DNA of 58,299 bases from positions 1-58,299 of the forward strand of contig OMZY01000015.1 in the NCBI GenBank assembly GCA_900315675.1, given 5' to 3'. The notes under the pieces are model-generated. The model did no database searches. It saw only the letters and a program-made list of their open reading frames with translations, and had not been told where the DNA came from. Below are positions 1 through 58,299 of this stretch, piece after piece. Position 1 is the first letter of the stretch. The number at the start of each line of letters is the position of its first letter. Both the position numbers and the translations under genes were made by a program. This DNA comes from an uncultured Eubacteriales bacterium (GTDB lineage: Bacteria > Bacillota > Clostridia > Christensenellales > Aristaeellaceae).

Positions 1-75
<75 letters not shown>

Positions 76-213
76 ATCCTGTTAACATCTTTCGATGCTT
101 AACTCTTTGGAATCTTCGCTGTCTTCTTCCTTATTGCGCGTTCTATTTGCTCTGTATCGTTTTCAAGGTTCGCTTCGCTCTGTTTCCGGGCTTTCGCTCG
201 GGCGAGCTTGACT

Positions 214-242
214 ATCATACCAGAGGGCATACCCTTTGTCAA
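214..242 (-). promoter_or_regulatory. rRNA operon promoter
   Basis: On the minus strand TTGACA (237-242) and TATGAT (214-219) are separated by 17 bp. This is a near-perfect sigma-A promoter about 140 bp before the mature 16S start. The A/T tract at 245-275 just upstream of the -35 (AAATTTTTTTC on the minus strand) resembles an UP element. The transcribed leader between promoter and 16S has no gene. Confidence 0.88.
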
Positions 243-357
243 GGGATTTTTTGAAAAAAATTTACATCAAAAAAATCTTTCTTTTCCTGTATTTTCAAGG
301 GGTTTCAGACATCTCCACATCTTGTGGTGAGCATCCGGTTTGTCCTTCTATATTTGG

Positions 358-386
358 TGGACAATTCAGAATCACACTGTTAAAAT
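358..386 (+). promoter_or_regulatory. Probable promoter of the rRNA methyltransferase gene
   Basis: TGGACA (358-363) and TAAAAT (381-386) are separated by 17 bp. A transcript starting near 393 would carry the AAAGGA ribosome site at 403-408 but not the upstream AGGAAG at 387-392. This favours the downstream start codon at 418. Inferred from sequence match only. Confidence 0.5.
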
Positions 387-417
387 AGGAAGAAACAGGA
401 TGAAAGGAATGGACGGG

Positions 418-1761
418 ATGAAAAAGAATGAATGCTTTCCCATGACCGCCGACAGGCTCGGCGCAGATCTGGAGGGCATCTGTATTCATGAGGGTATGCC
501 CGTATTCGTTCCCGGACTGCTGCCCGGCGAAAGTGCCGATGTGAAGATCGTCAAAGCCGAAAAACGCTATGCCTTCGGCCGGATGGAATCAAAGCCGGAA
601 CCGGCGTCACCGGACCGGCGGGATCCGGGCTGCGGCTCCTATCCCCGCTGCGGAGGCTGTACCGGCCGTCACATGAGCTATGAAGCCACCCTGGCCGCCA
701 AGCGGCAGCAGGTGGAAGACTGCTTCCGCCGGATCGCCGGTATTGAAACGGAAGTACTGCCGATCCTGGGTATGGATTCCCCCCGCGGTTACCGGAACAA
801 AACCTCCCTGCCCGCCGGGGGAACCGCGGAGCATCCGGTGCTCGGTTTTTACGCGCCCCGGAGCCACGCCGTCATCCCGGCCGAAAGCTGTCCCAACGCC
901 ATGCCGCCTGCCAACGACCTGGCAAAGGCCTTTCTCCGCTGGATGGAAACATTCCATGTGGAACCCTATCAGGAGGAAACCCGGAAGGGCCTGATCCGCC
1001 ACCTGGTGATCCGGGTGAACCGGAAAGGGGAAAGCATGGTGACCGTGGTTGCCAACGGCAGCAGCCTGCCCCATCGGCAGGAACTGACCGACGCGCTGGT
1101 GCCGCTGGGCACCGTCAGCCTGTGGCTGAATGAGAACCGGGCCGCCACCAATGTGATTCTGTCCGAAAAGTTTCATCTTATATATGGAAGGGAAACCTTC
1201 ACCGGCACCCTTTTCGATTTGCAGTTTGAGCTGTCCCCCGCTTCCTTCTTCCAGGTCAATCCGGTTCAGACGGAAAAACTGTATCAGACAGCGCTGGATT
1301 ACGCGGAACTGAAGCCTGCGGATCTCCTCTGCGATGTCTACTGCGGCGCGGGAACCATTACCCTCACCATGGCCCGGCACTGCCGGGAAGCCGTCGGCAT
1401 CGAAATTGTGGAACCCGCTGTGGAAAACGCCAGACGGAACGCTGTGCTCAACGGCATCAGCAATGTCTCCTTCCGCGCCGGAAAAGCGGAGGAGCTGCTG
1501 CCCCAGATGGTCGCCGGCGGTCTCCGGCCGGACGTCATCTGCGTCGATCCGCCCCGCAAGGGCCTGGATCCCGCCGTCATCCGCGCCATGGCCCAGGCTG
1601 GACCGGACCGGATTGTCTATGTTTCCTGCAATCCTGCCACCCTGGCACGGGACGCAGGTCTGCTGCAGGAGGAAGGCTACCTGGTCCGCAAGGTGCAGCC
1701 CGTGGACATGTTTTGCTGGACTTCCGGTGTGGAAACGGTGGTTCAGCTGGCCCGGTCATAA
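418..1761 (+). CDS. rlmD: 23S rRNA (uracil-C5)-methyltransferase, RlmD/RlmCD (TrmA) family
   Basis: Class I SAM-dependent RNA m5U methyltransferase of the TrmA/RlmD family, predicted to methylate U1939 (and possibly U747, as RlmCD does in Bacillus) of 23S rRNA in the cytosol. An N-terminal TRAM-like region is followed by the Fe-S cysteine pattern CGSYPRCGGC near residues 70-80, with a fourth Cys in AESCPN. The SAM-binding loop is DVYCGAGTITLTMA, DPPRKGLD follows, and the catalytic Cys is in YVSCNPATLARD. Length (447 aa) is normal for the family. I chose ATG 418, with AAAGGA nine bases upstream, because a promoter -10 at 381-386 would leave the alternative ATG 400 without a transcribed ribosome site. 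Family is certain; which uridine is modified is inferred. Confidence 0.93.
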   Translation: MKKNECFPMTADRLGADLEGICIHEGMPVFVPGLLPGESADVKIVKAEKRYAFGRMESKPEPASPDRRDPGCGSYPRCGGCTGRHMSYEATLAAKRQQVEDCFRRIAGIETEVLPILGMDSPRGYRNKTSLPAGGTAEHPVLGFYAPRSHAVIPAESCPNAMPPANDLAKAFLRWMETFHVEPYQEETRKGLIRHLVIRVNRKGESMVTVVANGSSLPHRQELTDALVPLGTVSLWLNENRAATNVILSEKFHLIYGRETFTGTLFDLQFELSPASFFQVNPVQTEKLYQTALDYAELKPADLLCDVYCGAGTITLTMARHCREAVGIEIVEPAVENARRNAVLNGISNVSFRAGKAEELLPQMVAGGLRPDVICVDPPRKGLDPAVIRAMAQAGPDRIVYVSCNPATLARDAGLLQEEGYLVRKVQPVDMFCWTSGVETVVQLARS

Positions 1762-1811
1762 CCGGTCCGGCTGTCCTGCGCCTGCCCGGTTCCTGTATGA
1801 GGTATAAAGGA

Positions 1812-2336
1812 ATGCATATCAGAAAAACCGAGACAAAGGATATCCCGGCTCTTCTTCAGATGATCCGGGATTCGTATATTCCCTATGGGGAACAGATCCG
1901 GGATACGGATATCCCTTCCTATTTTTATGATGACATCGCCTCCCTGATGGACGATCCGAAAAGCGACGTCTGGACCGCGGAGGAAAGCGGCGAAATCACC
2001 GGCATGGCCGCCGGAACAGAGCTGGGTCCCTGCGCCTATCACCTGAAAATGCTGTTTGTCTCCGGACACAGCCAGCACAAAGGCATTGGAAGCGCGCTGC
2101 TGGAGCGGTTTGAAAGCAGAGGCGCGGAACGGCATTTTTCCTTGTTCACCGCAAATTACCTGGACCCGGCAAAATGGTCCCGGGACTTTTACCGGAGGCA
2201 CGGCTACCGGGAATATGTCCCGGCAGATGAAGAGAACTCTCCCGTCCTTAAAGCCCAGGCGGATTTCCTGAGAGGCATCGGCCGGCTGAACAACGGCCAT
2301 AAGCATCTTCTCTGGAAGACCATCAGAACGCAATAA
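1812..2336 (+). CDS. GNAT family N-acetyltransferase
   Basis: A 174-aa single-domain acetyltransferase of the GNAT fold. It begins MHIRKTETKDIPAL, the typical beta1-alpha1 start. The acetyl-CoA pyrophosphate loop is HSQHKGIGSALLERFE, matching Q/RxxGxG/A. The C-terminal DFYRRHGYRE segment is the usual beta5-alpha4 'FYxxxGF' signature. The substrate cannot be told from sequence. The gene starts 50 bp after the rRNA methyltransferase and could be cotranscribed. ATG 1812 is preferred; ATG 1797 is in frame and would add five residues (MRYKG), but only 1812 has a GAGG at normal distance. Confidence 0.85.
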   Translation: MHIRKTETKDIPALLQMIRDSYIPYGEQIRDTDIPSYFYDDIASLMDDPKSDVWTAEESGEITGMAAGTELGPCAYHLKMLFVSGHSQHKGIGSALLERFESRGAERHFSLFTANYLDPAKWSRDFYRRHGYREYVPADEENSPVLKAQADFLRGIGRLNNGHKHLLWKTIRTQ

Positions 2337-2589
2337 AGCATCACTTGCAGAAAAGGTGGATTTATATTGATTAAGGGACATTTCCGGGAACTGCTGTCCC
2401 GTGTGTAAGGATACCGGATGTGCAGGCACTCCCTGAAAACCGTGAACCCTTTCGTGATAAACAATTCTAAGACAATCATTGTTGAAAAAAACAGTAGGCA
2501 CCTATTGACGAAACGTGTTATAATTTTTTATTGGGAATGCGCCATAAGCATTTCAACCCTTACTATTTTTTTGTCAAAGGAGAAGCAAC
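2337..2589 (+). other. Intergenic region with AT-rich promoter area for the phosphofructokinase gene
   Basis: No gene is visible here. The 3' half is AT-rich. It has TATAAT at 2519-2524 and TTGACG at 2505-2510, but these are only 8 bp apart, so they cannot form one promoter. TTGACG could pair with TTTATT at 2527-2532 (16 bp spacer). The strong ribosome site AAAGGAG at 2577-2583 belongs to the next gene. Confidence 0.4.
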
Positions 2590-4254
2590 ATGAATCTTTC
2601 ACCCCTTCAGAAAGCAAGATATCAGTACAGCCCCAAGCTTCCCGGAATGCTTCGTGGCGGCATCTCTGAGATCAGCGTCAAAGTCGGCGCGCCCACCGAG
2701 AGCGTAGCGGACCAGGCCAAGATCAAAGCCCTCTTCCCCAACACCTACGGTAAGGAAGAGATCACCTTCGTCAAGGGCAGCAACACCTCTGCAGCCAAGA
2801 AGCAGGTTGTGGGTGTGATCCTTTCCGGCGGACAGGCCCCCGGCGGACACAACGTCATCTGCGGTCTGTATGACGCCATCAAGGCCACCGACAAGAATAA
2901 CGTCCTGCTCGGCTTCAAGGGCGGCCCCTCCGGACTGATCGATGACAACTACATCGAGTTCACCGACGAGTATATCAACGCCTACCGGAACACCGGCGGT
3001 TTCGATATCATCGGTTCCGGCCGTACCAAACTGGAAACGGAAGAACAGTTCAAAGTCGTGACCGAAGTCGCGAAGAAGCACGGCCTGACCGCCATCGTCA
3101 TCATCGGCGGTGACGACTCCAACACCAACGCCGCTGTGCTGGCTGAATACATGGCTGCCCACAACACCGGCGTCCAGGTCATCGGCTGCCCCAAGACCAT
3201 TGACGGCGACCTGAAGAACGAAGACATCGAAGCCTCCTTCGGTTTCGATACCGCTACCAAGACCTATTCTGAGCTGATTGGCAACATCGAAAGAGACGCC
3301 AACTCCGCCAAGAAATACTGGCACTTCATCAAGGTCATGGGCCGTTCCGCTTCCCATGTTGCCCTGGAGTGCGCACTGGAAACCCAGCCCAACATCTGCC
3401 TGATCGGTGAAGAAGTCGCCGCGAAGAAGATGTCCCTGGCCGCCATCGCCAACTACATCGCGGATTCCGTTGAGACCCGCGGCAACAACGGCGAAAACTT
3501 CGGCGTGGCCATCATCCCCGAAGGTATCGTGGAATTCGTTCCCGAATTCTCCAAGCTGATCGCTGAAATCAACGAACTGCTGGCCGGCAAAAAGACGGAA
3601 GAGTTCAACGCGCTTCCCGACTGGAGCGCCAAGTACGAGTTCATCAAGAAGGGCCTTTCCGCTGAATCCTTCGCGGTGTTCGAAATCCTGCCCCAGTTTG
3701 TGCAGCAGCAGCTGTTCCTGGAACGTGATCCCCACGGCAATGTTCAGGTTTCCCTGATCGAGTCCGAGAAGCTCTTCTCCGAAATGGTGAAGAACGAGCT
3801 GGCGAAGAGAAAGGCTGCCGGCACCTACAAGGGCAAGTTCGGCGCACAGCATCACTTCTTCGGTTACGAAGGACGGTGCGCTTTCCCCTCCAACTTCGAC
3901 GCGGACTACTGCTACTCCCTGGGTTACAACGCCTTCATGCTGATCCAGTACGGCTACACCGGATACCTGTCCAAGGTTTCCAACATCTCCAAGCCCGCTG
4001 AAGAGTGGGTGGCCGGCGGTATGCCCATCACCAAGATGATGAACATGGAACGCCGCAACGGCGAGGACAAGCCCGTCATCCGCAAAGCCCTGGTGGAACT
4101 GGACGGCGCTCCCTTCAAGTTCTTCGCGGCGCACCGTGAAGAGTGGGCTGTGAAGACCTCCTTCACCTATCCCGGCGCGATCCAGTACTTCGGACCCTCC
4201 GAAGTCTGCGATCTGACCACCCGGACCCTGGCTCTGGAAAAGGGTCAGGCCTGA
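2590..4254 (+). CDS. pfp: Diphosphate--fructose-6-phosphate 1-phosphotransferase (PPi-PFK)
   Basis: Catalyses reversible phosphorylation of fructose 6-phosphate to fructose 1,6-bisphosphate with pyrophosphate instead of ATP, in glycolysis/gluconeogenesis. At 554 aa it is the long form (plant-beta/spirochete-like group II). The phosphoryl-donor loop is [24 protein letters not shown] near residue 172 carries the second Asp where ATP-dependent enzymes have Gly, which marks PPi use. PKTIDGDL near residue 200 holds the catalytic Asp. [14 protein letters not shown] is the substrate-binding helix. AAAGGAG lies six bases before the ATG. A strong terminator follows at 4274, so it is probably monocistronic. 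Codons are strongly biased, consistent with high expression. Confidence 0.96.
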
Positions 4255-4273
4255 TCCGATAACAGCCTTTTTC

Positions 4274-4320
4274 ACCGCCCGGCAGGCAGAACGCCCGCCG
4301 GGCGGTTTTCTGTTTTCTTT
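4274..4320 (+). terminator. Intrinsic terminator after pfp
   Basis: Ten-bp perfect stem ACCGCCCGGC (4274-4283) / GCCGGGCGGT (4297-4306), then TTTCTGTTTTCTTT. It lies 20 bp after the pfp stop codon. Confidence 0.93.
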
Positions 4321-4338
4321 CATTCTTTAATACTTTAA

Positions 4339-4367
4339 TTGACAGACGTTCTCCGCGGGTATATAAT
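4339..4367 (+). promoter_or_regulatory. Consensus sigma-A promoter of leader 1
   Basis: TTGACA (4339-4344) and TATAAT (4362-4367) with a 17-bp spacer: a perfect match to consensus. Transcription would start near 4374, about 11 nt before the ribosome site of the leader ORF at 4399. A promoter this strong in front of an attenuator fits control at elongation rather than initiation. Confidence 0.92.
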
Positions 4368-4398
4368 CTGCTCAATATTTCCGGAAAGGAGCCTGCCC

Positions 4399-4509
4399 AT
4401 GACCTGCAATATCGTCGGATATTCTGATATGCTGCACCATGCACTGCACCTGGATACCATGCATGGTTTTCATTTCGTATATCCAACTCTGAACTGCAGG
4501 AAAGCGTAG
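4399..4509 (+). CDS. Leader peptide 1 (36 codons) of a putative attenuator
   Basis: A 36-codon frame beginning MTCNIVGYSDMLHHAL and ending NCRKA-stop, with a strong AAAGGAG ribosome site eight bases upstream in a TCCGGAAAGGAGC context. Its core LHLDTMHGFH (residues 16-25) matches MHMNMMHDSH in the leader at 8038, giving [LM]H[LM][DN]xMHxxH; exactly 11 residues follow in both. The sequence around and after the stop (GCAGG.AAG.GTAG, TCCGGA, TATTCCGTT.ATC) is also shared. It is followed by an intrinsic terminator at 4537 and then a gene with its own ribosome site. Seen: position, ribosome site, homology between copies. Inferred: translation or ribosome stalling here controls the downstream terminator. 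The peptide matches no leader I know. Confidence 0.7.
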   Translation: MTCNIVGYSDMLHHALHLDTMHGFHFVYPTLNCRKA

Positions 4510-4536
4510 ACCTCCGGATCATTATTCCGTTCATCC

Positions 4537-4567
4537 GCCGCTTATCTTTGCAGGATAAGCGGCTTTT
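4537..4567 (+). terminator. Attenuator terminator of leader 1
   Basis: Ten-bp stem GCCGCTTATC (4537-4546) / GATAAGCGGC (4554-4563) with loop TTTGCAG, then TTTT. It lies 27 nt after the leader stop codon and 26 nt before the next start. CTTTGC across the 5' arm and loop could instead pair with GCA(GG)AAAG at the end of the leader ORF (a bulged antiterminator). The matching position in leader 2 allows the same pairing. Confidence 0.82.
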
Positions 4568-4592
4568 ATATTATCATAAGGAGGACAAGCCT

Positions 4593-5003
4593 ATGAGGTA
4601 TTACCGTGTACACACCGCGGACAACGCCTACCTGACCCAACAGCCCCGAGGAATCTTCACCGCCGTCTGGAGACTGGTAGACGACGGAATCCTGTCGGAA
4701 GCGGAAACAGCGGATTACTGGAAAAACCGCCGGTATTTTGAGGAGATCCTTCCCGTTCCGCCCTTCTATGAACAGGGAAATCCGGAAGGCGCCATCACCT
4801 GGTTCAAGGATACCGAGGCCGGAAACCGGATATACGAACAGCTGACTTTTTACCGCGATATGGCGGCAAAATACGGACTGGCGCTGTATCTTACGGAATG
4901 CAACGAGCTTCCGGGGGAAGTCATCTATGAAGACGATTACCAGATTGCGGTCAAAAACCAGCGGAACGATCTCCCGCTGCAGACCAGGAAAATACAGGCT
5001 TAA
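4593..5003 (+). CDS. Conserved-looking hypothetical protein (136 aa) under leader 1
   Basis: A soluble, acidic, aromatic-rich protein that begins MRYYRVHTADNAYLTQQPRG and has no signal peptide or membrane segment. I do not recognise the family. Notable stretches are an aromatic/acidic middle (FYEQGNPEGAITWFKD) and ECNELPGEVIYEDDYQIAV near the end. AAGGAGG lies eight bases before ATG 4593; longer upstream frames read into the attenuator hairpin and are unlikely. The next gene starts 12 bp after its stop with its own ribosome site, so the two probably form an operon under the attenuator at 4399-4567. Function unknown. Confidence 0.75.
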   Translation: MRYYRVHTADNAYLTQQPRGIFTAVWRLVDDGILSEAETADYWKNRRYFEEILPVPPFYEQGNPEGAITWFKDTEAGNRIYEQLTFYRDMAAKYGLALYLTECNELPGEVIYEDDYQIAVKNQRNDLPLQTRKIQA

Positions 5004-5015
5004 GGAGAAGCAGCC

Positions 5016-6131
5016 ATGAACAAGCTGATCTGGCCGGACTACAAAAACTGTTCCGCCAACCTCCCCAACTCCATTCTCCGGAAATTCGGCGCGGCTCCCG
5101 CCGGGGATTCGCTCCCCCTGCTGGATCCGTACCTGGAAAAGGATTACCGGAACATTGTCCTCCTGATCCTGGACGGAATGGGGAAAAAAATTCTGGAGCG
5201 GCACCTGCAGCCGGACGGGGCTTTCCGTTCCCATCTGGCGGGCATTTACCAGTCCGTATTCCTTTCCACCACCGTCGCGGCCACCACCTCCCTGCGTTCC
5301 GGACTGCAGCCCTGCGAACACTGCTGGCTCGGCTGGGACTGCTATTATCCCCAGATTGACAAAAACGTGACCGTCTTTTTCAACCGGCTTCAGGGAACAG
5401 AGGAACCGGCGGCGCCTTATAACGTCCCGCAGACCTTCACACCCTATGAAAGCGTCGTGGACAAACTGAACCGGGCCGGAACCAAAGCCTGCATGCTCAC
5501 GCCCTATGACGATCCTGCCCCCGGAAACATCGGGGAATTTTGCCGCCGGATCAAAGCCCTCTGCGACGAACCGGACCGGAAATACATCTTTGCCTACTGG
5601 GACGAGCCGGACGGACTGCTACACAGCAGCGGCTGCGCCTCCGTCCCGGTGCATGAAGCCCTGGTGGAAATGGAGAACACCGTCCGGAAGCTTACCGGCG
5701 AACTGGAGGATACCCTGGTCATCGTCACCGCTGACCACGGGCATATCGACACGGATCACATCCTCTGGCAGGACTATCCCGAGCTGGCCGACTGCCTCAT
5801 CCGCCTGCCCTCCCTGGAACCCCGCGCGCTCAATTTCTTTGTCCGGGAAGAAAAAAAGGCGTTCTTTGAAAAAGAGTTCAACCGCCTGCTCGGAGACTGC
5901 TACCTGCTGCTGCCTATGGAAGAAGTGATTGAAAGGCAGCTGTTCGGCACCGGTAAACCCCATCCGCTGTTCAGAAGCATGCTGGGAGATTACCTGGCGC
6001 TGGCCACAGGCCCGAAGACCCTCTGGTTCAAGAAACCGCCGGAAAAATGGTGGGTTTCCATGCACGCCAGCGTCACGGAGGACGAGGTGCTGGTTCCGCT
6101 GATCCTCTTTGACTGCGGTAAAAAAGCATAA
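5016..6131 (+). CDS. Alkaline phosphatase-fold phosphodiesterase/pyrophosphatase-like protein
   Basis: A 371-aa cytosolic member of the alkaline phosphatase superfamily (nucleotide pyrophosphatase/phosphodiesterase-like). Metal-binding and catalytic positions appear in order: the first metal Asp in VLLILDGMGK, a Ser/Thr nucleophile region FLSTTVAATTSL, WDEPDGLLHSSG with Asp and His, and VTADHGHIDTDH, the typical metal-2 motif. There is no signal peptide, so it probably acts on a cytosolic phosphodiester or phosphomonoester; the substrate is unknown. The ribosome site is AAGGAG. It follows the hypothetical gene by 12 bp and likely shares the leader-controlled transcript. Confidence 0.85.
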   Translation: MNKLIWPDYKNCSANLPNSILRKFGAAPAGDSLPLLDPYLEKDYRNIVLLILDGMGKKILERHLQPDGAFRSHLAGIYQSVFLSTTVAATTSLRSGLQPCEHCWLGWDCYYPQIDKNVTVFFNRLQGTEEPAAPYNVPQTFTPYESVVDKLNRAGTKACMLTPYDDPAPGNIGEFCRRIKALCDEPDRKYIFAYWDEPDGLLHSSGCASVPVHEALVEMENTVRKLTGELEDTLVIVTADHGHIDTDHILWQDYPELADCLIRLPSLEPRALNFFVREEKKAFFEKEFNRLLGDCYLLLPMEEVIERQLFGTGKPHPLFRSMLGDYLALATGPKTLWFKKPPEKWWVSMHASVTEDEVLVPLILFDCGKKA

Positions 6132-6274
6132 ACCGCCTTTCCAGGCTGATAATCGTTTACAGAATTTTTACCTGCGGCTTCTTTTCCCCGGCGTTCCGCT
6201 CTGATATACTCTTTGACAAACGTCATGCGTTTTCTCCGCTTTGCGGAAAATGTCCTTAAAGGAAACCATTGCTT
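6132..6274 (+). promoter_or_regulatory. Intergenic region with TATACT box and hairpin before the nucleoside phosphorylase gene
   Basis: TATACT at 6205-6210 is a plausible -10, without a convincing -35 17 bp upstream. A short hairpin TTTTCtCCGC TTT GCGGaAAA follows at 6230-6250, with TTGACA at 6214-6219 before it. The hairpin lies in the expected 5' leader, but I see no known riboswitch. Confidence 0.35.
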
Positions 6275-7069
6275 ATGAAAGATAAAATGATTCGTATTCT
6301 GGAACAGATCCACCGCTACAATTCCGACCGGATGACAACCCACGCCTTCGGCCTGGATCCGGATACGGAATATGACGCGCTGGTCGTCGCGCCCAGCTAT
6401 ACCCCGTACAAACTGAAAATGGATGAATCCTGCAAAGTCACCACCCTGAAGGAAGGTGCCTATATCGCCGGATACCTGGTGGAAAAGGACGGGCTGAAAA
6501 TCGCCTGGATCAAAATTGCGTCCTCGGATTCCAACCTGATTGATCATATCGCGATCTGCGCGGAGCTGAAATTCCGGAAAATGATCTTCATCGGCGCGGT
6601 CGGCGCGCTGAAACCCGGTTATGTTCCGGGAGACATCTGCACTCCGTCCTGTTCCGTCGCCGGCGGATTCGCCCATACCTATCTGAAGGAATCCATCCGG
6701 GACTATGTCCCTTTCGAGCGGATTGAACCGGCAGACATCCGCTTTGTCGACCGCGTGATCGAAGCCGGCCGGGCAAAAGGGTATGAGATCCGGAAAGCCT
6801 CTGTTTTCTGTACCCCTTCCATTGCGCTGGAATACTCCCACCTGGAGGAAATCAAAGCCTTTGATACGGACCTGATCGAGATGGAAACCGCCTCCTTTTA
6901 CCTGATGGCTGACCTGCTGGAGGTGGACAGCGCGGCGCTTCTGGTGGTTTCGGACAACTCCGCCACCGGTTCAGCCCTGGTTGGACGGTCCGAAGAAGAT
7001 AAAATCAGGTATGAGAAGGGTTTCCGTGAAATCCTTCCGGATATGATTCTCACCACCGCGAAAATGTAG
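6275..7069 (+). CDS. Nucleoside phosphorylase (PNP/UDP family)
   Basis: A 264-aa purine/uridine phosphorylase superfamily protein that would split a nucleoside with phosphate into base and ribose 1-phosphate. Family features: the phosphate loop and beta-sheet core FIGAVGALKPGYVPGDI, a GGFAHTY segment, and the hallmark DLIEMETASFY, where Met-Glu binds the ribose. SDN in VVSDNSATGS sits where PNP family members bind the purine base or catalyse. Base specificity cannot be assigned. Start: ATG 6275 has AAAGGA 11 bases upstream; an in-frame TTG at 6269 has closer spacing and would add two residues. The methyltransferase gene follows after 17 bp. Confidence 0.85.
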   Translation: MKDKMIRILEQIHRYNSDRMTTHAFGLDPDTEYDALVVAPSYTPYKLKMDESCKVTTLKEGAYIAGYLVEKDGLKIAWIKIASSDSNLIDHIAICAELKFRKMIFIGAVGALKPGYVPGDICTPSCSVAGGFAHTYLKESIRDYVPFERIEPADIRFVDRVIEAGRAKGYEIRKASVFCTPSIALEYSHLEEIKAFDTDLIEMETASFYLMADLLEVDSAALLVVSDNSATGSALVGRSEEDKIRYEKGFREILPDMILTTAKM

Positions 7070-7086
7070 GAAAGGTGTGACCCCGC

Positions 7087-7968
7087 ATGTATCAGGAGAT
7101 CCTGCCCCTGCTTTCCTGCCCCTGCTGTAAAAAGAGTTTTTCCCTCTTTCCCGCTGAAACTGAAAATGAAGAGATTACCGAAGGTTATATTGAATGTGAA
7201 GAAGGCCACCGGTATCCCGTCCGGAAAGGCGTGCTGCATATGGGCAGCGAAGAACAGGCAGACAGCAACACCTGGAGCGATTATTACCAGGACATGAGCT
7301 ATGAGGAACTGGACAAAGCCCTGGATGAGCGGAAAACAGAAAACCAGCGGAAAATCCAGGCTAAATTCCTGGAGGACGTTACTGCCGAAACCGGCAGGCT
7401 GAAACAGGGTTTCCTGCTGGACATTGCCTCCGGCCGGGGCTTGCTGCTCTCGAAGCTGATCGAAACGGCCGGTCCGGACGTGCATATTATTTCCTCCGAC
7501 CTGAGTTTCACCGTGCTGATGTATGACCGGCTGAAGTTCGCGGAAAAAGCCCGGAATCTGAAGGTCAGCTATGTAGCCTGCGATGCCACAAATCTTCCGT
7601 TTAAACCCGGCAGTGTGGACATGGTCAGCACATTTGTCGGCTATATGAACATGGGTTCTCTGTTTGAAGCCGGCGTCGCGGAATCCGCGCGCGTGCTGAA
7701 AAAGGGCGCTCCCCTGATTCACGCCAGCTCATATCTGGATCCGGAAAGTGCCGGATACCGTGAAGTGGAGGAAATCCTGAAATCCATGAACGCACAGGAC
7801 ACCCTGAAAAACCTGGTGCGGCAGGATGTGCTGGCCACTCACAGCCGGTATTTCTCAAAGGTTTCGGATACGGTCAGCTATGAAGGCATCGCCGAAGGTG
7901 AGGAAGCGGACCTGCTTCCGCGCCGGGGATCCTGGTTTGCCAATGTTGTGATCCGAGCGGAAAAATAA
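7087..7968 (+). CDS. Class I SAM-dependent methyltransferase with N-terminal zinc ribbon
   Basis: A 293-aa cytosolic methyltransferase. The N-terminus has CPCC near residue 11 and a second set ECEEGHRYPV, resembling the Trm112/RlmA-type zinc ribbon. The Rossmann core has motif I DIASGRGLLLSKL, motif II SSDLSFTVL, and a motif IV-like ACDATNLPFKPGSVDMVS. The pairing resembles RlmA (23S rRNA guanine methyltransferase), but the substrate is not proven and small-molecule or quinone methylation is possible. It starts 17 bp after the phosphorylase and probably shares its transcript. The second attenuator leader lies just downstream and may be fed by read-through from here. Confidence 0.82.
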   Translation: MYQEILPLLSCPCCKKSFSLFPAETENEEITEGYIECEEGHRYPVRKGVLHMGSEEQADSNTWSDYYQDMSYEELDKALDERKTENQRKIQAKFLEDVTAETGRLKQGFLLDIASGRGLLLSKLIETAGPDVHIISSDLSFTVLMYDRLKFAEKARNLKVSYVACDATNLPFKPGSVDMVSTFVGYMNMGSLFEAGVAESARVLKKGAPLIHASSYLDPESAGYREVEEILKSMNAQDTLKNLVRQDVLATHSRYFSKVSDTVSYEGIAEGEEADLLPRRGSWFANVVIRAEK

Positions 7969-7982
7969 AACCCATCGCAGGA

Positions 7983-8009
7983 ACAGATTTCCCCCGGTTG
8001 GAAATCTGT
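7983..8009 (+). other. Ten-bp hairpin upstream of leader 2
   Basis: ACAGATTTCC (7983-7992) and GGAAATCTGT (8000-8009) form a perfect stem with a 7-nt loop. There is no T-run, so it is not a standard terminator. It could stabilise or process the mRNA between the methyltransferase and the leader. No equivalent is present before leader 1, where the promoter takes this place. Confidence 0.55.
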
Positions 8010-8037
8010 CTGATCCTGTCCGGAAAGGAGCTTTCCC

Positions 8038-8145
8038 GTGAGCCGCCCCGCAGTCAGGCATTCATCCATGGAGCGTATCATGCATATGAACATGATGCAT
8101 GACAGTCATGACGCATGCCTGTATGCAGCCCGCAGGGAAGAGTAG
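8038..8145 (+). CDS. Leader peptide 2 (35 codons) of a putative attenuator
   Basis: A GTG-started frame of 35 codons behind AAAGGAG, in the same TCCGGAAAGGAGC context as the leader at 4399. The peptide begins VSRPAVRHSSMERI and ends AARREE-stop. Its core MHMNMMHDSH (residues 15-24) aligns with LHLDTMHGFH of leader 1 and is followed by exactly 11 residues, as there. Five of its residues are Met after the start and five are His. The stop region (GCAGG.AAG.GTAG, TCCGGA, TATTCCGTT.ATC) is shared with leader 1. No clear promoter is seen between here and the methyltransferase gene. Translation is inferred from the ribosome site and the conserved peptide pattern. Confidence 0.7.
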   Translation: MSRPAVRHSSMERIMHMNMMHDSHDACLYAARREE

Positions 8146-8174
8146 GTTCCGGAACCCCGGTATTCCGTTGATCA

Positions 8175-8208
8175 GAATCGCTCCTCTTTGCAGGGGGCGG
8201 TTCTTTTT
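8175..8208 (+). terminator. Attenuator terminator of leader 2
   Basis: An 11-bp stem with G-U pairs (8175-8185 / 8193-8203), loop CTTTGCA, then TTTTT. It lies 29 nt after the leader stop. The apex C-TTTGCA-G is identical to leader 1 although the stem sequence differs, so structure and loop are conserved. GCA(GGG)AAGAG at the leader's 3' end is complementary to CTCTTTGC in the 5' arm and loop, apart from a 3-nt bulge. Confidence 0.82.
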
Positions 8209-8231
8209 ATATCTGAAGGAGGGTTATGCAT

Positions 8232-8780
8232 ATGGATCTGGTTATCCTGATCGGCAGCGGCGCTGTCGGCAAAATGACGGTTGGACAGGAACTGATGAAA
8301 ATCACGGATTTCAGGCTGTTTCATAATCACATGATGATAGAACCCGTGCTGGAGATCTTCGGGGACTATACAGGACCCACAGTCGACCGGCTCCGGAATG
8401 TGATTTTTGAGGAGTTTCTGAAAACCAATCACCGGGGAATGATTTTTACCTACATGTGGGCCTTTGATATGCAGGAAGACTGGGATTATATCCGTTCAGT
8501 GGCAGAACGCTTCGAATTTACCGGCGGAAATGTGTATTATGTGGAATTAGTTGCCGATCGTGCAGTCCGGCTGGAACGGAATAAAACGGAAAACCGGCTG
8601 CGGAACAAAGCGTCCAAGCGGGACCTTGCCGCGTCAGAGCAGCGTCTGCTGCGGGAAGACCGGTACCGCCTTGTCAGCCGCGAGGGAGAGCTGCCCTTTA
8701 AAAACTATATGCGGATTGACAACACCAACCTGACGCCGGAGGAAACGGCCGGGATGATCCGGGACAGATTTTCCCTGTAA
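8232..8780 (+). CDS. P-loop nucleotide kinase-like protein (shikimate kinase/AAA-type)
   Basis: A 182-aa single-domain P-loop protein. Walker A is GSGAVGKMTVGQEL near residue 8, with Met replacing the usual Ser/Thr position (GxxxxGKM-T). The lid-like region NRLRNKASKRDL contains Arg/Lys residues expected to contact phosphates. It resembles small kinases of the shikimate kinase/adenylate kinase fold often annotated only as 'AAA family ATPase'; the substrate is unknown. ATG 8232 is preferred because AAGGAGGG lies eight bases upstream; ATG 8226 would be only two bases away. The gene sits behind the leader-peptide attenuator at 8038-8208, so it is probably conditionally expressed. Confidence 0.78.
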   Translation: MDLVILIGSGAVGKMTVGQELMKITDFRLFHNHMMIEPVLEIFGDYTGPTVDRLRNVIFEEFLKTNHRGMIFTYMWAFDMQEDWDYIRSVAERFEFTGGNVYYVELVADRAVRLERNKTENRLRNKASKRDLAASEQRLLREDRYRLVSREGELPFKNYMRIDNTNLTPEETAGMIRDRFSL

Positions 8781-8795
8781 TATACGATAAAAATA

Positions 8796-8824
8796 CTGGA
8801 AGGAACCTTCCGGAAAGGTATATA
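8796..8824 (+). promoter_or_regulatory. Possible promoter of the PTS EIIC gene
   Basis: TATAAT at 8819-8824 is a perfect -10. CTGGAA at 8796-8801 is a weak -35 with 17-bp spacing. A small palindrome GGAAGGAACCTTCC lies in the spacer and could be an operator. Confidence 0.5.
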
Positions 8825-8873
8825 ATTGCTGCTTGAAATACACTTTGGATACCTTGCGTATCCCGGAGGAACC

Positions 8874-9953
8874 ATGAAGAACTTTCTGAAGCGGAAAAAC
8901 ATCGAAATTTCCCTGAAGCGCTACGGCATTGACGCACTGGGCGCCATGGCGCAGGGCCTGTTCTGCTCCCTGCTGATCGGCACCATCATCAACACCTTCG
9001 GCTCACAGCTGCACATCGGCTTCCTGACCAAAACCATCGCCACCATCGGCGGTGTGGACTATACCGTCGGCGGTATGGCCTCCGCCATGAGCGGACCGGC
9101 TATGGCCATCGCCATCGGCTACGCGCTGCAGTGTCCCCCGCTGGTTCTTTTCTCCATGACCACCGTCGGTTTCGCGGCCAACGCGCTGGGCGGCGCGGGC
9201 GGACCGCTGGCCGTGCTCTTTATCGCGATCATCGCCGCGGAGTTCGGCAAGGCTGTCTCCAAGGAAACGAAGATCGATATTCTGGTGACTCCCCTTGTCA
9301 CCATCGGCGTCGGTATGTTCCTGTCCTGGCTGATCGCTCCGCCGCTGGGCAGCGCTGCCTCGGCTGTCGGTAACCTGATCAAATGGGCAACCGAACTCCA
9401 GCCGCTCCTGATGGGCATTCTCGTCTCTGTGATCGTGGGCGTGGCGCTGACCCTGCCCATTTCCTCCGCTGCCATCTGTGCCGCGCTGGGACTGACCGGT
9501 CTGGCCGGCGGCGCCGCGGTGGCCGGCTGCTGCGCGCAGATGATCGGCTTCGCGGTCATCTCCTTCAGGGAAAACAAGGTCGGCGGCCTGGTTTCCCAGG
9601 GGCTTGGCACTTCCATGCTCCAGATGCCGAACATCATTAAAAATCCCAGGGTCTGGATCGCTCCCACCCTGGCCTCCGCCATCACCGGCCCCATCGCGAC
9701 CTGCGTGTTCCGGATGGAAATGAACGGTACCGCCATCTCCTCCGGTATGGGCACCTGCGGTCTGGTCGGCCCGCTGGGCGTTTACACCGGCTGGCTGAAC
9801 GATGTAGCCGCCGGCACCAAAGCCGCCATTACCGGAACGGACTGGCTGGGCCTGGTGCTGATCAGCCTGGTGCTTCCCGCCGTTCTTTCGCTTGTGATTC
9901 ACGCCTTCGTACGGAAAGCCGGCTGGGTCAAGGACGGAGATCTGAAGCTGTAA
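8874..9953 (+). CDS. PTS-type sugar transporter subunit IIC (PTS_EIIC_2 family)
   Basis: A 359-aa integral membrane protein with about ten hydrophobic segments rich in Gly and Ala, for example TVGGMASAMSGPAMAIAIGYAL and VSVIVGVALTLPISSAAICAA. The pattern and length match the PTS_EIIC_2 family, which resembles EIIC permeases but usually occurs without EIIA/EIIB partners, as here. It may transport a sugar or another small molecule, and phosphotransfer coupling is uncertain. CCGGAGG lies before ATG 8874. The DUF3267-phosphatase fusion follows 20 bp downstream, likely in the same operon. Confidence 0.82.
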   Translation: MKNFLKRKNIEISLKRYGIDALGAMAQGLFCSLLIGTIINTFGSQLHIGFLTKTIATIGGVDYTVGGMASAMSGPAMAIAIGYALQCPPLVLFSMTTVGFAANALGGAGGPLAVLFIAIIAAEFGKAVSKETKIDILVTPLVTIGVGMFLSWLIAPPLGSAASAVGNLIKWATELQPLLMGILVSVIVGVALTLPISSAAICAALGLTGLAGGAAVAGCCAQMIGFAVISFRENKVGGLVSQGLGTSMLQMPNIIKNPRVWIAPTLASAITGPIATCVFRMEMNGTAISSGMGTCGLVGPLGVYTGWLNDVAAGTKAAITGTDWLGLVLISLVLPAVLSLVIHAFVRKAGWVKDGDLKL

Positions 9954-9973
9954 ACAAAGGAGTGCAGGGTAAT

Positions 9974-11113
9974 ATGATCCGTTGGGTACAAACCGTGCCG
10001 CAGCCGGAAATCGATCACAGCCAATACCGTCCGTTTATCCGGAACGACTGGTTCCGGAAGCACTATATGGTTTTTGCCTACGGTCTGATGGCGCTTCTGA
10101 CCGTTCTGCTCTTTGTTACGGGCGGAATGAGGGGCGTCTGTTATCCGGTTCGGCTCCCGATTTTTGTGCTGGTCTTCCTGGTGCACGAGTTGCTGCACAT
10201 CCTGGTCGTTTATCGGCTTGGGGATATTTATCTCTCCCATTCCGGACTCTTTTTCTGGATGAATCCCAACGCTGAAATGTCCAAAGGGCGGTTTTTCCTG
10301 TACATGTCCCTTCCTCTTCTGATGCTTACCCTTGTTCCGGCTGCCCTCCTGCTACCGGACACCGGGGCCTTCCGGCCGTATCTCCGGTATATTGCCTGGA
10401 GCAATGCGATCATCGCGTCCTCGGATATCATCAATATCGTGCTGATCCCGCTGAAACCGAGGGGGTCCGTGTTTTACAGGGGATATTACAGAACCGGCGC
10501 CGCAGCTGCGGCGAACAGTGTGACAACAGAAACATCCTCCCCCTGTCACACTTCGGTGATCTTCGTCCGGCACGCACAGGCGGTTTACGGCAGCGATGAC
10601 CGGAACCGCCCCCTGACCGAAGCCGGCCTGGAAGACCGGAAAATCGTCGCGGAAACCCTGCGGGACCGGAAGATTGACGCTTTCCTGAGCAGCCCTTACC
10701 GGCGGAGCATGGATACCATCCGTCCCGCGGCGGAGCTTCGGGGCATGGACATCCGGACGGACGAACGCCTCCGGGAGCGGAAATGCGGAGATTTCACTTC
10801 CGGCTCCCTGGAAAAGCGCTGGGCTGATTTTTCCTGGGCGGAAGAAAACGGCGAAAGCCTGGGCTCCGTACAGGCCCGGAACATGGAGGCCCTGCGGGAC
10901 ATCCTGCGGGACTATGCCGGTCAGACAGTGGTGATCGGCACCCACGGAACCGCCCTCAGCACCATCCTGAATCATTACCGTCCGGACTTCGGCCTGCAGG
11001 ACTTTCTCCGGATCGTCAACCGGATGCCCTGTCTGATGGAAATGACCTTCAGCGGAGACAGGCTCCTGGAAATCAGCGAACTGGCTCATGTGGAAAAGGA
11101 GATGCCCCTGTAA
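9974..11113 (+). CDS. Fusion: DUF3267-like membrane zincin + histidine phosphatase
   Basis: A 379-aa two-part protein. Residues ~1-175 form a membrane domain with about four hydrophobic segments and a metalloprotease-type HExxH in FLVHELLHILVV, like the DUF3267 family. Residues ~190-370 are a histidine phosphatase (phosphoglycerate-mutase-like) domain: catalytic VIFVRHAQAVYG, DAFLSSPYRRSMDT, Glu-containing RLRERKCGDF, and the second His in VIGTHGTALS. The reading frame is continuous, with a low-complexity linker (AAAAANSVTTETSS) between domains. Both sets of catalytic residues look intact. Role unknown. GGAG precedes ATG 9974. It follows the EIIC gene and precedes a tautomerase, all in one direction with short gaps. 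Confidence 0.8.
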   Translation: MIRWVQTVPQPEIDHSQYRPFIRNDWFRKHYMVFAYGLMALLTVLLFVTGGMRGVCYPVRLPIFVLVFLVHELLHILVVYRLGDIYLSHSGLFFWMNPNAEMSKGRFFLYMSLPLLMLTLVPAALLLPDTGAFRPYLRYIAWSNAIIASSDIINIVLIPLKPRGSVFYRGYYRTGAAAAANSVTTETSSPCHTSVIFVRHAQAVYGSDDRNRPLTEAGLEDRKIVAETLRDRKIDAFLSSPYRRSMDTIRPAAELRGMDIRTDERLRERKCGDFTSGSLEKRWADFSWAEENGESLGSVQARNMEALRDILRDYAGQTVVIGTHGTALSTILNHYRPDFGLQDFLRIVNRMPCLMEMTFSGDRLLEISELAHVEKEMPL

Positions 11114-11140
11114 ACGGCCTGAAAAAGGAGGAAATCAGCC

Positions 11141-11371
11141 ATGCCCCATGTTGAAATCAATTGCTTCCCCGGAAGAACAGAAGAAGTAAAGCAAAAATGC
11201 GCGGCAAAAATTGCGGAGGATATCGCGGCCACCCTGGGTTGCAATCTGTCCAGCGTTTCCGTCACCATCCGGGAAATTCCCCAGGCAGACTGGAAAGACC
11301 GGGTCTGGGACGCCAAAATTGCTCCGGCCGGAGAGGAACTGTATATCCGGCCGGGCTACACCTGCGACTGA
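11141..11371 (+). CDS. 4-oxalocrotonate tautomerase family protein
   Basis: A 76-aa small tautomerase. It begins Met-Pro (MPHVEINCFPGRTEE), giving the catalytic N-terminal Pro after Met removal. The rest (AAKIAEDIAATLGC, SVSVTIREIPQADW) follows the beta-alpha-beta pattern of the family. Substrate unknown; members convert enol/keto forms and form hexamers or trimers. A clear AAGGAGG ribosome site precedes it. It follows the upstream fusion gene by 27 bp. A GGCGGG...CCCGCC stem at 11391-11413 lies just after the gene and may be its terminator. Confidence 0.9.
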   Translation: MPHVEINCFPGRTEEVKQKCAAKIAEDIAATLGCNLSSVSVTIREIPQADWKDRVWDAKIAPAGEELYIRPGYTCD

Positions 11372-11401
11372 TTGTATCCAAGGTTTTCAGGCGGGATCAT
11401 C

Positions 11402-11430
11402 TTGACCCCGCCTTGTTAGATTTGTATAAT
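11402..11430 (+). promoter_or_regulatory. Promoter of the flavoprotein gene
   Basis: TTGACC (11402-11407) and TATAAT (11425-11430) with 17-bp spacing. The -35 lies inside a GGCGGG/CCCGCC inverted repeat (11391-11413), which may be the upstream terminator or an operator. Confidence 0.82.
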
Positions 11431-11480
11431 TATTGTATTGAATTATTTTACAGTGTACCTGTGAAAAGGAGGATAATTTC

Positions 11481-13361
11481 ATGATGAAAAAACTGCTGGC
11501 CCTGCTGACCGCGCTGGCCATGATTTTGAGCTGCGCGTCTGTCATGGCTGAAACCGCCACCGAAACCACCGGAACCGCTACGGTTCAGGGTTTCGGCGGA
11601 GACATCACCGTTACCGTCACCCTGGACGGTGCCGACATCAAGGAAGTGGCAATCGAAGGCCCCGGTGAAACCGAAGGCATCGGTTCCAAAATCATCAACG
11701 AATGGCCCCTGGCCTTCGTGGAATACAACGGAATTGTGGACACCTACACCGGTGCCACCTTTGCCGGTATTACCCGGGCCGCCGTCATTCAGGCCATGCG
11801 CGACGCGCTGACCAACGCCGGTGTGAATCCGGACGACTACATGCGTGAAATGGCCGGGGAAGAATCCGTTGACCTGACCATTGACACCGACGTGGTCATC
11901 ATCGGTGCCGGCGGCGCCGGCATGACCGCCGCCCTGACCGCTTCTGACGCGGGAAAGAGCGTGCTCATCCTGGAAAGCCAGCCCGCCGTGGGCGGCAACT
12001 CCGTCAAATCCACCGGCGGTATGAACGCCGCCAAGACCGTCTATCAGGACGCCAACACCTTTGACGAAAGCGCCGGCGTCGAAAAGACCCTGAAAGCCGC
12101 GGAAGGCTATGCCGACAACGAAGCGATCACCGCTCTGGCCGCCACCGTCAAGGAACAGTGGGAAGCCTGGCAGGCCAATCCGGAAGGATACTTTGATTCC
12201 ACCGAGCTCTTTGCCCTGGATACCCTGATCGGCGGCAAGGGCCTGAACGATCCGGAGCTGGTTAACACGCTGGTAAACAACAGCGCCGCTGCCATTGAGT
12301 ACCTGGATTCCATCGGTATTCATCTGAACAACGTGGCTGCCTTCGGCGGCGCTTCCGTCAAGCGGATTCACCGCCCCGTCAATGAAGAAGGCAAGACCGT
12401 CTCCGTCGGCGCCTATACCGTGCCGCTGCTGGAGGCTGCCTGCCAGAGCCGGGACAACCTGGCGCTGCTCACCGACGTGACCGCAGAAAAGCTGCTGACC
12501 AACGAAGCCGGCGCTGTCATCGGCGTTGAGGCAAAGGGCAAGAACGGCAACAAAGTGACCGTTAACGCGAAGGCTGTCATCCTGGCCACCGGCGGTTTCG
12601 GCGCCAACCTGGACATGGTGGTGCAGTACAAGCCTGACCTGGCCGGTTTCATGACCACCAACGCTGCCGGTATCCAGGGCCAGGGTATCCTGATGGCCAC
12701 CGAAATCGGCGCCGCCACCGTGGACATGGAGCAGATCCAGATTCACCCGACCGTGCAGGCGGATACCGCTTCCCTGATCACCGAAGGCCTGCGGGGCGAC
12801 GGCGCGATCCTGGTGAACGCCAACGGCGAACGCTTCATTGATGAAGTCGGCACCCGCGACGTGGTGTCCGCCGCTGAAATCGCCCAGCCCGATTCCTTCA
12901 GCTGGCTGGTTGTGGACCAGAAGATGGTGGACGCATCCTCCGTCATCCAGGGCTACATCAAACGCGGCCTGATGCTGCAGGGCGATTCCTATGAAGCCCT
13001 GGCCAAGGAGCTCGGCATCCCCGCCGACGCCTTTGCCGCGACCATGGAAAAGTGGAACGGCTATGTCGCGGAGAAGAATGATCCTGACTTCGGCCGCACC
13101 AGTTTCGCCAATCCCCTGGACACCGCTCCCTTCTACGCGGTGAAGGTAACTGCCGGCATCCATCACACGATGGGCGGTCTGAAGATTGATTCCCAGACCC
13201 ATGTGCTGAACACCGAAGGCCAGATCATCCCCGGCCTCTTCGCCGCGGGCGAAGTCACCGGCGGCGTGCATGGCGGAAACCGCCTGGGCGGCAACGCTGT
13301 GGCAGACTTCGTGGTCTTCGGCCGGATCGCCGGCCAACAGGCTGCGGATTCCATCCAGTAA
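11481..13361 (+). CDS. Secreted flavinylated FAD oxidoreductase (fumarate reductase/UrdA-like)
   Basis: A 626-aa exported flavoprotein. A signal peptide (MMKKLLALLTALAMILSC) is followed either by a weak lipobox (ILSC) or by cleavage after SVMA. Residues ~30-120 form an FMN-binding domain whose DTYTGATFAG holds the Thr normally linked covalently to FMN by ApbE. Residues ~130-625 are a FAD-dependent fumarate-reductase-like domain: VVIIGAGGAGMTAAL dinucleotide fold, GGNSVKSTGG, and the C-terminal GGVHGGNRLGGNAVADFVVFG. No CxxCH haem motif is present. Such proteins act outside the membrane as terminal reductases fed by flavin-based electron transfer; the acceptor (fumarate, urocanate, another enoate) is not determined. 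AGGAGG lies eight bases upstream. A strong promoter and a terminator bound it as a single gene. Confidence 0.9.
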   Translation: MMKKLLALLTALAMILSCASVMAETATETTGTATVQGFGGDITVTVTLDGADIKEVAIEGPGETEGIGSKIINEWPLAFVEYNGIVDTYTGATFAGITRAAVIQAMRDALTNAGVNPDDYMREMAGEESVDLTIDTDVVIIGAGGAGMTAALTASDAGKSVLILESQPAVGGNSVKSTGGMNAAKTVYQDANTFDESAGVEKTLKAAEGYADNEAITALAATVKEQWEAWQANPEGYFDSTELFALDTLIGGKGLNDPELVNTLVNNSAAAIEYLDSIGIHLNNVAAFGGASVKRIHRPVNEEGKTVSVGAYTVPLLEAACQSRDNLALLTDVTAEKLLTNEAGAVIGVEAKGKNGNKVTVNAKAVILATGGFGANLDMVVQYKPDLAGFMTTNAAGIQGQGILMATEIGAATVDMEQIQIHPTVQADTASLITEGLRGDGAILVNANGERFIDEVGTRDVVSAAEIAQPDSFSWLVVDQKMVDASSVIQGYIKRGLMLQGDSYEALAKELGIPADAFAATMEKWNGYVAEKNDPDFGRTSFANPLDTAPFYAVKVTAGIHHTMGGLKIDSQTHVLNTEGQIIPGLFAAGEVTGGVHGGNRLGGNAVADFVVFGRIAGQQAADSIQ

Positions 13362-13377
13362 TCCCTTCTGATATCCC

Positions 13378-13406
13378 TGCGGCTGCCATCCGGCAGCCGC
13401 ATTTTA
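13378..13406 (+). terminator. Terminator after the flavoprotein gene
   Basis: Perfect 9-bp stem GCGGCTGCC / GGCAGCCGC with loop ATCC, followed by ATTTTAA. Confidence 0.85.
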
Positions 13407-13497
13407 AATGAAAACAAAGTAAAAGCATCTGTGATATCATCCATTACAGTATAATACGGACTGTCTGATAACATTCTGACCTGAAAGGAAGAAGACC

Positions 13498-14754
13498 ATG
13501 TCCTTTGAACGAATCGGAATCCGTCCCGCACAGATCCTGCTTCCGGCCGCCGGCGTCAAACCGGAAACCTGGGCCTGCATCGCCTGCGACCAGTACACCT
13601 CTGAACCGGAATACTGGGAAAAGGCTTTTGCCGTTGCCGGGGACGCGCCTTCCGCCATCCGGCTGATCCTGCCGGAATACAACCTGAAGAACAGTGAATC
13701 CCTGATCCCGCAGATCCACAGCACCATGGCGGACTACCTGGCCCAGGGCCTGCTGACTCCCGCTGTGAATCCCGGTTTTATCCTGTGCGAACGGACCATC
13801 GCCTCCGGAACCCGCCTGGGTCTGGTCTGCGCCGTGGACCTGGAGCAATATTCCTTTGAAAAAGGTTCCCTGCCGCTGATCCGCCCGACCGAGCAGACGA
13901 TCACCGACCGGCTTCCCCCGCGGTTGAAAATCCGCCGGGGCGCGCCTGTGGAACTGACCCATATCATGATCCTGATCGACGATCCGGACCGTACGGTGCT
14001 GGAGCCTCTGCAGGCGGACAAAGCTGCCCTGCGGAAGGTTTATGATTTTGACCTGATGATGAACGGCGGCCACCTGGCCGGCTGGGCTGTCGACAGCGCC
14101 GAAGAGCTGGCGCAGGTGGACAGGAGCCTGAACGCCCTGATGGATACGAAAGGCGAACATCCGCTGCTGCTGGCCGTGGGTGACGGCAACCACAGCCTCG
14201 CCACCGCCAAAGCCTACTGGAATGAGATCCGTGAAGGCCTGTCCGAAGCGGAACGCGAAAACCATCCTGCCCGTTTCGCCCTGTGCGAAATCGTCAACAT
14301 TCACGATGAGGCGCTCCTGTTTGAGCCCATCTACCGGATCCTGACCGGCACCACCCGCTCCGCGGTGATGGCGGACTGGAAAGCCTATGCCGAAGCGAAG
14401 GGCATGAGCCTGGCGGCGGACGGTTCCGACCATCGCTTCACGGTGGTCTCCGCGGACGGAGAGGAAACCGTGGCCGTGCTGAATCCGGAAGGCGCCATTC
14501 CCTGCGAAACCATCCAGAAGTTTCTGGACGCCTTCCTTGCGAAGCATCCGGAAGCGGGCATCGACTTCATCCACGGCGAAGGCTCCCTGCGGGCACTGGC
14601 TGCGAAACCGGAAACCGTCGGCTTCCTGCTGCCGGACATCGACAAGCATAGCTTCTTCAGGGATGTGGAAAAGCTGGGCGTCCTGCCGCGGAAAACCTTC
14701 TCCATGGGCGAAGCGGACGAAAAGCGGTTCTATATGGAAGCGAAGAAAATCTGA
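13498..14754 (+). CDS. DUF1015 family protein
   Basis: A 418-aa cytosolic protein matching the DUF1015 family by length and landmarks: the early WACIACDQYTSEPEYW, the HIMILIDDP segment, and GDGNHSLATAKAYW with conserved His in the middle. The biochemical function of this family is not established; members often sit near serine or phosphoserine genes, but not here. TATAAT at 13450-13455 could be its -10, without a good -35. The ribosome site GAAAGGAAG precedes ATG 13498. It converges with the regulator at 14898, sharing a bidirectional terminator. Confidence 0.85.
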   Translation: MSFERIGIRPAQILLPAAGVKPETWACIACDQYTSEPEYWEKAFAVAGDAPSAIRLILPEYNLKNSESLIPQIHSTMADYLAQGLLTPAVNPGFILCERTIASGTRLGLVCAVDLEQYSFEKGSLPLIRPTEQTITDRLPPRLKIRRGAPVELTHIMILIDDPDRTVLEPLQADKAALRKVYDFDLMMNGGHLAGWAVDSAEELAQVDRSLNALMDTKGEHPLLLAVGDGNHSLATAKAYWNEIREGLSEAERENHPARFALCEIVNIHDEALLFEPIYRILTGTTRSAVMADWKAYAEAKGMSLAADGSDHRFTVVSADGEETVAVLNPEGAIPCETIQKFLDAFLAKHPEAGIDFIHGEGSLRALAAKPETVGFLLPDIDKHSFFRDVEKLGVLPRKTFSMGEADEKRFYMEAKKI

Positions 14755-14773
14755 AATGAAATTTCAGATTTTC

Positions 14774-14804
14774 AATGCACAATGCACAATGCATAATGCA
14801 CAAT
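14774..14804. repeat. Short tandem repeat, AATGCAC units
   Basis: About four copies of AATGCAC/AATGCAT in a row, ending at AATGATATAGTG. The same ATATAGTG string follows an AATTC array at 57607-57635. It is one of several simple-unit arrays in intergenic spacers of this window. Confidence 0.7.
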
Positions 14805-14821
14805 GATATAGTGCCTACTAC

Positions 14822-14854
14822 AAAAGGGATCTCCACTTACAGGAGATCCCTTTT
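14822..14854. terminator. Bidirectional terminator between convergent genes
   Basis: Perfect 13-bp inverted repeat AAAAGGGATCTCC (14822-14834) / GGAGATCCCTTTT (14842-14854). It gives a T-run on both strands, serving the DUF1015 gene and the XRE regulator. Confidence 0.93.
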
Positions 14855-14865
14855 GCAGTAACTAT

Positions 14866-14897
14866 TAATTCTGAATTCATAATTCTGAATTCTGAAT
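14866..14897. repeat. Dispersed AATTC-type repeat array
   Basis: Tandem TTAATTC/TGAATTC/ATAATTC units directly after TTTTGCAGTA. It abuts the stop codon of the XRE regulator. TTTTGCAGTA followed by an AATTC array also occurs at 20678-20732. Confidence 0.8.
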
Positions 14898-15632
14898 TTA
14901 TGTCAGCTCAAATGTCACCTTGACGCATCTCGCGATGAATCCGATCTCATTGATCGGTACGGTTTCCGCCTCATACTGCCGGTCATAGGACTGGAGCAGG
15001 ACATTCCGGTCATCCAGGAGCTTGATCTTGCGCAGGTAACGGTGCTCATTGTAAGTCATAAGCATAATAGCCCCGTCCACCGGACTGTTCGCCGGTACCG
15101 TCAGCACGATATCGCCCTTGTGGATCCGGAACCCCCGCATGCTGTCATCCGGCGCCAGATAGAAGAACACCTTGTCCGGGTTGGCGCCCTCAATCCGGCC
15201 GTTTTCCACCGGTACCAGCTGATAGCTGACCGGCTTCATCACCGCGTTCATCACCGGCACCCGCTTCAATACGCTCTGCAGCGCGTCCAGCCAGACGCTG
15301 CCGGCAACCCCTTCGTCATCCTCCGTGGAAGCCGCCAGCTCCGCTTCCTTCTTTACAGGCTTCTTTGCCTGCACAGCCGCCGCCATCCGGGGCTGCACCT
15401 GCGCCAGGTCTACTGTCGCGGCAATATCGTCCATGGTAAATTCCGCTTCGTTCTGCTGTTTCAGGCCGATGCTTTTCAGGATCCGCCTGGCCTGGTCATC
15501 CGCGATAATCCGCGTGCCGGCCTCTACAGCCAGGAGATAGCTCTCGCTGACGCCGCACTTCTTCGCCACCTGTTTCGGCGTCAGTTTCTGACGGATCCGT
15601 TCTGTCCGGATCAGGTCTCCCAGTCTGCTCAT
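14898..15632 (-). CDS. XRE-family regulator with S24/LexA-like C-terminal domain
   Basis: A 244-aa DNA-binding regulator. Residues 1-60 form a helix-turn-helix of the XRE/Cro type (LTPKQVAKKCGVSESYLLAVEAG). A ~70-residue Lys/Glu-rich linker follows. The C-terminal half has the peptidase S24 fold: FFYLAPDDSMRGFRIHKGDIVLT, where DDSM matches the Ser nucleophile motif, then GAIMLMTYNEHRYLRKIKL with a Lys at the expected catalytic position. In the family this domain controls LexA-like self-cleavage or dimerisation; whether this protein cleaves itself is not shown, and no Ala-Gly cleavage site is obvious. Target unknown; the liv operon is its neighbour in the same direction. Confidence 0.85.
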   Translation of the reverse strand: MSRLGDLIRTERIRQKLTPKQVAKKCGVSESYLLAVEAGTRIIADDQARRILKSIGLKQQNEAEFTMDDIAATVDLAQVQPRMAAAVQAKKPVKKEAELAASTEDDEGVAGSVWLDALQSVLKRVPVMNAVMKPVSYQLVPVENGRIEGANPDKVFFYLAPDDSMRGFRIHKGDIVLTVPANSPVDGAIMLMTYNEHRYLRKIKLLDDRNVLLQSYDRQYEAETVPINEIGFIARCVKVTFELT

Positions 15633-15694
15633 ATCCTCATCTCTCCCGTCAAAAGTCAGTGTTCACAGTATAGCCGCCGCAGGGGTAAAAAGCA

Positions 15695-15720
15695 AGGGCG
15701 GCTCCGCCGGGAACCGCCCT
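15695..15720 (-). terminator. Terminator of the liv operon
   Basis: On the minus strand AGGGCGG (15714-15720) and CCGCCCT (15695-15701) form a 7-bp stem, followed by TGCTTTTTACC. It lies just beyond the livF stop codon. Confidence 0.8.
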
Positions 15721-15725
15721 GTGCA

Positions 15726-16448
15726 TCACTTTTTGCTTGTTTTTCCCAGATAGGCTTCCTGAATCGTCTCACTGGCCAGCAGCTCGTCACCGGTACCGCT
15801 GGTGGTGATCCGGCCGGTCTCCATCACGTAGGCGTAATCGCAGGCATGGAGGGCGGCGTTGGCATTCTGTTCAATCAGAAGCACCGTCATGCCGGTTTCC
15901 TTGAGGGTCTGGATAATCTTGAAGATATCCTTGACCACCAGAGGCGCCAGGCCCAGGCTGGGCTCATCCATCATGATCAGCTTCGGCCGGGTCATCACCG
16001 CCCGGCCCACGGCCAGCATCTGCTGTTCGCCGCCGGAAAGCGTACCCGCCAGCTGCCAGGAACGCTCCTTCAGCCGGGGGAAAAGATCGTAAACATAGTT
16101 GATATCCTCTTCGATGGCTTCCTTATCCTTCCGCAGGTAGGCGCCGATCCGGAGGTTTTCCAGCACGGACAGATTTGCAAACACCCGGCGGCCTTCCGGC
16201 ACCATGGCGATACCGGTTTCCACGATCTTCTGGGTGTTCAGGTCGGTGATATCCCGGCCTTCGAAATAGATCCGGCCGTCCTTGGGCGGTACCAGGCCGG
16301 AGATGGTCCGCAGCGTTGTGCTCTTTCCGGCACCGTTGGCGCCGATCAGGGTCACAATCTGTCCCTGTTCCACCTCAAAGGAGATTCCCTTCAGGGCTTC
16401 AATACCGCCGTAGGAAACCACCAGGTCCGTTACTTTCAGCAGGCTCAT
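15726..16448 (-). CDS. livF: Branched-chain amino acid ABC transporter ATPase LivF
   Basis: The second ATPase of the LivFGHMJ importer; 240 aa, the usual length. Walker A is GANGAGKST, the signature is LSGGEQQML, Walker B is LIMMDEPSLGL, and a switch His lies downstream. The start MSLLKVTDLVVSYGGIEAL is typical. Its start overlaps the livG stop by four bases, so translation is probably coupled. It powers uptake together with LivG, the permeases LivH/LivM and the binding protein at 19345. The ligand (leucine/isoleucine/valine versus urea or amides) cannot be fixed from sequence. Confidence 0.94.
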   Translation of the reverse strand: MSLLKVTDLVVSYGGIEALKGISFEVEQGQIVTLIGANGAGKSTTLRTISGLVPPKDGRIYFEGRDITDLNTQKIVETGIAMVPEGRRVFANLSVLENLRIGAYLRKDKEAIEEDINYVYDLFPRLKERSWQLAGTLSGGEQQMLAVGRAVMTRPKLIMMDEPSLGLAPLVVKDIFKIIQTLKETGMTVLLIEQNANAALHACDYAYVMETGRITTSGTGDELLASETIQEAYLGKTSKK

Positions 16449-17305
16449 TCTTCATCCACCCCCAGATAGGCCGCGATGACGACCGGGTTTTTCTGGATCT
16501 CCTCCGGGGTTCCTTCAGCGATCTGCTTACCGAAGTCCAGCACGTAGATCCGGTCCGAGATATCCATGACCAGGTTCATATGATGCTCGATCATGAAGAC
16601 CGTGAGATTGAACTTGTTCTTGATATCCACGATGAATTCGCCCAGCTCGTCCGTTTCCTGGGGATTCATACCGGCCGCCGGCTCATCCAGCAGCAACAGG
16701 GTCGGATCCGTCGCCAGGGCGCGGGCAATCTCCAGCCGGCGCTGTTTGCCGTAAGGCAGGGACGTGGCCAGTTCGTTCGCCACGTCGGCCAGGCCGACGA
16801 TCTCCAGCAGGTTCATGGCCTTCTCCCGCATCGCCTTCTCTTCCTTCATGTTCAGGCGAAGGGTGGCGGTCAGGAAATTGCTGGTCCGGCGCAGGTGGGT
16901 GCCGATGAGCACGTTCTCAAAGGCCGTCTGGCTCTTGAACAGGCGGATATTCTGGAAGGTCCGGGCAATGCCCATATGGGTAATTCTGTCCGGCGTATGC
17001 ACAACGGGTTTCCGGTCCTTATACAGGTCCCCGTTGATTCCGCCGTACTGCTTGATCATTTTTCCCTGGGGATGGTTCACCACGATCGGCTTTCCGTGGA
17101 ATTCCACGATACCGTTGGTGGGTTCATACACACCGGTCACACAGTTGAACGCGGTAGTCTTTCCGGCGCCGTTCGGGCCGATCAGCGCGACGATCTCGCC
17201 CTGGTTCACTTCCAGCGACAGGTTGTTGATGGCCACCACGCCGCCGAACTGCATGGTGATGTTTTCAAGCCGGAGAACAGGCACATTCGCTTTTGCTTCA
17301 CTCAT
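16445..17305 (-). CDS. livG: Branched-chain amino acid ABC transporter ATPase LivG
   Basis: A 286-aa ATPase subunit. Walker A is GPNGAGKTT, the signature region ATSLPYGKQRRLE has the LivG-typical 'LPYGxQR' form, and Walker B is LLLLDEPAAGMNP. The GMNP after Walker B and the C-terminal LDFGKQIAEGTPEEI are family hallmarks. An insert with extra charged residues (IVVNHPQGKMIKQYGGI) near residue 75 makes it about 25 aa longer than the E. coli protein. It overlaps livF by four bases and starts two bases after livM ends. Confidence 0.94.
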   Translation of the reverse strand: MSEAKANVPVLRLENITMQFGGVVAINNLSLEVNQGEIVALIGPNGAGKTTAFNCVTGVYEPTNGIVEFHGKPIVVNHPQGKMIKQYGGINGDLYKDRKPVVHTPDRITHMGIARTFQNIRLFKSQTAFENVLIGTHLRRTSNFLTATLRLNMKEEKAMREKAMNLLEIVGLADVANELATSLPYGKQRRLEIARALATDPTLLLLDEPAAGMNPQETDELGEFIVDIKNKFNLTVFMIEHHMNLVMDISDRIYVLDFGKQIAEGTPEEIQKNPVVIAAYLGVDEE

Positions 17306-17307
17306 GA

Positions 17308-18378
17308 TTATTTCCTGCCTCCTTTCGCGGCCCGGCGGGAGCCCAGCTCCCAGAGTTCCCGGTCGCCCATGATGCCCTTACGGAAGAACAGCACCACCAC
17401 CATGATGACTACGGAGAACACTACCATCCGGAAGCCCGGCGCCAGCAGCGGCACCTTGAAGTTCCCCAGCACGGTTTCAGCGTCCAGGAAACGCAGCCAC
17501 CATTCACTGCACGCAATGAACAGGAAGGAGGCCAGGATGCTGCCGGATACGGAACCCATGCCGCCGATGACCACGATCAGCAGGATTTCATAGGTCATGG
17601 AGCTCTTGAAGCTGTTCGCCTGCAGGGAGCCCTGGTACATGGCCAGCAGCGCGCCGCCGATGCCGGCAAAGAAGCTGCTGATGACAAAGGCCATCTGCTT
17701 GTGGTGGAACAGGTTGATCCCCATCGCTTCCGCCGCCACCTCGTCATCCCGGATGGCCTTGAAGGCCCGGCCGTAGGTGGAGTTGATCAGCAGAAGAATC
17801 AGGCCGATACAGACGCCGACAACAATGAACGTGAACAGAACCGTATTGCCCGGCATGATGTTCTTCAGCGTCGGGTAGGTTTTCAGCAGGTTTGAACCGT
17901 TGGTCAGCGGTCCGATGGTGTCCCACTGCACAATGGCACGGATAATCTCCGCGAAGCCCAGCGTGGCGATCGCCAGGTAGTCTCCCTTCAGCCGCAGTAC
18001 CGGCATACCGATCAGCGCGGCGAAAAGCGCGGCGATCACGCCGGCCACCAGCAGGGCGGGAAGGAATCCGACGGTGAACTGTACCCAGCCGCCGTTATAG
18101 TACTGATAAACCGCCGCGCGCTTGGCCATGGGGATCGTCAGGATCGCGTAGCTGTAGGCGCCCACGAGCATAAAGCCCGCCTGGCCCAGAGAAAACAGGC
18201 CTGTAAAGCCGTTCAGCAGGTTCATGGACACCGCGATCAGGGCGTATACCGCGCCCTTCTGCAGCACCGTGACCACCATGGACTTGGTTCCCGCCGTCTG
18301 CTCGATCAGGCAGCCGCCCGCGTACAGCAGGGCCACGATGACCAGGGAAATGATGAGCCGTTTGTTTCCTTTTTTCAT
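17308..18378 (-). CDS. livM: Branched-chain amino acid ABC permease LivM
   Basis: A 356-aa permease with about ten membrane segments. It starts MKKGNKRLIISLVIVALLYAGG and carries the family block NLLNGFTGLFSLGQAGFMLVGAY. RGRAFKAIRDDEVAAEAMGIN is the EAA-like coupling loop that contacts the ATPases. ATG 18378 has GAGGTG six bases upstream; ATG 18384 adds two residues. Longer in-frame extensions overlap the end of livH and are unlikely. Translation is probably coupled to livH, whose stop lies 10 bases upstream. Confidence 0.93.
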   Translation of the reverse strand: MKKGNKRLIISLVIVALLYAGGCLIEQTAGTKSMVVTVLQKGAVYALIAVSMNLLNGFTGLFSLGQAGFMLVGAYSYAILTIPMAKRAAVYQYYNGGWVQFTVGFLPALLVAGVIAALFAALIGMPVLRLKGDYLAIATLGFAEIIRAIVQWDTIGPLTNGSNLLKTYPTLKNIMPGNTVLFTFIVVGVCIGLILLLINSTYGRAFKAIRDDEVAAEAMGINLFHHKQMAFVISSFFAGIGGALLAMYQGSLQANSFKSSMTYEILLIVVIGGMGSVSGSILASFLFIACSEWWLRFLDAETVLGNFKVPLLAPGFRMVVFSVVIMVVVLFFRKGIMGDRELWELGSRRAAKGGRK

Positions 18379-18388
18379 GTTCATCACC

Positions 18389-19267
18389 TCACACCTTGTC
18401 CGTGGTCTTTTCGCCGAACAGGCCGGTCGGCCGGAACAGCAGCACAACAATCAGCAGCGCAAACGTGAATGCGTCCGAGAAGGCCGTCCAGCCGGCTGCC
18501 TTGATCAGGTTTTCACAGATACCGATGATCAGCGCGCCGATCATTGCTCCGGGAATGGAGCCGATTCCGCCGAACACCGCCGCCACAAAAGCCTTCAGGC
18601 CGGGCATGGCACCGACGGTAGGCGTGACGGCCGTGTAGTTGGTGAAATACAGCAGGGAGCCGATCGCCGCCATGGCGGAGCCGATGATGAAGGTCACGGA
18701 AATCACGTTATTGATTTTAATACCCATCAGCTGGCTGGTTTCAAAATCCACAGACACCGCCCGCATGGCCATGCCGATCTTGGTATGGTTGATCAGCATC
18801 ACCAGCGCGACCACCAGCGCGATGGTCAGCACAGGGGTAACGATGGTCACCAGCTTGGTGGTGGCGGAACCGATCTGGATCGTCTGGGACAGGCCCGGCA
18901 GTACAGGATACTGCTTGGCCAGGCCGCCGGTGATATACCACATCAGATTCTGCAGCAGGTAGCTGACGCCGATGGCGGAAATCATGATGGACATTCTCGG
19001 TGAGGAGCGCAGCGGCTTGTAGGCCACGCGTTCCACGGCAAATCCCAGCACCACCGTCAGGATGATCACCAGCGGGATCGCCAGCGGAAGGGGCACGGAT
19101 GCAACCAGGTAAACCATAAAGAATCCGGCTGCCGTGAAGATATCTCCGTGGGCGAAGTTGATCAGGCGCAGAATGCCGTATACCAGGGTATACCCCACGG
19201 CGATCAGCGCGTACTGTCCGCCGACGGAAATACCGGCCAGCAGATAAGGGAGCAGCGTGTCAAACAT
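18389..19267 (-). CDS. livH: Branched-chain amino acid ABC permease LivH
   Basis: A 292-aa permease with about eight membrane segments. Family landmarks are GISVGGQYALIAVGYTLVYGILRLINFAHGDI near the N-terminus and AMRAVSVDFETSQLMGIKIN, the coupling loop. GAMPGLKAFVAAVFGGIGSIPGA follows. It forms the translocation path with LivM. A strong hairpin lies between this gene and livJ, which probably sets the ratio of binding protein to permease. Confidence 0.94.
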   Translation of the reverse strand: MFDTLLPYLLAGISVGGQYALIAVGYTLVYGILRLINFAHGDIFTAAGFFMVYLVASVPLPLAIPLVIILTVVLGFAVERVAYKPLRSSPRMSIMISAIGVSYLLQNLMWYITGGLAKQYPVLPGLSQTIQIGSATTKLVTIVTPVLTIALVVALVMLINHTKIGMAMRAVSVDFETSQLMGIKINNVISVTFIIGSAMAAIGSLLYFTNYTAVTPTVGAMPGLKAFVAAVFGGIGSIPGAMIGALIIGICENLIKAAGWTAFSDAFTFALLIVVLLFRPTGLFGEKTTDKV

Positions 19268-19301
19268 AAGTTCAGCCCTTTCATGAGGGAATAAAGAAAA
19301 G

Positions 19302-19330
19302 GGAGGCTGCCGCCGGTTGCGGCAGCCTCC
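19302..19330 (-). terminator. Hairpin between livJ and livH (partial terminator)
   Basis: Perfect 12-bp stem GGAGGCTGCCGC / GCGGCAGCCTCC with a 5-nt loop. On the minus strand it is followed by CTTTTCTTTATT. Placed after the binding-protein gene, it would reduce read-through into livHMGF, giving more binding protein than permease. Confidence 0.85.
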
Positions 19331-19344
19331 GCGGAGTCAACGCA

Positions 19345-20508
19345 TTATTCGCCGACCTTCTGGGTCTTGACGAAATCGAAAGCGCCGGTCTCGGGATTGG
19401 CGAACTTGATGTAAGCCATATCCTTCTTCGCGTCGCCCACGTCATCGAAAGCGATGGCGCCGGTCACACCTTCATAGGTCACGCCGGGGAGCGCTTCCAC
19501 GATCGCCGCGGCGTCCGCGCTGTCAGCAGCCTTGATGGCCGCCAGCGCGACGTTGTAAGCGTCGAAGCCCAGGGCGGAAACCGCAGCAACGATGTCATTG
19601 CCGCCGTTGTTCGTCAGCTTGCCGCTGTCCGCGTTCAGCCAGGCCTTGAAGCCGGAAACGAATTCGGCAGCCGCAGCCGCGTCATCGTTCTCATCAAAGA
19701 AGGTGGAGCAGTAAACCTTGATGTCCTTGCCCTTGGCAGCATTCAGGATCGCGCTGTTCTCCCAGGTATCGCCGGCCAGGATCGGGAAGCTGATTCCCTG
19801 GGCCGCAGCCTGGTCGATGATCAGCGCCGCGTAGGTGGTGGCGCAGGGAGCGAACACCACATCGCAGCCGTTGGACACCGCGTTGTTGATGTAAGCCGCG
19901 AAGTCGCTGGTGCCTTCGGTGAAGTTCTCTTCCATCACTTCGCCGCCCAGGCCCTTGAAAGCTTCCACGAAGTACTTGCCCAGGCCCACGCCGTAGTCTT
20001 CACCCAGCATGGTCAGCACGTACGCCTTGGTGGCGCCGAGTTCCTTGGCGAAGTTCGCCATGACGGTGCCCTGGAAGGGATCCAGGAAGCAGATGCGCCA
20101 GTAGTAATCGCACAGCAGGGTTACGTTGGGGTTGGTGCAGCTGACGCCGATGGCGGGAACGCCCGCTTCAGCGAACACGTCGCCGCCGGCCATGGACACG
20201 CCGGAGCCGTAGGAGCCCAGCACCACGGACACATCCTTGCTGACCAGGGACTGGGCAGCGGAGATGGCCTTGTCCGTCAGGGACTGGTTATCCTCGATCA
20301 CCAGTTCCACGGTGTATTCCTCACCGCCGATGGTGACGGTAGGCGCGAGACTGTTGGCATATTCAATACCAAGAATCTCCTGCTTTCCGCCGGCGCCGTT
20401 ATCACCGGTGGAAGGCTCAAAAACGCCGATACGGACAACGTTATCCGCCATCGCAAACGCGGGTACCAGCAGCATAGCTGCCAGAAGCAGTGCAAGCAGT
20501 TTCTTCAT
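19345..20508 (-). CDS. livJ: Branched-chain amino acid ABC transporter substrate-binding protein
   Basis: A 387-aa secreted periplasmic-binding-protein type I (Leu/Ile/Val-binding family). It has a clear signal peptide, MKKLLALLLAAMLLVPAFAMA, then VVRIGVFEPSTGDNGAGGKQ. VVLGSYGSGVSMAGGDVFAEAGVPAIGVS holds the usual ligand-contact Ser/Gly residues. Odd point: the signal peptide has no lipobox Cys, although binding proteins of one-membrane Gram-positives are normally lipoproteins; cleavage after AMA would release the protein. First gene of the liv operon, with its own promoter at 20557-20586. Confidence 0.92.
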   Translation of the reverse strand: MKKLLALLLAAMLLVPAFAMADNVVRIGVFEPSTGDNGAGGKQEILGIEYANSLAPTVTIGGEEYTVELVIEDNQSLTDKAISAAQSLVSKDVSVVLGSYGSGVSMAGGDVFAEAGVPAIGVSCTNPNVTLLCDYYWRICFLDPFQGTVMANFAKELGATKAYVLTMLGEDYGVGLGKYFVEAFKGLGGEVMEENFTEGTSDFAAYINNAVSNGCDVVFAPCATTYAALIIDQAAAQGISFPILAGDTWENSAILNAAKGKDIKVYCSTFFDENDDAAAAAEFVSGFKAWLNADSGKLTNNGGNDIVAAVSALGFDAYNVALAAIKAADSADAAAIVEALPGVTYEGVTGAIAFDDVGDAKKDMAYIKFANPETGAFDFVKTQKVGE

Positions 20509-20556
20509 GTGATTTTTCCTCCTTAGCGTATGGGGTATTTGCTTTAATGTGCTAAC

Positions 20557-20586
20557 AGTATACTCTATGAAACATTAAAAAAACAA
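20557..20586 (-). promoter_or_regulatory. Promoter of the liv operon
   Basis: On the minus strand TTGTTT (20581-20586) and TATACT (20557-20562) are 18 bp apart. The leader of about 45 nt ends in GGAGG before livJ. Confidence 0.75.
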
Positions 20587-20642
20587 TCGATGTACAAAGG
20601 AAAGACAAAAACAATGCATCCCTGAAAACTGCCCGAAATAAT

Positions 20643-20676
20643 AAAAAGTGTCCCGGTTTTCACCGGAACACCTTTT
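20643..20676 (-). terminator. Terminator of the FakA-like small gene
   Basis: On the minus strand GTGTTCCGGT / ACCGGGACAC forms a 10-bp stem with one mismatch and a GAAA loop, followed by TTTTT. Confidence 0.85.
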
Positions 20677-20690
20677 GTTTTGCAGTATCT

Positions 20691-20732
20691 ATAATTCTTA
20701 ATTCTTAATTCTGAATTCTGAATTCTTAATTA
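20691..20732. repeat. Dispersed AATTC-type repeat array
   Basis: About six tandem TTAATTC/TGAATTC units following TTTTGCAGTATCTA. The array runs into the stop codon of the small gene at 20730. It matches the arrangement at 14851-14897. Confidence 0.85.
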
Positions 20733-20981
20733 TCCTTTCAGTCCCTGCTCCTGCCGTTCCATGTTTTCCACGACGATGTCGTAGATTTCCCCGAGGCTGG
20801 CGCAGTATTCCAGCACCTGCCAGGGCTCATTGGTATGGAAATGAATCTTGATCAGCTCGTCATCGCCGACAGCCAGCAGGCAGTCGCCCTTGAAATGGCT
20901 GGTGAAATAATCGTTGATCGCGTCCTCGTCCAGATCTTTTCCCTCAATCAGCAGCTGGGTGTCAAATTTAAACTCAAGCAT
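20730..20981 (-). CDS. Small stand-alone FakA/DAK-like domain protein
   Basis: An 83-aa acidic protein similar to the segment of FakA/YloV-type fatty-acid kinase (DAK2 fusion) proteins that contains GDSLxVxGDDxLVKVHxHTNxPxxVLEYA. Here it reads GDCLLAVGDDELIKIHFHTNEPWQVLEYC. Only this domain is present, without the DhaL-type ATP-binding part. Similar short proteins in Clostridia are annotated 'kinase to dihydroxyacetone kinase'. With no catalytic domain it is unlikely to be a kinase by itself. It has its own promoter (21033-21061) and terminator, which argues for a functional small gene rather than a fragment. Confidence 0.72.
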   Translation of the reverse strand: MLEFKFDTQLLIEGKDLDEDAINDYFTSHFKGDCLLAVGDDELIKIHFHTNEPWQVLEYCASLGEIYDIVVENMERQEQGLKG

Positions 20982-21032
20982 TTTCCTGCGTCTCCTTCCT
21001 CACTCTCCGGGACTCTCCCGGGAACGGAACAC

Positions 21033-21061
21033 AATGTATCATCTTTACCTTAAAATGTCAA
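21033..21061 (-). promoter_or_regulatory. Promoter of the FakA-like small gene
   Basis: On the minus strand TTGACA (21056-21061) and TACATT (21033-21038) with 17-bp spacing. A CCGGGA...TCCCGG inverted repeat lies downstream in the leader (21007-21021). Confidence 0.72.
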
Positions 21062-21080
21062 TCGTTTCAACGGTTTCAGC

Positions 21081-23645
21081 TCATTTTGCGCAAGCCCAGT
21101 TCTGTCCCTGATGCACTTCCGCCACCAGCGGAACCTGCAGCTCAATGGCGTCCTCCATGGCTTCCCGCAGCAGGGCTGCCGCCTGCTTCGCCTCCTCCGG
21201 CGGACATTCCAGCAGCAGTTCATCGTGTACCTGCAGGATCAGGCGGCTCTTCAGTCCCGCCTCCCGGAGGGCCCGGTCGATCCGAACCATCGCCAGCTTG
21301 ATGATATCCGCCGCCGTTCCCTGGACAGGCGTATTCATCGCCGCGCGCTTGCCGAATTCACGGATCGGTGCCTTGGGGGAACGCAGCTCCGGCAGGTAGC
21401 GCCTCCGGCCCATCAGGGTTTCGGCATAACCCCGGTCCGCCCCCTCGGACGCCGTCTGATCCATAAAGCGTTTTACGCCCGGATAGGTTTGGAAGTATTT
21501 TTCAATAAAGGCTGCGGCTTCCTTCCGGCTGACGCCCGTATTCCGGCTCAGGCCGAAGCCGCTGATTCCGTAGATCAGGCCGAAATTCACCGCTTTGGCC
21601 CGGCTGCGCAGCTCCGGCGTGACCCATTCCGGCGGAACGTCAAAGATCTCGCTGGCTGTCCGCGCGTGGATATCCTCCCCCTTGCGGAAGGCGTCAATCA
21701 GCGCCGGATCCCCGGAGAAATGCGCCATCAGCCGCAGTTCGATCTGGCTGTAGTCCGCGTCCAGCAGCACCCATCCCTCCCGGGGAAGGAAAGCTTCCCG
21801 GATTTCCTTTCCCTCTTCCGTCCGGACGGGAATATTCTGGAGATTGGGTTCCGAGGAGGAGATCCGTCCCGTGGCGGTTGCGGTCTGGTCAAAGGTGGAA
21901 TGCACCCTGCCCTTTCCGTCCACCAGCCGCAGCAGTCCCTCCACATAGGTGCTGTTCAGCTTGGTCAGCTGCCGGTAGCGCAGCAGGGGCTCTATGATTT
22001 CCGGCGCATCAAAGCGCAGCCCTTCCAGTACCTCCACGGAGGTGGAATAACCCTTGGAAGTTTTCTTGCCATGGGGAAGATTCAGTTCCTCAAACAGCAC
22101 TTCCCCCAGCTGCTGGGTACTGTTCAGGTTGAAGGGATGACCCGCCGCCGCGATCACCTGTTCCCGTTTTTCGTCAATTTCCGCCGTATATTTGCTGCCC
22201 AGGTCCCGCAGGAATTCCGTATTGACGGTAAACCCGGCGCGTTCCATCCGGAACAGCACAAAGCTCAGCGGCTGTTCAATTTCCCGCATCAGCCGCATCA
22301 TGCCGTCCTCTTCCACCCGGGCCTTCTGCCATACGGCCAGGGAACACAGCGTCCCCGCGTCCTCCGGCAGATCCGGGCACAGGGCGCCCAGCCGGTAGCT
22401 CTTCTCCTGCGGGTTCAGCAGGTAAGCCGCCAGCATCGTATCCCAGCCGAAGCTTTCCGGTTTTTCCAGGCCGCAGCGGTCCAGCATGTGCAGCAGCGCT
22501 TTGCCGTTATGAACCACCGCTTCTCCCTTTTTCAGCTCTCCTGCCAGGCTGCCCAGCACTTCCGCCGGATCCAGCCCGGGGCTGAGCAGATCCCCGCCAA
22601 GGCTGATTTCCGCGCGTTTTCCGCCCTCCCGGGCAAGGGAAACTGCCGTTTCCGATACATAGACGCACAGAGGCCCCGCGGTTTTCGTCTCCTCCAGCCA
22701 GGAACCGATCCCTTCCGCGGAATCCAGCTGAACCGTCGGTTCGAAAGCCAGTGCTTCGGGGCCTTTCCTTTCTGCGGCTTCCCCGTTGTTCTCCCCGCTG
22801 TCCAGCCGTTTGATGATGCTGTTCAGCTTCAGTTTTTCCAGCGCCGGGATTCCTTTTCTCAGATCCGGAAGCAGGCAGGAAGAAAGGGTAAACTCCACCG
22901 GCGCGTCCCGGCGGATCGTGGCCAGATCCTTGCTGAAACGGGCCTGATCGGCAAAGGTGACCAGCTTTTCACCCAGTTTGCCCTTGACCTTGTCCGCGTT
23001 TTCCAGCACGTTTTCCAGTGTGCCGTATTCCTGCAGCAGCTTCACGGCGGTCTTGTCGCCTACCCCCGGTACGCCGGGAATATTATCGCTGGAATCTCCG
23101 GCCAGACCCTTCCAGTCCGTCACCTGTTCCGGCGTAAAGCCGTATTCCTCATAAACCTTTGAGGGCGTAAAGCGGACTGTCTCCGATATTCCCTTCCGGG
23201 TAAACATCAGCTCTGTGCCGCCTCCTACCAGCTGCAGGGCGTCCCGGTCCCCGGTCAGCAGCAGGGGTGCGGCACCCGCGGCGGCACCCTTCAGGCTCAG
23301 CGTTCCCAGCAGGTCGTCCGCTTCCCAGCCCTGCAGGGAAAACCGGCGGATGCCCATATCATCCAGCAGGGACAGAATGGTGCCGAACTGCTGCCGCAGT
23401 TCCGGCGGCGTTTCCCTCCGTCCCGCCTTGTAATCCGCATAGACTGTATGGCGGAAGGTCGGTCCGTGCTCATCAAAGCAGACCGCCAGGTACTGTACGT
23501 TTTCCTCTTTAATCACCTTGAGCAGCATGCTCAGAAAACCGTATATCGCATTGGTGTACACGCCGTTGGCGTCCATCACCGGCAGGGCGTGGAAAGCCCG
23601 GTGCATGAGGCTGTTGCCGTCCACCAGCAGAAAGATATCCTTCAA
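21081..23645 (-). CDS. polA: DNA polymerase I
   Basis: An 854-aa family A polymerase for Okazaki fragment processing and repair. Residues 1-290 form the 5'-3' exonuclease (FLLVDGNSLMHRAFHALP, DWKGLAGDSSDNIPGVPGVG). The middle region aligns with the 3'-5' exonuclease but lacks the catalytic DxE (it reads VYVSETAVSLA), so proofreading is presumably lost, as in other Gram-positive Pol I. The polymerase motifs are intact: A LDADYSQIELRLMAHFSGD, B RAKAVNFGLIYGISGFGL, C LILQVHDELLLE. Start: a TTG at 23645 has GGAGGG six bases upstream. Upstream ATGs at 23663 and 23684 are in frame, but the latter overlaps the -10 of the promoter at 23683-23712. Confidence 0.95.
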   Translation of the reverse strand: MKDIFLLVDGNSLMHRAFHALPVMDANGVYTNAIYGFLSMLLKVIKEENVQYLAVCFDEHGPTFRHTVYADYKAGRRETPPELRQQFGTILSLLDDMGIRRFSLQGWEADDLLGTLSLKGAAAGAAPLLLTGDRDALQLVGGGTELMFTRKGISETVRFTPSKVYEEYGFTPEQVTDWKGLAGDSSDNIPGVPGVGDKTAVKLLQEYGTLENVLENADKVKGKLGEKLVTFADQARFSKDLATIRRDAPVEFTLSSCLLPDLRKGIPALEKLKLNSIIKRLDSGENNGEAAERKGPEALAFEPTVQLDSAEGIGSWLEETKTAGPLCVYVSETAVSLAREGGKRAEISLGGDLLSPGLDPAEVLGSLAGELKKGEAVVHNGKALLHMLDRCGLEKPESFGWDTMLAAYLLNPQEKSYRLGALCPDLPEDAGTLCSLAVWQKARVEEDGMMRLMREIEQPLSFVLFRMERAGFTVNTEFLRDLGSKYTAEIDEKREQVIAAAGHPFNLNSTQQLGEVLFEELNLPHGKKTSKGYSTSVEVLEGLRFDAPEIIEPLLRYRQLTKLNSTYVEGLLRLVDGKGRVHSTFDQTATATGRISSSEPNLQNIPVRTEEGKEIREAFLPREGWVLLDADYSQIELRLMAHFSGDPALIDAFRKGEDIHARTASEIFDVPPEWVTPELRSRAKAVNFGLIYGISGFGLSRNTGVSRKEAAAFIEKYFQTYPGVKRFMDQTASEGADRGYAETLMGRRRYLPELRSPKAPIREFGKRAAMNTPVQGTAADIIKLAMVRIDRALREAGLKSRLILQVHDELLLECPPEEAKQAAALLREAMEDAIELQVPLVAEVHQGQNWACAK

Positions 23646-23682
23646 GGAAGTCCCTCCGTTCATCTTCTCATTCAGTTTCTTC

Positions 23683-23712
23683 ATTATAGTTGATGTCGCG
23701 CTTTCCTGTCCA
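23683..23712 (-). promoter_or_regulatory. Promoter of polA
   Basis: On the minus strand TGGACA (23707-23712) and TATAAT (23683-23688) are 18 bp apart. The predicted transcript starts after ATG 23684, supporting a downstream polA start codon. Confidence 0.72.
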
Positions 23713-23716
23713 TTCC

Positions 23717-23745
23717 TTTTCAAACCGCCTGAAACATGGTATACT
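23717..23745 (+). promoter_or_regulatory. Promoter of rimO
   Basis: TTTTCA (23717-23722) and TATACT (23740-23745) with 17-bp spacing. It runs back to back with the polA promoter on the other strand. Confidence 0.6.
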
Positions 23746-23789
23746 TCCATCTGTATACACCAATGTTTATGGGAGAGGAAGGGCGTTTC

Positions 23790-25106
23790 ATGGCCTATTC
23801 TGTCGGAGCCGTTTCCCTGGGCTGCAACAAAAACCGCGTCGATACGGAAACAGCGCTTGGCCTGCTGAAGGAAAAGGGCTTTGTCATCACCAGTGATCCG
23901 GCGGAAGCGGATGTCCTGCTGGTCAATACCTGCGGGTTTATTGATCCTGCCAAGGAAGAGTCTGTCAACACCATCCTGGATATGGCGGAATACAAAAAGA
24001 CCGGCCGCTGCCGGGTCCTGGTTGTCACCGGCTGTCTGAGCCAGCGCTATTCCGGGGATCTGCTGAAGGATATTCCCGAAATTGACGTCCTGCTCGGCGT
24101 CAACCAGTACGCGGAACTGCCGGCAGCCATTGAAAAGGCGCTCGGATCCGAACGGCCCTGCCTGTGCACCGATGACTTCAGCTATTATGAGCATGACCGG
24201 GTCCTGACCACACCGGGATACTCCGCCTATATCCGAATCGGAGAAGGCTGTTCCAACCGCTGCACCTTCTGTGCCATTCCGATGATCCGCGGACCCTACC
24301 GCAGCCGGGATGAAAAGGCTATTCTCCGGGAAATCAGTTCCCTGGCCGGTTCCGGCGTACGGGAACATATCCTGGTAGCCCAGGATACAACCCGCTACGG
24401 AACGGAAGACCATCCCCACACCACCCTTCCCGCGCTGATGCGGAAGGCCGCCGCGATTGACGGTGTTGACTGGCTCCGGGTTCTGTACTGTTATCCGGAT
24501 GAAACGAATGACGAACTGCTGGACGTCCTCGCGGAAACAGACAATGTCTGTCCCTACCTGGATATCCCGGTTCAGCACATCAACGCGGAACTGCTCCGCC
24601 GGATGCACCGCCGGGGAACCCGGGAGGACATCCTTCGCAGCGTCCGCGGCGCCCGTGAACGGAACCTGACGCTGAGGACCTCCCTGATTGTCGGTTTCCC
24701 GGGAGAAACGGAAGACCAGTTCAGGGAACTCCTTGATTTTGTGGAGGAGACGGAATTTGACCGGCTCGGCGCCTTCGCCTATTCGCCGGAAGAAGGCACC
24801 CCTGCCGCCAGAATGCCTGACCAGATTCCCGAAGAAATCAAGCAGGAACGGCTGGACCGCCTGATGACCCTGCAGCAGAGAATTTCATTGAAGCGTAACC
24901 TGGCAAGGGTCGGTTCCGTGGAACAGGTTCTGGTGACAGATACAGACGGGAAAGGCAATGTGCTGGGCCGAAGCTGCCGTGAAGCTCCTGAAACGGACGG
25001 AGAAATCTATGTTTCCTGCGGGGATGCCCGTCCGCAGCCCGGACAGTTTATTCCTGTAAAGATCCTCTCCGCCGAAGAATATGATCTGAGAGGTAAAATG
25101 CTTTGA
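23790..25106 (+). CDS. rimO: Ribosomal protein S12 methylthiotransferase RimO
   Basis: A 438-aa radical-SAM methylthiotransferase that adds SCH3 to an Asp of ribosomal protein S12. The N-terminal UPF0004 domain has the three auxiliary-cluster cysteines in SLGCNKNRVD, VNTCGFID and VTGCLSQRY. The radical-SAM motif CxxxCxxC is CSNRCTFC. A C-terminal TRAM domain follows (VGSVEQVLVTDTDGKGN). GAYSP in FAYSPEEGTPAA and the overall order separate RimO from MiaB. AGGAAGG precedes ATG 23790. Its stop overlaps the TTG start of pgsA (TTGA), so the two are translationally coupled, a common pairing in Bacillota. Confidence 0.95.
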   Translation: MAYSVGAVSLGCNKNRVDTETALGLLKEKGFVITSDPAEADVLLVNTCGFIDPAKEESVNTILDMAEYKKTGRCRVLVVTGCLSQRYSGDLLKDIPEIDVLLGVNQYAELPAAIEKALGSERPCLCTDDFSYYEHDRVLTTPGYSAYIRIGEGCSNRCTFCAIPMIRGPYRSRDEKAILREISSLAGSGVREHILVAQDTTRYGTEDHPHTTLPALMRKAAAIDGVDWLRVLYCYPDETNDELLDVLAETDNVCPYLDIPVQHINAELLRRMHRRGTREDILRSVRGARERNLTLRTSLIVGFPGETEDQFRELLDFVEETEFDRLGAFAYSPEEGTPAARMPDQIPEEIKQERLDRLMTLQQRISLKRNLARVGSVEQVLVTDTDGKGNVLGRSCREAPETDGEIYVSCGDARPQPGQFIPVKILSAEEYDLRGKML

Positions 25107-25636
25107 ACCTTCCTAATAAACTGAGCGTCGCCCGGGTCCTGTGTATTCCGGCCGTTGTGACGCTGCTCCATTTTCAGTCTGACACCTGCCGGATCATTGC
25201 CGCCGTGCTGTTTATCCTCGGCTGCATCACAGACTTCCTGGACGGACGCATTGCCCGGAAACGGAACCTGGTAACGGATTTCGGCAAATTCATTGATCCC
25301 GTGGCTGACAAGCTGCTGGTGCTGACTACGCTGATTATGCTGGTTTACCTGAAAATGATGCCCGCCTGGATCGTCATTGTGATCCTCTGCCGGGAACTGG
25401 CGGTAGACGGACTGCGGATGGTTGCAGTCACCAAAGGCAACGTGATTGCCGCCGGACCGCTCGGAAAATGGAAAACCGCCTGCCAGATGGTTCTGATCAG
25501 CGCGATGCTGATCCTGAATCTTTCTGTTTATGAGTGCTGGCCGCTGGCTGTTCTTGCCGGCATCGTTGTGCTGCTGACCCTGGGTTCCGCTGTGGATTAT
25601 TTTGTGCGGAATTCTTCTGTGCTGTCCGAAAAATAA
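25103..25636 (+). CDS. pgsA: CDP-diacylglycerol--glycerol-3-phosphate 3-phosphatidyltransferase
   Basis: A 177-aa membrane enzyme that makes phosphatidylglycerol phosphate from CDP-diacylglycerol and glycerol 3-phosphate. The CDP-alcohol phosphotransferase motif is complete: DGRIARKRNLVTDFGKFIDPVADK, which matches DGxxARx8GxxxDxxxD. About four to five membrane segments are visible. It starts MNLPNKLSVARV with a TTG whose last two bases overlap the rimO stop. Length is typical. The 361 bp after it contain DnaA-box-like sites and no gene. Confidence 0.95.
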   Translation: MNLPNKLSVARVLCIPAVVTLLHFQSDTCRIIAAVLFILGCITDFLDGRIARKRNLVTDFGKFIDPVADKLLVLTTLIMLVYLKMMPAWIVIVILCRELAVDGLRMVAVTKGNVIAAGPLGKWKTACQMVLISAMLILNLSVYECWPLAVLAGIVVLLTLGSAVDYFVRNSSVLSEK

Positions 25637-25997
25637 GGGCATACAGGTTTCAACATCCACTTATCCCCAGCCCGGTGAATTCACTGAAAACTGTGGATTA
25701 CCGCTCCGGTTTCACACAGTTCTGATCCGCCGGACCCGGCAGCGAACCCGGTAATCCCTGATCTGTCTTTCCTGATCCTTCCCAAAAAGAAGGATTTGAC
25801 AGAGCAGGTATGGAATAATAACAGGAATACTGTTGATAACCGGCGAGTATATTCAAATTTTTTCCACCGCAGTAAATGAATGATTTCATTCCTTTACCGC
25901 GTTCTCCACAGTTTCCACATGTTCTATTACTACAACGACTTGTTCTTATATATCATAAGAGCATTCTGCGTTCTCAAACGAAAGAGGTTGAACCGAA
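25637..25997. other. Origin-like spacer upstream of dnaN with DnaA-box-like sites
   Basis: No gene is present in these 361 bp. DnaA-box-like sequences (consensus TTATCCACA) occur at 25661 (TTATCCCCA), 25692 (reverse, TAATCCACA), 25831 (reverse, TTATCAACA) and 25902 (TTCTCCACA), each with one mismatch, and at 25911 (GTTTCCACA) with two. An AT-rich block follows at 25921-25965 (TTCTTATATATCATAAGAG). In many bacteria dnaA lies immediately before dnaN; here it is absent and this spacer takes its place. This is a candidate origin, or the autoregulatory region of dnaN. Inference from motif matching. Confidence 0.5.
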
Positions 25998-27113
25998 ATG
26001 ATCCTATCCATGAATTCACAGGACCTGCTTGAAGGACTGAACATTGTCACCAGAGCGCTTTCTCCCCGTCCGGCAAAACAAATCCTGGAAGGTGTGCTGA
26101 TTTCCGCTGAAGAGAATCGGGTAATGATGACCTGTTCCGACGGATCGCTGACCATCGAGTATACCAATGCCGCTTCCGTGCAGGAAGAAGGCCAGACGGT
26201 GCTGCCCGGACGTATTTTTGCGGAGATGATCCGTAAAATGCCTTCCGGTACCGTGACCATTACGGAGCAGGATCATCGTTCAGCCACAATCCGCTGTATG
26301 AAGAACCGCAGTTCACTGGCGGTCATGAATCCGGCAGAATATCCTGAAATCAATCCGATGAAAACAGGTTCTGCGGTGAAAATCCAGCAGAACAAGTGTA
26401 AGGATATGATTTCCCATGTGGTTTTTGCCATCGCTACCGATGAAAGCCGCCAGATCCTGACAGGCAGCCTTCTGGAAGTGAACCGCAGTGAAGCGCGGTT
26501 GGTTGCGCTGGACGGATTCCGCCTGGCTATGTATAAACTCTTCCAGCCCTTTGAACTTCCGGCAGGCGTTGAGGTTGTCAGCGCCGTGATTCCCGGTAAA
26601 GTGCTGAATGAACTGACCAAGATCCTTCCTGATGACGATGCTTTCTGCACGCTGCTGATTGATAAGGGAAGAATGCAGTGCACATTCGGCAATATCCGTC
26701 TTTCCAGCGTCCTGCTGGCAGGTGAATATATCGATTACCGCCGGATTCTTCCCTCTGATTTCAAAACGGAAGCGCTGGCCAACAAGAGCAATGTGCAGGA
26801 CGCGATTGAGCGCGCCAGCCTGATGGCCCGTGAAGGCAAGAACAACCTGATCAAGATGAGTTTCCGGGATGACGTCCTGAAAATTTCCTCCAATGCCGAG
26901 CTGGGCGATGTGGAAGAAGAAATGGAAGCTTCCCTGAACGGCGAACCGATTGATATCGCCTTCAATGCGAGATACATCACGGATGTGATCCGGAATGTTC
27001 CGGATGAGGAGCTGTGCATGAAGTTCAATTCCAGCGTCAGCCCCTGTGTGGTGGTTCCTCAGAAAGGCAACGATTACCTCTACCTGATTCTGCCGGTGCG
27101 TGTTTTCCAGTAA
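25998..27113 (+). CDS. dnaN: DNA polymerase III beta sliding clamp
   Basis: A 371-aa ring-forming clamp that tethers Pol III to DNA. Three clamp folds are recognisable: the start MILSMNSQDLLEGLNIVTRALS, the middle LEVNRSEARLVALDGFRLAM with the family's ALDGxRLA signature, and the C-terminus NDYLYLILPVRV, which ends in the usual hydrophobic peptide-binding strand. A GAGG ribosome site precedes it. recF follows 67 bp downstream behind a terminator-like hairpin. The dnaN-recF order is the conserved origin-proximal arrangement, but dnaA is not upstream in this window. Confidence 0.96.
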   Translation: MILSMNSQDLLEGLNIVTRALSPRPAKQILEGVLISAEENRVMMTCSDGSLTIEYTNAASVQEEGQTVLPGRIFAEMIRKMPSGTVTITEQDHRSATIRCMKNRSSLAVMNPAEYPEINPMKTGSAVKIQQNKCKDMISHVVFAIATDESRQILTGSLLEVNRSEARLVALDGFRLAMYKLFQPFELPAGVEVVSAVIPGKVLNELTKILPDDDAFCTLLIDKGRMQCTFGNIRLSSVLLAGEYIDYRRILPSDFKTEALANKSNVQDAIERASLMAREGKNNLIKMSFRDDVLKISSNAELGDVEEEMEASLNGEPIDIAFNARYITDVIRNVPDEELCMKFNSSVSPCVVVPQKGNDYLYLILPVRVFQ

Positions 27114-27131
27114 GATAAAGGATATTATCTG

Positions 27132-27172
27132 AAAACGGCTGTCCGGATTCCGGATCATGCCGTTTTCTGTTT
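27132..27172 (+). terminator. Terminator-like hairpin between dnaN and recF
   Basis: AAAACGGC (27132-27139) / GCCGTTTT (27159-27166) with an inner CCGG/CCGG pair, then CTGTTTT. The ATG at 27157 lies in this stem, which argues for the later recF start at 27181. It may give partial termination. Confidence 0.72.
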
Positions 27173-27180
27173 TAAAGAAG

Positions 27181-28302
27181 ATGCTGATTGAAGAACTGAA
27201 ACTGAAAAACTTCAGAAATTACAGTGAGCTGACGCTTCATCCCCATCCCGGCGTCAATCTGTTTTTCGGAAGGAACGGATCAGGCAAAACGAATCTGCTC
27301 GAAGCGATTCATTACTGTTCCCTCGGCCGTTCCCACAGAATTACAAATGACGCCAACGCGGTTAAAAACGGGGAAACGTTTGCTCTTTCTTCTGTCACCA
27401 TTCAGAATACCCTCGGAAAGCGGGAGATTGCCGTCCGCTTTCATCCTGATGAAGCGCAGAAAAAATTCATCCTGATGGATGGCAAAAAGATTGCCAAGTT
27501 TTCCGATATGATGGGCTGCCTGCGCTGCGTTATTTTTTCTCCTGAAGATCTTGGACTGATCAAGGAAGGTCCGTCTGTCCGCAGGCGGTACCTGGATATG
27601 ATGATCAGCCAGATCAACAGGGGATATTTTATCGCGCTTCAGCAATACAGGGCCTGCATGGATCAGCGGAATGCCCTGATCCGGAACCTGAAGGCCAATC
27701 CCTATTCAGATACTTCCATGCTGACCGCTTTTGAAGAAACAATGGCGGCACCCGCGGCCGTAATCATCCGCGAAAGAAGAAGAATTGTTTCACTGCTTTC
27801 CGATATTGCAACACAAACCTATCAGAGGGTATCCGATACCGATGAACAGTTCCGCCTCTCCTACCATTCTTCTGTGAAGGAAGATGATAAGATCGAGGAT
27901 GTTCTCTGCAGGCTGTTCCGGGAAAACCGGGAAGATGATATCCGGATGGGTTTCACTTCCGTAGGTCCGCACAGGGACGATCTTGGACTGACGCTGAACA
28001 AAAACCAGATGAAACAGTTCGCAAGCCAGGGACAGATCCGGACAGCCGCGCTGAGCATGAAACTTTCCCAAATGAAGATCCTGCGGGATCTGAGCGGTGA
28101 TGAACCCATCCTGCTGCTGGATGACGTAATGAGTGAACTGGACCGGAAACGCCGGGCCCGCCTGATCGGTGAAATCAGCAACTTCCAGACTTTTATCACC
28201 TGTGCGGACCGGAATGATGTGGACGATGAAAAAGTTGACAGGATCTGGAACGTATCCGCGGAAAACGGAGAAGCGAGCGTGAATGAAATTCACAATTCAT
28301 AA
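27181..28302 (+). CDS. recF: DNA replication/repair protein RecF
   Basis: A 373-aa SMC-like ATPase that loads RecA at single-strand gaps. It begins MLIEELKLKNFRNYSELTL. Walker A is FGRNGSGKTNLLEAI, the signature region is FASQGQIRTAALSMKLSQM, and Walker B is ILLLDDVMSELD. I chose ATG 27181 because the earlier ATG 27157 sits inside a terminator stem and family members start at this LxLxNFRNY block. The last residues (EIHNS) and the stop codon are encoded inside an AATTC-type repeat array, so the C-terminus may have been reshaped by the repeat. Confidence 0.93.
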   Translation: MLIEELKLKNFRNYSELTLHPHPGVNLFFGRNGSGKTNLLEAIHYCSLGRSHRITNDANAVKNGETFALSSVTIQNTLGKREIAVRFHPDEAQKKFILMDGKKIAKFSDMMGCLRCVIFSPEDLGLIKEGPSVRRRYLDMMISQINRGYFIALQQYRACMDQRNALIRNLKANPYSDTSMLTAFEETMAAPAAVIIRERRRIVSLLSDIATQTYQRVSDTDEQFRLSYHSSVKEDDKIEDVLCRLFRENREDDIRMGFTSVGPHRDDLGLTLNKNQMKQFASQGQIRTAALSMKLSQMKILRDLSGDEPILLLDDVMSELDRKRRARLIGEISNFQTFITCADRNDVDDEKVDRIWNVSAENGEASVNEIHNS

Positions 28303-28327
28303 TTCACAATTCATAATTCATAATTAT
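28287..28327. repeat. Dispersed AATTC-type repeat array
   Basis: Five to six tandem units of ACAATTC/ATAATTC starting inside the recF 3' end and running into the spacer. Same unit family as the arrays at 14866, 20691, 41524, 46228, 54869 and 57607. Confidence 0.85.
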
Positions 28328-28346
28328 GTTTTGTGTACCAGTTAAA

Positions 28347-28362
28347 TGTTTCACGTGAAACA
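28347..28362. promoter_or_regulatory. parS chromosome-partition site 1
   Basis: The 16-bp perfect palindrome TGTTTCACGTGAAACA is the known ParB/Spo0J-binding site of Bacillota. Such sites cluster near oriC and nucleate ParB and condensin loading. The palindrome and the next 14 bp (AATAyTyTGAAACC) are repeated 120 bp downstream. Confidence 0.93.
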
Positions 28363-28466
28363 ATATTCTGAAACCATTGAAAAATATAGATTATCAACAG
28401 AATCCGTGAGATTGAAACATCTGGGTGATAGTATATATAATATGAATAAACATCGTCAGATGACAT

Positions 28467-28482
28467 TGTTTCACGTGAAACA
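28467..28482. promoter_or_regulatory. parS chromosome-partition site 2
   Basis: Second perfect TGTTTCACGTGAAACA, exactly 120 bp from the first. About 30 bp around it are shared, with two substitutions, which suggests a local duplication of the site. Confidence 0.93.
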
Positions 28483-28591
28483 ATACTTTGAAACCTTTAA
28501 ATTATAACGATAATTGAGTAATACAGATTCACAGTTTAATGGATAAAGTTTGTGAATTATAAATTATAAAAAACGCCGGAGGTTTTTCACC

Positions 28592-31500
28592 GTGCCGCAA
28601 TGGACTGAAGATCAGAAACGAGTCATTGATTCCTCTGCTCAGAGGCTGCTCTGTTCTGCTGCCGCCGGCAGCGGAAAGACGGCTGTCATGATCGAAAGAA
28701 TCGTACGGCTGATTCGGGAGGGAGCCGATCCCTTTTCTTTTCTGGTGATCACGTTCACCAATGCGGCAGCGGCGGAGATGAAGGAAAAAATCCGAAAAAG
28801 ATTGCTGACGGAAAGAAAAGATCCGATTATCGCTTCCGCGGCGGAAAAAGCGTCCGCCATGGAAATCTGCACTATTCATGCTTTCTGCCAGCATCTGATC
28901 CGTCAGGAATTCCAGATTGTCGGAGTGGATCCTTTTTTTCAGATCTGCACCGGCGCACAGCGGGAACAGCTGTTTGCCGACGCTTTCCGGCAAGCCTGCA
29001 ACAAACTGCGGGATGAGAAGGATGAACAATATCTGTCCTTTATCCGACAGTATGAGCCGGGAGAGGCACAGAAAATCGTAACGACTGTCTGGAATTTCAT
29101 CATGAGCCTTCCGGATCCTTTCGGCTGGCTGAAGGAAAAGACGGAAGACGTGCCCCTGTTTGTGGACCGGAATCATCCCTGGTTCAGGACCGTTTCCCGA
29201 ATGGTCAATGAAAAGATTCTGAGACTCCGGATCATTCTGCGCCAGCAGGCGGACATGTTTGAGGAATATGAAAAACAGGAGGCATACCGTCCTGTTTTTA
29301 TTGACGATCAGAAACGGGTGGACCTGATCTGCCGGTGGAAGAACGGCGAGGATGTCAGTCAGGAGGAACTGAAGAAGGATTTCTGCCGGATTCCGTCTCT
29401 GAAAAACCTGAATGACCGGGAAATTGACTGGAAAGACCGGTATCAGGAGTACAGGAAGCAGCTGAAAGACATCTGTTCCGGGTTATCCGGCTGGATGATG
29501 CTGGATGAAAGGAAAATCACCAGGGAGTTCACGGAAATCCGAAATTCCCTGCGCGGGCTGGCCAGAATTACGGAAGAGACTCACCTGGCCTATGAAAAAA
29601 ACAAAGCCCGGGCCTGCGTGCTGGATTTTTCCGATCTGGAACATAAAGCCCTGGCCATCCTGCAGGACGAGGCTGTAAGGGAATCCGTCAGGAATCGCTA
29701 TCTGCGGATTTTTGTGGATGAATGCCAGGATGTTTCCTCCGTGCAGGATGCCCTGATTCAGGCCCTGGCCGGGGAAAACAACACCCTGTTTATGGTCGGC
29801 GACGTGAAGCAGAGCATTTACCGCTTCCGCCAGGCTAATCCGAAGCTGTTCCTGTCCCGGATCACAGACCGGGGAGCGGATGCCGGCGAATGTATTTTCC
29901 TGCAGGAAAATTTCCGCTCTCGTCCGGAAGTGCTGGAAACGGCCAATACGATTTTCCGGGATGTGATGCGGAAGGAAGCCGCGGATCTGGAATACGCTCC
30001 GTCGGACGAACTGAAGGCAGGCCGGACGGATTGTGAAGGGTATGAGCCGGTAACCGTGGATCTGCTGGAGATCGGTGAAGACCAGACCCGCCTGGAAACC
30101 ATTGCGAATCATACCGCAAGCCAGATCCGGGAACTGATTGAAGGAAAAAAATATCAGTATAAAGATATGATGATCCTGATGCCGGAAGTCAGCGCGGACG
30201 GACAGAAGCTGGCGGACCTGCTGAAGGAACGGGGGATCCCTGTCTTCTTTGACGGCAAAGGCGGGTTTTTTGAACAGCAGGAAGTGATTGTATTCCGGAA
30301 CCTGCTGATGCTGGTGGATAATCCTCACCTGGATCTTCCCCTGCTGACCGCTTTGCTGAATCCTCCCTTTGATTTCCGGGAAGAGGAACTGAGCCATATC
30401 CGCCTGAAGTACACCGGAAAGGGAAAACCGTTCTGGCAGGCGTTTGAAATGACGGCTGAGGAAGATTCAGAGCTGGGAAACAAATGCCGCAGGGTGAAAG
30501 AGCGGCTGGAGGGCTGGAGGTTCCTGGCGCCCCGGATCCAGCTGTCGGACTTCCTCTGGTATCTGCTGGAGGATACGCTGCTGTGCGCTGTTTACGGAGC
30601 AACGGATTACGGAAATGCCGCCCGGAAAAACCTGAGGAGTCTGTGCCTTCAGGCGGAACAGGCTGCAGACCGGGGAATCTACAGCCTGCGGGATTTCCTG
30701 AATTTCCTGTCGGAACAGGCTTCCGGCGGGGAAATGCAGGCAGCGTCCGCCCTGGGGGATGAGGATGACCTGGTCCGGATCATGACGATGCACAAGTCCA
30801 AGGGCCTCCAGTTCCCGGTTGTGTTCTGCCTCGGGCTGGATAAGGGACTGAAGGGAAAACCCGGGGACAAGGTTCAGCTGGATGAGGAACTGGGCCTGTG
30901 CCTGCGCTATAAGGTTCCCGAATGGCGGCTTTCCCGGAAAACAGCGGCGGATGAGATCTTTTCATGGAAAAAAGACCATGATGTGAAGGCGGAAAGAATC
31001 TGTCTGCTTTATGTGGCCATTACCCGGGCGCAGGAAAAATTATTCCTGATCGGAACGGGAAAAGAACGGCCGATCTGGTACATGCCTCCCGGGGACCACA
31101 GAACCCTGGCTGCCTCAGATTATCTGGATCTGATTTTGCCTGCACTGCTGGATGAAGAAAAGAAATCCACAAGCAATACACAGGCTTCAAAGCCTTGGAA
31201 AATAAGGATTCTTGACAGTATTCAACAGAAAACTGTGGAAACCCCGCGAGTTATCCACAGCCTGAAATCATGGGTTGAATCCTTGCTTTCTGCACAGCCT
31301 GTAGATGAACTGTGGAAGAATGATTCTGAAGAAACCGTGCTGCCGGAGGACGAAAACCGGCTGAAAAAATACTCCGTTACGACATTGCTCCGGAATGCGC
31401 GTAACCGAATCTTCCTGGAGAACGAGGAACAGACGCCGGAAGAGAAGCGTACGCCGGATTATGTGGAACGGATGCTCAGAAAGTATGAAAAAGGAAACCG

Positions 31501-32020
31501 GCCGTCCTTTACGGGTTCTGTCCGGGAGGCGGGAGGTGCAGCCCGCGGTACGGTTATTCACAGGTTCCTGTCCCTTGTGGATCTGGACGCTGTGCGGCAG
31601 GACGGCGGAAAGGATCTGGATCAGCTGATAGCCATCCGGGACGGACTGGTCGGGGAACAGGTGTTCACACCGGAAGAGGCGGCCTGGATCCGGCCGGAAA
31701 TCATCAGCCGGTTCTTTGTTTCGGAGATCGGCCGGCGGATGCTCGCCAGTCCGGAGGTTCACCGGGAATGGGATTTCAACCTGTATGTGGCGGAACGCGG
31801 CATGATTGTGCAGGGTATGATCGACTGTGCTTTCCGGGAAGAGGACGGCTGGATTCTGCTGGATTACAAAACCGATCATATAGAGGATGAAACGACCTTT
31901 GTAGAGGAGTACCGTCCCCAGCTGGAATGGTATGCTGTCGCACTGCGGGAACTGACCGGCAAACCGGTGAAGGAGAGCTGGCTTTATGCACTGTCTGTGG
32001 ATAAAGCCTACAAGCTTTAA
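28592..32020 (+). CDS. addA: ATP-dependent helicase/nuclease subunit AddA
   Basis: A 1142-aa UvrD/RecB-type helicase-nuclease that processes double-strand breaks with AddB. Helicase motifs: Walker A CSAAAGSGKTAVMIERI near residue 23, motif II FVDECQDVSSVQ, motif III VGDVKQSIYRFRQA, and motif VI LYVAITRAQEKLFLIGTG. The C-terminal PD-(D/E)xK nuclease has GWILLDYKTDHIE near residue 1089 and QLEWYAVALRELTG. Start GTG 28592 with GGAGG upstream. Odd: addB, normally directly upstream, is absent. A perfect DnaA box (31251-31259) lies inside its coding sequence. Confidence 0.94.
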   Translation: MPQWTEDQKRVIDSSAQRLLCSAAAGSGKTAVMIERIVRLIREGADPFSFLVITFTNAAAAEMKEKIRKRLLTERKDPIIASAAEKASAMEICTIHAFCQHLIRQEFQIVGVDPFFQICTGAQREQLFADAFRQACNKLRDEKDEQYLSFIRQYEPGEAQKIVTTVWNFIMSLPDPFGWLKEKTEDVPLFVDRNHPWFRTVSRMVNEKILRLRIILRQQADMFEEYEKQEAYRPVFIDDQKRVDLICRWKNGEDVSQEELKKDFCRIPSLKNLNDREIDWKDRYQEYRKQLKDICSGLSGWMMLDERKITREFTEIRNSLRGLARITEETHLAYEKNKARACVLDFSDLEHKALAILQDEAVRESVRNRYLRIFVDECQDVSSVQDALIQALAGENNTLFMVGDVKQSIYRFRQANPKLFLSRITDRGADAGECIFLQENFRSRPEVLETANTIFRDVMRKEAADLEYAPSDELKAGRTDCEGYEPVTVDLLEIGEDQTRLETIANHTASQIRELIEGKKYQYKDMMILMPEVSADGQKLADLLKERGIPVFFDGKGGFFEQQEVIVFRNLLMLVDNPHLDLPLLTALLNPPFDFREEELSHIRLKYTGKGKPFWQAFEMTAEEDSELGNKCRRVKERLEGWRFLAPRIQLSDFLWYLLEDTLLCAVYGATDYGNAARKNLRSLCLQAEQAADRGIYSLRDFLNFLSEQASGGEMQAASALGDEDDLVRIMTMHKSKGLQFPVVFCLGLDKGLKGKPGDKVQLDEELGLCLRYKVPEWRLSRKTAADEIFSWKKDHDVKAERICLLYVAITRAQEKLFLIGTGKERPIWYMPPGDHRTLAASDYLDLILPALLDEEKKSTSNTQASKPWKIRILDSIQQKTVETPRVIHSLKSWVESLLSAQPVDELWKNDSEETVLPEDENRLKKYSVTTLLRNARNRIFLENEEQTPEEKRTPDYVERMLRKYEKGNRPSFTGSVREAGGAARGTVIHRFLSLVDLDAVRQDGGKDLDQLIAIRDGLVGEQVFTPEEAAWIRPEIISRFFVSEIGRRMLASPEVHREWDFNLYVAERGMIVQGMIDCAFREEDGWILLDYKTDHIEDETTFVEEYRPQLEWYAVALRELTGKPVKESWLYALSVDKAYKL
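31251..31259 (+). promoter_or_regulatory. DnaA box (perfect)
   Basis: TTATCCACA inside the addA coding sequence. TGTGGAAAC nearby at 31234-31242 is a two-mismatch reverse box. It may be chance in coding DNA, but it adds to the cluster just downstream. Confidence 0.5.
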
Positions 32021-32050
32021 AAGCCAAAGAGCGGAGACAGAAAAGCCCGG

Positions 32051-32202
32051 AATATATACACAGGTTATCCACAACCTGTAAACCCTTATATTCACGTACA
32101 CAGAGAAAAGCCGATCCACGAAAGTGAGTAAAATCAACGCTTCCGTGGATCGGCTTTTGAAATATACAAGCTTGGAAAAACTGTGGATAACTTGTGGAAA
32201 AC
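32051..32202. promoter_or_regulatory. DnaA-box cluster between addA and the MBL gene
   Basis: Perfect TTATCCACA at 32065-32073 (+) and 32182-32190 (-), plus the one-mismatch TTTTCCACA at 32194-32202 (-). The boxes flank the bidirectional terminator at 32106-32158 and face each other. Together with dnaN-recF and parS this is good evidence for origin proximity. Whether it is the unwinding origin or a DnaA-titrating site is open. Confidence 0.6.
32106..32158. terminator. Bidirectional terminator
   Basis: 15-bp perfect inverted repeat AAAAGCCGATCCACG / CGTGGATCGGCTTTT with a 23-nt loop, between convergent addA and the metallo-beta-lactamase-fold gene. Confidence 0.9.
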
Positions 32203-32220
32203 TGGCCTGAAGCTATGAGA

Positions 32221-33144
32221 TCATTCAGCTCCGGGGTCCAGGTCATCCTCCTCCGCAAGGGAGGCAAGGGGCAGATCGCTTTCCAGGAAAGGATCGTCTT
32301 CAGACAGCATGGTTTCCCCTTCGTCGAGAGGAAGCCCGGAACCGTCATCGCCGGTGCCTTCCTCGGCGTTTTCGGTACGGTTTTCATCCTGCGGGAAGGA
32401 AACGTTCAGGTAATGGTCTTCATCGGCCTGGATGCGAAGCCTGTCTCCGTAGCCGGGCAGGGCGATGACCTCCGTCGTCCGGCAGCTGGCCGTACGGGCA
32501 TAGTCCAGCGCGGTATCCGCCCGGCGGAAGTAATGCATCGGAATCAGGATCCGGGGTTTGACGCTGAGAATAAAAAAGTTCGCGCCGGCGTCAAACATGG
32601 CGCCCTGCCGGGGATCCACCGGGAAGAAGGCCACGTCGATCTTTTCCTTTTCAAGCGGTTTGACCGCCTTCCGGAATTCAGCGTCCGCCTCTTCAATTTC
32701 CTGCATGGTGGATTCATCCCGCCAGTGCCAGAAGTTCAGGTCTCCCGCGTGGAAAAACCGGATGCCGCAGAAATCGGCCAGGAAACTGACGCCGAGATCG
32801 GTGGAATCAAACGCGGTGACAGAAAGCTCATCAGACAGCTTCAGCGTATCGCCGGGGGCCATTCTTTTGCCCCGGGTTCCCACCGGCATGTCTGAGGAGA
32901 CAATATAGGAGACGTTTCCGGTTTCACTCCAGGTGAAAACAATCGGGTCCAGATGGTCAATGTGTTCATGGCTGATGAACACAAACACGTTTTCAAACTG
33001 CTTCAGCAGTTCAGTGGTGATCTGCTTTTCCGGTTTCAGTTCACCGTTTTCCCCGCGCCAATAGTCAAAAACCACAAGCGTCCGTTCGCTCGCGACGGAA
33101 AAACCGCTGTGGTAATAATGGGTGATCAACAGATTTTGCTCCAC
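32221..33144 (-). CDS. Metallo-beta-lactamase-fold hydrolase (UlaG-like)
   Basis: A 307-aa cytosolic protein with the MBL fold: early THYYHSGFSV, the metal motif SHEHIDHLD, a later GIRFFHAGDLNFWHW with conserved His and Asp, and LIPMHYF as the last metal His. The core resembles UlaG/RomA-like MBL hydrolases of unknown substrate. The final ~55 residues are a very acidic, Glu/Asp-rich low-complexity tail. Start: GTG 33144 with GGAGGTG nine bases upstream; the frame is open to an ATG at 33219, but that start has no ribosome site. Confidence 0.82.
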   Translation of the reverse strand: MEQNLLITHYYHSGFSVASERTLVVFDYWRGENGELKPEKQITTELLKQFENVFVFISHEHIDHLDPIVFTWSETGNVSYIVSSDMPVGTRGKRMAPGDTLKLSDELSVTAFDSTDLGVSFLADFCGIRFFHAGDLNFWHWRDESTMQEIEEADAEFRKAVKPLEKEKIDVAFFPVDPRQGAMFDAGANFFILSVKPRILIPMHYFRRADTALDYARTASCRTTEVIALPGYGDRLRIQADEDHYLNVSFPQDENRTENAEEGTGDDGSGLPLDEGETMLSEDDPFLESDLPLASLAEEDDLDPGAE

Positions 33145-33500
33145 GCAGACGCGCACCTCCACGGCATTGCAAATAGCATCCTTCGTCTTTCCGGCTAAAG
33201 GGTGTGTAAGACAAAACATCTATCTAAAAGCCGCCTGAGGACAAGAGGCAGCGAATCTAACTGAGGAAAAGTTTAACACTGTTTCCCACTGTTGTCAAAT
33301 TATGGCGGTTGTATCTCCACATCACAACCTCATTTATGCGATAATTGATCATTATTTGACACAAAATCCCCACTGAAAAAGAAATTTCCAAACATAAATC
33401 CCACTGAAGAATGTATACACAGAGAATGGCCAGGACTGTGAGATGTCTGTCCGGAAGAAAGTATATATCATTGTTCATTATTCATTTTTAATGGTTCATT
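33145..33500. other. AT-rich non-coding spacer
   Basis: About 350 bp between the MBL gene and the terminator of the next leftward gene. It holds the MBL promoter (33270-33298) and otherwise no gene I can support. TATTCATTTTTAATGGTTCATT at 33480-33500 resembles the dispersed short repeats. Confidence 0.55.
33270..33298 (-). promoter_or_regulatory. Promoter of the MBL gene
   Basis: On the minus strand TTGACA (33293-33298) and TAAACT (33270-33275) with 17-bp spacing. Confidence 0.65.
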
Positions 33501-33548
33501 GCCAAAAACAGAAAAAGACCGCCGAAGCGGTCTTTTTCTGTTTTTGGC
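33501..33548 (-). terminator. Very long terminator stem after the isomerase gene
   Basis: A perfect 22-bp inverted repeat with a 4-nt loop (33501-33522 / 33527-33548), beginning directly at the stop codon of the upstream gene. It includes AAAAAGACCGC / GCGGTCTTTTT, so it can end transcription on both strands. Confidence 0.92.
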
Positions 33549-35036
33549 TTATGCCCAGGGATTCTCTGTGGGATAGGGCAGATTCTTGGGCTGGTTCCAG
33601 GCGATATCCTTCACGCCCAGGTACTTGAACACTTCGAACAGGAGCTTTCCGCAGTGAGCGAACGCGACGGCGCCGTGATGCGGATAACGCTTCTGCACCA
33701 GCACGTGGCGGTAGAAGCGGCCCATTTCCTTGATGGCAAAGATACCGATGCCGCCGAAGGACTGGGTGGCTACAGGCAGCACTTCGCCTTCAGCCAGGTA
33801 GGCGCGAACTTCGCCTTCGCTGTCGCACTGCAGGCGGTAGAAGGTGATGGGGCCGGCAGCGATATCGCCTTCCAGCGTGCCGCGGGTGAAGTCCGGTTCG
33901 CTTCCTTCGGGCTCCAGCAGACGGTGCTGAATCAGCTGATACTTGATCGCGCGGCTGTCGCACATCTTGCAGCTGGGGGTGTTGCCGCAGTGGAAGCCCA
34001 TGAAGGTGTCATGCAGTTCGTAGTCGAACTTGCCCTTGATGTCCTTGTCGTAGATATATTCCGGAACGCTGTTGTTGATGTCCAGCAGGGTCACGGCGTC
34101 GCCGGTCAGGCAGGCACCGATGTACTCGCTCAGGGCACCGTAGATATCCACTTCGCAGGATACCGGCATTCCGCGGGAAGCCAGGCGGCTGTTGACGTAG
34201 CAGGGCTCGAAACCGAACTGGGACGGGAAGGCGGGCCAGCACTTGTCGGCGAAGGCCACATACTTCCGGGCGCCCTTGTGGGCTTCCGCCCAGTCAAGCA
34301 GGGTCAGTTCGAACTGGGCCATACGCTCGAGCATATCGTCGTAGTACTTGCCCTCGCCCATTTCTTTCTTCATGTCTTCGCAGACGGCGGGAATGCGCTT
34401 GTCGCCGGCGTGCTCTTTATAGCTGACCAGCAGATCCAGTTCGCTGTTCTCCTCGATTTCGATGCCCAGCTCATACAGGCCCTTGATGGGGGCGTTGCAG
34501 GCGAAGAAGTCCTGGGGACGGGGTCCGAAGGTGATGATCTTCAGGTTCTTCAGTCCGACGATCACGCGGGCGATCGGGATGAACTCGGCGATCTTGTCAG
34601 CCAGTTCATCGGCGGTGCCGACGGGATATTCCGGAATGTAGCCCTTCAGGTGACGCATGCCCAGGTTGTAGGAGCAGTTCAGCATACCGCAGTACGCGTC
34701 GCCGCGGCCGTTGATCATGTCTCCGTCGCCTTCGGCGGCAGCCACGAACATCACCGGGCCGTCGAACTTGGCGGCGATCAGGGTTTCAGGGGTTTCAGGA
34801 CCGAAGTTGCCGAGGAAAACGCAGGCGGCGTTGCAGCCGGCGGCGTTCAGTTCTTCGACAGCCTTCAGCATGTCTTTTTCGTTTTCAACGGTGGTTTTGA
34901 TCTCAACGATATCCAGTTTCTTCTGGCCGCACTTTGCAGCGATGGCGGCACGGCGCTTTTCACTCAGCGCAATGGGGAAACAGTCGCGGCTGACGGCGAC
35001 GAGTCCCAGCTTGATGACGGGGATGTTTTCCATCAT
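33549..35036 (-). CDS. L-fucose/L-arabinose isomerase family protein
   Basis: A 495-aa cytosolic protein of the L-fucose isomerase-like family, expected to interconvert an aldose and a ketose with a divalent metal. Characteristic parts are the N-terminal GLVAVSRDCFP, the middle ACVFLGNFGPETPE and FGPRPQDFFACN, and the C-terminal DTFMGFHCGNTPSCKMC and FYRHVLVQKRYPHHGAVAF with conserved His. The sugar is not known. GGAGG lies nine bases before ATG 35036. A palindrome GTACGG acTTA CCGTAC 37 bp upstream may be its operator. Strong codon bias suggests good expression. Confidence 0.88.
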   Translation of the reverse strand: MMENIPVIKLGLVAVSRDCFPIALSEKRRAAIAAKCGQKKLDIVEIKTTVENEKDMLKAVEELNAAGCNAACVFLGNFGPETPETLIAAKFDGPVMFVAAAEGDGDMINGRGDAYCGMLNCSYNLGMRHLKGYIPEYPVGTADELADKIAEFIPIARVIVGLKNLKIITFGPRPQDFFACNAPIKGLYELGIEIEENSELDLLVSYKEHAGDKRIPAVCEDMKKEMGEGKYYDDMLERMAQFELTLLDWAEAHKGARKYVAFADKCWPAFPSQFGFEPCYVNSRLASRGMPVSCEVDIYGALSEYIGACLTGDAVTLLDINNSVPEYIYDKDIKGKFDYELHDTFMGFHCGNTPSCKMCDSRAIKYQLIQHRLLEPEGSEPDFTRGTLEGDIAAGPITFYRLQCDSEGEVRAYLAEGEVLPVATQSFGGIGIFAIKEMGRFYRHVLVQKRYPHHGAVAFAHCGKLLFEVFKYLGVKDIAWNQPKNLPYPTENPWA

Positions 35037-35072
35037 GGGTACAGACCTCCTCTATGAACTCTCCATTAATAT

Positions 35073-35089
35073 GTACGGACTTACCGTAC
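35073..35089. promoter_or_regulatory. Palindrome upstream of the isomerase gene (possible operator)
   Basis: GTACGG (35073-35078) and CCGTAC (35084-35089) around a 5-bp centre, 37 bp before the isomerase start. Position and symmetry suit a repressor site; the regulator is unknown. Confidence 0.45.
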
Positions 35090-35235
35090 TCCAAAGAATA
35101 ACATTCCAATGGCCGGAAGTCAAGGAATTTGAGCTTTTTTCGACGATTCACGCCCATTTTGCACAAATGCCGGAAAAGTGCGGAAAAACCTTGCGGATCA
35201 GGGACGCCAAAACAAACGGAGAACGAAAAAACATG

Positions 35236-35264
35236 TTGCAAAACAAGGGAAAAACAGGTACAAT
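35236..35264 (+). promoter_or_regulatory. Promoter of gapA
   Basis: TTGCAA (35236-35241) and TACAAT (35259-35264) with a 17-bp spacer. The leader ends in GAGGAGGG before gapA. Confidence 0.8.
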
Positions 35265-35318
35265 AACCTGCGGACCTAAATTATTGCAAAAGCGACTATC
35301 TTAGAGGAGGGTTTTTCC

Positions 35319-36350
35319 ATGGCAGTTAAAGTTGCGATTAATGGTTTCGGCCGTATCGGCCGTCTTGCGTTCCGTCAGATGTTCGGCGCTCCGGGTTACG
35401 AAGTCGTCGCCATCAATGACCTGACCAGCCCCGCGATGCTGGCTCACCTGCTGAAGTATGACACCGCTCAGAAGGGCTACTGTGGCGTGATCGGCGAGAA
35501 CAAGCACACCGTTGAAGCCACCGAGAATTCCATCATCGTTGACGGCAAAGAGATCACCATCTACGCCATCAAGGATGCCAAAGAGTGCCCCTGGGGCGAG
35601 CTGGGCGTAGACGTTGTGCTGGAGTGCACCGGTTTCTACACCTCCAAGGAAAAGTCCATGGCTCATATCGAAGCGGGCGCCAAGAAGGTCGTTATCTCCG
35701 CTCCTGCCGGCAATGACCTGCCCACCATCGTTTACAATGTTAACCACAACACCCTGAAGCCCGAAGACAAGGTCATCTCCGCTGCCAGCTGCACCACCAA
35801 CTGCCTGGCTCCCATGACCAAGGCTCTGAACGATGCTTTCCCGATCCAGGCTGGTATCATGACCACTGTTCATGCCTACACCGGCGACCAGATGATCCTG
35901 GACGGCCCGCATCGCAAGGGTGACCTGCAGCGTGCCCGTGCCGGCGCCGCCAACATCGTTCCCAACAGCACCGGTGCTGCCAAGGCCATCGGCCTGGTTA
36001 TCCCCGAGCTGAACGGCAAGCTGATCGGTTCCGCCCAGCGCGTTCCGGTTCCCACCGGCTCCACCACCATCCTGGTGGCTGTTGTCAAGGGCAAGGACGT
36101 GACCAAGGAAGCTATCAACGCCGCTATGAAGGCCCAGAGCTCTGAGTCCTTCGGCTACACCACCGAGAAACTCGTTTCCTCCGATATCATCGGCATGACC
36201 TATGGCTCCCTGTTCGATGCCAACCAGACCATGGTTAACCAGATCGACGAAGACACCTATCAGGTGCAGGTCGTTTCCTGGTACGACAATGAGAACAGCT
36301 ACACCAGCCAGATGGTCCGCACCATCAAGTACTTCGCCGAACTGAAGTAA
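35319..36350 (+). CDS. gapA: Type I glyceraldehyde-3-phosphate dehydrogenase
   Basis: A 343-aa NAD(P)-dependent glycolytic dehydrogenase making 1,3-bisphosphoglycerate. The Rossmann motif is [16 protein letters not shown], the catalytic Cys is near residue 156 in [13 protein letters not shown], the catalytic His is in [10 protein letters not shown], and the C-terminus has [16 protein letters not shown]. Asp in AINDLT indicates NAD preference. Codon use is highly biased. A strong promoter precedes and a terminator follows, so it is probably its own transcript. Length is typical. Confidence 0.97.
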
Positions 36351-36445
36351 TGAGGAAGCGTCCGAATCTCTGATTTGGGATACGCTTCACGTACTGCAGA
36401 AAATCGCGTATAACGCGAGAGGTATAGTACCAGCTGCGAAAATCA

Positions 36446-36480
36446 TGCCCGCCGTCGGAGAACCGATGGCGGGCAGTTTT
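36446..36480 (+). terminator. Terminator after gapA
   Basis: Stem TGCCCGCCgTCGG / CCGAtGGCGGGCA with an AGAA loop, then GTTTTT. It lies 96 bp after the gapA stop and 64 bp before the ABC gene. The region before it (36351-36445) contains two more hairpins (GAAGCGT...ACGCTTC and CGCGTataACGCG). Confidence 0.85.
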
Positions 36481-36543
36481 TATGCCATCCTTCGGGTCAG
36501 GGATACGAAGAAGCAACAACTGACTGTAAGGAGACATTTTTTT

Positions 36544-38427
36544 ATGGAAAATAAACAGACCCAGGATCATATTCAGCCCCGGAAGGGCCGGGGAAAACTG
36601 ATCTGGCGGTTTTTAAAGGGCAGCAAAGCCTTATTTATCCTGTGTATGATCTGCTCAGCGCTGATTTCGCTGGGCGAGATGATCGTTCCCCAGATTATCC
36701 GGGTGACCATTGACAATATCATCGGCGGGGAGTCCATGGAAAACCTGGCCCCGGCGGTCCGGAACCTGATTGCCTCCCTGGGCGGCGCCGAAGCGCTGCG
36801 CGGCCGGATGTGGATTATGGCGCTGGCCGTGCTGATTGTGGCGGGTATCTGCGCCGTTGCCCGGTACGCGTTCCGCGTCTCCAATGTACGGGCCAGTGAA
36901 ACGCTGGTCAAGAACATGCGGGACACGCTTTTCGGCCATATTGAGCGGCTCCCCTTCCAGTGGCACATGAGCAACCACACCGGGGATATTATCCAGCGGT
37001 GCACCAGCGACATCGAAACCACCCGGAACTTTATTTCCGAGCAGATGACAAACCTGATCCGGATCGGGATCCTGCTGGTGATGAGCGTGAGCTTCATGCT
37101 TTCCATGAACAGCTCCCTGACGCTGATTGCCATGCTGCCCCTGCCTGTGATTATCTGGTATTCCCTGTTTTTCCACAGGAAGTTCCGGAAAGGCTTTGAG
37201 GAATGCGACGAGAACGAAGGCAAGCTTTCCGCCATGGCGCAGGAAAATCTGACCGGCGTGCGGGTGGTGCGGGCCTTCGGCCGGGAACGGTATGAACGGG
37301 ACCGGTTTGAAAAGCATAATGATTATTACACCTCCCTGTGGGTGAAGCTGGGCCGGCTGATGAGCTTCTTCTGGTCCTCCTCCGATATTCTTTCCGGCCT
37401 CCAGATTATGCTGGTGGTGATCTTCGGTGTGCTCTTCTGCCTGCGGGGCAATATGACCAGCGGTGAGTACATCGCCTTTATCAGCTACAACGGCCTGCTG
37501 GTCTGGCCGGTCCGACAGCTGGGACGTATGCTCAGCGAAATGTCCAAGGCCGGCGTCGGTATCGACCGTATCGGCTATATCATGGACGCAGAAGAGGAAA
37601 AGGACGCGGAAAACACGCTGACGCCGCCGATGAACGGCGATATCTGCTTCGACCATGTGAACTTTGCCTATGAGGGAAGCCGTGAAATGCTCCATGACGT
37701 GAGCTTTACCATTCCCGCCGGAACAACGCTGGGTATTCTCGGCGGCACCGGCTCGGGCAAGAGCACGCTGATGTACCTGCTGGACCGGCTGTATCCCCTG
37801 CCCGCGGACTGCGGAAAGATCACCGTCGGCGGGACGGACATCTCGAAGATTTCCCTGGAGCACCTGCGGGGCAATATCGGTATTGTGCTGCAGGAGCCTT
37901 ATCTGTTCTCCCGTTCCCTGCGGGATAACCTGGGCATTGCGGTCCGGGACCTGGGGGACAAGGAGCTGGAGGTGGCGGTGCAGGCTGCCTGCCTGGATGA
38001 AACCATCCGGTCCTTTTCCAAGGGTTATGACACCTTTGTGGGCGAGCGGGGCGTGACCCTGTCCGGCGGCCAGAAGCAGCGGGCGGCAATTGCCCGGATG
38101 CTGGCCAGGCCGACGCCCATCATGATTTTTGACGATTCCCTCTCCGCCGTGGATACGGAGACTGACGCGAAGATCCGTTCGGCGCTGGAGAAGCGCTTCG
38201 GTTCTGCCACCATTATCCTGATCTCCCACCGGATCACGACCCTTTCCAAGGCGGATCAGGTGCTGGTGCTGGATCACGGAAGGGTGAGCCAGCTGGGAAC
38301 GCCGGAAGAACTGGGCAGGCAGGAAGGCCTGTACCGCCAGATCATGGAGATACAGGGATTCTCCCCTGACCCGGAAACAAAGAAAGACAACTGTACAGAG
38401 GAACTGAAGGAGGTGAATGCGGAATGA
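36544..38427 (+). CDS. ABC exporter half-transporter A (degenerate Walker B)
   Basis: A 627-aa half transporter: about six membrane helices (residues ~15-330), then an ATPase domain. Walker A is GGTGSGKST near residue 400, the signature is a canonical LSGGQKQRAA, and Walker B reads IMIFDDSLSAVD, so the catalytic Glu is replaced by Asp. In heterodimeric exporters (BmrCD, LmrCD) such a change marks the non-hydrolytic site. The partner overlaps by four bases (ATGA). Substrate unknown; multidrug or peptide export is typical. GGAG precedes ATG 36544; upstream in-frame starts lie in the terminator. Confidence 0.93.
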   Translation: MENKQTQDHIQPRKGRGKLIWRFLKGSKALFILCMICSALISLGEMIVPQIIRVTIDNIIGGESMENLAPAVRNLIASLGGAEALRGRMWIMALAVLIVAGICAVARYAFRVSNVRASETLVKNMRDTLFGHIERLPFQWHMSNHTGDIIQRCTSDIETTRNFISEQMTNLIRIGILLVMSVSFMLSMNSSLTLIAMLPLPVIIWYSLFFHRKFRKGFEECDENEGKLSAMAQENLTGVRVVRAFGRERYERDRFEKHNDYYTSLWVKLGRLMSFFWSSSDILSGLQIMLVVIFGVLFCLRGNMTSGEYIAFISYNGLLVWPVRQLGRMLSEMSKAGVGIDRIGYIMDAEEEKDAENTLTPPMNGDICFDHVNFAYEGSREMLHDVSFTIPAGTTLGILGGTGSGKSTLMYLLDRLYPLPADCGKITVGGTDISKISLEHLRGNIGIVLQEPYLFSRSLRDNLGIAVRDLGDKELEVAVQAACLDETIRSFSKGYDTFVGERGVTLSGGQKQRAAIARMLARPTPIMIFDDSLSAVDTETDAKIRSALEKRFGSATIILISHRITTLSKADQVLVLDHGRVSQLGTPEELGRQEGLYRQIMEIQGFSPDPETKKDNCTEELKEVNAE

Positions 38428-40247
38428 CGCAGATGACAGAAAGCCTCAAAAAGGACGCGGTGTCCCTGCCTTTCTTCGGCATCCCGCGGATCCTTCCCTA
38501 TGTGAAGAAATACAGGAAAACCCTGCTGGTGATGCTGATCGGCGGTCTGGTCGGCACCGGGCTGGATATCGGCCTGCCCCTGTTCCAGCGTTACGCCCTG
38601 GATCACTTTATCAGGCTTGGGACCCTGGATACCCTGCCGCTGTTTATCGTGATCTACGTCGCGGCGATCCTCCTGGCCGGCTGTGCAACCTTCTTTGCCT
38701 GCCGGGGAGCCATGACGACGGAGGTTTCCGTGAACCGGGACCTGCGGGCGGCGGCTTTCAGCCACCTGCAGACCCTGTCCTTCTCCTACTTTAACCAGAA
38801 CAGCGTCGGCTGGATTCATTCCCGCGTGATGTCCGATACCTCCCGGATCGGCGGCCTGGTTTCCTGGACCTTCATGGACAGCGTCTGGCATACGAGCTAT
38901 GTCATCGGCGCCGCGGTGGTCATGCTGGTGATCAATTTCCGGCTGGCCCTGATGGTGCTGGTGATCCTGCCCCTGATCGTGGTGCTGTATTCCCTTTTCC
39001 AGAAAAAGCTGATCCAGGCCAACCGGCATATCCGGGAATTGAATTCCAGGATTACCGGAGACTTCAACGAGGCGATCACCGGCGCGAAAACCATCAAGAC
39101 CCTGACCATTGAGGAGCGCATGGAAAAGGACTTCGTGGGAGACACGGAGGAATACCGCAGCACCTCGGTGCGGGCGGCCCGGCTGCGCGGCGCGTTTGCC
39201 GTGACCATGCACCTGGCTTCCTCCCTGGCCCTGGCGATTGTCCTGTGGCAGGGCGGCGTGATCGCTGCTTCAGAGGTGGGTACCTTCTCCATGTTCATGT
39301 CCTATGCCCAGGGCATGATGGAGCCCGTCCGCTGGATTGTGGACGCAATCTCGGACGTGATCACCACCCAGGTGAACATTGAGCGGCTGACAAGGCTGCT
39401 GGGCACCAGGTCCGATGTGACCGATACGCCTGAAGTGATTGAAAAATACGGTGATTCCTTCTCCCCGAAGAAGGAAAACTGGGAACCCATCCGCGGGGAT
39501 ATCGAGTTCGAGGACGTCACCTTCCGCTATCCGGACGGGGATGAGAACGTGCTGGAGCATTTCAGCCTGAAGATTCCCTTCGGCAGCAACATCGCAATTG
39601 TAGGGGAAACCGGCGCCGGCAAAAGCACCCTGGTCAACCTGGTGTGCCGTTTCTTTGAGCCGACTGAAGGAAAGGTGCTGATTGACGGACGCGACGCCCG
39701 GGAGCGGAGCCAGCTGTGGCTCCACAGCGCCATCGGCTACGTGCTCCAGACCCCGCACCTGTTCTCCGGAACCATCCGGGAGAACCTGCTCTACGGCAAT
39801 CCCAACGCCACGGAGGAAGAGATTGACCGGGCCCTGAAGCTGGTCTCCGCCGATCAGGTGGTGGCCAAGATGGAAAAGGGTATTGATACGGACGTCGGCG
39901 AAGGCGGCGACCTGCTCTCCACCGGTGAAAAGCAGCTGATTTCCTTTGCCCGTGCGATCCTGGCGGATCCCCGGATCCTGGTGCTGGATGAAGCCACAGC
40001 TTCCGTGGATACCCTGACGGAACAGCGGATTCAGTCCGCCATCGACACGGTGATCCAGGGACGGACCTCCCTGGTGATTGCCCACCGGCTTTCCACAGTC
40101 CGGAATGCGGACCTGATCCTGGTGGTGAAGGACGGCAAGATTGTGGAAAAGGGAACCCACAAGGAACTGATGGCCGCAAAGGGCCCGTATTACCGGCTGT
40201 ATACCCGGCAGTACGAGGACGAAGCGACCAGCAGCATACTGCAATAA
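38424..40247 (+). CDS. ABC exporter half-transporter B (degenerate signature)
   Basis: A 607-aa partner of the preceding gene: six membrane helices, then an ATPase domain. Walker A is GETGAGKST near residue 393, the signature is altered to LLSTGEKQLISFARA, and Walker B is canonical (RILVLDEATASVD, with Glu). The degenerate signature here would face the degenerate Walker B of partner A, so both losses fall in the same composite ATP site. The other site (Walker A/B from B, LSGGQ from A) is intact. This is the classic asymmetric heterodimer. Translation is coupled through the ATGA overlap. A terminator encloses its stop codon. Confidence 0.93.
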   Translation: MTQMTESLKKDAVSLPFFGIPRILPYVKKYRKTLLVMLIGGLVGTGLDIGLPLFQRYALDHFIRLGTLDTLPLFIVIYVAAILLAGCATFFACRGAMTTEVSVNRDLRAAAFSHLQTLSFSYFNQNSVGWIHSRVMSDTSRIGGLVSWTFMDSVWHTSYVIGAAVVMLVINFRLALMVLVILPLIVVLYSLFQKKLIQANRHIRELNSRITGDFNEAITGAKTIKTLTIEERMEKDFVGDTEEYRSTSVRAARLRGAFAVTMHLASSLALAIVLWQGGVIAASEVGTFSMFMSYAQGMMEPVRWIVDAISDVITTQVNIERLTRLLGTRSDVTDTPEVIEKYGDSFSPKKENWEPIRGDIEFEDVTFRYPDGDENVLEHFSLKIPFGSNIAIVGETGAGKSTLVNLVCRFFEPTEGKVLIDGRDARERSQLWLHSAIGYVLQTPHLFSGTIRENLLYGNPNATEEEIDRALKLVSADQVVAKMEKGIDTDVGEGGDLLSTGEKQLISFARAILADPRILVLDEATASVDTLTEQRIQSAIDTVIQGRTSLVIAHRLSTVRNADLILVVKDGKIVEKGTHKELMAAKGPYYRLYTRQYEDEATSSILQ

Positions 40248-40276
40248 AATAAGGCCGAAAGGCCTTATTTTATTGC
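40241..40276 (+). terminator. Terminator overlapping the ABC operon stop codon
   Basis: 16-bp perfect stem GCAATAAAATAAGGCC / GGCCTTATTTTATTGC with a GAAA loop. The TAA stop (40245-40247) is inside the 5' arm, so a terminating ribosome would cover it. Confidence 0.88.
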
Positions 40277-40398
40277 AATGAATTATTTTCCTTCGGAAAA
40301 TATGAAATACAGGGAAGCCGGGACATTGTCCCGGCTTCCCTGTGTGAAATATCCCGCTTCGCGGGATGTGAATTATTCGCCCTTCGGGCGAATATGAC
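40277..40398. repeat. Cluster of four hairpins with TTC/ATT loops
   Basis: In 120 bp: ATTTTCC-TTC-GGAAAAT, AGGGAAGCCGGGAC-ATT-GTCCCGGCTTCCCT (a terminator-type stem at 40311-40341), ATCCCGC-TTC-GCGGGAT, and ATTCGCCC-TTC-GGGCGAAT. Three have a TTC loop and are joined by TGAAAT/GTGAATT linkers. They form a serial array between the convergent ABC operon and the yacL-like gene. Confidence 0.8.
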
Positions 40399-40413
40399 AG
40401 ATACTTTTACCCT

Positions 40414-41508
40414 TTATTTCAAACGGGCAAAGATCATACGGCCGGCCGAGGTCTGCAGGACGCTGGTGACCAGAATATCGACATCCTCCCCGATGCGGGA
40501 TTTGCCGTTTTCGATAACGATCATGGTGCCGTCATCTAGATAGGCGACGCCCTGGCCGGATTCCTTGCCCTCCTTGGAAATGCGGACCCGGAGCTCCATG
40601 CCCTGGACCACCGCGGGCCGGAGCGCATCCGCCAGTTCGTTCACGTTCAGACTCTTTACGCCGCTGACAGCGGCTGCCTTCTGCAGGTTATAATCCACGG
40701 TAATGACCGTTCCGCCGCAGTCCCGGGCCTGGCGGAGCAGTTTCACATCCACGTCCTGGAGGCCTTCGATGTCCGCCGGATCGATGACCAGCTGCTTCAG
40801 GCCGTCCCGCATCTCCCGCAGGATTTCCAGGCCCCGCCGTCCCCGTTCCCGCCGTGTATCATCCGAGGAATCGGCCACATGCTGGAGCTCATCCACCACA
40901 AACTGGGGAATGACAAACTCTCCTTCAATAAAGCCGGTCTTCGCAATTTCCAGGATCCGGCCGTCTATGATGGCGCTGGTATCCACATATTTCCGGGAGG
41001 CATAGCCGTGTTTCCGGATTTTGCTCTTTTCCCGGGCGCCGGACAGGCGGGTGATCATGGTGATGAATTCCCGGCTGCGCCGTTTGCCTATGTTATAGCC
41101 CAGGGCGCCGAGGGTCAGGTACAGGATGGCGGTCAGCGCCGCGCCGGCCACGCCGGTACCGAAGAAGGACAGCATCTGCCGCAGCAGCGCCGCTACAATC
41201 AGGCCCAGGATCAGGCCGATGATAGCGCTCAGCAGCTGGTTGGCCGGCATTTTGTCAAACTCCTTCTGCATCTCCATGGAGAAGGTGCTGACACGGCGGA
41301 TAATCCGGCCGCTCAGCAGCAGCAGGATCAGGCCGCCCAGGACCGCCATGCCGGTATAGGAAGCCAGGGGCACCCAGGTCGGGATATCCGCGTTCTGATG
41401 GCTCAGCCGGAACAGGGCCAGACCCAGCTGCGCCGCAGCCAGACCCACGCCGATGCCCAGCAGCACCAGCAGGAGACGGAGAAGTTTTTCCATTGCTTTG
41501 GATCTCAT
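40414..41508 (-). CDS. YacL-type PIN-TRAM membrane protein
   Basis: A 364-aa protein. Four hydrophobic segments occupy residues 1-150. A PIN-type RNase domain follows: YVDTSAIIDGRILEIAKTGF, with acidic residues again in DTRRERGRRGLEIL and VITVDYNLQKAA. A C-terminal TRAM domain has GKESGQGVAYLDDGTMIVIENG. The layout matches Bacillus YacL, which lies next to radA and disA. Here radA is directly upstream, but disA is missing between them. ATG 41508 (MRSKAMEKLL) is preferred, with GGGGTG upstream. Confidence 0.88.
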   Translation of the reverse strand: MRSKAMEKLLRLLLVLLGIGVGLAAAQLGLALFRLSHQNADIPTWVPLASYTGMAVLGGLILLLLSGRIIRRVSTFSMEMQKEFDKMPANQLLSAIIGLILGLIVAALLRQMLSFFGTGVAGAALTAILYLTLGALGYNIGKRRSREFITMITRLSGAREKSKIRKHGYASRKYVDTSAIIDGRILEIAKTGFIEGEFVIPQFVVDELQHVADSSDDTRRERGRRGLEILREMRDGLKQLVIDPADIEGLQDVDVKLLRQARDCGGTVITVDYNLQKAAAVSGVKSLNVNELADALRPAVVQGMELRVRISKEGKESGQGVAYLDDGTMIVIENGKSRIGEDVDILVTSVLQTSAGRMIFARLK

Positions 41509-41523
41509 AAAACACCCCAAAAT

Positions 41524-41629
41524 CAATTAAGAATTAAGAATGAAGAATGAAGAATTATATATACTCTGCAGCAGGAGGACAGGAATCAGGCTGGTTAAAA
41601 CCTCCTACCTCCTACCTCCTACTTCCTAC
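41524..41629. repeat. Short-unit repeat arrays between yacL and radA
   Basis: AATTAAG/AATGAAG units (41524-41555), ATATATACT, then three tandem CCTCCTA plus one CTTCCTA (41601-41628). They are followed by a hairpin ATTCTGATGGCT-GAA-AGCCATCAGAAT whose stem contains the radA stop codon. Confidence 0.8.
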
Positions 41630-41652
41630 TTTATTCTGATGGCTGAAAGCCA

Positions 41653-43023
41653 TCAGAATATAACGCTCATCGCCTGGGCGACGGTGTCCACGCCGATCAC
41701 TTTTACGTTTTCGGGCAGGCTCATCCGGCGGGCGTTGGAACGGGGAACCACGATGGTGGTGAAGCCCAGGCGGGCACACTCGGCGATTCGCCGGTCGCAC
41801 TGGGGAATGGTCCGAACCTCCCCTGCCAGGCCGACTTCGCCCATGACAGCCACCTCGGGTCCCACCGGTTTATCCTTCAGGCTGGAGGCAACAGCCACGC
41901 ACAGGGCCAGGTCAGCCGCTGGCTCGCTCAGCTCCAGGCCGCCGGCCACATTGATATAGACATCCTGGTTATAGGTCCGCTGGTTGGCGCGCTTTTCCAG
42001 CACGGCCAGCAGCATCGCGACCCGGCCGCTGTCCGCGCCGTTGACCGCGCGGCGGGGCGTGCCGTAGAAGGTGGGACTGGTCAGCGCCTGCACATCGCAC
42101 AGCAGCGGCCGGCTGCCTTCCATGCCGCAGAAGACGGTGCTTCCGCTGGCGCCCTTGGCCCGGAGGCTCAGCAGTTCCTCGCTGGGATTGTCGACCACCT
42201 GCATGCCCTGCCCGGTCATCCGGAACACGCCCAGTTCATTCACGGAACCGAAGCGGTTCTTGACCGCCCGGAGCAGCCGGTAATCCTGCTGCCGGTCGCC
42301 CTCAAAGTACAGCACCACGTCTACCATATGTTCCAGCATCCGGGGACCGGCGATCGCGCCGTCCTTGGTCACATGGCCGACCAGGAACACGCTGGTGCCG
42401 GTTTCCTTGCACAGGCGCATGATCAGGCTGGTGCTTTCCCGGATCTGGCTGACGCTGCCGGGAGCGCTGGCCATTTCAGGCCGGTACATGGTCTGGATAC
42501 TGTCAATGACCGCCGTATCGGGCTGCAGTTCCCGGATCTTTTCCTCCACCGCGTCCAGGGCGTTTTCCGCCAGGACGTACAGATCGCTTTCAATGCCCAG
42601 GCGGGCCGCGCGCAGCTTGATCTGCCGGGCGGATTCCTCACCGCTGATATACAGCGTGCGTTTTCCGCTTTTTGCCAGATGATCGCAAACCTGGAGCAGC
42701 AGGGTGCTTTTGCCGATGCCGGGATCGCCGCCGATCAGGATCAGTCCGCCCTCCACAATGCCGCCGCCCAGCACCCGGTCCAGTTCGCTGATGCCGGTGC
42801 TGGTCCGCAGGGTCGTATCCTCCGGAATGTCCTTCAGGGACATGGGCTTCGCGCCGGTACCGGGCCGCTGGTTCGCGGCGATTTTCCCGGAAGCTTTTTC
42901 CGGAACGGCCTGCAGACTCTCTTCCAGCGTGTTCCAGGCGCCGCAACCGGGGCAGCGGCCGACCCAGCGGGGACTTTCATAACCGCAGGCGGTACAGGCG
43001 TATGTGCTCTTGACCTTAGCCAC
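41653..43023 (-). CDS. radA: DNA repair protein RadA
   Basis: A 456-aa RecA-like helicase for branch migration. The N-terminal C4 zinc finger is CTACGYESPRWVGRCPGC. Walker A is GGDPGIGKSTLLLQ near residue 100, and the RadA-specific KNRFGS motif is present in AVKNRFGSVNELG. A C-terminal Lon-like domain follows (QDVYINVAGGLELSEPAADLA). Length is typical. The YacL-like gene lies 144 bp downstream in the same direction. Confidence 0.96.
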   Translation of the reverse strand: MAKVKSTYACTACGYESPRWVGRCPGCGAWNTLEESLQAVPEKASGKIAANQRPGTGAKPMSLKDIPEDTTLRTSTGISELDRVLGGGIVEGGLILIGGDPGIGKSTLLLQVCDHLAKSGKRTLYISGEESARQIKLRAARLGIESDLYVLAENALDAVEEKIRELQPDTAVIDSIQTMYRPEMASAPGSVSQIRESTSLIMRLCKETGTSVFLVGHVTKDGAIAGPRMLEHMVDVVLYFEGDRQQDYRLLRAVKNRFGSVNELGVFRMTGQGMQVVDNPSEELLSLRAKGASGSTVFCGMEGSRPLLCDVQALTSPTFYGTPRRAVNGADSGRVAMLLAVLEKRANQRTYNQDVYINVAGGLELSEPAADLALCVAVASSLKDKPVGPEVAVMGEVGLAGEVRTIPQCDRRIAECARLGFTTIVVPRSNARRMSLPENVKVIGVDTVAQAMSVIF

Positions 43024-43143
43024 AATCTCACCTCACTTAACAATACCAGCATTATATCATAAAAGGCAGGACCTGTGGCCCTGCCTCTTATGAGAATGTT
43101 AGGCAATGAAGAATTCTTCATTCTTCATTCTTCATTTTTCATT

Positions 43144-43172
43144 GTAAAAACTGAATTCCATTCAGTTTTTAC
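43144..43172 (-). terminator. Terminator of the SH3-repeat protein gene
   Basis: GTAAAAACTGAAT / ATTCAGTTTTTAC, 13-bp stem around TCC, overlapping the stop codon of the leftward gene. AATGAAGAATTCTTCATTC repeats lie next to it. Confidence 0.85.
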
Positions 43173-46123
43173 TTGTGTCCGTTCGGAGCGTGCTCCCAGG
43201 CGTACTGGATCGCTTCTTCGTGGCCGCTGTCCACCTTTTTGCTGCTGTGGGTCTTACTGTTGGTGAAGTGGATACACAGCTGGCCCTTGAAGTCGTTATC
43301 GGAGATGGTGTCGCCTTCCGGATAGTTGTGCGGTACGCCGTACAGCGAGCAGGCGAAGGTTCTTGTGCCGATGGTGACCAGCATCGGACGGCGCTGCCAG
43401 TGCTTGGTGCTCGTGATCTGGGAGCTCTGGTTGACGCCGTACATCTTGCAGATCCGCGCGGTATCCGCGGCGGTCAGGGGCTCTGCGTCAACGTGCAGGC
43501 CGCCGGACCAGCGGTGCGCCCACCAGACGATACCGGTCTTCACGTCGAATACTTTGTAGTTGCTGCCCTTGGCCCACAGCTCGTTGATACCGCCGGTGTT
43601 CCAGTCGATCTTTTCGGCCGGGTACAGGGTCATGGTCAGGTTCTCCAGGTTCGCGTAGCCGACAGGCACGGTGTTGAAGAGCTTATGCTGGGTGGCAGAA
43701 CCCGCGATACCGTCCACGGTCAGGCCCTTGGCCTTCTGGAAGGCCTTGACGGCGTCTGCCACAGCGGTGGTGTACTTGCTGGTCACGGAACCGGAGTAAT
43801 ATCCCTGGTTCTTCAGTTCGTTCACCAGGTTCTTCACGGCGTCGCCGGTGGAACCGGTTTTCAGCGTGTTATAGGTGGCTTCCGTCTGGCTGGTATTGAT
43901 GGGTGCGTTTGTTGTGCCGGGAGCCGGGGTATTGGTGGGTGCGGGAGTGGGCGTCGCGAGGGCGGAACCGTCCGCGTTGCACAGGTTGATATAGGTGGCG
44001 TGCAGATATCCGTATCCCAGGGACGGGTGTTTGACATAATACCAGTCAACGCCCTTCACCCGGGTGGTTGCGCCGTAGTAAGGCAGGACAACGCCCTTGT
44101 CAACCCGGCCGATCGTGTCGGTATAACCGGCCTTCTTCCGCAGGTTTACCCCGCCGGAATTGGTTTTCAGATAGCCGGAAGGCGGATTCTCCGTCGGCGC
44201 CGCAACGGTGGGCGTCGGGGTGGAACCGTCTGCGGCGGGAACCGGCGTGGGGGTGGCGTCAGGCGCGTTGACAACGGCGACAACGTCGCTGCGGAGATAT
44301 CCCCGGTTCGCGCCGTCCTGGACGAAATACCAGGTATAGCCGTTCTTCTGGACAGGCTCCAGCAGATAAGGCAGGGTAACGTTTTTCTTCAGCTGCTTGA
44401 CGGTGGTGCCGCCGATGGTGGCCCGGAGATTGACACCGCCCTTGGTGGTTTTGACCCAGCCGATACCGTTCGGATTAATGGTGGGAGCAGGGGTCGGCGT
44501 GACGGCCGCCGTGCCGGCGTTTCCGTCAATATAGGGCTGGACGCAGTCTTCACGGACGTAATACTTTTTCCCGCCCTTGGTGACCGGATACCAGTTGTAG
44601 GCACCCTGTTTCACGGAACTTCCGGCCAGGGGCAGGACGCTGCCAAGGCCTTCCCAGTCGTTGTCTGAATCATAGGCTCCGTCCGGAGCGCTCCGGAGGT
44701 GGCAGCTGGTCAGTACCAGCCGGACATGGGTATAGGAAACGTTGGCCGGGACGGGCGTTACCGCGGCGGGAGCCGGCGTCGCGGTATCGGCGGCCGGGGC
44801 CGGGGTAGCTGTCACGTCCGCGGGCAGGGGCGTTGCGGTAATGCTGGCCAGCGGCTGGACGCAGTCATTCCGGACATAATAGGTCTTACCGTCCTTGCGG
44901 ACCGGATACCAGCTGTATTTTCCCTTGGTGACGGGATTCCCGGTCAGCATCAGCACGGAACCGCGGCCTTCCCAGTCGTTCTTCGGGTCATAGGGACCGT
45001 CCGGGCTGGTGCGCAGGTGGCAGCTGGTCAGGATCAGCTGAACCATACCGTACTGCGTGTCGTTGGGAATGGGGGTCGCGGTTGCAGGGGCTGCCGTGGC
45101 GGGAGCCGCGGTGGCCGGCGCGGGGGTAACGGCCGGGGCGCTGCTGTCGGTATAGGGCTGGACGCAGTCATTCCGGACATAGTAGGTTTTACCGTCCTTG
45201 GAGACGGGATACCAGGTATAGCTTCCCTTTTTCACCGGATTGCCGGCGATCAGCAGGACGGTTCCCTTGCCCGTCCAGTCGTTGTTGGGATCATAGTCTC
45301 CGTCCGGGGTGACGCGCAGGTGGCAGCTGGAAAGGGTGAGCTTCACATGCGTGTAGGCGGTGGTGTTGGGCGCCGGGGTCGCGGCGGACACAGGGGACGC
45401 CGGAACCGGGGTGACCGCAACAGAGGTTCCGTTTTCCGGACCGCCGCTGAGGATGGAGATGAAGTCGCTCATGATATAGCCGACAGAATTGCCGTATTTG
45501 ACTTTAAAGAACGTGTTGGCGCCGCCTCCGCGGATGGAGGGGATGGTCAGCAGCTCCACCTGGGTGTTGCGGTCCAGGCGGGTAATGCTGTGGTAGCCGG
45601 TGCCGGGGCCTTCCCGCAGGTTGGTGCCGCCGGCGGTCACAAAGCCGATGGAACCCGCGGCAGCGGGCAGGTCAACGTTCCCCGCGGCGGGAACCGGCGT
45701 GGGGGTAGGCGTGGGGGCGCCTCCGTTGGAAACGGGAACGGGCGTGGGCGTGGCGGAGTTGCCGGTGGCAACGTACAGGGCGGCCTCCTCGGCGGTCAGC
45801 TCACGGAAAAAGTCCCCGTGGATATAACCCGTGTATTTATTGCTGTTTTTCCGGGCGGGATCGATCGTTTCCACCTTGTACCAGAGTACGTTCTGGACCG
45901 TTTTGGTATCCAGAATGGTACAGACATGGTTAGCCGGCAGGGTAAAGGCAATCTTCTGGTCGGAGCCCGCGCCGTAGCGCATGTTCACCTTGTCCAGCGT
46001 GATTCCCTTACGATCCGCTTCCGCATAGGCAGAGTTCCGGCTTCCTGTAGCGGCAGGGATCAGCGTGAGAATCATGCTCAGCGCCAGCACGAGGCACAGG
46101 AGACGGCGGCGATACACGGTCAT
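43169..46123 (-). CDS. Large secreted SH3-repeat, peptidoglycan-binding protein
   Basis: A 984-aa secreted cell-wall protein. After a signal peptide (RRRLLCLVLALSMILTLIPAATG) come SH3-type segments (NMRYGAG, TNLREGPGTGYHS), each joined by Pro/Thr/Ala linkers. Then three ~110-aa repeats each carry SCHLRxxPDGxYD, NDWxGxGSVL, a YPVxKxGKxYYVRxDCVQP ending and one conserved Cys pair. Two more SH3-like units follow (VNLRATIG, VNLRKKAG), then a peptidoglycan-binding type 1 domain (LKTGSTGDAVKNLVNELKNQ). The ~165-aa C-terminal domain has CIHFTNSKTH and DSGHEEAI with conserved Cys/His and may be catalytic; I cannot name it. Probably envelope remodelling or adhesion. Confidence 0.85.
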   Translation of the reverse strand: MTVYRRRLLCLVLALSMILTLIPAATGSRNSAYAEADRKGITLDKVNMRYGAGSDQKIAFTLPANHVCTILDTKTVQNVLWYKVETIDPARKNSNKYTGYIHGDFFRELTAEEAALYVATGNSATPTPVPVSNGGAPTPTPTPVPAAGNVDLPAAAGSIGFVTAGGTNLREGPGTGYHSITRLDRNTQVELLTIPSIRGGGANTFFKVKYGNSVGYIMSDFISILSGGPENGTSVAVTPVPASPVSAATPAPNTTAYTHVKLTLSSCHLRVTPDGDYDPNNDWTGKGTVLLIAGNPVKKGSYTWYPVSKDGKTYYVRNDCVQPYTDSSAPAVTPAPATAAPATAAPATATPIPNDTQYGMVQLILTSCHLRTSPDGPYDPKNDWEGRGSVLMLTGNPVTKGKYSWYPVRKDGKTYYVRNDCVQPLASITATPLPADVTATPAPAADTATPAPAAVTPVPANVSYTHVRLVLTSCHLRSAPDGAYDSDNDWEGLGSVLPLAGSSVKQGAYNWYPVTKGGKKYYVREDCVQPYIDGNAGTAAVTPTPAPTINPNGIGWVKTTKGGVNLRATIGGTTVKQLKKNVTLPYLLEPVQKNGYTWYFVQDGANRGYLRSDVVAVVNAPDATPTPVPAADGSTPTPTVAAPTENPPSGYLKTNSGGVNLRKKAGYTDTIGRVDKGVVLPYYGATTRVKGVDWYYVKHPSLGYGYLHATYINLCNADGSALATPTPAPTNTPAPGTTNAPINTSQTEATYNTLKTGSTGDAVKNLVNELKNQGYYSGSVTSKYTTAVADAVKAFQKAKGLTVDGIAGSATQHKLFNTVPVGYANLENLTMTLYPAEKIDWNTGGINELWAKGSNYKVFDVKTGIVWWAHRWSGGLHVDAEPLTAADTARICKMYGVNQSSQITSTKHWQRRPMLVTIGTRTFACSLYGVPHNYPEGDTISDNDFKGQLCIHFTNSKTHSSKKVDSGHEEAIQYAWEHAPNGHK

Positions 46124-46227
46124 GAATGGTTCACCTCAACGTTCTTCATCATCGGTCATAGACAGACACAGATGTATCTAATGATACAGAATCATTTTAT
46201 TACGGGAATGTTACGATGTCAATGGTA

Positions 46228-46438
46228 TAAATTCATAATTCATAATTCATAATTCATAATTTATTTGCTGTTGCAGAATACCGGCGAATAGTCTATGCCG
46301 GTGGATATCAGGAGGATCATTCCGGATGGTGCACAGTAAATGCGTTGATAATCAAGACTTCCAGAATACAATGAAACTATATCTGGAAGCGGAAGAGTAT
46401 CTGAAATTATGAATTATGAATTATGAATTATGAATTAC
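46228..46438. mobile_element. MITE-like element with AATTCAT-array terminal inverted repeats
   Basis: A left array of ATAATTC units (46228-46263) is mirrored by a right array of GAATTAT units (46404-46438); together they form ~35-bp inverted repeats around ~140 bp. The interior has a 28-codon frame (46326-46412) with AGGAGG upstream; I do not consider it a proven gene. No transposase is present. It sits between a secreted-protein gene and leuS. Could be a non-autonomous element or a large foldback. Confidence 0.5.
46326..46412 (+). CDS. Possible 28-codon ORF inside the inverted-repeat element
   Basis: ATG at 46326 preceded by AGGAGG at ten bases. The peptide starts MVHSKCVDNQDF and ends YLKL at a TGA inside the right repeat. 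No similarity recognised and no second copy in the window. Low-confidence gene. Confidence 0.2.
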   Translation: MVHSKCVDNQDFQNTMKLYLEAEEYLKL

Positions 46439-46476
46439 AAAAAAATGGCGGAAGCATCGCTTCCGCACATTTTTTA
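46439..46476. terminator. Terminator after leuS
   Basis: GCGGAAGC-ATC-GCTTCCGC with AAAAAAA on one side and TTTTTTA on the other, so it works on both strands. It follows the leuS stop codon. Confidence 0.88.
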
Positions 46477-48897
46477 TTTCACTACGATATTGACGATTCT
46501 GCCCTTCACGTAGATCTCCTTGACGATGGTCTTGCCTTCGATGAAGGACTGGACGTTCTTCATGGCGTGTGCCTTTTCCAGCACGCTGTCCTGTCCTTCC
46601 TCCACGCCGATTTCCACCGTGGCCCGGACCTTGCCGTTGACCTGGACGGGAATCTGGATCGTGTCTTCCTTGATCTTTTCCTCGTCCCAGACGGGCCAGG
46701 GTTCGTAGGCGATGGTCTCTTCGTGGCCCAGCAGGCTCCACATTTCCTCGCCGATGTGGGGGCAGATGCAGCTGAGCATCTTCACAAAGGCTTCCGCGTA
46801 GGCTTTCGGGCAGGTGCCGTTCTTGTAGCAGGCATTCACGAAGATCATCATCTGGCTGATGGCGGTGTTGAAGCCCAGGGTCTCAAAGTCTCCGCTGACC
46901 TTTTTCACGGTCTGGTGGAAGACCCGGTCCAGGGCGCCGTCGCTTTCGGCGGTGATGTTTTCCTCGTTGGTGAAGAAGGTCCAGACCCGGTTCAGGAACT
47001 TCCGGGCGCCTTCCACACCCTGGGGACTCCAGGGCTTGGAGACTTCCAGCGGTCCCATGAACATCTCATACAGCCGGAGGGTGTCCGCGCCGTACTTTTC
47101 CACGATATCGCTGGGATTGACCACGTACTTGGGGAAACGCTTGCCCATCTTGATGCCGTTTTCACCCAGGATCATGCCCTGGTGCACCAGCTTTTTGAAG
47201 GGCTCCTTCACGGGGCTCAGGCCCTTGTCGTACAGGTAGCGGTTCCAGATCCGGCTGTACATCAGGTGGCCCACCGCATGTTCCGGTCCGCCGATGTACA
47301 GGTCAACCGGCAGCCAGTGCTCCAGCAGTTTGTAATCCGCGAATTCCTTGTCGTTATGCGGATCAATATAGCGCATGTAGTACCAGCTGCTGCCGGCGGA
47401 ACCCGGCATGGTGCTGGTCTCCCGGAGGCCCTTGACGCCGTTTTTGTCATAGTGTTTCCACTCTTCGGCATTCTCCAGCGGGGCCTTGCCGTTCTTGCCC
47501 TTGTAATCCTCCAGCTCCGGCAGGATCAGGGGCAGTTCGTCATCCGGCAGCGGGTAGATCTTTCCGTCTTCGGTATGCACCACCGGTACGGGTTCGCCCC
47601 AGTAACGCTGGCGGGCGAAGATCCATTCCCGGAAGTGGTAGTTGACCGTGCGCTTGGCCACGCCCATCTTCTCCAGCTTCACGGTGATGGCTTCCTTGGC
47701 TTCTTCCACGGTCAGGCCGGTGAATTCCTCACTGTTGATCAGCTTGCAGCCTTTGCCGAGGTAATCCTGCTTCTCAAAGGCATGCTCGCTCACGTCGGCA
47801 CCGTCGATAACCTGGATCATCGGGATGTTGTGGGCAACGGCGTACTCAAAGTCGCGCTGGTCGTGGCTCGGAACGGCCATGACCGCGCCGGTGCCGTAGC
47901 TGGCCAGGACGAAGTCGCCGATGAACAGCTCCGCTTCCCTGCCGTTGACGGGGTTGATGCACTTGACGCCTTCCAGGCGGCAGCCGGTTTTGCCCTTGTT
48001 CAGCTCCGTCCGGTCCATATCGTTCTTCTTGCGGGTTTCTTCAATATAAGCCTTGACTTCTTCCTGGTTCTGAATCCGGGGCATCAGATCCTGCACCAGC
48101 TGTCCGTCGGGCGCCAGCACCATGAAGGTGATGCCGTAGATGGTTTCAATACAGGTGGTGAAGATGCTGAATTCGCCGCCGCCGACGATCTGGAACTTTA
48201 CCTCAACGCCGGTGCTCTTACCGATCCAGTGGCGCTGCATATCCTTGGTGCTTTCCGGCCAGTCAATCTCCTCCAGGCCTTCCAGCAGCTTTTCCGCGAA
48301 AGCGGGCTGATCGATGACCCACTGCTTCATGTTCTTGCGGACCACGGGGTAGCCGCCGCGCTCGCTCTTGCCGTCGATGACTTCGTCATTGGACAGCACG
48401 GTGCCCAGCTCTTCACACCAGTTGACGGGCATGTCGATGTACTGGGCGTATCCGTCCAGATAGAGCTGCTTGAAAATCCACTGGGTCCATTTATAGAACT
48501 CAGGATCGCTGGTGGCGATCATCTTGTCCCAGTCGTAGTCAAAGCCAAGCTCCTTCAGCTGATGGCTGAAGGTCTTGATGTTTTCCTTCGTAAAGCCTTC
48601 CGGATGGTGTCCGGTGGTAACGGCATACTGTTCCGCCGGCAGGCCGAAGCTGTCATATCCCATGGGATGGAGGACGTTGTAGCCCTGCATCCGCTTCATG
48701 CGGCTGACGATATCCGTGGCGGTATAGCCTTCCGGATGGCCGGCGTGCAGGCCGACGCCGCTGGGATAAGGGAACATATCCAGCGCGTAGAATTTGGGCT
48801 TTGAAAAGTCCCAGACATCCGTGCGGAAGGTCTGGTGCTCCTCCCAGAATTTCTGCCACTTGGGTTCAATGACTTTCGGGTCATAAATGCGGTCCAT
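46474..48897 (-). CDS. leuS: Leucyl-tRNA synthetase
   Basis: An 807-aa class I synthetase charging tRNA-Leu. The HIGH-type motif is GLHAGH in YPSGVGLHAGHPEGYT. The KMSKS loop reads KMGKRFPKYVVNPSDIV, a variant form. The editing domain CP1 is present, with TTCIETIYG in place of the common TTRPDT and the conserved SHDQRDFEYA. The C-terminal leucine-specific and anticodon domains follow and end in GKTIVKEIYVKGRIVNIVVK. Length is slightly short (E. coli 860). There is no T-box leader upstream; a standard promoter lies at 48932-48960. Confidence 0.96.
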   Translation of the reverse strand: MDRIYDPKVIEPKWQKFWEEHQTFRTDVWDFSKPKFYALDMFPYPSGVGLHAGHPEGYTATDIVSRMKRMQGYNVLHPMGYDSFGLPAEQYAVTTGHHPEGFTKENIKTFSHQLKELGFDYDWDKMIATSDPEFYKWTQWIFKQLYLDGYAQYIDMPVNWCEELGTVLSNDEVIDGKSERGGYPVVRKNMKQWVIDQPAFAEKLLEGLEEIDWPESTKDMQRHWIGKSTGVEVKFQIVGGGEFSIFTTCIETIYGITFMVLAPDGQLVQDLMPRIQNQEEVKAYIEETRKKNDMDRTELNKGKTGCRLEGVKCINPVNGREAELFIGDFVLASYGTGAVMAVPSHDQRDFEYAVAHNIPMIQVIDGADVSEHAFEKQDYLGKGCKLINSEEFTGLTVEEAKEAITVKLEKMGVAKRTVNYHFREWIFARQRYWGEPVPVVHTEDGKIYPLPDDELPLILPELEDYKGKNGKAPLENAEEWKHYDKNGVKGLRETSTMPGSAGSSWYYMRYIDPHNDKEFADYKLLEHWLPVDLYIGGPEHAVGHLMYSRIWNRYLYDKGLSPVKEPFKKLVHQGMILGENGIKMGKRFPKYVVNPSDIVEKYGADTLRLYEMFMGPLEVSKPWSPQGVEGARKFLNRVWTFFTNEENITAESDGALDRVFHQTVKKVSGDFETLGFNTAISQMMIFVNACYKNGTCPKAYAEAFVKMLSCICPHIGEEMWSLLGHEETIAYEPWPVWDEEKIKEDTIQIPVQVNGKVRATVEIGVEEGQDSVLEKAHAMKNVQSFIEGKTIVKEIYVKGRIVNIVVK

Positions 48898-48931
48898 GAG
48901 CTTTCACCTGATCCTGTAGAATAATGAAAGA

Positions 48932-48960
48932 AGTATAGCACAAACCCCGCTGCGGGGCAA
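48932..48960 (-). promoter_or_regulatory. Promoter of leuS
   Basis: On the minus strand TTGCCC (48955-48960) and TATACT (48932-48937) with 17-bp spacing. The -35 overlaps a CCCCGCtGCGGGG palindrome (48945-48957). Confidence 0.72.
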
Positions 48961-48972
48961 GCAGAATAAGGA

Positions 48973-49009
48973 ACGAACCGTATCGGGAGGTCTTCCCGGT
49001 ACGGTTCGT
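48973..49009 (-). terminator. Terminator of the Pro-rich protein gene
   Basis: ACGAACCGTA...TACGGTTCGT with inner CGGGA/TCCCG pairing, about 15 bp of stem, just after the leftward secreted-protein gene. Confidence 0.75.
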
Positions 49010-49036
49010 CATCTTCCAGGATCTTCCGGTCCTGGT

Positions 49037-50227
49037 TTATTCCTCAAGCATTTGCTGGAAAGGAGACTTCGGCATCGGCCAGATCAGGGTTCCGGCGGCC
49101 GGCGCGCGGATGCCTTCCTCCGGGTTCATTCTGACCCGCCGGTAGGGATACCGGGTGGAAAAGGGTTCGTCCTCCACAACGCCCCGAACCGGCGGCTTTT
49201 CAGGGAGCGGCACGTCTTCCGCCGGGTTTTCCGGTTCCTCCGGATCTTCCGTACCGTCGGAAGGCGGCAGGATCAGACCGGGCTCATCGGACTGGTCCGG
49301 ATTGGCCGGCAGGACCGGCGGCTCCTGCGGTTCCGGCTGAACCGGCTGTTCGGGAGGTGCGGGCTGCACCGGATTATCCGGTTTTGGCTGTTCTGCCGGC
49401 GGGTTGTTCTGCGCCGGAGTGACAGGCTGTTCGGGCTGAGTCTGCTCTGCCGGCCGGGTTTGTTCTGCCGGGGTGCTGTCATTCTGTGCCGGGGTCACGG
49501 GCTGGACCGGGGTTTCCGGCTTTGTCTGTTCATTATCCCGGCTGTCATCCTGTGCCGGAGGGGCGGGCTGGACCGGGCTTTCCGGCGGGGTCTGCGGCGG
49601 ATCGGTCTGCCCGGGATCGGCAGGCTGTACCGGGGTTTCCGGCTGTACGGGCAGATCAGTCTGCGCGGAAGCGCCGGGCTGTACCGGGTTTTCCGGATTC
49701 GCGGGGTTCTGCTGTCCCGGGGTCACCGGTGTTCCGGAATCATCCTGTCCGGACGGCGGATTTTCCGGGGGATTCTGGGAGCCCGGCTGGACGGGTGTGT
49801 CCGGATTATCGGGCGTTCCCGGATTCACGGGCGTGTCCGGATTGTCAGGCGTTCCCGGATTCACGGGGTCATCCGGATTCTCAGGGGTGCCCGGAGTGTC
49901 AGGAGTGTCCGGCGTATTGGGATTATCCGGCTTGTCTGGTTCTTCCGGCCCATCGTCCTGCCCGGATGGACGGGTAGGATCGCGAAGATCCGGATCCTCG
50001 GCATAGGTAACAAATCCCGGATAGATGACCGCGTGGCAGTTGCTGCAGCAGGCGTCGCCCGAGTAACCGGGGACGCCGGGTTTTGCTTCTACCGCCCCGA
50101 TAACCTCATAGGGATAAGGCAGGTAATTATTATTCGGATCGAGATGGTCGCAGACGCCCGCCGGAGACGCGATGCCCGGCAGAACCAGCAGAAGAGCCGT
50201 CAGGAAACACAAAACGCGCTTATTCAT
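49037..50227 (-). CDS. Secreted Pro-rich repeat protein with cysteine-rich head
   Basis: A 396-aa exported protein. The signal peptide is MNKRVLCFLTALLLVLPGIASPAG. Residues ~25-75 form a small Cys-rich head (GVCDHLDPN, CCSNCHAVIYPGF) that may bind zinc. Residues ~90-320 are a low-complexity Pro/Asp/Asn/Thr/Gln region with tandem PDNPDTPVNPGT and PVQPxxP units, probably a cell-wall-spanning stalk. The C-terminal ~70 residues are mixed and end at WPMPKSPFQQMLEE. There is no LPxTG or membrane anchor. Start: ATG 50227 heads the signal peptide. No known function. Confidence 0.7.
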   Translation of the reverse strand: MNKRVLCFLTALLLVLPGIASPAGVCDHLDPNNNYLPYPYEVIGAVEAKPGVPGYSGDACCSNCHAVIYPGFVTYAEDPDLRDPTRPSGQDDGPEEPDKPDNPNTPDTPDTPGTPENPDDPVNPGTPDNPDTPVNPGTPDNPDTPVQPGSQNPPENPPSGQDDSGTPVTPGQQNPANPENPVQPGASAQTDLPVQPETPVQPADPGQTDPPQTPPESPVQPAPPAQDDSRDNEQTKPETPVQPVTPAQNDSTPAEQTRPAEQTQPEQPVTPAQNNPPAEQPKPDNPVQPAPPEQPVQPEPQEPPVLPANPDQSDEPGLILPPSDGTEDPEEPENPAEDVPLPEKPPVRGVVEDEPFSTRYPYRRVRMNPEEGIRAPAAGTLIWPMPKSPFQQMLEE

Positions 50228-50343
50228 TTTGATACACTCCCGTAAAAGACTGGCCAACAGTTACACAATTCAGATATGAATCATTATAATCGAGTAACCG
50301 TTGTTCTGGCAATTCCCTAGATATTGTGGCAAAACGGCCTGAG

Positions 50344-50373
50344 TTGTCATGATGCTGGGGACTGTGCTATAAT
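50344..50373 (+). promoter_or_regulatory. Promoter of the secreted protein at 50437
   Basis: TTGTCA (50344-50349) and TATAAT (50368-50373), 18-bp spacer. GGGAGGAG lies before the start codon. Confidence 0.8.
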
Positions 50374-50436
50374 CTCCCGTGTATACGCATTTTTAAGCGG
50401 ATAGAATAAGACCCTTCAGGGAGGAGTGAACCCGTC

Positions 50437-51612
50437 ATGATGAAAAGGATCCTGTGTCTCCTGGCCGCGGCGCTGCTGTGCCTGATCCTGCCGGCTGCAG
50501 CGGAGGAGAACGTGAATGTGGTCACAGCCGCGGAACTGGATGAACTGCTTGAAAGCGTCAGGGCTCAGGTGCTGACAGAAGAGCTGCTGAACGATCCGGC
50601 CGGGGAGGACGCCGAGAGCGAGGACGGAACCTTTTTTATGTATGGAACGGCCGGAGTTTACGCGGAGGGAACCGAACTGACGGCGGATACTCCGGTGAAC
50701 ACCCTGGTTTTTGATGCTACAGAAGGTCCGGTGTTCCGGGAAACCGGTATTGACAGCTATCTGGAGGATGTGCTGGCCGCCTTCCCCCTGGACAATCCCG
50801 AGCTGACCGGGACCCGGGAGGAAGCGATTCTTTACCTCAGGGAAACGGAGGCGGGCTTCGCCTATGGCCGGCTGCTGCGGGACGGCCAGTGGGTCAATAC
50901 CGTGGAATACGGCGAAGTGGTGACGGACGGGGAACTGTCCTGCCGCACGGCCATCACCTATTCCCTGGCCAACGGCATGGTTACCGTGATCCGGATCAGC
51001 GGTCTGAATCCCGCGGGGACGGAGCTGATGGACGCTTCCCGCGCGGAGGAGTTCTACAGTGAACTGATCGAGCTGGCGGGGCAGGAGGAATACCGGGCGG
51101 TCAAAACCAGCCGCAACGGACTGGAGCTGACGCCCCTGGGCGCGGAAGACCTCACCGTGGGCGGCCTACCCTATGTCTCCCTCAAGCCGGTGGATCTGCC
51201 GGGTACCCCGGAAACCGAGATCATGGATAATGAGGACGGCACCTGGCTGCTCCGGTGCGACGGAGACGGCTATGAGGCGGTTTTCCGCTGCGGGGAGCAT
51301 GGAGAGGACGCGGAGATTCTGAGCTTCTCCATCCTGGATGACGGTATGGAAGGCCCGCGATGCGTCCGGATCGGCGATGTGTTCAGCGATGACTTCAGCC
51401 GTTTCCGTAACGGTGAAAACGAGATGGGCGAGGACCTGACCGAGGTGCTGTACGGAACCGAAGGCACGGCGCCCTACGGCGTGGCGTTCTACGATTTCTC
51501 CGCCATGACCCTGCGCTATGTGACGGATACGCCGGAAGGCCGGCAGGTGGAACTGCTGCTCAAGTATGAGAACTATTTCCTGACGGAAATCATAGTCCAC
51601 ACGGTGGAATAA
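50437..51612 (+). CDS. Secreted protein of unknown function
   Basis: A 391-aa exported, strongly acidic protein. The signal peptide is MMKRILCLLAAALLCLILPAAAEE; it contains Cys residues, but none is in a good lipobox. No membrane anchor follows. The mature part alternates beta-rich segments (FAYGRLLRDGQWVNTVEYGEV, CRTAITYSLANGMVTVIRISGL, VAFYDFSAMTLRYVTDTPEGRQVELLLKYENYF) and shows no repeat or motif I recognise. It has its own promoter. The next gene, a zinc-ribbon membrane protein, follows after 42 bp and may be cotranscribed. Confidence 0.7.
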   Translation: MMKRILCLLAAALLCLILPAAAEENVNVVTAAELDELLESVRAQVLTEELLNDPAGEDAESEDGTFFMYGTAGVYAEGTELTADTPVNTLVFDATEGPVFRETGIDSYLEDVLAAFPLDNPELTGTREEAILYLRETEAGFAYGRLLRDGQWVNTVEYGEVVTDGELSCRTAITYSLANGMVTVIRISGLNPAGTELMDASRAEEFYSELIELAGQEEYRAVKTSRNGLELTPLGAEDLTVGGLPYVSLKPVDLPGTPETEIMDNEDGTWLLRCDGDGYEAVFRCGEHGEDAEILSFSILDDGMEGPRCVRIGDVFSDDFSRFRNGENEMGEDLTEVLYGTEGTAPYGVAFYDFSAMTLRYVTDTPEGRQVELLLKYENYFLTEIIVHTVE

Positions 51613-51654
51613 TTCAGAATTGAAAATCAATGCGAAAGACTTCTTTGGAGCGCT

Positions 51655-53592
51655 ATGAACTACATTGATCTTTCCTGCCCGGCCGAGATCTTCCGCACGG
51701 CCATGCCGACGGAAGAGGTCCCCGCGGCTACCGTAACCCTGTTTAACCTCAGCGACCGGGTCATTGTCTCGGCCGAGGTTTTGCTGCGCCTTCTGGATGA
51801 GGACGGCGGGGAAACCGAACGCCTGGCCTACCGCGGCAGGGCGCTGAACGGCCGGCCTCATTCCACTTTCCTGATGACGGTTCCGTGCGCGCCGGCAGAG
51901 GATCTTCATTCCATTGACGTGATCATTGAGAAGGTCTGGTACGCGGACAATGAAGTCTGGCGGCGGGAACCCGGCAAGGGGATCATGTATATCCCCAACA
52001 ACCTGCCGGTGAGTCCGGCGCTGACCAAGCTGAAATACGCCGCCGGGGAAACCGCGGTAGGCTATCCGACGGAACAGGACGGCCTGTGGCTCTGCGTCTG
52101 CGGCCGGCCGAACCCGGAGGAAGCGGATATCTGCGCCCGTTGCGGCCGGCAGAAGGATATGATCTTTTCCCGCTTCAGTCCGGAAGCGGTGGAAGCCCAG
52201 GTCAGCATGAAGGAGCGGCAGCTGGATCTGAACAGCCGGAGCATGCGGGAGGATACCATCCGCCTGCAGCGGATCCGGGAGGAGGAATATAATCAGCAGC
52301 AATCCCGCCGGGGTAGCCGGATCCGGATCCTGATTGCCATGGCCGCGTCAGTGGCCCTGTGCGCCGGCACCTATTTCGGTCTGTCCCCCTGGCTGAGGCT
52401 GCAGGCTGGATACCGGGCGCTGGAAACGGGGAATCCGGCCGGCGCGAAGGAAGTGTTCCAGATCCTGGGCGATTACGGAAACGCGCAGGAAATGATCGCG
52501 GAATGCGACTGGCAGATTGCCCTGGAGACGGCGGACAGCGGGAACGACGCAGAGACGCTGGCAAAGGCGTCCGCGCTGCTGCGGGTCATCCCGGGCAAGC
52601 CGGAAGCCATTGACAAAGCGAATGAAACCGATCTGCTTCGGGCCCGGATGCTGCTGGAGCAGGGCGACTGGCAGGGCGCGCAGGAAGCGATGCTGCTTCT
52701 GCCGGAGGATTACGAAGGCCGCAGGGAACTGGAGCAGAAAGCCGGCATGGCCCAGGGGACCGCGCTGAAGACGGAGGAAAAATACGAAGAGGCCCGGGAA
52801 ATCTTCCTGTCGCTGGGGGATTATGCCGGTGCCCGGGAACAGGCTTCCGACTGCCTGTACCTGCCCGCCCGGAAACGGATGGAGCAGGGGGACTGGGACG
52901 GCACGATTGAGATTCTCAGCGGGATCCAGGATTACCTGAACAGCCGGGAGATGACCCTGGAATGCCATTACCATAAGGCGGAAGAACTGCTGGCTGCCGG
53001 GGACCTGGACGGCGCGAGCCGGGAATTCCTGATGGCCGGGGACTGGTCGGACGCGAAGGAACGGTGCAAAGCGCTGACCTACGCCCAGGCGGAGGAACGG
53101 TATAACGCCGGGGATATCAAAACGGCCCAGAGCCTGTTTGCCTCTATCCCCGATTACCTGGACAGCAATGCCCGGGACCAGGCCTGCCGGTATGAGCTGG
53201 CGGCGGACGCAGCGGACGACCGGGAATTCTCCTTGGCGCTGGAACTGCTCCGGGATATTCCGGATGATTATCAGAAGACGGGCGCTATCCGGGCGCAGGC
53301 CACCTATGAAAAAGCCAGGGCCGCCATCCGCCGCGAGGAGTGGACGGAGGCTGCTCAGCTGCTGGGAAGCCTGGACCGGGAGGGGCTGCGCAGGCAGTAC
53401 CGGGATATAGAGAACCTGTATCTGCAGGCCTGCGAAAAGGCCGGCATCAATCCGTATCCTGAAACGCCGGTGCCGCCCGAAACGACGGAGACCCCGGCGC
53501 CTCCGGCTGAGAACACCGAACAGCCGGCGGCGGAACCGACGGAAACGCCGGCTCCCGATCCTTTCCTGGTGACAGAGGAAGATCAGCAATGA
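51655..53592 (+). CDS. Zinc-ribbon, single-pass membrane, TPR-rich protein
   Basis: A 645-aa protein. Residues 1-130 form a cytosolic beta-rich domain, followed by a C4 zinc ribbon (LCVCGRPNPEEADICARCGRQ). A charged helix comes next and then one membrane segment (ILIAMAASVALCAGTYFGL, near residue 230). Residues ~250-600 form about nine TPR-like helix pairs that repeat phrases such as EQGDWQGAQEAM and IPDYLDSNARD. A Pro/Thr/Glu-rich tail ends it. It probably works as an envelope scaffold or stress sensor, and the function is unknown. Its stop overlaps the acyltransferase start (ATGA), so they are coupled. Confidence 0.75.
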   Translation: MNYIDLSCPAEIFRTAMPTEEVPAATVTLFNLSDRVIVSAEVLLRLLDEDGGETERLAYRGRALNGRPHSTFLMTVPCAPAEDLHSIDVIIEKVWYADNEVWRREPGKGIMYIPNNLPVSPALTKLKYAAGETAVGYPTEQDGLWLCVCGRPNPEEADICARCGRQKDMIFSRFSPEAVEAQVSMKERQLDLNSRSMREDTIRLQRIREEEYNQQQSRRGSRIRILIAMAASVALCAGTYFGLSPWLRLQAGYRALETGNPAGAKEVFQILGDYGNAQEMIAECDWQIALETADSGNDAETLAKASALLRVIPGKPEAIDKANETDLLRARMLLEQGDWQGAQEAMLLLPEDYEGRRELEQKAGMAQGTALKTEEKYEEAREIFLSLGDYAGAREQASDCLYLPARKRMEQGDWDGTIEILSGIQDYLNSREMTLECHYHKAEELLAAGDLDGASREFLMAGDWSDAKERCKALTYAQAEERYNAGDIKTAQSLFASIPDYLDSNARDQACRYELAADAADDREFSLALELLRDIPDDYQKTGAIRAQATYEKARAAIRREEWTEAAQLLGSLDREGLRRQYRDIENLYLQACEKAGINPYPETPVPPETTETPAPPAENTEQPAAEPTETPAPDPFLVTEEDQQ

Positions 53593-54830
53593 ATGAAAAA
53601 CGGCAGCGGATTCCTGAACTGGACGGCCTGAGGGTGCTGATGATTTTCATCGTCAGCTGGTTCCATATCTGGCAGCAGAGCTGGCTTTCGCCGGTCATCG
53701 GCTCCGTGAACCTGGATTTCCTGGTGCGTTCCGGTTACGTCTGGGTGGACGGCACGGTACTGCTCAGTTCCTTCCTGCTGTTCCTGCCCTACGCGAAGGC
53801 CATGCGCAGGCGCCTTCCTGCGCCGGATACCCGGGAGTTCTATTACCGCCGGGTCAGGAGGATTCTGCCGGGATATTATTTCATTATCCTCGCGGTCCTG
53901 TTCGGGATCGCGCTTCCCTGGAGGCTGTATTACAGCCCCCAGTATCTGGTGAAGGATGTGGCGACGCATCTGACCTTCACCTTCACGTTTTTCCGGGATA
54001 CCTATCTGGCTACGCCGCTGGGTGCCGCCAGCTGGACGCTGGCCATTGAAACCCAGGCTTATGTGCTGTTCCCGCTGGCGGCGCGCGGCGTCATGAAAAA
54101 GCCGGCGCTGACGCTCTGCCTGCTGTGCGCGGTATGCTTCGGCTTCCGGGCCTGGTGCCTCTGGTCGCTGGTGGAATACGATATGGTGGTGAACCAGCTG
54201 ATCAACTTCCTGGATGTCTATGTGATCGGTATCCTGGCGGCCATGGTGTATGTCCGGCTGGAGGAAAAACGGGAGGCACGCGTAACCGCGGAACCGGCGG
54301 AGGAACCGCGGAAGAAGAGCGGAAAAATGACCGCGCAGGAGCTGCTGAAAAAATACGGGGGACAGGCGCTGGCAACCTTCACCTTCGCGGCCGGCTTTTA
54401 CGGACTGCTGCAGATGCTGCACTTCCAGGCCCTGTCCGGCAGTACCCCGAGGATTCAGATGAATCAGATGATCTACCGGCCGGTTTACGCGGTCTGCTTC
54501 GCGGTGCTGGTTCTTTCTGCCCCGTTTGCGCTGTTCCCCCTGCGGAAGCTCCTGGGGAACCGGATCACCAGGTTCCTGGGCGGCATCAGCATGAATTATT
54601 ACCTGATTCACCAGACCGTGATTGTGCACCTGAAACGGCTCCGTTTCCCGCCCTCGGTCAGCGATACGCCCAACATGGCTCTGGAACAGCCCTGGCAGAA
54701 CCAGTATACGCTGCTCTCCTTCGGGCTTTCCCTGGCGCTGGCGATCCTGGTCACCTACGCCGTAGAAAAACCCGCAGGGCGTCTGCTTGACGCACTGCGG
54801 GCTAAACGAAATCATGCTGATGATGTGTAA
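53589..54830 (+). CDS. Acyltransferase 3 family membrane protein (OatA-like)
   Basis: A 413-aa membrane protein with about ten helices, typical of acyltransferase 3 proteins that O-acetylate surface sugars. The family start is RIPELDGLRVLMIFIVSWFH, including the catalytic His. RRVRRILPGYYF follows. TLAIETQAYVLFPL matches the WxLxxExxFY position, and the late ISMNYYLIHQTVI also matches. There is no C-terminal SGNH esterase domain. A charged loop (AEPAEEPRKKSGKMT) lies near residue 240. The target polymer is unknown; the coupled upstream TPR protein and the nearby glycosyltransferase suggest envelope glycans. Confidence 0.88.
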   Translation: MNEKRQRIPELDGLRVLMIFIVSWFHIWQQSWLSPVIGSVNLDFLVRSGYVWVDGTVLLSSFLLFLPYAKAMRRRLPAPDTREFYYRRVRRILPGYYFIILAVLFGIALPWRLYYSPQYLVKDVATHLTFTFTFFRDTYLATPLGAASWTLAIETQAYVLFPLAARGVMKKPALTLCLLCAVCFGFRAWCLWSLVEYDMVVNQLINFLDVYVIGILAAMVYVRLEEKREARVTAEPAEEPRKKSGKMTAQELLKKYGGQALATFTFAAGFYGLLQMLHFQALSGSTPRIQMNQMIYRPVYAVCFAVLVLSAPFALFPLRKLLGNRITRFLGGISMNYYLIHQTVIVHLKRLRFPPSVSDTPNMALEQPWQNQYTLLSFGLSLALAILVTYAVEKPAGRLLDALRAKRNHADDV

Positions 54831-54868
54831 TCAGGAAACCGGAATTGTTCAGAATCAGTCAGATAATT

Positions 54869-54893
54869 CTGAATTCTTAATTCTGAATTTGCC
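54869..54893. repeat. Dispersed AATTC-type repeat array
   Basis: Three to four TGAATTC/TTAATTC units between the convergent acyltransferase and AraC-type genes, before a GCCGGAACGGC hairpin. Confidence 0.75.
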
Positions 54894-54902
54894 GGAACGG
54901 CA

Positions 54903-55814
54903 CTACTTCTTCTTCACCTTCGGCGTAACGCCGCGGATGGTGGCGCTGGGCACGGAGGCCTGCTTCATAAAGGCGCTGGGACTGATTCCCACAATGTGCT
55001 TGAACTGCTTGGAGAAGTGGTAGGGATCCTGCATGCCGACTTCCACACCGGCCTGGCGGACGGAGCAGTTCTGGTCGCGCAGCAGCTCCTTGGCCCGCTC
55101 CATCTTGCAGTGGAGCACGTAGCTGAGGGGCGGCATACCGACTTCCGCCACAAAGCGTTTGCGGAAGGTTTCCATGGGCATGCGGGAAATGGCGGCCATA
55201 TCCGCCAGGGAGAAGTTGTCCTTGTACTGGTTGGCGCGGAGCATGTCCACGACCTTGGCAATTTCATGGGAGAGCATGGCGTCCATGGCCACGGGCTGTC
55301 CCCAGTGGGACGCGATCATGCCGTAGAGCAGGTGCTGCAGCTGGTATGTGGCGTCGGCCGTGCCGCTGTGGCGGACAATGACCTGCACAATCTGCTCCGC
55401 CAGGTAAATCTGGCTGGGCAGGGCACCCTGCCGGAGCGGCATGTGGAGCAGCGCGCCCATCTTGCGCACGACCATGGGGCTGAGCGGCCCTTCCAGTGCG
55501 ATCCACAGGCAACGGGTATCTTCCTCCGTGGTGATTTCACAGCGCTTGTCCCCGCCGGGCAGGAAACAGGTGGAACCTGCGGACAGGGCCAGCTCATGGT
55601 TATCCCAGAAGAGGATGATGTTTCCTTTTTCAACCGCCAGCCAGACCCACTGATCATGGGGATTGAGCGGCCAGGTTCCCTTCTCCAGCACAAAAGAGCC
55701 GGCAGAGTGGATCCATGCACCGCTGGCCTGGGTAAGGCTTCCGGGCTTGTGATAGCCCTCTACCGCCAGGGCGGCAAGGTGATCCGGGATCTCCTTCAGT
55801 AAATAGGAACGCAT
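54903..55814 (-). CDS. AraC-family transcriptional regulator
   Basis: A 303-aa regulator. The N-terminal ~130 residues form an AraC-type cupin sensor (WVWLAVEKGNIILFWDNHELAL, GSTCFLPGGDKRCEI). The C-terminal ~100 residues are the double helix-turn-helix: SLADMAAISRMPMETFRKRFVAEVGMPPLSYV and SVRQAGVEVGMQDPYHFSKQFKHIVGISPSAF. The ligand is unknown; family members often sense sugars. ATG 55814 has AGGAGG seven bases upstream. It has a strong promoter and runs divergently from the glycosyltransferase gene, which it may control. Confidence 0.9.
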   Translation of the reverse strand: MRSYLLKEIPDHLAALAVEGYHKPGSLTQASGAWIHSAGSFVLEKGTWPLNPHDQWVWLAVEKGNIILFWDNHELALSAGSTCFLPGGDKRCEITTEEDTRCLWIALEGPLSPMVVRKMGALLHMPLRQGALPSQIYLAEQIVQVIVRHSGTADATYQLQHLLYGMIASHWGQPVAMDAMLSHEIAKVVDMLRANQYKDNFSLADMAAISRMPMETFRKRFVAEVGMPPLSYVLHCKMERAKELLRDQNCSVRQAGVEVGMQDPYHFSKQFKHIVGISPSAFMKQASVPSATIRGVTPKVKKK

Positions 55815-55861
55815 GGCATTTCCTCCTGAGAACTTTACCAAATATGACAAATTACGGAACA

Positions 55862-55890
55862 AGTATACTGCCGGGTTTGGGGTTTGTCAA
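55862..55890 (-). promoter_or_regulatory. Promoter of the AraC-type regulator
   Basis: On the minus strand TTGACA (55885-55890) and TATACT (55862-55867) with 17-bp spacing. Confidence 0.85.
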
Positions 55891-55953
55891 TGCGCAACAG
55901 ATTGAAATTCAAGACAATTTTGCCAAATAACACAGAAAAACAGAGGATTGGGC

Positions 55954-57594
55954 ATGAGCATGATTGACAGGATCAGGGAATACCGGCAGAGCCACGGGAC
56001 GGCCTATACACTGAAACGGCTGGGCCAGAAAGCGGCGCAGCAGCTGCTGGGCACCTATGACCGGCGGTGGAAGCGTGAACGGGCGTCCGCGGAGGAACTG
56101 AAGGCGCAGCGGGAGAATCAGCCCGCGGCCGGACTCATCAGCGTGGTGATTCCGGTATACAATACGGACCCGAAAATGCTCTGCGATCTGCTGGACAGCC
56201 TGGAAAGACAGAGCTACCTGAACTTTGAGGCGGTGCTGTACAACGGGGCGAGCACCCGGGCGGAGACGACCGCCGTCTTGACGGCCCGGGGCGAAAAGGA
56301 GCCCCGCTTCCGGGTGTACAGCGGAGAAGAGAACAAGGGCATCAGCGGCAACACGAACGAAGCGCTGAAGCTGGCCCGGGGTGAATATATTGCCCTCTGC
56401 GATCATGACGACCTGCTGGCGCCGGACGCCCTGTGGCGGGTGGCGGAATGCATCGCGGAAAAGCACCCGGACGTGATCTATTCCGATGAGGACCGGATTA
56501 CCCAGAACGGCCGGCGGCATATGGATCCGCACTACAAGCCGGATTACTGCCCGGATAACCTGGTCAGCGACAACTATATCTGCCATATGACCGTGATCCG
56601 CAAATCGCTGCTGGAGGAGACCGGGGGTCTCCGCAGCGGCTTTGACGGAAGCCAGGACCATGACCTGTTCCTGCGCCTGGCGGAAAAAACGGATAAAATT
56701 GAGCACCTGCCCTATATCCTGTACAGCTGGCGGGAGGTTTTAAGCAGCGCGAGCCACCGGAACCTGTATACCTGCCTGGTGAACGGATGCCGCGCCGCGG
56801 TGGAGCATGAGGCGGCCCTCGGCCGGAAGGCGGACGCGGTGCCGGTGAACAAGGAGATCCGCCTGTGGTATGAGATTCCGGACGGCGCCTCCGTGGAAGC
56901 TATTGTCCACGGGGACAGCGAGGAGGAGTGCCAGGAATGCCTCGGGGAACTGCAGTTCCGGACGGACTGGCCGAAGCTGACCGGCAGCATTATCGTTGCC
57001 GGGGATACAGAGCGGATTCCGCTGATCAACGAAGCAGCGCGGACCAGCACCGCGGACTATCTGCTGATCCTGGACGCGGGCGTTACGGAAATGAACCGCT
57101 ACTTCATCCGGGAAATGCTGATGTATGCCCAGCGGGAGGACGTGGCCGGCGTGACCGGCGTGCTGACGGACCGGAAAAAACATATTACCCACGGCGGATT
57201 CGCCCTGGGCATGGAACATACGGTGCAGTGCGTGAACGAGGGCCTGTATGTGACCGCCGGCGGCTGGCATGACATGATGAACAAGGTGCATAACGTCAGC
57301 GCGGTGAGCCTGTGCTGCCTGATGATCCGGCGGGAAAACTGGCTGGACCTGGATGAGGGATACCGGGGCGGACTGGCCGCGGTGGATCTCGGTCTGCGGC
57401 AAAAGGAGGGCGGGAAGTGGTTTGTCTTCACGCCCCACGCGAAGGCCGTCCGGGAAGCCTGCGGAATGCTGCTGTCCGGTGAGGAACGGGACGCGGAAGA
57501 CATAGCCCGGTTTGAGGAGCACTGGGGAAAAGATGTGTATGACCCCTGCTACAGCCGGAGGTTCGGAAGGAAAAAAGCAAACTACCATTATTAA
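55954..57594 (+). CDS. Family 2 glycosyltransferase
   Basis: A 546-aa GT-A enzyme that transfers a sugar from a nucleotide donor. After a basic 60-residue N-terminal segment (YRQSHGTAYTLKRLG) comes the GT2 core: ISVVIPVYNTDPKMLCDLLDSLE, ENKGISGNTNEALKLARGEYIALCDHDDLL with the metal-binding DHD near residue 150, and GLRSGFDGSQDHDLFLR. A second domain follows with TVQCVNEGLYVT and RRENWLDLDEGYRGGL; the layout resembles two-domain GT2 enzymes of polysaccharide or rhamnan synthesis. There are no membrane segments. ATG 55954 has AGAGGA six bases upstream. A terminator follows at 57641. Confidence 0.9.
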   Translation: MSMIDRIREYRQSHGTAYTLKRLGQKAAQQLLGTYDRRWKRERASAEELKAQRENQPAAGLISVVIPVYNTDPKMLCDLLDSLERQSYLNFEAVLYNGASTRAETTAVLTARGEKEPRFRVYSGEENKGISGNTNEALKLARGEYIALCDHDDLLAPDALWRVAECIAEKHPDVIYSDEDRITQNGRRHMDPHYKPDYCPDNLVSDNYICHMTVIRKSLLEETGGLRSGFDGSQDHDLFLRLAEKTDKIEHLPYILYSWREVLSSASHRNLYTCLVNGCRAAVEHEAALGRKADAVPVNKEIRLWYEIPDGASVEAIVHGDSEEECQECLGELQFRTDWPKLTGSIIVAGDTERIPLINEAARTSTADYLLILDAGVTEMNRYFIREMLMYAQREDVAGVTGVLTDRKKHITHGGFALGMEHTVQCVNEGLYVTAGGWHDMMNKVHNVSAVSLCCLMIRRENWLDLDEGYRGGLAAVDLGLRQKEGGKWFVFTPHAKAVREACGMLLSGEERDAEDIARFEEHWGKDVYDPCYSRRFGRKKANYHY

Positions 57595-57640
57595 TTTAGA
57601 ATTATGAATTCAGAATTCAGAATTATATAGTGTTTAGCTG

Positions 57641-57666
57641 GCTGTGTATTACACAGCTGGTTTTTT
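57641..57666 (+). terminator. Terminator after the glycosyltransferase
   Basis: GCTGTGT / ACACAGC stem with an ATT loop and TTTTTT at 57661-57666. It lies inside the inverted-repeat element. Confidence 0.85.
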
Positions 57667-57689
57667 GCTCATTACCATTGGTGTCCCTA

Positions 57690-57870
57690 TTGCCTTCCCG
57701 AACGAAGACGGGTGGGGAGATTCTTCGATTCCGCTCACTTTGTTCGCTCCACTCAGAATGACACCCCAAGCGCTGCGAATAATTCGTTGCGTAAGGATGT
57801 CATCCTGAGCAAGGGCGCGTGCGCCCGCGTCGAAGGATCTCCCAGCCCGCTTACGTTCGGGAACGCAACA
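57690..57870. repeat. Long foldback of 'GTCATCCTGAGC...CGAAGGATCTC'-type repeats
   Basis: GGGGAGATTCTTCGA (57715) with CTCAGAATGACA (57752), and GTCATCCTGAG (57799) with TCGAAGGATCTCCC (57830), form an imperfect inverted pair. The pairing extends outward through CCCGAACG...CGTTCGGG. These units resemble widespread REP-like intergenic repeats. Confidence 0.65.
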
Positions 57871-57997
57871 GGAACATCCATACGCCCTGCGGGAATATGA
57901 CAGAGGGGACAGACACATTCCCGTTTCCGCTCTTAACTGCCTTTACGTTGTTGTATTACCGTAGGTGGAAACACTATATAATTCTGAATTCTGAATT

Positions 57998-58106
57998 ATG
58001 AATTATGAATTGAAAAAAGATCGGCGTCCGGGCGGGCTCCGTAACACAGTATTAGGTTCCAAGCGACGAAAACGTAATGTTTTCAAGGCTCACGGCGTGA
58101 TTTCGA
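57998..58106. other. Spacer at the putative mobile-element boundary
   Basis: About 110 bp with GAATTATGAATTG repeat remnants, then GATCGGCGTCCGGGCGGGCTCC and a stem ACGGCGTGA (58092-58100) / TCACGCCGT (58107-58115) that reaches into the recombinase stop codon. An attachment site would be expected here, but I cannot define one without the other end. Confidence 0.4.
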
Positions 58107-58299
58107 TCACGCCGTTTGCTTTGCCATCAGTTCATGGATCGGGATAAAACCGATGCCGTTGTACTCAATGCGGATGTGCTGTTCCCTGTGTCCACTGCTT
58201 TTGTCAGGCGCACTCACATAGATCGCGCTGATCAGCTCATGCAGGATATAGCCATCCAGCTTCTTGATACCGACATAGGCTCTCGCCTTTTCAATGAAC
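58107..58299 (-). CDS. Site-specific serine recombinase, C-terminal part (partial, DUF4368-like)
   Basis: The last 63 codons of a leftward gene that runs off the window. The peptide has FIEKARAYVGIKKLDGYIL and then SAPDKSSGHREQHIRIEYN. The 'xKxxxYxxIxxLxxxxLxxxIxxIxVxxPDKSSGxRxQxIxIxYNxIG' layout is that of the C-terminal DUF4368 region of large serine recombinases (TndX/Tn4451-like) from Clostridia. The catalytic domain lies outside the window. Such a gene usually sits at one end of an integrative element. Confidence 0.75.
   Translation of the reverse strand, partial: FIEKARAYVGIKKLDGYILHELISAIYVSAPDKSSGHREQHIRIEYNGIGFIPIHELMAKQTA

Follow-up and report, generated by a model that had tools for sequence, protein, structure and literature searches.

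The window, by which we mean the whole 58,299-nucleotide stretch of DNA analyzed here, carries on its forward strand two leaders of similar layout, in which a short upstream open reading frame (uORF) is followed by a predicted intrinsic terminator and then by a gene. We refer to them as copy 1 and copy 2; their coordinates, given in a first-pass annotation made from the sequence alone, proved right. At the contig edge the window also holds the start of a 16S rRNA gene (1-74, reverse strand), found by the Rfam scan.

Copy 1 opens with a promoter at 4339..4367 (TTGACA at 4339-4344, a 17-nt spacer, TATAAT at 4362-4367), which agrees with the consensus at 12/12 bases and bears out its earlier description as a perfect sigma-A promoter. 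A Shine-Dalgarno sequence, AAAGGAG (4385..4391), precedes a uORF of 36 codons plus TAG at 4399..4509 (MTCNIVGYSDMLHHALHLDTMHGFHFVYPTLNCRKA). Two short strands within 4392..4408, CCTGC at 4392-4396 before the start codon and CCTGCA at 4403-4408 in codons 2-4, can pair with GCAGG/TGCAGG at 4495-4500 near the end of the uORF; this start-end pairing is the predicted anti-antiterminator (AAT). The uORF contains a hairpin, P1, at 4436..4467 (ACCATGCA / TGCATGGT), recognized from the sequence and from covariation in the family. The strand at 4494..4507, at the end of the uORF, is both the AAT target and the 5' arm of a predicted antiterminator (AT). The terminator (T) follows 27 nt after the uORF at 4537..4567; its helix covaries, and its 5' arm and loop provide the 3' partner of AT. 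The gene predicted to be attenuated (4593..5003, ATG at 4593) has its own ribosome site and matches nothing in Pfam or NCBIfam, and the same gene is found behind the leader in L102, L108 and L114, which are copy-1-type leaders. The next gene (5016..6131, forward strand) belongs to the type I phosphodiesterase/nucleotide pyrophosphatase family; genes of the same Pfam family stand directly behind a putative attenuator in a cluster formed by L116, L139 and L156.

In copy 2 the Shine-Dalgarno sequence AAAGGAG (8024..8030) is followed by the AAT strand at 8031..8038 (CTTTCCCG) and by a uORF of 35 codons at 8038..8145, which starts with GTG at 8038 and ends in RREE-TAG. Its P1 hairpin lies at 8078..8102 (TCATGCAT / ATGCATGA) and is the source of the peptide stretch MHMNMMH, the ORF-end switch strand is at 8131..8142 (CGCAGGGAAGAG), and the terminator at 8176..8208 is weaker, the equilibrium fold favoring the antiterminator. 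The putatively attenuated gene 2 (8226..8780, ATG at 8226) encodes a protein that is P-loop kinase-like by eye, with no match in Pfam or NCBIfam. We found no convincing promoter of its own upstream of copy 2, where the top score of 9/12 is equalled in 11% of shuffled upstream sequences. Since, in addition, the uORF starts 69 nt past the end of a methyltransferase gene (7087-7968), transcription of copy 2 may be supplied by the upstream operon.

The region from 5016 to 8780 is a run of enzyme genes, encoding the phosphodiesterase, a nucleoside phosphorylase, the methyltransferase, which has a weak, sub-threshold Trm112p-like N-terminus, and the kinase-like protein. Members of the phosphodiesterase and phosphorylase Pfam families and a kinase 62% identical to that of copy 2 are each led by a putative attenuator elsewhere (L116, L109 and L146). 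Homologues of the kinase-like protein occur in 28 plasmid records from Priestia, Planococcus, Rossellomorea, Streptomyces, Pseudomonas and Legionella (28-52% identity in the 10 matches listed), annotated as 'AAA family ATPase' or 'shikimate kinase'; a comparison by sequence with solved structures gave no convincing homology.

Leaders of the same kind in related genomes

A blastn search with copy 1 covered its own genome and 60 relatives, 61 genomes in all, of which 24 had matches. In three genomes besides the window's own, near full-length matches precede the same gene; the remaining matches mostly cover just the terminator, and a few (L035, L038, L039, L040) resemble chance hits. The layout of copy 1 recurs before unrelated genes at the matched loci. 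The start context CCGGAAAGGA(G), earlier counted among the traits of the leaders, also precedes ordinary genes (L039, L040, L009) and does not set them apart.

We built a covariance model, R1, from 22 copies and obtained 85 matches in 26 of the 45 genomes of the window's genus. A second model, R2, built from 80 copies, gave 97 matches in 27 of the 45 genomes, including nine in the window's own genome, all nine with a uORF. Within the window R2 recovers copies 1 and 2 at E-values of 3.7e-14 and 1.3e-7, values that are not independent because both copies were in the training sets of R1 and R2; the independent support for the two copies is the family in the relatives. Taken together, the E-values and the family confirm that the words shared by the two leaders are not a chance resemblance. 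Apart from these two, R2 matched the window only antisense to the terminator of copy 1 (E 0.0036). Among its weakest matches elsewhere a few are doubtful, such as L209 (E 0.005), which is without a uORF.

The counts at higher ranks are lower bounds, because the stricter filters of larger searches lose weak matches: at the order level R1 matched 3 of 248 genomes, all of the window's genus; at the family level R2, with E up to 0.01, matched 14 of 200, nine in the genus and five outside it across four genera (one of the five, L195, apparently spurious); and at the class level 4 of 391 genomes matched, namely the window's own and three weak ones from two other families. The exact terminator pattern was found in 19 stretches of an 84,980-species genome collection, all from uncultured Clostridia, Clostridiales or Eubacteriales bins. 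Where the sample site is named it is ruminant gut, and the window's genus probably consists of ruminant-gut Clostridia. The exact terminator pattern had no match in viral contigs, and copy 1 had none in plasmids. At the gathering score, Rfam recognized only the 16S rRNA fragment in the window and no leader, in keeping with the earlier statement that no known leader or riboswitch family has these features. With E-values up to 1, seven family loci gave three Rfam hits far below the gathering scores and none on the leaders' own strand: two fall outside the leader, and the third runs antisense to that of L144.

For the comparisons below, 80 of the 85 R1 matches were fetched; five weaker or partial ones were left out, of which two (L197 and L210) were retrieved at a later stage. 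Three partial or degenerate copies (L136, L141, L142) were dropped before the duplex test, leaving 77 rows, 49 of them non-redundant and 47 of these with a detected uORF. From 20 second-round loci we used 17, leaving out L195 and L209, which have no uORF and look spurious, and L205, a near copy of L204. A promoter score of at least 10/12 was found for 44 of the 47 non-redundant members vs 1.8% of shuffled upstream sequences. Both leaders of the window are real and are members of a large dispersed family, and the proposal of homologous leader attenuators before unrelated genes extends to 97 matches and 20 gene clusters.

The uORF is maintained and its peptide hardly

A uORF of 27-39 codons was detected automatically in 75 of the 80 fetched copies, with ATG (68) or GTG (7) as the start and TAG (42), TAA (31) or TGA (2) as the stop. 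Frame 0 is open in all 47 non-redundant uORFs, as the search by its construction requires, and the other two frames are open in 1 and 13 of them; the length of the spacer from stop codon to terminator varies freely modulo 3 (19, 18, 10). Loss of the ORF with the hairpin kept, named beforehand as a result that would speak against the family, occurs in a few copies only: by eye the uORF is lost and the terminator kept in L041 (= L141) and L037, and in L043 (= L116) the end of the ORF is frameshifted.

The codon-level conservation of the peptide that the first-pass annotation had proposed to look for gave way to near-neutral evolution. Over the whole uORF the changed codons are synonymous in 78 cases and non-synonymous in 226, against 78 and 257 expected without selection when these substitutions are placed randomly in a simulation. 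The deficit lies mainly in the N-terminal 40% (79 non-synonymous changes vs 101.6 expected), and codon-level selection on the peptide was not found to be strong but only mild, and confined to that part. The C-terminal 30% has no such deficit (73 vs 75) and somewhat fewer synonymous changes than expected (16 vs 22), which is what RNA pairing would give. From the retention of the frame and the substitution counts it therefore follows that translation and the RNA are kept, and the peptide hardly.

The residues of 64 distinct peptides, with the first residue excluded, are spread broadly (V 11%, R 10%, A 9%, H 5%, M 4%). Recurring stretches are the ends REE, REA and RPE and, in one subfamily, ANTxxHVR, and they lie in parts of the RNA that form helices supported by covariation or by partner fit. 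The MHxxH core, previously taken for a stalling motif, was rejected as a conserved peptide motif, being the palindromic ATGCAT arm of P1 and absent in relatives (e.g. LHHTDHADYLYDDFF in L102 and RMDYTHDSDRVYS in L139). The ATGCAT segment is the self-complementary arm of a covarying hairpin within the ORF.

Alternative pairings of the leader RNA

We aligned 58 copies (53 of them distinct) in an alignment, A4, fitted to P1 and the terminator and not to the antiterminator; it is without L136, L141, L142 and the 19 rows of the RPE-type subfamily described below, in which the AT pairs differ or are incomplete. In P1 and T together 92.0% of the cells are paired (81.9% in P1, 97.9% in the terminator), and 76 cells carry double changes vs 22.4 in shuffles, so that the covarying stems that had been looked for are present. 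P1 probably serves to bring the two ends of the uORF together.

The AT/AAT switch had been missed at first reading. In AT, which pairs the ORF end with the 5' arm and loop of T, 87.0% of the cells are paired and 32 show double changes vs 13.1 in shuffles, although the number of AT pairs with double changes (5) is not above the shuffles, 149 of 500 being as high. Among the 49 non-redundant members the AT duplex has an energy of -13.3 kcal/mol with the cognate strand vs -10.65 with swapped strands (0 of 5,000 permutations as low) and a mean of -8.5 kcal/mol with shuffled strands; these values are to be read with the facts that AT shares letters with the 5' arm of T and that shuffles and permutations ignore relatedness. 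The partner fit was found again in 17 leaders outside the earlier test, a set that includes mutual near relatives (0 of 10,000 permutations).

A second fitting partner of the ORF-end strand is the short stretch that separates the Shine-Dalgarno sequence from the start codon. In copy 1 these are CCUGC with GCAGG; elsewhere the corresponding pairs are GCUCUUCUC with GAGAAGAGU (L080), GCGCUUCUU with GAGAAGCGU (L091), CGCUUCUCUG with CAGAGAAGCG (L100), CUCUCCUC with GAGGAGAG (L130) and GGUUCUUCG with CGAAGAACC (L150 and L151). Over 47 members the mean energy of the AAT duplex is -12.65 for cognate vs -9.77 for swapped strands (sd 0.37; 0 of 10,000 permutations), and weakens to -7.5 with a shuffled spacer and to -5.9 against the middle of the ORF; in the 17 additional leaders 34 of 10,000 permutations reached the cognate value. 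The ORF-end strand thus has two mutually exclusive partners, the 5' arm and loop of T (AT) or the start-side strand (AAT).

In the RPE-type subfamily (19 copies between L110 and L155) the uORF often ends in SDHPKSRPE and the predicted AT is longer and different, with the SDHPKSRPE codons pairing with the strand before the terminator. In many copies of this subfamily the apical loop of a predicted hairpin contains the stop codon. At the level of sequence, the parts of the leader (uORF, P1, T, AT and AAT) are established by comparison, covariation or partner fit.

Genes downstream of the leaders

A downstream ORF was called for 78 of the 80 copies (none for L136 and L142), and these ORFs fall into 20 sequence clusters of about 13 kinds. 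Pfam was scanned with representatives of 19 of the 20 clusters, and the single GNAT protein of L098 was placed by similarity. Methyltransferases (34, in five clusters) and GNAT acetyltransferases (21, in four clusters) are the most frequent, followed by the copy-1 protein (4), the phosphodiesterase (3), the copy-2 kinase-like protein (3) and a short doubtful ORF (3); RsgA, a 2'-5' RNA ligase family protein and a secreted esterase-like protein (no Pfam match; by eye) occur twice each, and a HAD hydrolase, an alpha/beta hydrolase, a nucleoside phosphorylase and an APH-family phosphotransferase once each. Several of the called ORFs start more than 100 nt past the terminator and may not be its direct target (e.g. 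L098, 392 nt; L126, 221; L140, 216; L103, 194; L151, 174). The gene set resembles drug- or ribosome-modifying enzymes; none of the seven downstream proteins scanned against NCBIfam reached the cut-off of a resistance model.

When leaders were grouped by single linkage at 80% similarity or more, a single leader cluster preceded as many as five gene clusters, L098 among them, and the leaders of nine gene clusters came from more than one such group. That one leader cluster serves several gene clusters, and vice versa, suggests a reshuffling of leaders and genes. By eye, the leaders of L139 and L156 resemble copy 2; the gene behind them encodes the phosphodiesterase, whose counterpart in the window comes after copy 1.

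Weak matches in another family of the class

Weak model matches in another family of the class lie, by eye, before methyltransferases, a GNAT protein, phosphodiesterases and an ABC transporter. Of nine leaders from outside the window's family, seven, all from genus g207 (L211, L212, L214 and L220-L223), were tested, and L213 and L224, the latter without a plausible uORF, were left out. The seven are uORF-plus-terminator leaders with similar terminator stems, and by eye the genes behind them are related to the methyltransferase, phosphodiesterase and GNAT genes found behind the other leaders, with an ABC transporter in addition. Permutation of AT and AAT among them gave no support for either and leaves the extension of the switch to this family unsupported. 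The end of L211, IREE-TAA, fits the start-end pairing, and the ends of the other g207 leaders do not. In G694 the methyltransferase is 78% identical, an identity that suggests horizontal transfer.

Folding of the leaders and proposed mechanism

We modelled 47 transcripts cut before the 3' arm of T. The mean occupancy of AT was 0.34 when the RNA was free; masking that mimics a ribosome gave 0.66 at the start of the uORF, 0.33 in its middle and 0.09 at its stop. The corresponding values are 0.22, 0.75, 0.25 and 0.00 for copy 1 and 0.24, 0.87, 0.24 and 0.00 for copy 2. Masking of the start raised AT by more than 0.2 in 26 members and lowered it by as much in none, leaving 21 without a rise above 0.2. 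When only the spacer of about 10 nt before the start codon was shuffled, the occupancy of AT in the free RNA reached 0.54; it rose by more than 0.1 in 27 of the 47 members and dropped in 2 (p 4e-7).

Equilibrium folding of the full-length RNA of the 47 members showed no switch in most copies. The mean probability of T was 0.91, 0.85, 0.93 and 0.96 in the free, start-masked, middle-masked and stop-masked states, and masking of the start lowered it by more than 0.1 in seven members and raised it in four. Copy 2, in which T is weak (0.01 when free), and L115 are exceptions to its dominance. Because T mostly wins at equilibrium in full-length RNA, the decision between AT and T must, in this model, be kinetic.

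On the comparative and modelling results we consider it probable that each copy is a ribosome-mediated transcription attenuator, on when a ribosome is arrested near the start of the uORF, as in bmrB and vmlR; the ribosome-controlled read-through suggested at first reading is supported as the likely mechanism. We infer termination, the order of events and the inducing signal as follows. With no ribosome at the start, AAT would hold the ORF end and T would stop transcription. A ribosome arrested at or near the start of the uORF would mask the AAT strand, so that AT could form before the 3' arm of T is made and the gene would be transcribed, while a ribosome finishing normally would cover the ORF end and T would form again. 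The predicted rule is that a ribosome at the uORF start means on, and that no ribosome, or one further along or at the stop, means off. Translation inhibitors or slow initiation would be the likely signal, and drugs that arrest ribosomes at start codons the natural inducers.

The dispersed copies could then form a regulon of modification and detoxification enzymes that operates without a regulatory protein. We put forward only tentatively the wider proposal of a protein-free regulon, in which a genus-wide, mobile-like module that folds the start of its uORF onto the end would have been copied to 20 gene clusters (about 13 kinds), with repeated reshuffling of leaders and genes. A single cellular state, the arrest of ribosomes at start codons, would then turn on all these modification enzymes together.

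Alternative explanations and known attenuators

The maintained uORF, its recurring ends REE, REA and RPE, the ANTxxHVR stretch of one subfamily and the mild purifying selection on the N-terminal 40% would also be expected if a nascent peptide carrying MHxxH, ANTxxHVR or an REE end stalled the ribosome together with a ligand or drug. However, the changed codons of the whole uORF lie close to the unselected expectation, the recurrences coincide with covarying or partner-fitting helices, and MHxxH is absent in relatives, so we regard peptide arrest as unlikely. Stalling at starved codons, as in the trp and his attenuators, would share the geometry of T and AT, and Met and His are frequent in the peptides of copies 1 and 2; yet the composition over the 64 peptides is broad, no run of codons for a single amino acid was seen by eye, and the scanned downstream genes are not those of amino-acid biosynthesis. 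Control by amino-acid supply was rejected on the peptide composition and is in our view highly improbable.

It is also conceivable that the start-end pairing mainly limits translation of the uORF or decay of the RNA and that the terminator is constitutive, since a strand between the Shine-Dalgarno sequence and the start codon should hide the uORF start and T mostly dominates at equilibrium. But the ORF-end letters also fit the terminator loop, a fit that is superfluous for the terminator stem, and this makes the explanation distinctly improbable. The least credible alternative is a ligand-binding riboswitch in which the ORF is incidental. Conserved hairpins and the position of several copies before metabolic-looking genes would agree with it, but the leaders searched gave no Rfam match at the gathering score, P1 loops and the spacers are variable with no conserved unpaired pocket by eye, and a single frame stays open although the spacer lengths are unconstrained modulo 3. 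The ligand control considered earlier, by a small-molecule riboswitch, is not needed here.

The preferred reading, attenuation by a ribosome arrested at the uORF start, has parallels in described systems. The bmrB leader of bmrCD in Bacillus subtilis is, as described in PMC4191407, a regulatory uORF of 53 codons at a single locus before an ABC transporter, which is induced by chloramphenicol, lincomycin or erythromycin and in which loss of the start lowers read-through. According to that description the terminator lies inside the uORF, whereas in the present family T is downstream of the stop codon, the AAT strand abuts the start codon, and up to nine copies per genome stand before many kinds of gene. 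In the vmlR leader of B. subtilis (as presented in PMC9226507) a ribosome stalled on the uORF prevents AAT so that AT forms, and arrest at initiation counts, which is the start-arrest logic proposed here; that leader differs, in the same account, by a 3-codon uORF inside the AAT hairpin, extra pause and Shine-Dalgarno-sequestering hairpins and a single ABC-F gene, with no sequence relation shown. The rli80/hflXr leader of Listeria monocytogenes attenuates transcription through alternative AAT, AT and T folds with a small ORF, like the family, but PMC6310831 describes a 14-aa ORF with an RLR macrolide motif at a single locus. In Escherichia coli, one uORF, toiL of topAI, senses several classes of ribosome inhibitors, and a heading of that paper states that tetracycline stalls ribosomes at start codons across the transcriptome (PMC12121999); toiL acts on translation and Rho termination, and, unlike what we propose for the family, the abstract names no intrinsic terminator switch.

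From bmrB, vmlR and rli80-hflXr, the three-state T/AT/AAT logic with a uORF is already known. What is distinct here is the position of the AAT strand at the start codon, the dispersed multi-copy family and the breadth of the genes. In a search of the literature on leader attenuators in Clostridia, the gut and the rumen and on uORF anti-antiterminators, with most subscription journals outside its scope, none of the titles and abstracts listed described the family.

Implications

The leader attenuators of this type that we compared from the literature are each described at a single locus. Nearly 100 matches in one rumen genus serve as replicates provided by nature: the RNA pairing, the coding of the leader and the gene behind it each vary independently of the others, which makes the mechanism testable by comparison. 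The module would be a compact sensor of translation status. If the true signal is translation arrest, the downstream genes would be candidates for intrinsic resistance or ribosome-rescue functions in anaerobes of the livestock gut.
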